A model generated the notes under the pieces. That model was given only the letters and a program-made list of their open reading frames with translations. It had not been told where the DNA came from and made no database searches. Shown one piece after another: positions 1-26,425 of a stretch of DNA of 26,425 nt. Numbering within the stretch: position 1 is the first letter of the stretch; every line of letters starts with the position of its first letter. This DNA comes from a virus: the IMG/VR virus record IMGVR_UViG_3300009378_000052, positions 1 to 26,425 of that record. One strand, 5' to 3'. Made by a program: the position numbers and the translations under genes.

Positions 1-9
1 GCTCGGCGG

Positions 10-237
10 TCACGGCTTGCCGCCCGGCAGGTGTCGAGCGCCCACGGACATCGCGCCCGCGCCGCCCGCCCCGGCGAAGCCGCCGAGGACGAACATGAGC
101 AGCGAGGACAGGTCGCCGACGTTGGCGCCCTCGCCCCACACCAGGTCGCGGGTGAGCAGCACCATCAACCACAGCGCGAACACGCCGAGCCCTACCAGCG
201 TTGCCGCTGCGATCGTTGCCGTTCGGGATGGTTGCAT
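10..237 (-). CDS. Holin, small two-helix membrane protein
   Basis: This 75-residue protein probably forms the inner-membrane lesion that releases the endolysin. Two hydrophobic stretches are visible, at about residues 8-28 (TIAAATLVGLGVFALWLMVLL) and 45-65 (LLMFVLGGFAGAGGAGAMSVG). They are joined by a short polar loop, and the tail is short and basic (ARHLPGGKP). Size and topology fit a class II holin. The ATG has an excellent GGAGGG site three bases upstream. Position supports the call, because it is the last gene of the leftward tail-lysis run, two genes after a transglycosylase. The 55-base gap before it holds a strong hairpin that could control its translation. No holin family signature is visible, so the call rests on size, topology and context. 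Confidence 0.72.
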   Translation of the reverse strand: MQPSRTATIAAATLVGLGVFALWLMVLLTRDLVWGEGANVGDLSSLLMFVLGGFAGAGGAGAMSVGARHLPGGKP

Positions 238-246
238 GGTCCCTCC

Positions 247-286
247 TTTGTGCGGTTCATTGTGCGGGAATCAAACCCCGCACAAA
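247..286 (-). promoter_or_regulatory. Competing hairpins upstream of the holin ribosome site
   Basis: On the transcribed strand an arm at 286-277 (TTTGTGCGGG) has two perfect 9-base partners. One is CCCGCACAA at 268-260, with an 8-base loop. The other is CCGCACAAA at 255-247, which directly abuts the GGAGGG ribosome site at 246-241. The two pairings exclude each other. The first leaves the ribosome site open; the second places a helix against it and takes up the A residues before it. There is no T-run, so it does not look like a classical terminator. Regulation is inferred from the pairing alone. Confidence 0.5.
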
Positions 287-292
287 CCCCGC

Positions 293-742
293 TCAATCGG
301 TGTCGTCGTCACCCTCGCTGTCGTCGTCCGCCGTGTCGTCGCCGTCGCCCTCGAGATACTCCAGCGCGTCGAGCAGGTCGGGCGGGATGGCCGGCTCTCG
401 GCGGGGGAAGTCTGGGCGCGTGCGGCGTGGCGGGTCGTCGTCCGGGGCCGGTGCAGCCGCCGGGGTGTCGCCGTCCGCAGGCGGCTCGGCCACCGGCTCG
501 GCTTCCTCGCCCACGCCCGCCTCGGCCTCGGCCTCGACACTCACGCCCATCAAGCGAGCGCCCGCTCGCACGCCCACGTCGGCGCCGAAGTGCACCTTGC
601 CGTCCTCGTCGGTCGTGCACTGGAAGCGCACGATCCCGGCGGCGAGCATGGCGACGGCGATCAGTCCGTACCGCTTCCAGTTGCGGCGCAGGTGGGCGAG
701 GGCGCCGGACTGCGGGACGTCGGTGGTCTGTTCGTCGGACAT
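293..742 (-). CDS. Single-helix membrane protein with acidic tail
   Basis: This 149-residue protein lies between the endolysin and holin genes. It has a short polar N-terminus, one transmembrane helix at about residues 26-41 (GLIAVAMLAAGIVRF) and a Cys just after it. The rest is a long Pro/Ala/Glu/Asp-rich tail ending in a run of Asp and Glu. The ATG follows an AGGGGGT site six bases after the endolysin stop, so the two are probably co-translated. The layout suggests a membrane-anchored lysis accessory such as an antiholin or spanin-like protein, but no family is recognised. The tail is low in complexity and probably disordered. A lipoprotein reading is weak, because the Cys lacks a proper lipobox and lies on the far side of the helix. 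Confidence 0.65.
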   Translation of the reverse strand: MSDEQTTDVPQSGALAHLRRNWKRYGLIAVAMLAAGIVRFQCTTDEDGKVHFGADVGVRAGARLMGVSVEAEAEAGVGEEAEPVAEPPADGDTPAAAPAPDDDPPRRTRPDFPRREPAIPPDLLDALEYLEGDGDDTADDDSEGDDDTD

Positions 743-751
743 GTCGACCCC

Positions 752-1249
752 CTAGAAGTAGCCGTTGCAGAGCACCATGTACTCGCTGGCCTTGGTGCCG
801 TAGCCGTCGGCGTTGTCCTGGCCCTGCAGGAGCTTCCGCAACCCGCCCGGTCCCTTGAGGTGGCACACCCCCAGCATACCCGACAGGGTGAGTTCGCCCT
901 CGGCGCCCTCGGCGTAGGCCGCGAGCGGCTGGCCGAGGTGGTCGGTTGCCCAGGTGCGCTTGAGCAGGTACCCCGCCCACGCGTTCATGTGGCGGGCGAA
1001 GGCGTTGTCCTGCTCGTCGCTGTCGGCGAGGAAGCGGTCACGCGTCCAGGCGCCCTTCCACTCGAAGCACTCGGGGCGCCACCCCTCGCTCACACGGGCC
1101 GTGTACCCGAGGTCACACAGCCGCTCCATGCCGAACTGATACGCGCCCATGAACCCGTAGGAGTTGACCACCAAGTAGTCGCCCCCGGACTCCCGCTTAC
1201 GGAGCGCTGCTGCGAAGTGCTCCCATCCGAGCTGGTCGGTCGGCTTCAT
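752..1249 (-). CDS. Endolysin, lytic-transglycosylase-like
   Basis: This 165-residue protein probably cleaves peptidoglycan during lysis. Near its N-terminus is the lysozyme/transglycosylase signature RKRESGGDY (residues 17-25). E20 is the likely catalytic acid, and it is followed by NSYGFMGAYQFG and a DLGY motif. The rest (RHMNAWAGYLLKR, then LSGMLGVCHLKGPGGLRKLL) fits an alpha-helical lysozyme-like fold. No separate wall-binding domain is visible and the length suits a single catalytic domain. The ATG overlaps the preceding stop as ATGA. A longer upstream reading lies inside the previous gene and is not needed. Membrane proteins follow directly, giving a lysis cassette. It could instead be a virion-carried tail lysozyme, because it follows the tail fibre region. 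Confidence 0.8.
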   Translation of the reverse strand: MKPTDQLGWEHFAAALRKRESGGDYLVVNSYGFMGAYQFGMERLCDLGYTARVSEGWRPECFEWKGAWTRDRFLADSDEQDNAFARHMNAWAGYLLKRTWATDHLGQPLAAYAEGAEGELTLSGMLGVCHLKGPGGLRKLLQGQDNADGYGTKASEYMVLCNGYF

Positions 1250-1659
1250 GGTAGTGCCCCCTTCGCCGCGGTCAGGAGCTTCCCCTTGCTGGAGTAGGCG
1301 CCGGGGTCGATCCCGATGCCAGCCCGCCGGACGATGTCGTCCCACTCGTTGCGCTTGTGGTCGCCCGTCTTGTCGTTGGCGATGGCGTCGCGGGCGGCGG
1401 TCTGACCCGCGGGGGCGATGTCGCGCACGCCGTGGCCGCTCACGAGGTGTTCGATCTCGAAGGCGTAGCAGCACGACGAGGGAGGCCAATCGGCCGAGTC
1501 GGCGGTCACCAGCTCGTCGGCGAGCAACTCGACGCGCGTCTCACCGTCATCGGACACGACCGCCACGCCGTCGGAGAAGGGGATACCCGGGGGCAGCACC
1601 CGCGGCTTGCCGCCCTCGGTGACGACCACGCCGTCCTTGATCGGAATGCTGATCTGCAT
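1246..1659 (-). CDS. Hypothetical protein, tail-lysis junction
   Basis: The family is not recognised. The 137-residue product begins with a beta-rich segment (MQISIPIKDGVVVTEGGKPR) that resembles short phage virion proteins. A CC pair lies near the middle (PSSCCYAFEIEHL), and a polar region with Lys/Asp-rich helices closes the protein. The ATG has a strong TAGGAGGAAGACG leader, and the gene overlaps the endolysin start by four bases as ATGA. The position between the tail fibre and the endolysin would suit a small virion or lysis accessory, but nothing in the sequence decides between them. Confidence 0.7.
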   Translation of the reverse strand: MQISIPIKDGVVVTEGGKPRVLPPGIPFSDGVAVVSDDGETRVELLADELVTADSADWPPSSCCYAFEIEHLVSGHGVRDIAPAGQTAARDAIANDKTGDHKRNEWDDIVRRAGIGIDPGAYSSKGKLLTAAKGALP

Positions 1660-1669
1660 CGTCTTCCTC

Positions 1670-2959
1670 CTAGCTCACGGGGATCGGCAAGGGGAACCGG
1701 AACGAGCCCGGCTGCGTGCCGTCGCTGTTCGGCTTGCCAAATAGGTTGAAGTAGCGCTTTGCCCCGCCCTCGACGACGAGGGAAGCCGCAGCGTTGTAGG
1801 CCGCGCTCGACGCGCCCGTCCCGGCGTCGGTCACGCAAGAGAACGTCCACGTCGCCGCGTCACCGTCCAGCAAGTTGACGGCGTCGGCCACGTACTTTCG
1901 CAGCCGCGCCTGGTCGATGGTCGGAGCGTCCCCGCTGCCGCCGGTGAGGTCGAGGTCGGTGATGATGGGAACCTCGGTGTTGCCGGTGTCGAACCGCTGC
2001 GCCGGCCACTTCGGCAGCGCTGCGTCCCACCCGATCGAGTGCATGTCGTCGTCGAGGTAGTACACGTCACCCACGCTGCCGTCGGTGGCGTTCGTCGTGT
2101 GGGTGACGATCCCGACCTTGAACGACTGCGCCGAGGCGAAGTGCGAGGCGACCGTCTTGGTCCGCGTCCACGCCGTCGGCAGCGTGCCGACCACGCCGTG
2201 CGCGTACTCGCAGAGCACCCGGCCGTCGATGTCGATCACGAGGCGGAACCAGATCCCGCCGTTACGCTGCCCGGCCGTGGCGTTCGTCCACGTCGAGGCG
2301 CCGCCCGTGTTCGTGCGGATCTTGTCCGCCCCGTTCCACGCGGGGCCGACGTACGCGTACACGTTGTCATCGCCCGTTTCGACCGCCATGAGCGCCGTGG
2401 TCGCGTAGTTGAAATCGCCGTCGCCGGAGATGAACGCGACCCACTGCTGGGTCGAGTACGTGCGCGTGTACGTGCGGTAGCGGAACGGCGCGGTGTGCGT
2501 GCCGCCGCTGGTCCAATCCGTACCCGTGCCGTCGTGGTCGATGTTGAACGCGTCGGCCGTGGTGGTGTTCTCGTCGGCGCTGTCGAGCGCGCCGGAGTTG
2601 ACCCACGTCCAACCGTTCGTATCGGTGATGCTGTCAGCGACGGCCTCGGGGAACGTGGTACGCGGGAGCAAGCGCAGATACTGCGACCCATTGACCGAGA
2701 CAACCTCGTGCTTGTCGGCCACCGCTGCGGCGTCGGAGCCGGTCGCGTTCGCGCACAGGGCCGATGTGACGCTGCTCGCCGCCGCCTCGCTGGTGATCGT
2801 GGCGCCGTCGCGCTTGAGCAACTGCCCATCGGTCACGGCGCCGACCGTCAGTGTGGTAGGCCCGCCCGTCTCGCGCAGCCCTTCGGCAACGTCGACCATG
2901 TTGTCTTGGTCGGCGTCGTAGACGTCGCGTTCCATCTTCTGTGCGTGTGACCAGGTCAT
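1670..2959 (-). CDS. Tail fibre or receptor-binding-like virion protein
   Basis: This 429-residue protein probably forms an exposed tail appendage. The N-terminus (QKMERDVYDADQDNMVDVAE, then LTVGAVTDGQLLKRDG) follows a pattern common in phage fibres: a D..DG.VD.A-like start followed by a linker around GAV-DG. The central part, about residues 105-310, is rich in Thr, Asp, Trp and Tyr (TDTNGWTWVNSG, FRLVIDIDGRVLCEY) and looks like a lectin or concanavalin-type beta-sandwich. The C-terminus is another beta-rich segment ending in FRFPLPIPVS. Longer upstream readings run inside the hub gene, so the ATG after AGGAGAGATAC is chosen. It follows the hub, where fibre genes often lie. Specificity cannot be read from sequence. 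Confidence 0.68.
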   Translation of the reverse strand: MTWSHAQKMERDVYDADQDNMVDVAEGLRETGGPTTLTVGAVTDGQLLKRDGATITSEAAASSVTSALCANATGSDAAAVADKHEVVSVNGSQYLRLLPRTTFPEAVADSITDTNGWTWVNSGALDSADENTTTADAFNIDHDGTGTDWTSGGTHTAPFRYRTYTRTYSTQQWVAFISGDGDFNYATTALMAVETGDDNVYAYVGPAWNGADKIRTNTGGASTWTNATAGQRNGGIWFRLVIDIDGRVLCEYAHGVVGTLPTAWTRTKTVASHFASAQSFKVGIVTHTTNATDGSVGDVYYLDDDMHSIGWDAALPKWPAQRFDTGNTEVPIITDLDLTGGSGDAPTIDQARLRKYVADAVNLLDGDAATWTFSCVTDAGTGASSAAYNAAASLVVEGGAKRYFNLFGKPNSDGTQPGSFRFPLPIPVS

Positions 2960-2973
2960 GTATCTCTCCTCAC

Positions 2974-5097
2974 CTAGAAGGTGATATGCCAGCTCCGAAC
3001 GGTCACGATCATGGGCTGCCGGATGCCGTCCTGCGACGCCGGGCGCGACTTGCGTATGCCCCGCACCTGCCCCTTGGTGGTCGTGATCCCGGTGATGTTG
3101 TAGTCGACCGTCTCGCCCTGCTGCAGGAACGCGCAGGACTCGCACAGGTCGGACTCCATCCACACCTGCGGCTGCGATCGGTGGTCGAATTGCTCCTGCT
3201 GCGAGTCGTCCCAGTGCTCGAGGAAGTCGAGCGCGTGCGCGCTGTTGTCGTGGATCGGGTACGTGTTCGACAGCCACATGCGGAACCACTGCCGAGTGAG
3301 CCGCTTGGACACGACCGACCCGCGCGCCGTCTGCTCCGGGTAGTCGTCGATCGTCAGCGTGTACGGGATCTTGGTCGGCTGCAGGTCGTCGGCGTCGTGC
3401 GCCTCGGTCAGCAGGTCTTGCCCGAAGTCGACGATCAACTGGTTGCAGTAGATGCCCTGGGGGTCGCGCACCCGCACCGGCCACGCGCCGCCCGCGAGGT
3501 GGTCGGCCTCGACGGTGAGGTCGGCCGTTCCTGCGACCGCGCGGCGGGTCGGGTAGAACAGTCCCTCGCGCACGAACAAGTCGGCGTTGACGAGGTCGCA
3601 TAGCTCCTGGAAGACGTCCACCACGAACGGCGCCTCGGTCGCGCCGAACGCGGGCACCACGCCCTCGATGACCTCGGCCCATGACTCGCTGTATTCGTCC
3701 TGCCAATCGCCTGTGTTCCACCCCGTGATGCGGTCGGTGTAGACGTAGTCGGCGAGGGTCAGGTTGAGTCCCCAGTTGGCGTTGACGATGATCGCCTGCA
3801 TGATGCCGCCGGGGTAGCGGTGCGGGTTTCCCCCTGGCGTGCCGTCGTCGGTCAGGCCCTGGAGCAGCACCCACTGCCGGCACTTGCCCGCCTCCCACTG
3901 CAGCGTCGGCGAGAAGGTGTGGTAGAAGGGGATGGCCTGGAAATACGTGCCCGACGGCACAGGGTGCGGGTCGAGGTGGTAGTCGTTGCTTGCGCCGATG
4001 GCCGCGCCTGCGACGAGCTTGGTCCCGGCAACCCCGGTCGCGCCGTTGTCCCAGTCGTTGTACGTGCTGATCGATCCGTTGTCCTGGATCGAGGTGCCGT
4101 CGTTGAGTAGTGACCACGTCTGCACGACCGACAGCGACGGCCCCGCGCCGACGTACCACTCAATCGCCGACCCGCCGCCGGGGGCGGTTGCGTCGTTGTA
4201 GTTGGACCGGCTGCGGCCGAGGCCATAGGCGGTGACGTCGTGGCAGCCCTTGTCCTGCGACCCGCGGGAGAACACGAACGGGAGTACCAGATTCTCGATC
4301 GGCGACGACTGGGCCACCGTGTTCGCGCCGGGGAGCATGCCATAGACCCAGTCGGCGTCGGCGTGCGCCGTGGCGGTCGTGCCGTTGTAGCCGCGCTTGA
4401 CCGTGAGGTCGTTCCCGACGATGTTCTCGATGCGCACCAACTCGTCGGAGTCGTGCACGAGGCAGACCATGCCGACCTCGAACCCTTGAACGCCGGACAT
4501 CGAGAACGTCGTGGTGCTGTCGTTGACCGCGCCGTCGAGGTCGGCGCCGCTGGAGTTGTTGACCACCGGCTGTACGAACGTGCACCCGTTCTTGCCCGCG
4601 GGGCTGACCGTCGGATTTGGGCAGCGCACCTGGTGCAACAGCCCCTCGCACTCCAACTGCACGAACGAGTTGGGCTGCAGACGGCGGGCGAAGTACGACA
4701 CCTCGCCGATCAGCTCGTCGCGCGCCCCGTCGCCGTCGTCCTGCGTCATGTCGACCAGGGTGATGGTGACCGCCCCCTTGTCCCAGACGTGGTCGTCGGT
4801 GAGGGAGTCCCAGATCGTGTCGGCGTTGTCGCCCGCGTTCGACCCGATCCACACCTGCAACGAGGCGTTGTTGTGCGGCCACGCGCCGCCGCCGATGGGC
4901 GGGTCGGGGTGGTCGATTTCCCAGCCGTCGACGCGCCCCTCCCAGTCGCGGATCGTGCCGTCTACCTTGTTCGTGGTGACCTCGCCCTCGCTCCACCGTA
5001 GGGTCGTGGTGGTTTCGGTGTCGACGTCGTACACGTCCACGGTCACGAACAGTTGGATCGTGGTGGCGGTGTCGTCCTTGATGTCGGAGAACGCCAC
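2974..5097 (-). CDS. Tail hub / tip protein
   Basis: This large protein of about 707 residues is the third gene in the run tape measure, distal tail, hub, so it is probably the tail-tip hub (Tal/gp27-like role). The sequence is beta-rich. An inserted module at about residues 180-245 has the pattern SMSGVQGFEVGMVCLVHDSD, then LTVKRGYNGTTATAHADADW, a small beta-domain common in virion proteins. Cysteines occur at QLECEGLLHQVRC and DLCESCAF. Only one good start fits: GTG at 5097, three bases after the preceding TAG, with GGGAG upstream. Readings beginning further up lie in the neighbouring gene. No protease or lysozyme motif is visible. The call rests mainly on order and size. Confidence 0.68.
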   Translation of the reverse strand: MAFSDIKDDTATTIQLFVTVDVYDVDTETTTTLRWSEGEVTTNKVDGTIRDWEGRVDGWEIDHPDPPIGGGAWPHNNASLQVWIGSNAGDNADTIWDSLTDDHVWDKGAVTITLVDMTQDDGDGARDELIGEVSYFARRLQPNSFVQLECEGLLHQVRCPNPTVSPAGKNGCTFVQPVVNNSSGADLDGAVNDSTTTFSMSGVQGFEVGMVCLVHDSDELVRIENIVGNDLTVKRGYNGTTATAHADADWVYGMLPGANTVAQSSPIENLVLPFVFSRGSQDKGCHDVTAYGLGRSRSNYNDATAPGGGSAIEWYVGAGPSLSVVQTWSLLNDGTSIQDNGSISTYNDWDNGATGVAGTKLVAGAAIGASNDYHLDPHPVPSGTYFQAIPFYHTFSPTLQWEAGKCRQWVLLQGLTDDGTPGGNPHRYPGGIMQAIIVNANWGLNLTLADYVYTDRITGWNTGDWQDEYSESWAEVIEGVVPAFGATEAPFVVDVFQELCDLVNADLFVREGLFYPTRRAVAGTADLTVEADHLAGGAWPVRVRDPQGIYCNQLIVDFGQDLLTEAHDADDLQPTKIPYTLTIDDYPEQTARGSVVSKRLTRQWFRMWLSNTYPIHDNSAHALDFLEHWDDSQQEQFDHRSQPQVWMESDLCESCAFLQQGETVDYNITGITTTKGQVRGIRKSRPASQDGIRQPMIVTVRSWHITF

Positions 5098-5099
5098 GG

Positions 5100-6344
5100 C
5101 TACAGGCTCCCGACCGGGGGCATGGGCACGGCGCGCAGGCCGATGGAGAACGTGCGGTAGTCCTCGACGCCGTCGATGACCGCGCCGTCCCACCTGGAGA
5201 TCACAGCGAACACGCCATCGGGCGCGTAGCCGCCACCGAGGGGGTCATCCATGTCCGGCACCCATAGCGCGGGTAGTGCGCCCTTGCGGTCGTACAGGCC
5301 CTCGAGCGCGCGGTACGTGGCGGCGTCCCAGTCCTCGAACGGCAACAGCACCTCGACGTGTCCGCGGGTGTCGGCGATGTTGAGCCCGCCGCCTGCGGCC
5401 GGGAACGACGCGACGCTGCCGGTCACCGGGATACGCCGCCATGGGGTGAGGAAGTTGACCTCTGGGGTGTAGTCGCGGCCGTCGAAGTTGGCATCGTCCC
5501 ACGCTTCGATCACGCCGAAACGGGCGTTGTCCATGCTGGCCTGCGCCTCGTTGCGGGTCCACTGGAGACACCAGTACCGCAGCGCGCCAGAGTAGATGGT
5601 GCCCGACGGCGGCGAGGTGTCGAAGATGACTAGATCGTTCAACTCGCTGCGCGTGGCCAGTACCTGCCCGCTCGTGTACTCCGCCGCTTCCCAGTCGTCG
5701 GGGTTGCTACCGAGGTCGGTGGTGTGGCCGTACAGGTACAGCCGGTCGGTCGTGCCCGCTGCTGCGGTCAGGTTCGTCGCGTAGACCATGAACGCCTCGG
5801 GGGTCGACCCCGTCGCGCCGATGTCCCACGCGGCCCACTGCCGGTCCTGCACGAACGTCGCGTTGTCGCTGACGTGGCTTGTTCCCGCCGAGGTGTCGGC
5901 CGTGCCGTCCCAGCCCATGACCAGGGCGAGGCCCATGGTGCGGGCGCTGTACGTCCAGTAGATGATCGTGTTGGCTGTGCTGGCGAAGGCGAACTTGCGG
6001 GTGCTGTTGTCGTACGTGACCACGACCACCGGATCGACGTACCCGGGGTTGGCTGCGAACTCCGCAGCGATCGCCGTGGTGAGGTACGTTCCCAGGCTCG
6101 CGCCGGTGTACCCGTCGTCGGTGAGCGTGAACCCGACGGAGTCCCCTGTGTCGGAGTTGGCGATCCGGATGTAGTCGCTTGCGTCGTCCCGCAGGATGAA
6201 CCCGGCGCCGAGCTCGAACAGGCGCCCCGGCCGGTGGTCCTGCGCGTTCGACCACGGCGCGGTCGCAACGGTCGTGCAAGTGTGTAGCAGCGTCGAGGGC
6301 AAGACGCCGTCCTCGTGCAGGTACACGCGCAGCGGAACGGTCAT
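5100..6344 (-). CDS. Distal tail / tail-tip structural protein
   Basis: This 414-residue protein directly follows the tape measure gene and overlaps it by four bases (ATGA). It probably caps the tail tube and links it to the hub. The N-terminal part (MTVPLRVYLHEDGVLPSTLL) is followed by a beta-rich body with repeated aromatic and Asp/Thr-rich strands. The C-terminal part (PWRRIPVTGSVASFPAAGGG, later HVEVLLPFEDWDAATYRALEGLYDR) resembles the final beta-domain of distal tail proteins, with a strand-helix-strand layout. No enzymatic motif is seen. The role follows from gene order; detectable similarity to a named family is only weak by eye. Confidence 0.66.
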   Translation of the reverse strand: MTVPLRVYLHEDGVLPSTLLHTCTTVATAPWSNAQDHRPGRLFELGAGFILRDDASDYIRIANSDTGDSVGFTLTDDGYTGASLGTYLTTAIAAEFAANPGYVDPVVVVTYDNSTRKFAFASTANTIIYWTYSARTMGLALVMGWDGTADTSAGTSHVSDNATFVQDRQWAAWDIGATGSTPEAFMVYATNLTAAAGTTDRLYLYGHTTDLGSNPDDWEAAEYTSGQVLATRSELNDLVIFDTSPPSGTIYSGALRYWCLQWTRNEAQASMDNARFGVIEAWDDANFDGRDYTPEVNFLTPWRRIPVTGSVASFPAAGGGLNIADTRGHVEVLLPFEDWDAATYRALEGLYDRKGALPALWVPDMDDPLGGGYAPDGVFAVISRWDGAVIDGVEDYRTFSIGLRAVPMPPVGSL

Positions 6345-8248
6345 CGGCCAGCCTCCAGCGCACCGCCGGACAGTCCGCCGCGGCCCGCTCGTGTCATGTC
6401 GACGATCCGATCCATCGTGAGGCGCCCGACGGTGCGGCCGTCCATGTTGACGGTCCCATCGACCTGCACCCGCGCCAGCCCGCCGCCCGCGGCGTACCCG
6501 TCGAACGGCTGGCCACCGTGGTTGCCGGCGATCATGTCCTCGACCATGCGGACGATGCGGGTAATCGACCCGGTGCCCTCGGGGTCCATCACAACCTCAT
6601 CGTTGCGGCGCATGACCAGCGAGTGACCGCCGCCGCCGGGCACCACGCCCGCGCCGCTGTCGGCGAGGGTGAGCGTCGGCATGAGGCCTTTGTCGCCGAG
6701 CGCGCCGGACAGGATGCCGAGGATGCCGCTGCCCGCCCCGGCCACGACGCCCGCCGCCGGCCCGCCGACCTGACCGATCACGCCGAGGATCGTCTGCGCG
6801 AGGCCGAGCACGACCTGCCCGGCGGACTGTTCGCCGCGGGTGAGGCTGGCCACGAAACCGATCACGCCCTGCACGGATGAGCCCACGTCGTTCCACGCGA
6901 CTTCGAGTTCCTGCGCGCCCTCGATGGCCGCGTCCTGCGCCTCGATGATCCCAGCGTAGGCCAGCGGCACGACGATCTCGCCTGACCCGCCCGCGCCGGC
7001 TGTCCCCTCTGCAACCTCGGCCGGGGTCGGCGCGCCCGCTGCTGCGGCTCCCGCACCAACCGGCACCCCACCTGCGCGAAGGTCGGCAAGCCGGGCCTTG
7101 AACGCCTCGACGTTGTCGCCGATCTCCTGCAACTCTGCGACTGTCTCGGCAAGGATGCCGAGCATGCGTTCCGCCGGTGCTCCCAGCGCGTCCGACGCGC
7201 GGCCGAACACGCCCGCGAGGTAGTCGATCCCGATGGCGTCGAACATGCCCGCGATCTTGTCGGTGACCCCCTGCAGGGTCAGGAGGACGGCCGTCGCCAC
7301 CCCTTCGATCGTGACCTCGACGATCTGCGGGAGGTGCATGATCGCCTGGATGAACCCGTAGATCACGACCGCCAACTCGTCGATCACGGGGATCACGCTG
7401 GACAGCATCGCGCGCCAGCCGCCCGACGTGCCGATCGACTCGGCCATGCTCTCGTTGAACGCGGTGAGGACCGGGGTGAATGAGATCGACAGGGTGTTGC
7501 GTAGGCCCATGGTGGCCACGTCCATCCGGTCGATCGAGTCGTTAAACTCCTCAGACACGTACAGCAGCTCATCGCTCATGTACGCGCCGTAGCGTTCCAA
7601 CTCGTTGTGTGCCTCGGCGATGGCGTCGCGGCCGTCGCGCAGGAGCGAGGCCATGTACCCGGTTCGGTCGCCGAGAAGTTGCGACGTGATCGCGGCCTGC
7701 TGCTGGGAGGGAATCAACTCCTGCTCGAAGGCGTCGGCCATCTCCAGCAGGACATCGGTTCCGTCTTTCAACTCGCCCTGCGAGTCGTGCGCCTGGATTC
7801 CCAGCCGGCCGAGCAGGTCAATCGCCGTTGACAGCCCGCGGTCAGCGTCGACGAGGGTCTTGTTCATGCGGAGAATCGACTTGTCGAGCGTTCGATTCTC
7901 GATGCCGGCGTACGTCGCGGCGAGCCGCCACGACTGCAGTTGTTCGGTGGTCGTGCCGAGGGCGCGGGACGTCTTGGCGAGGTCGTCGGCGAACTCGGCC
8001 TGTTCGCGCACGATCTCGGTGAGCTTGCCGATCGTCGCGTCGTAGGCGGTGTTGACCGCCTGTATGATCTTCTGCCCGACCTCGAGGGCCTGGTTGATGC
8101 CGAGCGACACCTGGACGAACTTCTCACCCCTGATACGGGTGCCGTCCATCCGGTCGCCGAGCTTGCCGAACTCGCCACCGACGCCCTTGATGCCCCTCTC
8201 GGCGCCGGAGCCGTCCGCTGTGAGCTTCCAATGGGTTCCGCCGGCCAT
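6341..8248 (-). CDS. Tape measure protein
   Basis: This 635-residue protein sets tail length and occupies the tube before DNA ejection. A charged helical N-terminal half (GIKGVGGEFGKLGDRMDGTR, later TEIVREQAEFADDLAKTSRA) is followed by a hydrophobic Ala/Gly/Ile-rich section with membrane-like stretches (VVIYGFIQAIM, VATAVLLTLQGV). The C-terminal part is Gly-rich. This is the usual tape-measure profile. The ATG is chosen because it forms TGATG with the stop of the frameshifted chaperone. At the usual rule of about 0.15 nm per residue the tail would be near 95 nm (inference). No lysozyme or peptidase motif is seen. Confidence 0.86.
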   Translation of the reverse strand: MAGGTHWKLTADGSGAERGIKGVGGEFGKLGDRMDGTRIRGEKFVQVSLGINQALEVGQKIIQAVNTAYDATIGKLTEIVREQAEFADDLAKTSRALGTTTEQLQSWRLAATYAGIENRTLDKSILRMNKTLVDADRGLSTAIDLLGRLGIQAHDSQGELKDGTDVLLEMADAFEQELIPSQQQAAITSQLLGDRTGYMASLLRDGRDAIAEAHNELERYGAYMSDELLYVSEEFNDSIDRMDVATMGLRNTLSISFTPVLTAFNESMAESIGTSGGWRAMLSSVIPVIDELAVVIYGFIQAIMHLPQIVEVTIEGVATAVLLTLQGVTDKIAGMFDAIGIDYLAGVFGRASDALGAPAERMLGILAETVAELQEIGDNVEAFKARLADLRAGGVPVGAGAAAAGAPTPAEVAEGTAGAGGSGEIVVPLAYAGIIEAQDAAIEGAQELEVAWNDVGSSVQGVIGFVASLTRGEQSAGQVVLGLAQTILGVIGQVGGPAAGVVAGAGSGILGILSGALGDKGLMPTLTLADSGAGVVPGGGGHSLVMRRNDEVVMDPEGTGSITRIVRMVEDMIAGNHGGQPFDGYAAGGGLARVQVDGTVNMDGRTVGRLTMDRIVDMTRAGRGGLSGGALEAGR

Positions 8249-9047
8249 CAATCAACCATGCCCTTCGAGACACGCCACGACTTGAACCGCGCGCTTCTGA
8301 CCTGCCCCGCTGCCGAGTGCAGCACCCGGAACGCTTCCATCTCCCACGCGTCTTGACGGTCGATGCCGCCCGGCCGCGGGAGGTGCCGGGGGTACTCCTC
8401 GCCACCACCACCGCAGTACAGGAACTTGTCGACGGTGTCCCACGCCTGCGTCGGTATGTCGTCGGGTGGCCACACCCCGAACAGGTAGTGACCTTGCCCC
8501 GCCCTCGACAGGAACGCGGGGTCGCACGACATCGGGGTACGGTACCGCTCGCCCTGCGCTTCCCATCGTGCGCGCTCCCGCTTGAGGTTGCCTGCGCCTA
8601 CCCTCCAGTGGTAGGCGACCCGGAGAAAGGGGCCTCGCCCTTCCCCACTCCCGCCGACTTGATGATCGCCTGCACGATCTCGTCGACGAGTACCTGGTCG
8701 TCCTCGACCCGATCCCACACCTTCCGCCAGCCGTCGACCTTGTCCGCGCCGCGCTCGCCGCGGGTGACCCGCTCGAACACGTACCGGCGCAGGTCGTCGG
8801 AGTCGCCGATCATGGCCTGCACGTCGCCGGGGTCGGGCGCCTCGCCGTCGGCCAGTGCCTCGACCCGTTCCGCGGCTTCCTTGGCCGCACCAACAAGGGC
8901 TTTCGCCCGGCACTGTAGGTCAGCGAGGAACCCGCCACGCTCACCCACCGAGAACGGCCGGAAGTAGATCGCGACCTGTTCATCGTCGGGCGCCGTGTCG
9001 TTGCCCGCTGTCGTCGGCACAAAGCGCCGATCCCGAGTCCATCCCAT
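8248..9047 (-). CDS. Tail assembly chaperone GT, made by -1 frameshift
   Basis: This is the predicted fusion of the upstream chaperone with a downstream reading frame that has no good start of its own. Ribosomes would read in frame from 9047 to the slippery CCCTTTC at 8631-8625, slip back one base and continue to the stop at 8248. The product is about 266 residues (141 plus 125). The extension begins LRVAYHWRVGAGNLKRERAR, contains WPPDDIPTQAWDTVDKFLYC and ends SWRVSKGMVD. Upstream of the tape measure in siphophages, a short and a frameshifted long product normally help assemble the tail; the layout here is the same. The exact slip site is inferred from X-XXY-YYZ geometry. Confidence 0.8.
8598..9047 (-). 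CDS. Tail assembly chaperone G (short form)
   Basis: This 149-residue protein lies between the tail tube and tape measure genes, the standard place of the gpG-like chaperone. It is largely helical and charged. The middle section (DLQCRAKALVGAAKEAAERV) and LVDEIVQAIIKSAGVGKGEA near the end support that picture. The ATG follows a GAGGGGCTTTGAC leader just after the tube gene. The reading frame ends in SPTTGG, nine codons past the slippery heptamer, so the normal product has a short unique tail. Sequence similarity to known chaperones is not evident by eye; gene order and frameshift architecture carry the call. Confidence 0.8.
   Translation of the reverse strand: MGWTRDRRFVPTTAGNDTAPDDEQVAIYFRPFSVGERGGFLADLQCRAKALVGAAKEAAERVEALADGEAPDPGDVQAMIGDSDDLRRYVFERVTRGERGADKVDGWRKVWDRVEDDQVLVDEIVQAIIKSAGVGKGEAPFSGSPTTGG
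8625..8631 (-). promoter_or_regulatory. -1 ribosomal frameshift slippery heptamer
   Basis: On the coding strand the heptamer is C-CCT-TTC. It lies in the zero frame as the last base of GCC followed by the Pro codon CCT and the Phe codon TTC, matching X-XXY-YYZ (CCC TTT C). A one-base backward slip lets both tRNAs re-pair as CCC and TTT, opening the frame that runs to 8248. The zero-frame stop is 27 bases below the heptamer. The GC-rich sequence between may help pause the ribosome; no clear pseudoknot was traced. Confidence 0.75.
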
Positions 9048-9074
9048 GTCAAAGCCCCTCCAGGCTGTGCGCCG

Positions 9075-10496
9075 CTACAGCGACGCGATGCTCATGACCA
9101 CGGTTCCCGTACGGCTCCCGCGGTCCTCGGTTTCCAGCACGGCCCCGACGTGGTCATCGCCGGTGGTGCTGAGCTTCGGCAGCTCGAACACCTGCCGCGC
9201 GAGCGTGACCGCGAAGATCGCCCCGGGCGTCTCGCCGAACTGCAGCGTGACCGGGCGGACGTCGCCGGTGACGTGGCGGTAGTACCAATCCCAAGTGTCC
9301 TTTTCGGCCCACGTCGAGAAGGTCGACTTGACCGACAGGTCGCTGCTCTTGACGTAGCCGTGGATGGCGTTCGCGTCGCCGTGCCCGCGCACCCGTTCCT
9401 TGACCCCGCCGTCGGCGGACAGGGAACCCGACTCGCTCACGAGGCGCACGCTGACGACGCTGTCGTCCTCGCTGATCTCGACGTGGCACCCCTTCGCCGC
9501 GATGCTCGATCCGGCGAGGGTCGGGGTCGGCTGGTACACGATGACCACGGCCGCGTCGCCGTGGGCGTCCGCCCCGCCCCCGTCCTTGTCGCGCTCGATG
9601 CTGACCGACGCGCTGGTCGGGTCGGCGGTGACGTACACGACCTCGGCGCTGTTGCCGCCCTCGGCGTTGATCTGCAGGATGGCGCCCTTGGTGATGCCCT
9701 TCCAGTCGGTCCCGGCCACGGTCATCGTGGTCACGCTGTTGTTGATCCCGCCGTTGAGGGTGGTCGGACGACCCTGCGAGTACTCGCGGTAGAAACCGGA
9801 CACCTCCAGCGTCGGCGGCTCGTCGTTGCCCCACGCGATCTTGTAGCTGTTGACCACGCACCCGCCGAGCCGAACGCCCCCGTGGGTCATGGCGAACCAC
9901 AGCGTGAACGCCGTCTCCTCGGCCGTGTCGCTGAGTACGTACGTCTTGGACGCGGTGACGTCGGCGGTGTCGGCCGGGACGAACGTGAGCGGCTGTTCGA
10001 GGGTGATGTTGTCCGGCGCGCTGGCCGTGTCCACGGCGGTCACCACGCGGGCGCGGGGGATGCCGTCGGAGTCGTCGATCCCCACGATGTCACCCGCCGA
10101 GATCCCGGACGCGTCGGCCACGTCGACGACCGTGTGTGTCGAGCTGGACCCGCTGACCGTGGTCGCGGTCGGGGTGCTGACGGCGTCGTCGAAGATCCCG
10201 GTCAGGAACAGCACGCTCCCGTCCCACTCGTTCGCCACGGCGCCCGACGGGATGAGGTCGACCAGCATGCGGAACGACCCCGTGTGCATCCCGCGGATCG
10301 TGCCTTCCTTGGACATGCGCCCGTTCTGGTTGGCCTGGCGCTTGATCGGGATCGCCGGGGTGAATTCCAGCTCACGGATGGCGATGGCGTCAGCCGCCAC
10401 GGGGATCTCCCCCGGGGTCTGGTAGGCGTTCGCCCCCTGCGCCTGCAGGAATACGACCCCGCCGTCCTTGCGAAGTTCCTGGTTGATCGCGGTCAT
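9075..10496 (-). CDS. Major tail tube protein with inserted beta domains
   Basis: This 473-residue protein probably polymerises into the tail tube. The N-terminal part (QANQNGRMSKEGTIRGMHTG, then FRMLVDLIPSG) fits a tube-type beta-sandwich. The C-terminal half (DWYYRHVTGDVRPVTLQFGE, later FAVTLARQVFELPKL) resembles the second half of tube proteins. In between are two small beta modules, around residues 118-185 (SGISAGDIVGIDDSDG) and 240-315 (GINNSVTTMTVAGTDWKGIT). They explain why it is longer than simple tube proteins. The ATG is preceded by GGGAGGACGACAGC. Only one tube-like gene and no sheath are seen, which indicates a siphovirus-type tail. Confidence 0.74.
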   Translation of the reverse strand: MTAINQELRKDGGVVFLQAQGANAYQTPGEIPVAADAIAIRELEFTPAIPIKRQANQNGRMSKEGTIRGMHTGSFRMLVDLIPSGAVANEWDGSVLFLTGIFDDAVSTPTATTVSGSSSTHTVVDVADASGISAGDIVGIDDSDGIPRARVVTAVDTASAPDNITLEQPLTFVPADTADVTASKTYVLSDTAEETAFTLWFAMTHGGVRLGGCVVNSYKIAWGNDEPPTLEVSGFYREYSQGRPTTLNGGINNSVTTMTVAGTDWKGITKGAILQINAEGGNSAEVVYVTADPTSASVSIERDKDGGGADAHGDAAVVIVYQPTPTLAGSSIAAKGCHVEISEDDSVVSVRLVSESGSLSADGGVKERVRGHGDANAIHGYVKSSDLSVKSTFSTWAEKDTWDWYYRHVTGDVRPVTLQFGETPGAIFAVTLARQVFELPKLSTTGDDHVGAVLETEDRGSRTGTVVMSIASL

Positions 10497-10509
10497 GCTG
10501 TCGTCCTCC

Positions 10510-11034
10510 CTACGCGGGGTAAGTCTGCGCCTCGCGCAGCGTGACGCGGACCATGCCGCCCATCATCACAGCGCGCTTTTCTCCGAACTCTTCCAGCCGC
10601 ACGAGCCCGCCGCCGGTGGCAGCGAGGTACGCGTCGGACACGCGCCCGCCGAGGGTGTGGCCTTGCCACTTCTCCTCCTCGTCGAACGTCTCGGTCAATA
10701 GCCAATCGAGGGACTGTTGAAGCTCTTCCTCGATGGCGGGGTCACCCTTGGTGTGCTCACGCCCCACGGCAATGACCACGGTGAAATAGTAGCGGTACCG
10801 CTGGTAGCCCTGCGCCCGCTCGACGACCTCGCGGTCCTCGTACGAGAGCCCGACGTAGGGAAGCCGCGGTTGCCGCTTCGCCGTCGTGCCGGGGAACGTG
10901 TACGTCGTCGGGAGGTCGGTGCCGCTGTAGTCGGCGTTGATGCGGACCGCCCCGGCAGCGAGCCCGCTGGTCGCGTCCTGCAGGAAGTCGGACAGGTGCT
11001 TGCCCGCCGCCCGTGCGAAGCGTTCGCCGCTCAT
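10510..11034 (-). CDS. Tail terminator-like protein
   Basis: This 174-residue product lies between the morphogenesis gene and the tube gene, where a tail terminator usually sits; that protein caps the tube and joins it to the head. The sequence has an N-terminal helix (RFARAAGKHLSDFLQDATSG) followed by mixed alpha-beta stretches (YQRYRYYFTVVIAVGREHTK, then EEELQQSLDWLLTETFDEEE), compatible with that fold. The ATG overlaps the previous stop as ATGA. Recognition is by position and secondary-structure pattern, not by a clear motif. Confidence 0.62.
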   Translation of the reverse strand: MSGERFARAAGKHLSDFLQDATSGLAAGAVRINADYSGTDLPTTYTFPGTTAKRQPRLPYVGLSYEDREVVERAQGYQRYRYYFTVVIAVGREHTKGDPAIEEELQQSLDWLLTETFDEEEKWQGHTLGGRVSDAYLAATGGGLVRLEEFGEKRAVMMGGMVRVTLREAQTYPA

Positions 11035-11681
11035 GCCGCCGCCGCTCGCAGCGCGCGGACGCTGAGATACTTGGTGATCGCCGCGTCGGGGAAGTCGGTG
11101 TAACTCGGCTCGCCGCCTTCCTTGGTGTGGGTCGCCGCCATGTAGGCGAGGGACAGCAGCTTGCCCCCTTCGATTTCGACCTCGGCGGGTAGCTTGCCGT
11201 CGCCGAAGATCGGCCGGGCCGCGTCGAAGTGCACCGAGTACTCCTCACCGGGAGGCGTCTCGGTGACCGATGCCCCGACGGTGACGTGCGATGCGGAGTA
11301 GTCGAGGATCGGCACGGCGCGGATCGTCTTACCTGGGGGGCCTGCGCGGTTGAAGGGCTTGGCGTCGGCGCTTGTCAGCGCGTGCCGCAGGGCCAGCGAG
11401 CGGCGCCCGATGTAGTCGGCCTGCCCGCCGAAGATCCCGATCTTCCACATGCGGTACCGGCCGTCGATGTTCGCCCACCGCCGGCCGAGGTACGCGCCCT
11501 CGCGCCCAAACTGGCGGTTCATCACGACCTCGCGCATGTAGCGGCCGAACGCGCGGAACGTGTCGGGCAACCATGACGCCCGCATCTTGCTGAGGTTGCC
11601 CGCGATCTGCGCCGAGATGACCCGCCCCTGCGGACCTTCGATCTTGAGCTGCAGGAACCCGTCTCGTGCTACCCGGCTCAC
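11031..11681 (-). CDS. Virion morphogenesis / tail completion protein (Mu G-like)
   Basis: This 216-residue protein resembles Mu gpG or HK97 gp10-type neck proteins. Upstream of the middle is FGRYMREVVMNRQFGREGAY, then LGRRWANIDGRYRMWKIG, similar to the conserved region with F..G.W..L.. found in that family. The N-terminal helix and the later beta strands also fit. The GTG start overlaps the connector stop as GTGA, and its own stop overlaps the terminator start, so the three are coupled. It probably helps finish the tail and attach it to the head. A different neck role, such as a stopper, is possible. Confidence 0.66.
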   Translation of the reverse strand: MSRVARDGFLQLKIEGPQGRVISAQIAGNLSKMRASWLPDTFRAFGRYMREVVMNRQFGREGAYLGRRWANIDGRYRMWKIGIFGGQADYIGRRSLALRHALTSADAKPFNRAGPPGKTIRAVPILDYSASHVTVGASVTETPPGEEYSVHFDAARPIFGDGKLPAEVEIEGGKLLSLAYMAATHTKEGGEPSYTDFPDAAITKYLSVRALRAAAA

Positions 11682-12139
11682 AGGTCGCTGTCCAGCTTGC
11701 GCGACGGGAGCGGGCTCTCAATGTCGCTGGTGTCGAGGTCGCTGTTCGGGTAGTCGGTGGCGAGGCTGCGCGGCCGCGGCCCCTTGCGTGTGACGGTGGC
11801 GCCTGCGGCCTCGGCGAACTCGTAGCCGGCCAACTCCTCAAGCCGCTCCTGCGCCTCGTCGCACAGCCACTCGGTGTACTGCTGCACCTCGCCAGCGCTC
11901 TGCAGGTCGTTGGCGCGGCCGACCTTGCACGACGTGAACATGGCCTCGACGTCCTTGACGATGTCCTCGCTTGCCGTGCCCGCCGCCACGGTCACCCCGT
12001 GCGCTGCGAGGAACGTGAGCATGCGGTCGTACACGGCGCCCCACATGACCGTCGCCTGCGTCACGGTCGGGTGACTCGTCGCGTCGATCGTAGTCTCGAG
12101 GTACTGCAGTGCCTCGTCGATGGTGTCGTTGTACGGCAC
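11678..12139 (-). CDS. Head-tail connector (adaptor-like)
   Basis: This 153-residue protein is mostly helical: NDTIDEALQYLETTIDATSH at the start, then VMWGAVYDRMLTFLAAHGVT and QYTEWLCDEAQERLEELAGY. A polar, probably disordered tail follows. The size and helix-bundle pattern suit an adaptor that binds beneath the portal. Its position between the virion genes and the morphogenesis gene agrees. The GTG start lies one base after the upstream TAG, with GGAGG in front of it. The family is inferred and no diagnostic motif is present. Confidence 0.6.
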   Translation of the reverse strand: MPYNDTIDEALQYLETTIDATSHPTVTQATVMWGAVYDRMLTFLAAHGVTVAAGTASEDIVKDVEAMFTSCKVGRANDLQSAGEVQQYTEWLCDEAQERLEELAGYEFAEAAGATVTRKGPRPRSLATDYPNSDLDTSDIESPLPSRKLDSDL

Positions 12140-12140
12140 C

Positions 12141-12560
12141 CTACCTCCGCGCGAGGTCCGTCTCGGTGGTGATGTCGTTGTTGCCCGCGGCGTCCAGCCG
12201 CTCGACGGTGATGTAGACGCCGAGGCCCGCCCGCGGTGCGCCGCCGGTCCAGCCCGCGGCGTAGCTGTTGAGCCGGGTGTCGTAGGCGAACGGCGGGTCT
12301 GCCGACTCGGTCGCCTCGTTCGTCCCCTCCCAGTCGTCCGCCACCGACGGCAGCGTGCATGCGGTGAGGAAGCGGTCGGTCAGGGTGCCGGTAAAGCCGA
12401 GGTAGTACCGCACCTTGAACTGCGTACCCGTGCCCGCGGTCCGCTGGATGTAGGCGTTTTTGATCACGCCCCACACCCCGAAGTCATCGCTGCCGATGAG
12501 CTTCTGCGCGGTGGCCTCGCTGTTGGTGACGTCCTCGAAAAGTACCTGGTGCGTGCTCAT
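12141..12560 (-). CDS. Hypothetical virion-region protein
   Basis: The family is not recognised. The 139-residue product is beta-rich, with a regular pattern of aromatic and hydrophobic residues (GVIKNAYIQRTAGTGTQFKV, then RYYLGFTGTLTDRFLTACTL). It has no enzyme motif and no membrane segment. A GGAGGCGTCGCG leader precedes the ATG. It lies between a fibre-like protein and the connector, so it probably is a virion component such as a stopper or a head-surface protein. The stop codon is followed almost at once by the connector start. Confidence 0.65.
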   Translation of the reverse strand: MSTHQVLFEDVTNSEATAQKLIGSDDFGVWGVIKNAYIQRTAGTGTQFKVRYYLGFTGTLTDRFLTACTLPSVADDWEGTNEATESADPPFAYDTRLNSYAAGWTGGAPRAGLGVYITVERLDAAGNNDITTETDLARR

Positions 12561-12572
12561 CGCGACGCCTCC

Positions 12573-13193
12573 CTAGGAGCTGGCATAGAAGGGGACTTGG
12601 TAGTCGGTCCCGCCGAGGTTGTACGTGATGAACCCGGCCTCGGTGTCGGCCTCGGGATTCTTGAACATGCCGTCGCCGGTGGCGTCGCCCACGCCGAGGA
12701 CGAACGACGCCGCTCCCCCGTGGTCGGGGATCGTGTACGTGCGCGCTGCGGCCTGCTCGGCGACGTTGACGGTCGTGGCGGTGTCCCCTGTGGCGTCGGC
12801 CACGGTGATGGCGAGGTGCCCCTTGGCCGCGGTGCTGGGGAAGATCGACAGCTTGCCGGACGTGCCCGACAGGCCGAGGTCGAGATCCTTGTGCACCTGG
12901 AGCTTCTCGCCCGCGTCGGTGGTGATGAACCGCAGATAGACGTTGCTGGACTCCTGGAAGTTCAGCGCCGCCGCGTTGTTGTCCTGCATGTCGACGATGC
13001 ACCCGGCGTGGGCGTAGATGTCGCCGTCGGCGTACAGGTCGCCGTCAACCTCACAGACGCCGGTGATGTAGCAGGTGCCCGCAGACGTGGCATAGCCGGG
13101 CGTGCCAGTGCCGACAACCATGCGGTTGAACTTCGACGACGCCGCCATAGTGATGGTACCGCCGAGGGTCAATCCATCGAGTTGTAGGGTCAT
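12573..13193 (-). CDS. Fibre-like virion protein, second copy of C-terminal module
   Basis: This 206-residue protein is Gly/Thr/Ala/Asp-rich. Short repeated beta elements (CEVDGDLYADGDIYAHAGC, then KGHLAITVADATGDTATTVN) suggest a beta-helix or fibre. The C-terminus (NPEADTEAGF, GGTDYQVPFYASS) matches the end of the protein at 13579-14136, so the two share a C-terminal module. Phage head-fibre and spike proteins commonly end in such a G-G-T-x-Y motif. The ATG overlaps a tiny upstream ORF as ATGA. It is probably a capsid-surface or neck fibre, because it lies among head genes rather than after the tail hub. Confidence 0.66.
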   Translation of the reverse strand: MTLQLDGLTLGGTITMAASSKFNRMVVGTGTPGYATSAGTCYITGVCEVDGDLYADGDIYAHAGCIVDMQDNNAAALNFQESSNVYLRFITTDAGEKLQVHKDLDLGLSGTSGKLSIFPSTAAKGHLAITVADATGDTATTVNVAEQAAARTYTIPDHGGAASFVLGVGDATGDGMFKNPEADTEAGFITYNLGGTDYQVPFYASS

Positions 13194-13264
13194 GCGGCCT
13201 CCAGTGCCGTGGCGTTCAATCGGCCGGGCGAAGCGTGCGCCTCACCCGACCTGTTGAGCGTCAC
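13190..13264 (-). CDS. Possible 24-residue coupled microprotein
   Basis: This 25-codon frame (GTG to TGA) exactly fills the gap between two clear genes. Its GTG overlaps the upstream stop as GTGA, and its TGA overlaps the next ATG as ATGA. The product begins MTLNRSGEAHASPGRLNATA and has no recognisable motif. The exact two-sided overlap matches the style of the rest of the operon. The frame also holds the GGAGG ribosome site of the following gene. It could be a real small protein or simply a device that carries ribosomes across the gap. No other evidence for coding is available. Confidence 0.4.
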   Translation of the reverse strand: MTLNRSGEAHASPGRLNATALEAA

Positions 13265-13521
13265 GAGGGATTCACCTTGGGCGGATCGGACGGTGGCGGC
13301 ACCGTCGGGTCTTCCGGCTCCGGTTGCTCGAGCACCGCGATCAGCGACTGCAGCGTTTCCATCCCCGCCAGCGTGCCGTTGATCTTGGCGTCGAGTTGGT
13401 CTGCCTCGGCATCGAGCTGCGCGCGCTGCTGTGCGTTGCGCTCCTTTGCCAACAGGCCGTCGGCCAGCCCGAACTTGAACGACGCGAGCCGCCCTTCGAT
13501 CTCGTCTCTGGTGATCCTCAC
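13261..13521 (-). CDS. Small coiled-coil protein
   Basis: This 86-residue protein begins with a charged helical segment (RITRDEIEGRLASFKFGLAD) and continues as a likely coiled coil (RAQLDAEADQLDAKINGTLA). It ends in a Pro-rich tail (PEPEDPTVPPPSDPPKVNPS). The GTG start is supported by GGAGGGGAAAC. It follows a strong UUCG hairpin, which separates it from the capsid genes. It may be a small assembly or chaperone-like factor. The family is not recognised. Confidence 0.65.
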   Translation of the reverse strand: MRITRDEIEGRLASFKFGLADGLLAKERNAQQRAQLDAEADQLDAKINGTLAGMETLQSLIAVLEQPEPEDPTVPPPSDPPKVNPS

Positions 13522-13543
13522 GTTTCCCCTCCGTGAGTTGTAC

Positions 13544-13567
13544 CGGGGGCGACCGAAGCCGCCCCCG
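13544..13567 (-). terminator. Stable UUCG hairpin between fibre and coiled-coil genes
   Basis: In the transcript a 10-pair stem, CGGGGGCGGC against GTCGCCCCCG with one G-U pair, closes a UUCG tetraloop, one of the most stable RNA hairpins. It lies in the 57-base gap after the fibre-like gene. No T-run follows, so complete intrinsic termination is not assured. It may reduce transcription beyond the capsid genes or protect their mRNA 3' end. Confidence 0.65.
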
Positions 13568-13578
13568 TTGGGTTGTTG

Positions 13579-14136
13579 CTACGCGGCGTAGATCGGGAAC
13601 TGGTACAGCGTCCCGCCCACGTCGATGATGCCGTAGCCGGCCTCGGCGTCGGCCTCGGGGTCTGCGGTCATGCCGTCGGCCGACACGACCACGCCACCCT
13701 TGCCGGAAGCCGACACGCCCACGAGCGCGTCCTCGGTCGAGGCCGAGTACAGCACCACATGCAGCGCGGTACCGCCGCCGTCGGTGGCCGCGGACTCGAA
13801 CGACGCGTACGTGCCGCCCGTGCTCGACGCCAGCGAGGTGATGGCGGACTTGACGCCGGACACCACGCCCGCGGAACGGACGGCGGTGAGCTGCGCCATG
13901 TCGACCGACAGCCCCTGCGCCGCGTCCGTCGCGTGGTTGATGGTCCCGGCGATGTTGGCGAGGTCGCCCGCCGCCGTCAGCGCGTGATCGAGATCGAGCG
14001 CACCGTTGCAGTCGATGCCGGAGATCGTGGTCGTGCCGGTCGACGTCAGGGTACCCGCTACGGTGAGCGTGGACCCCGACGGAACCTGACTCGCGCCCTC
14101 GATCAGCGCGTTGGGGAGGAGGTTGGTAACAGCCAT
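13579..14136 (-). CDS. Fibre-like head protein
   Basis: This 185-residue protein directly follows the major capsid gene. The first half is a Ser/Thr/Gly-rich, short-repeat beta region (PSGSTLTVAGTLTSTGTTTI) typical of phage fibres. The second half contains STGGTYASFESAATDGGGTA and ends with a module (DPEADAEAGYG, GGTLYQFPIYAA) also found at the end of the protein at 12573-13193. It may be a head fibre or spike bound to the capsid. The ATG is preceded by GAAGGGGGACAGC, and the UUCG hairpin follows the stop. No enzymatic motif is visible. Confidence 0.66.
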   Translation of the reverse strand: MAVTNLLPNALIEGASQVPSGSTLTVAGTLTSTGTTTISGIDCNGALDLDHALTAAGDLANIAGTINHATDAAQGLSVDMAQLTAVRSAGVVSGVKSAITSLASSTGGTYASFESAATDGGGTALHVVLYSASTEDALVGVSASGKGGVVVSADGMTADPEADAEAGYGIIDVGGTLYQFPIYAA

Positions 14137-14148
14137 GCTGTCCCCCTT

Positions 14149-15141
14149 CTAGGCCGCGGTGACGTCGGAGAAGACGTACCCCGCCGCCGCCTGCGTGATC
14201 AGCTCGTCGACGTAGTGATCGCCCTGGATGACCTCGCCCTTGACGGTGTCGTCGCGGTACGTGGACGTCCCATAGCCCAGGTTGCCGATGTTGCCGCCCA
14301 TGCCGGTCCAGACCGGGGAGAACCCCAGGGACGGCGCCTTGAGCGTCGGGGTGCCCTTGGGCACGCTGTAGAAGCCGACGTAGTCGCCCCAGATGTAGCC
14401 CAGGGAGATCGACTGCCCGTCGTCCGCGGTGTTGTACGTGCCGGCACCGACCAGGAACTTGTCGACCTGCAGGTAGCGCATCCACTCGTCGCGGGTGATG
14501 ACCGAGGCGTCGCTGGTGTGCTTGACCGCGTCGACCAGGAACGGGTTGCGGCAGAAGCGATGCCACGCCTGGATGCTCGTCACGCACACGAGGTCGTTGC
14601 GGAGCGGGTCGTACGTGCCGTTGCTCATCATGGACTCGACCGCGGTGATGCGGTTGGCCCACGGGTCGGCGGTGTCGCTGTCCCAGCGGGTCGTGGTGAG
14701 CGCCGAGGTGTACGAGGCGAAGGTGGTGGTCGTGTCGAACAGGAGGGCGGCGTACCGCTGCTCCTGCGCGTTCATGAGGTTGGCTGCGACGATCGCGCCG
14801 TTGTCCGCGCGCGGGTCGATGCCGTCGTCGGAGTTCTCGACCTCCTCGTCGGAGCACACGATCTCCAGGCCGTAGTTCTCGGCGAAGTAGGCCGTGGTCG
14901 CCGAGACGTCCCACTCGTATCGGTTGTACGCGCTGCCGGGGCCGCGCAGGAACAGGCGCTGTCCGGCCGGGGCGGCGGTGGTGAAGAACGTACCGTCCGC
15001 GTAGGCCCAGATCTTGTCGCTCTGCTTCTTGACGGCGACCGGCTTGAGCACCTGGTGACCGATGTAGTCGGCGACCGGCACCTTCGCGAGCGACATGCTG
15101 GCCAGGGGCTGATCGACGTGGACTCTGTGAGTTGCGGGCAT
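14149..15141 (-). CDS. Major capsid protein
   Basis: This 330-residue protein is the most likely major head subunit. It is directly preceded by a decoration-protein gene, as is common in this gene order. The N-terminal part (MPATHRVHVDQPLASMSLAK, then VPVADYIGHQVLKPVAVKK) and the middle (DEEVENSDDGIDPRADNGAI) are typical of the HK97-fold group with a long N-arm. The C-terminus includes TYRDDTVKGEVIQGDHYVDE. The length lacks room for a large delta domain, which agrees with a separate scaffold being present. An excellent TAGGAGGACGCC site precedes the ATG. The fold is inferred from size, order and general resemblance, not a single motif. Confidence 0.82.
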   Translation of the reverse strand: MPATHRVHVDQPLASMSLAKVPVADYIGHQVLKPVAVKKQSDKIWAYADGTFFTTAAPAGQRLFLRGPGSAYNRYEWDVSATTAYFAENYGLEIVCSDEEVENSDDGIDPRADNGAIVAANLMNAQEQRYAALLFDTTTTFASYTSALTTTRWDSDTADPWANRITAVESMMSNGTYDPLRNDLVCVTSIQAWHRFCRNPFLVDAVKHTSDASVITRDEWMRYLQVDKFLVGAGTYNTADDGQSISLGYIWGDYVGFYSVPKGTPTLKAPSLGFSPVWTGMGGNIGNLGYGTSTYRDDTVKGEVIQGDHYVDELITQAAAGYVFSDVTAA

Positions 15142-15150
15142 GGCGTCCTC

Positions 15151-15549
15151 CTAGGCGTACGTGCCGTACTGACCGAAGGCGACCAGCATCCAGAAGGTGT
15201 CACCGTCGGCGGCGTCTTCCAGGGCGTGGCCCCAGATGTAGTTGCCGAGGGTGGTGGTTGCGATGGCGTTGCCGCTGGCGTCGGTGGTGATCTTGTCACC
15301 CTCGCCGATGGTGCCGCCGGCCTGCGCCTTGACCTTGCCGGCGACGCACAGCGTCAGCGCGGCCGAGGTGGAGTCGGAAGCGGCCTCGACCAGGACGCCC
15401 TTGGGGACGTCGGTGGCGGCGGTCGCGAGAGTGGCCTTGCCGCTGTTCTCCTTGAACAGGAACCCCGCCTTGGAGGAGCTGTCGGCACTGGCCTGGTACG
15501 CCATCGTCTCGGCACCTGCGCCGAGCGGGACCTTGTAGACACTCGACAT
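15151..15549 (-). CDS. Head decoration protein (DUF2190-like)
   Basis: This 132-residue protein is small and beta-rich. Its Ala/Gly/Thr-rich repeats include KAGFLFKENSGKATLATAAT and GGTIGEGDKITTDASGNAIA, and it ends WGHALEDAADGDTFWMLVAF. This matches DUF2190-type capsid decoration proteins, which sit on the shell surface and stabilise it. It lies between scaffold and major capsid, the usual place. A GGGAGGACTAGACC leader supports the ATG. Recognition is by pattern rather than a strict motif. Confidence 0.72.
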   Translation of the reverse strand: MSSVYKVPLGAGAETMAYQASADSSSKAGFLFKENSGKATLATAATDVPKGVLVEAASDSTSAALTLCVAGKVKAQAGGTIGEGDKITTDASGNAIATTTLGNYIWGHALEDAADGDTFWMLVAFGQYGTYA

Positions 15550-15552
15550 GGT

Positions 15553-16023
15553 CTAGTCCTCCCTGCTGTCGTAGGCGGTCGCCCACTCGGGGTGGTTGGC
15601 GCGGGCGAGCCCGAACGCGGCCGGGTAGCCGTAGGCCTTGCCGTCGCTCATGAGGGACAGGGCGGCGTTGTTGAGCTTGTTCCCCGCGTCCTCGCGCGAC
15701 AGGGGCGCGTCGGTGCTGGTGTCCGGCTTGTCGCCGCCCTTGGTCTTGTCGACCGGGACGACCTTGGCGGAGTAGATGCGGGCAGCGCGGTCGGCGTCCT
15801 GCTGGTAAGCCCAGCGGGCGTCCTCCTCGCGGTCCTCGGTGAGCCTGCCGTCGTCGTACAGCTCGCGCACGAACGCGTCCTCGGCGATCTTCGCCGTGGC
15901 GGCCTCGTGCTCATCGCGCTGCTCGCGAAGGCGTGCGTTGTCGGCCTGCAGTGCCTTGACCGTCGACTCGATCTTGTCCTCGTCGACGCCCAGCACCTTG
16001 GCCAGTGCCTTGATATCGGGCAT
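15553..16023 (-). CDS. Nested scaffold protein (internal start)
   Basis: A separate product of 156 residues is predicted from an in-frame ATG at codon 358 of the protease gene. AGGAGG lies five bases upstream. It begins MPDIKALAKVLGVDEDKIES and continues with a long coiled-coil stretch (VKALQADNARLREQRDEHEA), then an Asp/Lys-rich section and a hydrophobic C-terminal helix. This is the profile of a capsid scaffold. Mu makes gpZ and lambda Nu3 in the same way, from an internal start inside the protease gene. Expression is inferred from the ribosome site and the family habit. Confidence 0.78.
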   Translation of the reverse strand: MPDIKALAKVLGVDEDKIESTVKALQADNARLREQRDEHEAATAKIAEDAFVRELYDDGRLTEDREEDARWAYQQDADRAARIYSAKVVPVDKTKGGDKPDTSTDAPLSREDAGNKLNNAALSLMSDGKAYGYPAAFGLARANHPEWATAYDSRED

Positions 16024-17094
16024 GGATTCCTCCTGTGTAGCCCTGTTGTGCTCGCCCTCTCGGGTACTTTCCGGCGCCCCTGTGGCGCCCCCGGAATGGG
16101 CGTCGGTGTGATGCGGTCCAGCCGCCCGGCTTGCGACCAGGGCGGGGATGTCTAGGAAGGGTTGGTTCGTCAGCGTGCCGCCGGTGATGGTCCAGCCGAG
16201 CACGTCCTCGACGGACTCGCCGAACACGGGGCCGGCTTCGAGGCTGAAGTAGCGGAACCCCTCGGAGCGGATCAACTCCAGGCCCTCGACGGTCCAGCGG
16301 ATCAGCGCTTCGATGTGTTCCCCGTCGCAGCGTAGCGCGGTGATCCACCCGCGGGCCTTGGTCGTTTCGGGGTCGGCGTAGCCCAACCATGTAGCGTGGT
16401 TGACGTCGACCGGCACCTCACGGCCGACCACGTCGAACAGGCGCACGTAGTCGTGCAGCTCCTCGGCGGTGATCTCGACGTCCGCGTCCCCACCGAGCGG
16501 GTAGCCGCTGGTCTTGCCGACGCTGGCGATGATGTGCCACCGGCTGCGGTCCTCGGCGTCGTCGGGGTCGTCGTACAGCCGGCCGAACGCGACGGGCGAT
16601 CCCAGCCGCGAGGTGACCTCACCCTTGACGGCGAGCGCGACGATCTGCGCGATGGCCTGGTCTTGCGTGACCGGCGGGTCGTCGAGCTTCTCCCGGATGC
16701 GGGCGTTGTACGCCTCGACGTGGGCGGGGTCCAGCCCGCGCGCCTCGGCTCGCTGCTCGACCTCGTCGGCGGGCGACTCCTCTACCCGGATGCGGTGGGC
16801 GTTGTAGCCGGTGAGGGCGTCGTTGACGGTGGTGCCGATCCCGCTGCTCTCGACGATCGCCACGTCGGCGGTGACGTCCTCGAGCCACGCGTCGAGGTCT
16901 GCGCGCTGCTGGTCGGCAACGTCGGTCCGTCGGCGCCAATCCATGCGCCCGGCCTCGTCGATGACGTCGTGCTCGCGGTACCACTCCCACGCGTCCCAGT
17001 GCTCGACCTTGTCGCCGAGCCGCTCCGCGGCCTGCTCACGCACGTACGTTTTGCCTGCGAGCTGCGGCCCTACGAGGTGAACGAACGCGGTCAT
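15553..17094 (-). CDS. P-loop domain fused to Mu I-like prohead protease and scaffold
   Basis: This 513-residue protein has three parts. Residues 1-150 are a P-loop domain with Walker A GPQLAGKT (9-16) and a Walker B-like ADVAIVESSG (76-85). This looks like a small kinase or zeta-toxin-type fold. Residues 186-323 match the Mu gpI-like protease: VDVNHATWLGY (229-239), ARGWITAL, IRWTVEGLELIRSEGFRYFS and GGTLTNQPFLDIPAL. H233 and S284 are candidate active-site residues. Residues 358-513 form a helical scaffold. The ATG overlaps the preceding stop as ATGA. Protease-scaffold fusion is normal, but the N-terminal P-loop is not part of the usual Mu I protein. The ATPase activity and its role are not known. 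Confidence 0.83.
   Translation of the reverse strand: MTAFVHLVGPQLAGKTYVREQAAERLGDKVEHWDAWEWYREHDVIDEAGRMDWRRRTDVADQQRADLDAWLEDVTADVAIVESSGIGTTVNDALTGYNAHRIRVEESPADEVEQRAEARGLDPAHVEAYNARIREKLDDPPVTQDQAIAQIVALAVKGEVTSRLGSPVAFGRLYDDPDDAEDRSRWHIIASVGKTSGYPLGGDADVEITAEELHDYVRLFDVVGREVPVDVNHATWLGYADPETTKARGWITALRCDGEHIEALIRWTVEGLELIRSEGFRYFSLEAGPVFGESVEDVLGWTITGGTLTNQPFLDIPALVASRAAGPHHTDAHSGGATGAPESTREGEHNRATQEESMPDIKALAKVLGVDEDKIESTVKALQADNARLREQRDEHEAATAKIAEDAFVRELYDDGRLTEDREEDARWAYQQDADRAARIYSAKVVPVDKTKGGDKPDTSTDAPLSREDAGNKLNNAALSLMSDGKAYGYPAAFGLARANHPEWATAYDSRED
16029..16034 (-). promoter_or_regulatory. Internal ribosome site for the nested scaffold
   Basis: AGGAGG is followed by AATCC and the in-frame ATG at 16023. 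It lies within the protease gene, at codons for Q-E-E-S, where such a strong site is not needed for the long protein. It decides the scaffold start. Confidence 0.8.
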
Positions 17095-17186
17095 GCGCCC
17101 CCCCACCATGGCCAGTCGAGATGCACGGCGAGCCATGCCACGGACCCTACGATGCCCACCCACAATAGGATCGACTCGTGACTCAT
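17091..17186 (-). CDS. 31-residue one-helix membrane peptide
   Basis: This tiny gene is linked on both sides by ATGA overlaps, with the Cys microprotein above and the protease below. The product begins MSHESILLWVGIVGSVAWLA and carries one transmembrane helix at about residues 6-22, then a Trp-rich end (WPWWGGA). No family is recognised. The double overlap and hydrophobic profile support a real gene. A membrane peptide in the head operon is odd; it could be a small lysis or membrane-targeting factor. Confidence 0.62.
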   Translation of the reverse strand: MSHESILLWVGIVGSVAWLAVHLDWPWWGGA

Positions 17187-17323
17187 CGTGTCCCCCGCGG
17201 GACGTAGCACGAGCAGTGCGAGTCGGTGCGCGTCTTGAGGAACGCCACGCCGCGCAGGGCGAGGCACACCCACCGAGGCCAGCGGACCATGCGGCGCAGG
17301 TGCTCGCAGGTGTCGCAGGTCAC
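17183..17323 (-). CDS. 46-residue Cys-rich microprotein
   Basis: The product begins MTCDTCEHLRRMVRWPRWVC and ends in a basic segment with a second Cys pair (SHCSCYVPRGTR). C3 and C6 form a CxxC, with C20 and the C37-x-C39 pair available as further ligands, so it could bind zinc. Net charge is positive, and it may bind nucleic acid (inference). The GTG overlaps the portal stop as GTGA, and the stop overlaps the next ATG. A second Cys-rich protein of the same length is encoded at 23067-23207, but the two sequences do not look alike. Confidence 0.65.
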   Translation of the reverse strand: MTCDTCEHLRRMVRWPRWVCLALRGVAFLKTRTDSHCSCYVPRGTR

Positions 17324-20061
17324 GGCGTGCCCCCTGTCGGCGGGACGGTCAGGCCGATGATGGTGCAGTAGCAGGTCGAACCGCCGTAACAGCGGGGCGA
17401 CGGAACCGCGAACCAGTCCACGTCGGCGGGGTCGCTGACCTTGAACGGGTTGCGGGGGTCGCTCGCCGTGTACTGGCATGCGATGCACGGGGTGTGCCCG
17501 CCGCCGTCCTTGCCGCCGAGTTCCGGCGTCAGGGTGTAGATCCCCCACATGACGTCGCTCGCTGCGAGTTGCTTTGCCCGCCCGCCCGCGTGGGAGCCGT
17601 TGACGTCGCCGCGCACGGTGGCCTCTGGGGCGAGGTCGGCCATTGCCCCGTCGAGCAGCGCCGTCGCCGAGGTGCCCCCGGACATGGACGCGTCCTGGTG
17701 TCGCTTGCGCGCCGCCTGCTGCACGTCCTGTAGGAGCTTGTCGGCCGTGGTGCGCGCTGCGGCCTGCTCCCACATGTCGAGCTGTTCGCTGTCGATGTCG
17801 TCCCAGCCGTCGCCCTCGGCCATGGCCACGCCCGCGGCGGACAGGGCGGCTGCGAGCTTCGACGGATAGTCGCCGTCGTCCTGCTGCTGCGCGACCTCGC
17901 CCTTGACCTCGGCCTCGCCTTCCTCACGAACGGCGCGGTACGCCTCGGCGAGGAAGTCAACCAGGTCGTCGCGCTGATAGTCGGTGACCTCGAGGGTCAG
18001 GTCTGCGGCCTCGGCCATGTCGGCGCCGGCAAGGGCCTCGGCGAACGGCTCGGCGATGGCGCGGATCTTCGGGGTCACGCTGTCGGCGACCATGTTGGTC
18101 ATGTCGTCGCGGGTGGCGCGGCTGGCCTCGGCGTTGAAGGTGGCCTCGGCGAGCGCCTGCATCGGCCCACACGCCTCGACGTACTCGGCCGCGGTCATGC
18201 CGGGCTTGTACGGCACGCGGGCACCGGCCTCGTCAGCGAGGGCAACGTGACCGCCGCAACAGCGGGTCGCCGCCACGCCGCCCGGCTCCCCGGCGTCACC
18301 CTCGCTGTCTGGGCTGTCGCCCTCGGCACCGAGGTCCGAGTCGGGGGAGTCGCCACCGGGCGGGGGCGGCGGGGTGCCGTCGTCGTCGTCGTCGTCGTCG
18401 GGATCGGGGTCAGGCTCGGCCGCGGGGTCAGGCTCGGCCGCGGGGTCAGGCTCGATGTCCGGGTCGGGCTCCTCGACGTCGGCGAGAATGGCGTCGGCTG
18501 CGTCCTCGGTGAGGCGGAATACCTCGACCAGCATGGCGCGCGCTGACGACTTGGGGATCTTGCCTGTGACCACCGATGCCACGACCTCGACCACCTTGGC
18601 GGCGTCGATGTCCGGCGCGTCGGGTTCGACAGCGCCCTGCACCTCGTACGCCTCGGTCAGCGCCTCGCCCCCGTCGGGGTAGCCGCCCTCGCGGCGCAAC
18701 CACCGCTCGTCCTCGATGGTCGGGTGCCACACCCCAGCGTCGCGCGCCGCCCTCCAGTCCCCGGCGATCTTGCCCATGTCCGTCTGTACGAGGTCGCCGT
18801 ACGTGACCGACGGGGCGAGGTCGGGGTCAAACCCGTTCCACTGCACCCACTCCTCGGCGAGGTCGTTGTACGGGGCGCAGACGTAGTCGGCGAGGTGCGA
18901 GGCGTTGAAGAGGAACAGGTCGCGCTGCCCGCCGAACAGGGCTTGCGTGCCGTTGCTCTCGCCGGTGTATAGGTGCATGCACCCGGTGGCGCGGCACATG
19001 GACTTGCCGAGCATGCGCCACCACTCAGCCATGGCCTTGGCGAATTCCATCCGGGCTTCGAGGATGCCGAACTCCGCGCCGTAGGGCGACTCGAGGAACA
19101 TGTTTTGATGCTGCGCGTAGTCGCGGGCGATGTCCCGAAGGTCGCTCCAGTCCTGGTCGTCGAGAACGTTGGGGACAGTTTCCTTGACCTGGGGCACGCC
19201 GCCCGCGTGGCGGTTGAAGGCGATCTCGGCGAGCAGCTGGATACGCTTGCGCGTCATCGCCCTCGACCAGCACGAGCGGATCAGGGGGTCGCCCTCCCAG
19301 TTGCTGCCTTCCTCGTCGTACGCCCAGCGCAGCAGGTTCTCGGCGGGGATGGTCGGCTCGTTGCCGAAGGTGCCGGAGTCGTCCTGCCGCCACCACTGGA
19401 TCACGCCACCGAACGAGCCGTCTTCCTGCGTGACCCACTTGTCGATGCTGTGCGGAAGCCGGGGGGCGAGGTCGAACACGTACCACCCCTTGCGGGTGCC
19501 TGTGCCCTTGACCCACTCGCCGGAGTCGTCCTGCTCGTACCGGGGGAGCGCGAGGCTGTTGTCGCGGTAGACGGTGCGTTCCTGGATGCGGACCCCGTCG
19601 CGCAGGCACAGGGCGGCGTCAAGTAGCCGCTTGCCCCACAGCCGCTTGCGCCGGCCCATCAACAGCAGCTCGAACGCCCGCGCCAGCATGACCGCGTCGG
19701 CGCTGTTCTCGCCGGCCGGGGCGACGTCCCACGACGTGCCCATCAAGGCGTGCGTGTAGCTGTACACGATGCCGCGGACGTCGTCGTCTTCCTTGGCGAT
19801 CCGCCGCCCGGCGCCCACGGTCGAGGCTGTGCCCCGCCATGCGCCCATGTCCAGGTCGGCGTTGTGCTCGCTCGCGTCGTCGCGGAAGTAGCCGCCCGAC
19901 CGCTGCATCCCGTCGTGCCCGATGGGGCGGGTGTGCTTGGGCGGCTTGACCGTCGGCCCCTTGGCGAGCGCTACCGGCTCGGCGGGCGCACCTCGGCCGA
20001 GGATGCGGGCGAACAGGGATCGGCGTGCGGGCGAGGAAGGGGCGACCATCGCCCCTAGCAT
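17320..20061 (-). CDS. Portal protein (DUF935-like) fused to MuF-like domain
   Basis: This 913-residue protein likely forms the portal through which DNA is packaged. The first 520 or so residues resemble DUF935/Mu gp29 portals, with DDDVRGIVYSYTHALMGTSW, then ENLLRWAYDEEGSNWEGDPL and later RMEFAKAMAEWWRMLGKSM. A low-complexity acidic and Pro linker (about 555-610) follows. The C-terminal 270 residues look MuF-like, ending with CIACQY (C859, C862) and Cys at 891, 897 and 899 that may bind metal. Normally these are two genes. The first ATG has no good ribosome site; the ATG at 20049, after GCTAGGGGCG, is an alternative. It ends in a GTGA overlap. Confidence 0.82.
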   Translation of the reverse strand: MLGAMVAPSSPARRSLFARILGRGAPAEPVALAKGPTVKPPKHTRPIGHDGMQRSGGYFRDDASEHNADLDMGAWRGTASTVGAGRRIAKEDDDVRGIVYSYTHALMGTSWDVAPAGENSADAVMLARAFELLLMGRRKRLWGKRLLDAALCLRDGVRIQERTVYRDNSLALPRYEQDDSGEWVKGTGTRKGWYVFDLAPRLPHSIDKWVTQEDGSFGGVIQWWRQDDSGTFGNEPTIPAENLLRWAYDEEGSNWEGDPLIRSCWSRAMTRKRIQLLAEIAFNRHAGGVPQVKETVPNVLDDQDWSDLRDIARDYAQHQNMFLESPYGAEFGILEARMEFAKAMAEWWRMLGKSMCRATGCMHLYTGESNGTQALFGGQRDLFLFNASHLADYVCAPYNDLAEEWVQWNGFDPDLAPSVTYGDLVQTDMGKIAGDWRAARDAGVWHPTIEDERWLRREGGYPDGGEALTEAYEVQGAVEPDAPDIDAAKVVEVVASVVTGKIPKSSARAMLVEVFRLTEDAADAILADVEEPDPDIEPDPAAEPDPAAEPDPDPDDDDDDDGTPPPPPGGDSPDSDLGAEGDSPDSEGDAGEPGGVAATRCCGGHVALADEAGARVPYKPGMTAAEYVEACGPMQALAEATFNAEASRATRDDMTNMVADSVTPKIRAIAEPFAEALAGADMAEAADLTLEVTDYQRDDLVDFLAEAYRAVREEGEAEVKGEVAQQQDDGDYPSKLAAALSAAGVAMAEGDGWDDIDSEQLDMWEQAAARTTADKLLQDVQQAARKRHQDASMSGGTSATALLDGAMADLAPEATVRGDVNGSHAGGRAKQLAASDVMWGIYTLTPELGGKDGGGHTPCIACQYTASDPRNPFKVSDPADVDWFAVPSPRCYGGSTCYCTIIGLTVPPTGGTP
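18378..18454. repeat. CGT run and 18-base tandem repeat in the portal linker
   Basis: A (CGT)n run at 18378-18400 is followed by about 2.7 copies of the 18-base unit GGGGTCAGGCTCGGCCGC at 18406-18454 (plus strand). On the coding strand they make an Asp run and AEPDPA repeats in the linker between the portal and MuF-like domains. The repeat keeps the reading frame and could vary in copy number between relatives. Confidence 0.85.
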
Positions 20062-20080
20062 GGATTGCAGATCGAAACGG

Positions 20081-20086
20081 TGTCAA
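20081..20086 (-). promoter_or_regulatory. Possible -35 element before the portal gene
   Basis: TTGACA lies in the 61-base gap upstream of the portal. A TGCTAG follows 20 bases later (20060-20055), similar to that of the promoter at 25986-26016, but the spacing is longer. The match to a -10 is poor. If functional, it would start transcription near the portal start codon, giving a transcript with little or no leader. Confidence 0.3.
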
Positions 20087-20102
20087 GTCAGAATCGAACG
20101 GG

Positions 20103-20138
20103 GGTGTTTCAGGGTGGGTGGCCTATTCTGAAACCACC
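20103..20138 (-). terminator. Hairpin at the end of the gene before the portal
   Basis: GTTTCAG (20106-20112) and CTGAAAC (20128-20134) form a perfect 7-base inverted repeat, extended by GGT/ACC with one bulged base. The loop is 15 bases. It overlaps the stop codon of the upstream gene at 20125-20123. There is no T-run, so it may be a weak terminator or an mRNA-processing structure. Confidence 0.4.
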
Positions 20139-20431
20139 GCGCGCGCGAACCCGCCGACCGAGACGGTGACCGGGGTGCCCTCCCAATCGGAGCCGTGCAG
20201 GTCGACGCCGTGGGCGGTGGGGAAAGACGCGCTCGTGATCTCCCACGCTTCCGAGGTCGCCGGGTCGTGGTGCACGCCCTGGTACGCGATATAGTGCCGG
20301 TGCCGCTTGCCGTGGCAGTGCGCGACGTCGGGGTCACGGTGGGCGCCGAAGTGGATACCTAGCCGCGGCGTCGCTTCCTCGATACCCTCGCGTGCGCCGT
20401 CGATGGCTGCGCGGAGTAGGGCGCGGATCAT
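20123..20431 (-). CDS. Hypothetical His-rich protein
   Basis: This 102-residue protein is not recognised. The N-terminus is helical (IRALLRAAIDGAREGIEEAT). The middle is rich in His and Arg (AHCHGKRHRHYIAYQGVHHD), and the C-terminal part is beta-rich (TVSVGGFARAVVSE). The His cluster could bind metal, but no known motif is complete. The ATG overlaps the previous stop as ATGA. The stop codon lies in a hairpin. It may be a small packaging or neck accessory. Confidence 0.68.
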   Translation of the reverse strand: MIRALLRAAIDGAREGIEEATPRLGIHFGAHRDPDVAHCHGKRHRHYIAYQGVHHDPATSEAWEITSASFPTAHGVDLHGSDWEGTPVTVSVGGFARAVVSE

Positions 20432-20685
20432 GGCATGCCCTCGCCGCCGGGCGCCCATGCGTGGCGGTCGTGCATGTTCTCAGATAGCAACCGCGTCCAC
20501 CTGTGCCACAACTCCCACTTCGCCGACCCCTCCTCACACCAGCCGAGTCCATGGATCGGATCGATGATGCCGAACGGCTGCGGCACGGCGGCGCGCTCCA
20601 ACGACTCGTAGGCGTCTTGCATCAACTCGCACGGGGTGCGGTCGTCCGGTTCGAAGTCCCACGCGTCGCGGCTGTCGGCGGTCAT
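20428..20685 (-). CDS. Hypothetical protein downstream of terminase
   Basis: This 85-residue acidic protein begins TADSRDAWDFEPDDRTPCEL and contains FGIIDPIHGLGWCEEGSAKW. It is rich in Trp, Asp and Glu, with no membrane segment. A clear GGAGGGAAC leader gives the start eight bases after the terminase stop. Longer readings in this frame lie in the terminase gene and are rejected. Function is unknown. Confidence 0.68.
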   Translation of the reverse strand: MTADSRDAWDFEPDDRTPCELMQDAYESLERAAVPQPFGIIDPIHGLGWCEEGSAKWELWHRWTRLLSENMHDRHAWAPGGEGMP

Positions 20686-20693
20686 GTTCCCTC

Positions 20694-22235
20694 CTACATG
20701 TCCCGCTCGACCGCCGCAGCGGGCGAGGGTCGCCGGCCACGTCGGGCGGTGGGCTGTGGTTCCGGTGTTTCCCTGTCGGCGGGGGCGCGGGAGCTGCGCC
20801 AGCCCTCGCGGTCCACTCGCTTGAACCCCGCGAGGTTGACGGCGAGGTAGCGCGCCACGTCGCAGGGGTGGGACCACGCATCCCAGCGGACCGACCTGTC
20901 CGGCTCGTCGCTGCCGTCCTTGAGCGGCTGCTCGGTGAGCGCTTGCCAGATCCCGACAACGGGCTGGTTGTCGTGCCCCCTGCGGTGCCGCGCCCCCTGC
21001 AGGTGCCTCGCCACGAAGAACCGGCGTACCCCCATGGCCGAACACATCCACGCACGCAGCCGCTCGCAGCCCACGGTGATGATGCGGTCCTCGGGGTGCT
21101 CGGCCGTCTTGAGCGTGCACGCGATGCCGTAGTCGCGCAGGGTGTTGGACATCGTCAGGTAGTCGCTCGTGCCCGTCGTGGACTGCACCGCCTTGCCGGC
21201 GGGGTCCATGATCAGGGTCAGGTGCGAGCGCCCCTTGACGGCGGGGTGACGGGCCAACTCGTGCGCCTGCTGCTCGGTGCTCATGTCGGCGAGGGCCAAC
21301 TCGCTGAACGCTACCCACAGGCTGGGGTCGAATTCCTGCACGAGGGCGAGGAACGGGCGGCGGTATCCGGGGTCCCACCCGACCGTCAGCGGCAACTCGC
21401 GGTCGCCGTCAGGGTCGTAGTCGATGACGTTGGCCTCGCCCATGTCGGGGTAGACCAGGCCGGACAGGAGGACAAACTCGCCCTCAAGCATGGCGCGGGC
21501 CATCTGAGGCGAGTACATCTCGCGCAGGCTGTCGATGTAGTCGGGCGGGAGGTTGGCGGCGTTCGCCCTGGTCGGCATCGCCAACCGCAGCACGCCCGCG
21601 TGTGACGGTACCCCGTCGACCAGCCCACGGCAGCGCTCGTGCAGCCACGACAGCGACCGACCCGGCTGTGGGGTGTACGTGTTGAGCACGAACCGCACCG
21701 GGTACCCCGTCTGCCGCAGGCGCTCACGGATACGGCGCTGGGCTTCGGGGAGGTACAGCGTTGCCTCGTCGGTGAGGATGCACGCGAATTCGCCACCCTC
21801 CAGCGACTTCGCCCCGTCGTGCCCGGTCGCCCACACCAACTCGTCACCCCAGATCGTCGTGAGCCGCTTCGCCATCCAGTTGAACGAGGCGATCGCGGGG
21901 TTCTTGCGGAAGGGGCCGGCCCAGCCCGTCGCCCCGTTGATGACGCCCTCCAGCCCGGCCATGGTGACGTGTCGGAGCTGCGCGCCGTCAGAGGACACCA
22001 GCCCGTAGCGCGCGCCCGGCCCGGCCTGTCGGTTGATGGCCATGGCCTTGGCCAGCACGTTGACCCCGGTCGTGGTCTTCGCCGCCCCGAACCCGCCCGT
22101 GTTGTGAATGTCCGTCGCGGTCGGGTGCTGGCATGCACGCCACACCCACGATTGGTAGGCGTTCGGGGTGATGGCCCGGCCGTCGCGGTCGTACCAGGAT
22201 GCGAAGTCGTACCGCGGGCTACTCGTCGTCGGCAT
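20694..22235 (-). CDS. terL: Terminase large subunit
   Basis: This 513-residue protein is the ATP-driven DNA-packaging motor. The Walker A-type P-loop is NTGGFGAAKTTT (G47 to T54, with K53) and the Walker B is ACILTDEA with D156 and E157. The nuclease part has GWDPG (D288) and LIMDPAGKA (D344), plus a late acidic region (SHPCDVARYLAVN) expected to complete the metal site. Length is typical. The ATG overlaps the end of the small subunit gene by 17 bases. The last 50 residues are Arg/Pro-rich and probably flexible. The portal lies three genes further on. Confidence 0.93.
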   Translation of the reverse strand: MPTTSSPRYDFASWYDRDGRAITPNAYQSWVWRACQHPTATDIHNTGGFGAAKTTTGVNVLAKAMAINRQAGPGARYGLVSSDGAQLRHVTMAGLEGVINGATGWAGPFRKNPAIASFNWMAKRLTTIWGDELVWATGHDGAKSLEGGEFACILTDEATLYLPEAQRRIRERLRQTGYPVRFVLNTYTPQPGRSLSWLHERCRGLVDGVPSHAGVLRLAMPTRANAANLPPDYIDSLREMYSPQMARAMLEGEFVLLSGLVYPDMGEANVIDYDPDGDRELPLTVGWDPGYRRPFLALVQEFDPSLWVAFSELALADMSTEQQAHELARHPAVKGRSHLTLIMDPAGKAVQSTTGTSDYLTMSNTLRDYGIACTLKTAEHPEDRIITVGCERLRAWMCSAMGVRRFFVARHLQGARHRRGHDNQPVVGIWQALTEQPLKDGSDEPDRSVRWDAWSHPCDVARYLAVNLAGFKRVDREGWRSSRAPADRETPEPQPTARRGRRPSPAAAVERDM

Positions 22236-22686
22236 CGGGCAGCGCCTCGATGGTCGGGGGCGGGGGCAGCGCTTCGCTCGGTGGCGCTGCGTCGATCAGG
22301 ATCTGAATGCTGTGGTAGGCGTCGGTGGCGCTTGCCTCGTCGTCGGCTACCGCCCGGATGGCGTTGACCGCGGGCGCTACCTTGGACGGGTCGAGGCTTG
22401 CGTATACCAGCGTGGCGAGGTGTTCGACGCAGTCGTGCAGGTGCTCTTGAGCCGCTGCCCTTGCCTCTGCGCGTGCGCGACGCGCCCTGTCCAGTCTGGT
22501 CCGCTGTTCGTCCTCATCCAACTTCTCCGACCACCACACCCTCACGCTTTCCCGCACCGCCCCGACGGCTTCCGCCGCCCTGCTGAGCGCGCCTCGCGGC
22601 ACCTCACCCCCGTTGGCTGCGGCTTCCTCGGCGACCATGTCGATCGCCTTGTCCCGCACCTCCATGGGGTAGTGCTTCGCCCCCAC
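22219..22686 (-). CDS. Terminase small subunit-like, HTH protein
   Basis: This 155-residue protein lies just before the large terminase gene and overlaps it. The N-terminus (YPMEVRDKAIDMVAEEAAAN, then RGALSRAAEAVGAVRESVRV) looks like a helix-turn-helix of the transposase/terminase type. A coiled-coil stretch (DEDEQRTRLDRARRARAEAR) and an acidic Pro-rich tail follow. This order, DNA-binding then oligomerisation then tail, is the small-subunit pattern. The GTG start is two bases after the previous stop with GGAGGGG in front. An alternative ATG is seven codons in. The sequence to which it binds (pac or cos) is unknown. Confidence 0.78.
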   Translation of the reverse strand: MGAKHYPMEVRDKAIDMVAEEAAANGGEVPRGALSRAAEAVGAVRESVRVWWSEKLDEDEQRTRLDRARRARAEARAAAQEHLHDCVEHLATLVYASLDPSKVAPAVNAIRAVADDEASATDAYHSIQILIDAAPPSEALPPPPTIEALPDADDE

Positions 22687-22688
22687 CC

Positions 22689-22859
22689 CTACCCCTCCGT
22701 CCTATGGAGCAGTAGCAGCAGCGCGACCAGGTAGACCGCCCTCGTCGTCGGGTCAGGCGCTACCCACGCCGCCCACGAACACATGACGACCAGCAGCAAC
22801 TCAAACGCGCCCTTGGCCACGGCGTACCCGGCTTTCCAGACGCGCGGCGACACGCTCAC
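22689..22859 (-). CDS. Small two-helix membrane protein
   Basis: This 56-residue protein has two hydrophobic stretches: FELLLVVMCSWAAWVA and VYLVALLLLL. The N-terminus is basic and the end (HRTEG) short. The GTG overlaps the preceding stop as GTGA, so it is part of the same coupled run. Topology resembles a very small holin, but it lies upstream of the terminase and far from the lysis cassette. Function is unknown. Confidence 0.65.
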   Translation of the reverse strand: MSVSPRVWKAGYAVAKGAFELLLVVMCSWAAWVAPDPTTRAVYLVALLLLLHRTEG

Positions 22860-23080
22860 GCCTTCACCTTCCGCCACGCCCCGCAGAACGCCTCGTCGTC
22901 CTCGACCTCGAACCCGCCGTCCGGCGTCGTCACCAGCCACTGCCCCGGCTTGCCGTCGACCGGCCCTGTCGGCGTGTACACCCTGGCCTTCGCGTCGAGC
23001 TTGACCGCCCGGCACACGAGCGTTCTGCGGTACTCCGGCGCGTCGAGCAGCAGCGCGAGCAGGTGGTTATTCGTCGGCAT
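22856..23080 (-). CDS. Hypothetical protein
   Basis: This 74-residue protein begins PTNNHLLALLLDAPEYRRTL and contains the strand-like LVTTPDGGFEVEDDEAFCGA. A GAAGGGGAACGACG leader precedes its ATG, which overlaps the end of the Cys-rich microprotein gene. The product is small and mixed alpha-beta. No family is recognised. Upstream readings lie in another gene and are not used. Confidence 0.66.
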   Translation of the reverse strand: MPTNNHLLALLLDAPEYRRTLVCRAVKLDAKARVYTPTGPVDGKPGQWLVTTPDGGFEVEDDEAFCGAWRKVKA

Positions 23081-23207
23081 CGTCGTTCCCCTTCCAGCAC
23101 CACGTCTCACACGAGTCGTATTCGCTGTAGAACTCCGAGTTAGCCGGGGTGGAATCGAACCACCGACACCCCGCACACGTTCCCCACTTCGGCTTGCCCA
23201 CGCTCAC
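23067..23207 (-). CDS. 46-residue CxxC microprotein
   Basis: This is a short coupled gene. The product begins MSVGKPKWGTCAGCRWFDST and has a second Cys pair later (SCETWCWKG), so C11, C14, C33 and C37 could bind one zinc ion. The GTG overlaps the previous stop as GTGA. A second GTG two codons in (23201) has GGGAGG six bases upstream and is a real alternative. The frame overlaps the following gene by 14 bases. It could be a nucleic-acid-binding zinc-ribbon-like peptide (inference). A tRNA T-arm-like sequence lies inside it. Confidence 0.62.
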   Translation of the reverse strand: MSVGKPKWGTCAGCRWFDSTPANSEFYSEYDSCETWCWKGNDDADE

Positions 23208-23488
23208 CCTCCCATCCTCGGCCCCGTTGTCGGCGCGAGGGCGCCGGTTGCTGCACGACGCCGCGGCCGTGCCGTCTGCCCCGCGCTCGGCGGTCGCCAG
23301 CCCTGCCAGTTGAGCACGATCAACATGGCGACCCGTACGGCCAGCAAGTCGGCCAACGGCTTCTCCCGCTCGTCAGGGTTGTTGTCGAGCAGCCGCCGCG
23401 CGACCTCCTCGACGTCGTGCGTTGGCGTGAGGTCGTCGCCGTCCCATGTGAGCAGCACGTCGCCCTCTCGTATGCCGTACTCCCTCAC
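23204..23488 (-). CDS. Hypothetical protein with basic tail
   Basis: This 94-residue protein begins REYGIREGDVLLTWDGDDLT, continues through a helical middle (VEEVARRLLDNNPDEREKPL, then ADLLAVRVAMLIVLNWQGW) and ends in a basic Pro/Ala-rich tail (QTARPRRRAATGALA). The hydrophobic helix is short and may be buried rather than in a membrane. The GTG overlaps the previous stop as GTGA. No family is recognised. Confidence 0.65.
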   Translation of the reverse strand: MREYGIREGDVLLTWDGDDLTPTHDVEEVARRLLDNNPDEREKPLADLLAVRVAMLIVLNWQGWRPPSAGQTARPRRRAATGALAPTTGPRMGG

Positions 23489-23898
23489 TCTTCTGCCCCC
23501 CCGTCCCTCGTCGTCCCCACGATCTCGCGGTCGGCGAGCACCCACCCGGCGGCGGTGAGGGCGGCGTCATCACACGCGGGGCGCCCCCCTTCGCCCTCCA
23601 CGCTACACGGGACAGTGCTCCTGAAATACGGGCGGTAGAAGCTCCACGTCGGCCCGGCTACCCGCTTCGAGAGCTGCCGCAGCACCTCCCACGCGTCGTT
23701 GGGCTTGTCGAGCAGGTGCGCCACGATGTCGGCGGGGGTGGGGTCGTTGGCGTCGGTGACGAACGGCACGCCGTCGTCGGGGTATTCCGCCTCGACCCGC
23801 TGCAGCCCTCGCCACACCCTGCGGTGCAGGTAGCCGCTCGCCTGCGTCTCGACCATCACGCATCCGTCGTCAGCGTCGCGTCGCTCGTACTCGCTCAC
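23485..23898 (-). CDS. Hypothetical protein
   Basis: This 137-residue protein begins SEYERRDADDGCVMVETQAS and includes TPADIVAHLLDKPNDAWEVL and PTWSFYRPYFRSTVPC. It is soluble and mixed in structure. Four Cys are scattered without a motif. The start is GTG in a GTGA overlap with the nuclease gene; longer readings lie in that gene. No function can be given. The placement just after the nuclease suggests a DNA-related or accessory role only by association. Confidence 0.66.
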   Translation of the reverse strand: MSEYERRDADDGCVMVETQASGYLHRRVWRGLQRVEAEYPDDGVPFVTDANDPTPADIVAHLLDKPNDAWEVLRQLSKRVAGPTWSFYRPYFRSTVPCSVEGEGGRPACDDAALTAAGWVLADREIVGTTRDGGAEE

Positions 23899-24266
23899 TC
23901 CACCCAATCCTCCCGCCCGAAGGCGTCCCAACACTGCCGCAACAGCAGGTAGAAGTCGTCCGCCCGCAACGTCACCAGGTCGACCCGCGGCGAGCTGCCC
24001 CCTGGGCTGTTCTTGCGCGACACGACCACCGGCACCCGGTCGCACGCGTCGGCGTTGACCTCGGCCTGCAGCATGGCGCGGTAGATGTTCGGGCGCTGCC
24101 CCGCCTTGCACTCGGGGGCGAAGTAGGGCAGGCGCAGGTCGGGGTCTCGACTCCCCTCCCACGACTGCGCGCCGCGGAACACCTCGCACCCCGGCATCGC
24201 CTCGCGGAACAGCCGGGCGGCGTGCTGCTCGAAGGCCCGGCCCTTGCGTCGGCTACGCGCTCCCAT
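23895..24266 (-). CDS. PD-(D/E)XK nuclease, resolvase-like
   Basis: This 123-residue protein has a compact nuclease core. E13 lies in KGRAFEQHAARLFREA; D43 is in SRDPDLRLPYF; then E52-C-K54 (APECKAG) forms the D-x-n-ExK triad, and Q67 lies in MLQAEVN. The preceding RGAQS also fits. This matches small phage Holliday-junction resolvase or VRR-type endonucleases. The ATG lies inside the end of the MT-A70 methyltransferase gene, a 14-base overlap. It may resolve branched DNA before packaging. Restriction-type partnership with the neighbouring methylase is an alternative. Confidence 0.76.
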   Translation of the reverse strand: MGARSRRKGRAFEQHAARLFREAMPGCEVFRGAQSWEGSRDPDLRLPYFAPECKAGQRPNIYRAMLQAEVNADACDRVPVVVSRKNSPGGSSPRVDLVTLRADDFYLLLRQCWDAFGREDWVE

Positions 24267-24939
24267 GTGCCCCCCCGAACATGCTGCACTGTGCCGGGTT
24301 CGGATGGTACGGCGCACCCTTGAGTTTCGCCTTTGCGTGCCGGTACCGCTCGGCGTCGATCTCCGCGCCGAGGTAGGCCCGGCCGGTCGCCGCGCATGCC
24401 CTCGCCATCGGGGCGAGCCCGGCGTAGAGGTCGAGCACGAGGTCGCCGGGGTCGGTCCACGCTCTCAGCGCCTCGGCCAGCCACCCCTCGGGCTTCTCGC
24501 TGTGCTGCCCTCGCTGCGAGATGTGAGTGTTGCTGATCGCCCGGTTGACCGTCGCGCCACCGTCGTGCACGTACACGAGCACGGGTTCGGACATACCGCG
24601 CCAGTGGTGCCCTTGGCCTAGCCGGTCATCCTTGGCCCACGCCCCACCGGTCACGTACCGCCACGGGCGCACGTCCTGCGCCATCCAGTCGCCGAGTTGC
24701 GGCCATGTCGACCACAGCATGAGGCGGGCTGTCGGAAGCGCGCAGCGGGCGGACTCGCGGATGTGCTCGGCGATGTCGGCGATCGACAGGGTGTCGTAGT
24801 GCTCGGAGACGTTGGCTAGGCTTCCGTCGCCGCGGGGCGATCGGTTGCCGTACACCCACGGCGGATCAGCATGCACAAGCCTCGCCCCCCGCGCCTCGGT
24901 GAGCACATCGGCCACGTCGCAGCATCGCAGATCGATCAT
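24253..24939 (-). CDS. MT-A70-type DNA adenine methyltransferase
   Basis: This 228-residue protein probably methylates adenine N6 in phage DNA. The catalytic DPPW is at 25-28, after the strand LVHA. MLWSTWPQLGDW follows, then HSEKPEGW (146-153) and the SAM-binding DLYAGLAPMARAC (170-182) with an acidic ribose-binding residue in LGAEID. This N-terminal DPPW, C-terminal SAM motif order is characteristic of the MT-A70 and beta-class group. The ATG overlaps the upstream stop as ATGA; a longer GTG reading is possible. The tail carries QCSMF, like the QTSMF end of the other methyltransferase. The target sequence is unknown. Confidence 0.86.
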   Translation of the reverse strand: MIDLRCCDVADVLTEARGARLVHADPPWVYGNRSPRGDGSLANVSEHYDTLSIADIAEHIRESARCALPTARLMLWSTWPQLGDWMAQDVRPWRYVTGGAWAKDDRLGQGHHWRGMSEPVLVYVHDGGATVNRAISNTHISQRGQHSEKPEGWLAEALRAWTDPGDLVLDLYAGLAPMARACAATGRAYLGAEIDAERYRHAKAKLKGAPYHPNPAQCSMFGGAHGSA

Positions 24940-25151
24940 CGCCGCCCCCTGCACGACACCCACACCCTACCGTCGGGCGCCTCGACCGCCACAGGGGCGC
25001 CGGGATACACCCGCCGGACCATGTCCATCTTGCCCACCGCCTCGGCGTACGTGTCCGCCCCCGTCGCCACGATGGTCGACTCACCATCGCGCCTACCTGC
25101 TACGACGAGGTACGGCCGTTCGTGGATGGCGGGCGGGGTGCGTACTACCAC
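24936..25151 (-). CDS. Hypothetical small protein
   Basis: This 71-residue protein contains PYLVVAGRRDGESTIVATGA, then DTYAEAVGKMDMVRRVYPGA and WVSCRGRR. It looks like a small beta-alpha-beta fold. The chosen GTG at 25151 overlaps the preceding stop by seven bases; an upstream GTG at 25181 would add ten residues and overlap more. The stop overlaps the methyltransferase start as ATGA. Function is unknown. Confidence 0.58.
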   Translation of the reverse strand: MVVRTPPAIHERPYLVVAGRRDGESTIVATGADTYAEAVGKMDMVRRVYPGAPVAVEAPDGRVWVSCRGRR

Positions 25152-25489
25152 GACGTATCGCCGCCCGTGTAGCAGTCCCACGTCCCGCTGCCGCGCCTGT
25201 ACGTTCGCCCGTCCGGCGCGTCGTTCCTCGAAAGCCCGTCGGGGTGCGAGCGCTTGGTGATGATCTCGACCATGCGATCGGCGGTGACGTCGCGCCCGTA
25301 CTCGTCGACGATGGGCCAGCGCTCGAACAGCGCGCGCCAGTCGTCTAGGTCGTGGATTCCGTCATCGGGGTAGACGTGCAGCGAAAACACCCACCCGGCC
25401 GAGGACTTGCCGATGTGGCGCCGGACCCCGCCCCGGCCGCACTCTATGCAGAGTCGCGAGTCGTCCTGCAGGTAGTAGTTAGTGCCCAC
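25145..25489 (-). CDS. Conserved phage protein with MGTNYY start
   Basis: This 114-residue protein begins MGTNYYLQDDSRLCIECGRG and continues HIGKSSAGWVFSLHVYPDDG, IHDLDDWRALFERWPI. That pattern (MGTNYY, CxxC, HIGKSSAGW, LDDWR) recurs in many phage hypothetical proteins with no known function. C14 and C17, with later Cys and His, may bind zinc. The GTG at 25489 is chosen because AGGAGG lies six bases upstream and it gives the family start; the GTG at 25495 abuts the ribosome site. It is the first convincing gene after the long leader. Confidence 0.74.
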   Translation of the reverse strand: MGTNYYLQDDSRLCIECGRGGVRRHIGKSSAGWVFSLHVYPDDGIHDLDDWRALFERWPIVDEYGRDVTADRMVEIITKRSHPDGLSRNDAPDGRTYRRGSGTWDCYTGGDTSW

Positions 25490-25985
25490 AGCCACCCTCC
25501 TGATAGTTGCCCCCCGGCCGACCCCATGCCGACCGAGGGGATTTCGCCGCGTGCTTCAACGGTTCGCGGCTGTCCCGCCCTCGCTGCCCGTCTGCCGACG
25601 GAAGGGCGGTGTTGTGGGTGCCCGCGGGGGGCGTAGTGCCTTGCTGTGCTGGACTGCGGCGCGTCGGCACCGATGGTCGGCGGCTACCGTGCCGGGTGGT
25701 TGCCCGGAAAGGGTGCCTGCCTTCCATGTCGTGCTGCCGTAGCAGCGGGGTTGATGCCCCCTCGCGGGCGAAAGCGGACCCGCCCCGGCGGGGTAGGGGG
25801 TGTGGTGCGCCGGGACGGGCGGCGGCGGGCGTACGGAGCAGTCGCCCTGCCGCGGGTGTGTAGATGCCGCGCACCTCGGCGGCTGCTGCGATGACCTGTA
25901 GACGCACGGATGAGCGATGACAGGAGATCCCGACGGGGTGCGCGGCGTTGTTGTCGTGGTAGCTCATCATCATCACAGCGGGGTC
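25490..25985 (-). other. About 500-base leader without a convincing gene
   Basis: This stretch follows the promoter and precedes the MGTNYY gene. A 165-codon GTG frame (25976-25479) begins nine bases after the -10, but its product is Arg/Pro-rich and its later codons do not keep the strong third-base GC of the neighbours. Plus-strand frames are no better. GC-rich hairpins are visible, for example CCCGCCCCGGCGGG near 25780-25793 and CGGCAC/GTGCCG near 25674-25695. It may be an mRNA leader, a noncoding RNA or a packaging or replication site. None of these is shown. Confidence 0.45.
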
Positions 25986-26016
25986 AGTCTAGCACGGGTC
26001 GGCGGGGGCGTGTCAA
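25986..26016 (-). promoter_or_regulatory. Likely promoter of the leftward gene run
   Basis: TTGACA (26016-26011) is a perfect -35. TAGACT (25991-25986) is a good -10, with TGC in front of it making an extended TGnTAGACT. The spacer is 19 bases, slightly long. It sits just below the stop of the D12 methyltransferase and ahead of the long leader, the largest intergenic gap here. It probably drives the small genes and perhaps terminase. Confidence 0.65.
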
Positions 26017-26019
26017 CGG

Positions 26020-26425
26020 TCATCCGAACATGCTGGTTTGGGTGGCGGGCTTGTGCTGCGGCGGGCGGTTGATGGTGATGATCTCCCGCTGTTGCTTCGA
26101 GAACGTGCGCTTCTGCCCGACCCGCGCCTCGGTGATGTCGACCTCGTACCACTCGCCCGTCAACCCGTCAGCGAGCCCTGCAGCCTCGGAGCAGCAGACC
26201 ACCGCCCCGGCGTCGTGCCACTTCTGGAGCGTGGCGAGTACGGTGTCACGGGGCATGTCGGCGGAGTAGCCGGTAGTGCCGACGTACGGCGGATCTACAT
26301 AGCAGTAGACGCCCTCGCAGTCGTCGGGCGGCTCGATGTCCTCGGCGGGGCCGGCGTAGACGGCGAGGGGGGCGGTGGGAACGTCGAGGCGCGCAGCAAG
26401 TCCATCGGTGGTCAGCGTTCCACAA
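26020..26425 (-). CDS. D12-class DNA adenine methyltransferase, 5' part outside window
   Basis: The window contains only the C-terminal 134 residues. They carry the catalytic DPPYVGTTGYSADM, preceded by EGVYCYV, and a later segment (VVCCSEAAGLADGLTGEWYE). The frame continues through the window end without a start, so the gene is truncated by the window, not broken. DPPY plus this layout is typical of Dam-like D12 enzymes, which methylate adenine N6. The last residues are QTSMFG. Such an enzyme can protect phage DNA from restriction or act in an anti-host role. The SAM-binding N-terminus and start must lie above 26425. Confidence 0.82.
   Translation of the reverse strand, partial: CGTLTTDGLAARLDVPTAPLAVYAGPAEDIEPPDDCEGVYCYVDPPYVGTTGYSADMPRDTVLATLQKWHDAGAVVCCSEAAGLADGLTGEWYEVDITEARVGQKRTFSKQQREIITINRPPQHKPATQTSMFG

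What the first reader, a model, noticed from the sequence alone, without database searches (positions are those of the whole stretch)
15553..17094. P-loop NTPase domain fused in front of a Mu I-like protease and scaffold
Residues 9-16 read GPQLAGKT and residues 76-85 read ADVAIVESSG, a Walker A/B pair in a kinase-like domain of about 150 residues. It is followed in the same frame by a clear Mu gpI-like protease and scaffold. Known Mu I proteins have no ATPase part. The gene could link nucleotide hydrolysis with head maturation, or the domain could be a modified kinase or toxin recruited into the head. The fusion is seen in sequence; the function is inference.
Basis: partly seen in the sequence, partly recalled or inferred. 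Interest (0 to 1): 0.72.

Follow-up and report, generated by a model that had tools for sequence, protein, structure and literature searches.

The report
P-loop domain fused to phage head protease
A phage gene joins a probable nucleotide-binding (P-loop) domain to the protease and scaffold that build the phage head; joining extra enzymes to head proteins is a known phage habit, but this particular pairing was not found in any other sequence searched.

Summary
The ORF at 17094..15553 (-) is real. It is 513 aa in one frame, sits between a portal gene and the cement and major capsid genes, and must be translated as a fusion, because no ATG/GTG/TTG lies in frame between residues 78 and 217. Residues ~183-326 are a Mu I-like prohead protease (PF10123, 3.5e-15; the AlphaFold model resembles herpesvirus and T4 gp21 proteases). 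Residues 358-513 are a scaffold with its own AGGAGG...ATG, an internal start conserved in relatives.

The N-terminal 158 residues carry a strand-GPQLAGKT-helix P-loop. The Walker A plus hhhhE layout recurs in 9 of 300,000 shuffles. Kinase identity beyond the P-loop is only suggestive: no family hit, no homologue found, AlphaFold uninformative, and shikimate-kinase similarity rests on residues 1-27 alone. Only the dephospho-CoA-kinase profile gains from the rest (3 of 500 controls).

About 15 of 80 related viral proteases have other long N-terminal additions (NUDIX+DUF6582, MuF-like). Published work describes NUDIX-protease and kinase-MuF fusions as virion-packaged effectors. Most likely this is another accessory domain carried into the head by the protease-scaffold, possibly released by proteolysis and ejected. 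Nucleotide-driven head maturation is unsupported. New variant of a known kind.

The parts
15553..17094 (-). Whole fused gene, 513 aa: P-loop domain + Mu I-like protease + scaffold
16621..17094 (-). N-terminal P-loop domain, residues 1-158
17047..17070 (-). Walker A GPQLAGKT, residues 9-16
16840..16869 (-). Walker-B-like strand ADVAIVESSG, residues 76-85 (E82)
16549..16620 (-). Low-confidence linker, residues 159-182; candidate processing site (inference)
   Evidence: pLDDT < 50 for 150-175
16117..16548 (-). Mu I-like / assemblin-fold prohead protease, residues 183-326; invariant D230, H233, S284
16029..16034 (-). AGGAGG Shine-Dalgarno for the internal scaffold start
15553..16023 (-). Helical scaffold, residues 358-513, with its own ATG (Mu Z-like nested product)
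17091..17186 (-). 31-aa hydrophobic ORF whose TGA overlaps the fusion's ATG
17320..20061 (-). Portal protein, 913 aa, with acidic linker and Cys-rich C-terminal part
15151..15549 (-). Cement/decoration protein (PF09956)
14149..15141 (-). Major capsid protein (phrog_1005)
20694..22235 (-). Terminase large subunit (phrog_2)

Best explanation
The gene is a head-protein fusion of the 'polyvalent' style. SHOWN: one polypeptide carries (1) a P-loop-bearing domain, (2) a Mu I-like, assemblin-fold prohead protease and (3) its scaffold, and the scaffold can also be made alone from an internal start. INFERRED: the scaffold segment carries some copies of the full-length fusion into the procapsid. The protease then cleaves scaffold and linkers, including the flexible 159-182 segment. 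This leaves an ~17-kDa P-loop domain inside the head, where it binds (and perhaps phosphorylates) a nucleotide or other small molecule, and it is ejected with the DNA as an early host-acting or counter-defence factor. The protease-scaffold module works as in Mu. The P-loop domain is cargo, not a motor.
For: Single obligatory ORF. Protease family, fold and conserved D230/H233/S284. Internal scaffold ATG with SD conserved in relatives, as published for KS10 gp28/gp29 (PMC2628397). P-loop statistically real (hhalign to SKI and AAA_18 profiles beats every full shuffle). Low-confidence linkers on both sides of the protease. Recurrent other N-terminal domains on the same protease: NUDIX+DUF6582 (L024), DUF6582 (L057, L066), HTH_3 (L130), portal (L137). 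A head-protease-family protein joined to a 2H phosphoesterase in Gordonia phage Lilbeanie. Literature: assemblin-like peptidases sit C-terminally in polyvalent proteins and a zeta-toxin-like kinase is fused to MuF (PMC5512222); NUDIX is fused to the capsid-processing serine peptidase (PMC9503650).
Against: No homologue of the N-terminal domain was found anywhere searched, so no conservation of catalytic residues can be shown and the fusion rests on one contig. Packaging, cleavage and ejection are not testable from sequence. SKI and ADK similarity vanishes as evidence once residues 1-27 are held fixed, so the kinase fold is not established.
Confidence: 0.45

Rival explanations
1. The P-loop domain is an assembly or timing part: nucleotide binding controls protease-scaffold oligomerisation or activation during head maturation.
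For: It is in the same chain as the protease and scaffold and always co-synthesised with them.
Against: About 145 relatives run the same protease-scaffold without it. Other N-terminal additions are unrelated to each other, which fits cargo rather than a shared control part. No tool result points to coupling.
Confidence: 0.12
2. It is an ordinary small-molecule or nucleotide kinase that acts in the infected cell; the fusion is incidental and the domain acts before or after cleavage, with no packaging.
For: The dephospho-CoA-kinase profile aligns over 125 columns including the R...R lid region, better than 497 of 500 tail shuffles. The ATGA start overlap and late-operon position are plain expression features.
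Against: Late head-operon expression is a poor time for a metabolic enzyme. Metabolic kinases are normally stand-alone genes (general knowledge).
Confidence: 0.2
3. Residues 1-158 are a degenerate or non-enzymatic remnant (or a different fold with a chance GxxxxGKT), serving as a pro-region or as nothing.
For: No family hit, no homologues, AlphaFold single-sequence model uninformative. Walker A lacks the second glycine of GxxGxGK, and the Walker-B acid is Glu.
Against: Strand + Walker A + hhhhE arrangement in 9 of 300,000 shuffles. Codon-position GC is normal throughout, so the region is under coding use.
Confidence: 0.17
4. Sequencing or assembly error joined two separate genes.
For: One contig only; no second copy of the fusion was found.
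Against: No usable start codon for a separate protease between residues 78 and 217. Codon-position GC pattern is unbroken across the junction, and there are no stops. Relatives begin with a start at the position equal to residues ~165-170, where the window has none.
Confidence: 0.06

Closest known systems
Phage Mu protein I (protease) with nested Z scaffold, PF10123 / phrog_328
   Same: Protease core, conserved D..H and S, C-terminal scaffold with internal start, place before cement and major capsid genes.
   Different: 158-residue P-loop domain plus linker in front; relatives in the phage collection start at the position equal to residues ~165-190.
NUDIX-DUF6582-Mu I protease fusion (viral contig L024) and the published NUDIX-capsid serine peptidase fusions (PMC9503650)
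   Same: An enzyme-type domain placed N-terminally on the same protease.
   Different: NUDIX hydrolase, not P-loop; longer linker with DUF6582.
Polyvalent proteins / MuF fusions with zeta-toxin-like kinase (PMC5512222)
   Same: Kinase-type P-loop domain tied to a head protein; assemblin-like peptidase at the C-terminal side.
   Different: The carrier here is the protease-scaffold, not MuF; no zeta-toxin profile match.
Gordonia phage Lilbeanie gp16, annotated 'RNA ligase'
   Same: Actinophage head-protease-family protein fused to an accessory enzyme domain (2H phosphoesterase), sitting between MuF and capsid genes.
   Different: Accessory domain is C-terminal, a different fold, and the protease family differs.

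Membership tests
Mu I-like prohead protease (PF10123) | Profile match above curated cut-off | tested here: met
   56.8 bits against cut-off 25.2
Mu I-like prohead protease (PF10123) | Conserved D..H and S with assemblin-type fold | tested here: met
   D230, H233, S284 invariant in 47 sequences; AlphaFold pLDDT mostly 75-96 over the protease core, top PDB matches are herpesvirus proteases and T4 gp21, though Foldseek E only 8e-3; viral library E to 1.7e-13
Mu I-like prohead protease (PF10123) | In-frame nested scaffold start | tested here: met
   AGGAGG + ATG358; same position in relatives
P-loop NTPase | Walker A after a hydrophobic strand, before a helix | tested here: met
   FVHLVGPQLAGKTYVREQAAERL; shuffle test
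P-loop NTPase | P-loop fold by structure prediction | tested here: inconclusive
   Single-sequence model mean pLDDT 55.7; N-domain also poor in full-length model
P-loop kinase of SKI / AAA_18 / CoaE type | Similarity beyond the P-loop (substrate and lid regions) | tested here: inconclusive
   With residues 1-27 fixed: SKI 181/200 and ADK 429/500 shuffles as good; AAA_18 18/200; CoaE 3/500
Zeta toxin | Zeta_toxin profile match | tested here: not met
   No Pfam family at E <= 10; HMMER filters may miss very distant members
Polyvalent, virion-delivered protein | Accessory enzyme-type domain fused to a head component | tested here: met
   One ORF, protease + scaffold + P-loop domain
Polyvalent, virion-delivered protein | Packaged and ejected into host | not testable with these tools
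   Needs virion proteomics and ejection assay

The most novel reading that the evidence does not exclude
The N-terminal domain is an active P-loop NTPase that gates prohead protease-scaffold action, so that head maturation in this phage depends on nucleotide state. No prohead protease known to me does this.
Probability: 0.08. Interest if true: 0.75.

Novelty: new variant of a known kind. Interest (0 to 1): 0.4.

Why it matters
If the cargo reading is right, the protease-scaffold is a general carrier that phages use to load different enzymes into heads, alongside the known MuF and portal carriers. This case adds a P-loop, possibly kinase, cargo. It gives a clean test: does the same protease that removes the scaffold also free the cargo, and does the cargo reach the host?

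Tried and rejected
Close relatives in IMG/VR and GTDB genomes by peptide patterns (N-domain, whole protein, MCP, TerL): none. DNA patterns for VGPx.AGKT[YF] and GPQLAGKTY in IMG/VR: none (the patterns do match the window). tblastn of the N-domain in phages and plasmids: no significant hit. Pfam, NCBIfam and PDB sequence searches of the N-domain: nothing significant (AroL 0.077). PADLOC search of the whole protein: nothing. AlphaFold of residues 1-167: unusable, so no fold search was made on it. Scan of all ORFs in the loci then held for a stand-alone version of the domain: none. Shikimate-kinase affiliation looked good but was rejected as a specific claim after the P-loop-fixed control. First ADK profile was mis-built (Neff 1) and redone. 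An early two-motif shuffle test failed to match the real sequence because of a badly written pattern and was rewritten. A search of actinobacterial genomes was intended, but the only handle obtainable (L103, titled Enemella) evidently led to proteobacteria.

Full report
WHAT IS THERE. The window is a whole 26,425-base virus record without named host, 69% G+C. On the minus strand it runs terminase large subunit (20694-22235), portal (17320-20061), a 31-aa hydrophobic ORF (17186-17091), the fused gene (17094-15553), a cement protein (15151-15549), the major capsid protein (14149-15141), then tail genes including a tape measure (6341-8251). Relatives are remote: capsid 25-30%, protease 20-35%.

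THE FUSION IS REAL IN THE SEQUENCE. The ORF has no stop. Codon-position G+C is that of a coding frame along the whole length, with third position 0.87-1.00 except at the linker 301-390, where it falls to 0.75-0.78. In-frame ATG/GTG/TTG codons lie at residues 1, 18, 51, 78 and then 217. The protease fold starts at about residue 183, so the protease cannot be started separately. Residue 1 is supported by an ATGA overlap with the preceding small ORF. The caveat is that only this one contig shows it.

PROTEASE AND SCAFFOLD. PF10123 3.5e-15 over residues 205-400 and phrog_328 6.3e-19. Forty-seven aligned relatives share invariant D230, H233, S284, G193 and W250. An AlphaFold model with this alignment gives a confident beta-rich domain (184-309), a disordered segment (327-358) and a helical scaffold (359-510). 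Its nearest solved structures are herpesvirus proteases and T4 gp21, by weak but consistent scores (best E 8e-3, probability up to 1.00), and many phage head proteases by strong scores. The scaffold has its own AGGAGG-ATG at 16023, and nearly all relatives checked have an SD-preceded ATG at the same place. This is the embedded scaffold described for Mu-like phages such as KS10 (PMC2628397).

N-TERMINAL DOMAIN. Residues 4-27 read FVHLVGPQLAGKTYVREQAAERLG: strand, Walker A, helix. Residues 78-82 (VAIVE) are a Walker-B-like strand, and 99-119 (AHRIRVEESPADEVEQRAEAR) resemble the last strand and lid region of small P-loop kinases (my reading). Under composition shuffling the strand + Walker A + hhhhE layout arises 9 times in 300,000. 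In profile comparison the domain scores 30.1 against shikimate kinases and 31.6 against AAA_18, above every full shuffle (maxima 22.6 of 200 and 20.2 of 100). However, with residues 1-27 held fixed and only the rest shuffled, shikimate-kinase and adenylate-kinase scores are matched by most controls (181/200, 429/500). AAA_18 is matched by 18/200, and only the CoaE profile stays distinct (3/500; 125 aligned columns). Five families were tried, so that last result is suggestive, not proof. Conclusion: P-loop probable, kinase plausible, subfamily unknown.

HOW COMMON. Of 80 viral and 53 genomic Mu I-like loci plus hits from 399 genomes and 80 capsid-linked loci, none has a Walker A in front of the protease. 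About 15 of the 80 viral ones have other long in-frame N-terminal parts. Pfam confirms NUDIX + DUF6582 (L024), DUF6582 (L057 and L066), HTH_3 (L130) and a Mu portal (L137) in front of PF10123; L130 and L137 are genomic loci. The L013 group carries a domain found in phrog_2859. Gordonia phage Lilbeanie gp16, sitting between MuF and capsid genes, is a head-protease-family protein with a 2H phosphoesterase at its C terminus.

KNOWN BACKGROUND. Iyer and co-workers report that assemblin-like peptidases occur at the C termini of polyvalent proteins and that a zeta-toxin-like kinase is fused to MuF (PMC5512222). A later survey reports NUDIX fused to MuF, portal and the capsid-processing serine peptidase, read as packaged and injected (PMC9503650). 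The window's protein fits this pattern with a different cargo.

MECHANISM, STEP BY STEP. Shown: gene structure, domain order, protease family and fold, nested scaffold start, P-loop motif. Inferred: full-length fusion co-assembles through its scaffold; the protease cleaves the linkers; the P-loop domain stays in the head and leaves with the DNA; it binds or phosphorylates a small molecule in the new host. Nothing found supports nucleotide-driven head maturation, and relatives do without the domain.

VERDICT. A sound observation with an over-reaching functional guess: a new variant of the known practice of attaching accessory domains to head proteins. Interest 0.4.

Noticed in passing
window 17320-20061 (-): 913-aa portal with an Asp/Pro-rich linker and a Cys-rich C-terminal segment (HTPCIACQ...PSPRCYGGSTCYC) that looks MuF-like by eye; no Pfam or PHROG match, so a portal-MuF fusion is only a guess.
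   Followed up: partly
L024:6726-9674: NUDIX + DUF6582 + Mu I-like protease in one 983-aa ORF.
   Followed up: yes
L013, L014, L015, L016, L017, L019, L038, L039, L040, L076 and L256: A shared N-terminal domain (GMTPVGLARARDLANGK...WGGDAGYAWARKVVRQM, phrog_2859-like) fused in front of the Mu I-like protease; function unknown.
   Followed up: partly
L137:2611-4623 and L130:2538-4031: Mu portal domain, and an HTH_3 domain, fused in frame in front of the Mu I-like protease in planctomycete MAGs; could be real or assembly effects.
   Followed up: no
L387:8767-10419 (Gordonia phage Lilbeanie gp16): Protein annotated 'RNA ligase' is a head-protease-family protein with a C-terminal 2H phosphoesterase domain; the public name hides the head role.
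   Followed up: partly
L103 (record titled Enemella evansiae TN21-6): Its Mu I-like protease resembles those of Rhodobacter-group phages, and a search of 'its phylum' returned proteobacteria-like genomes (e.g. a gammaproteobacterial-type GyrA), so the title is probably wrong or the genome mixed.
   Followed up: no
window 24253-24963 (-): N6/N4-type DNA methyltransferase (PF01555), probably an orphan phage methylase.
   Followed up: no
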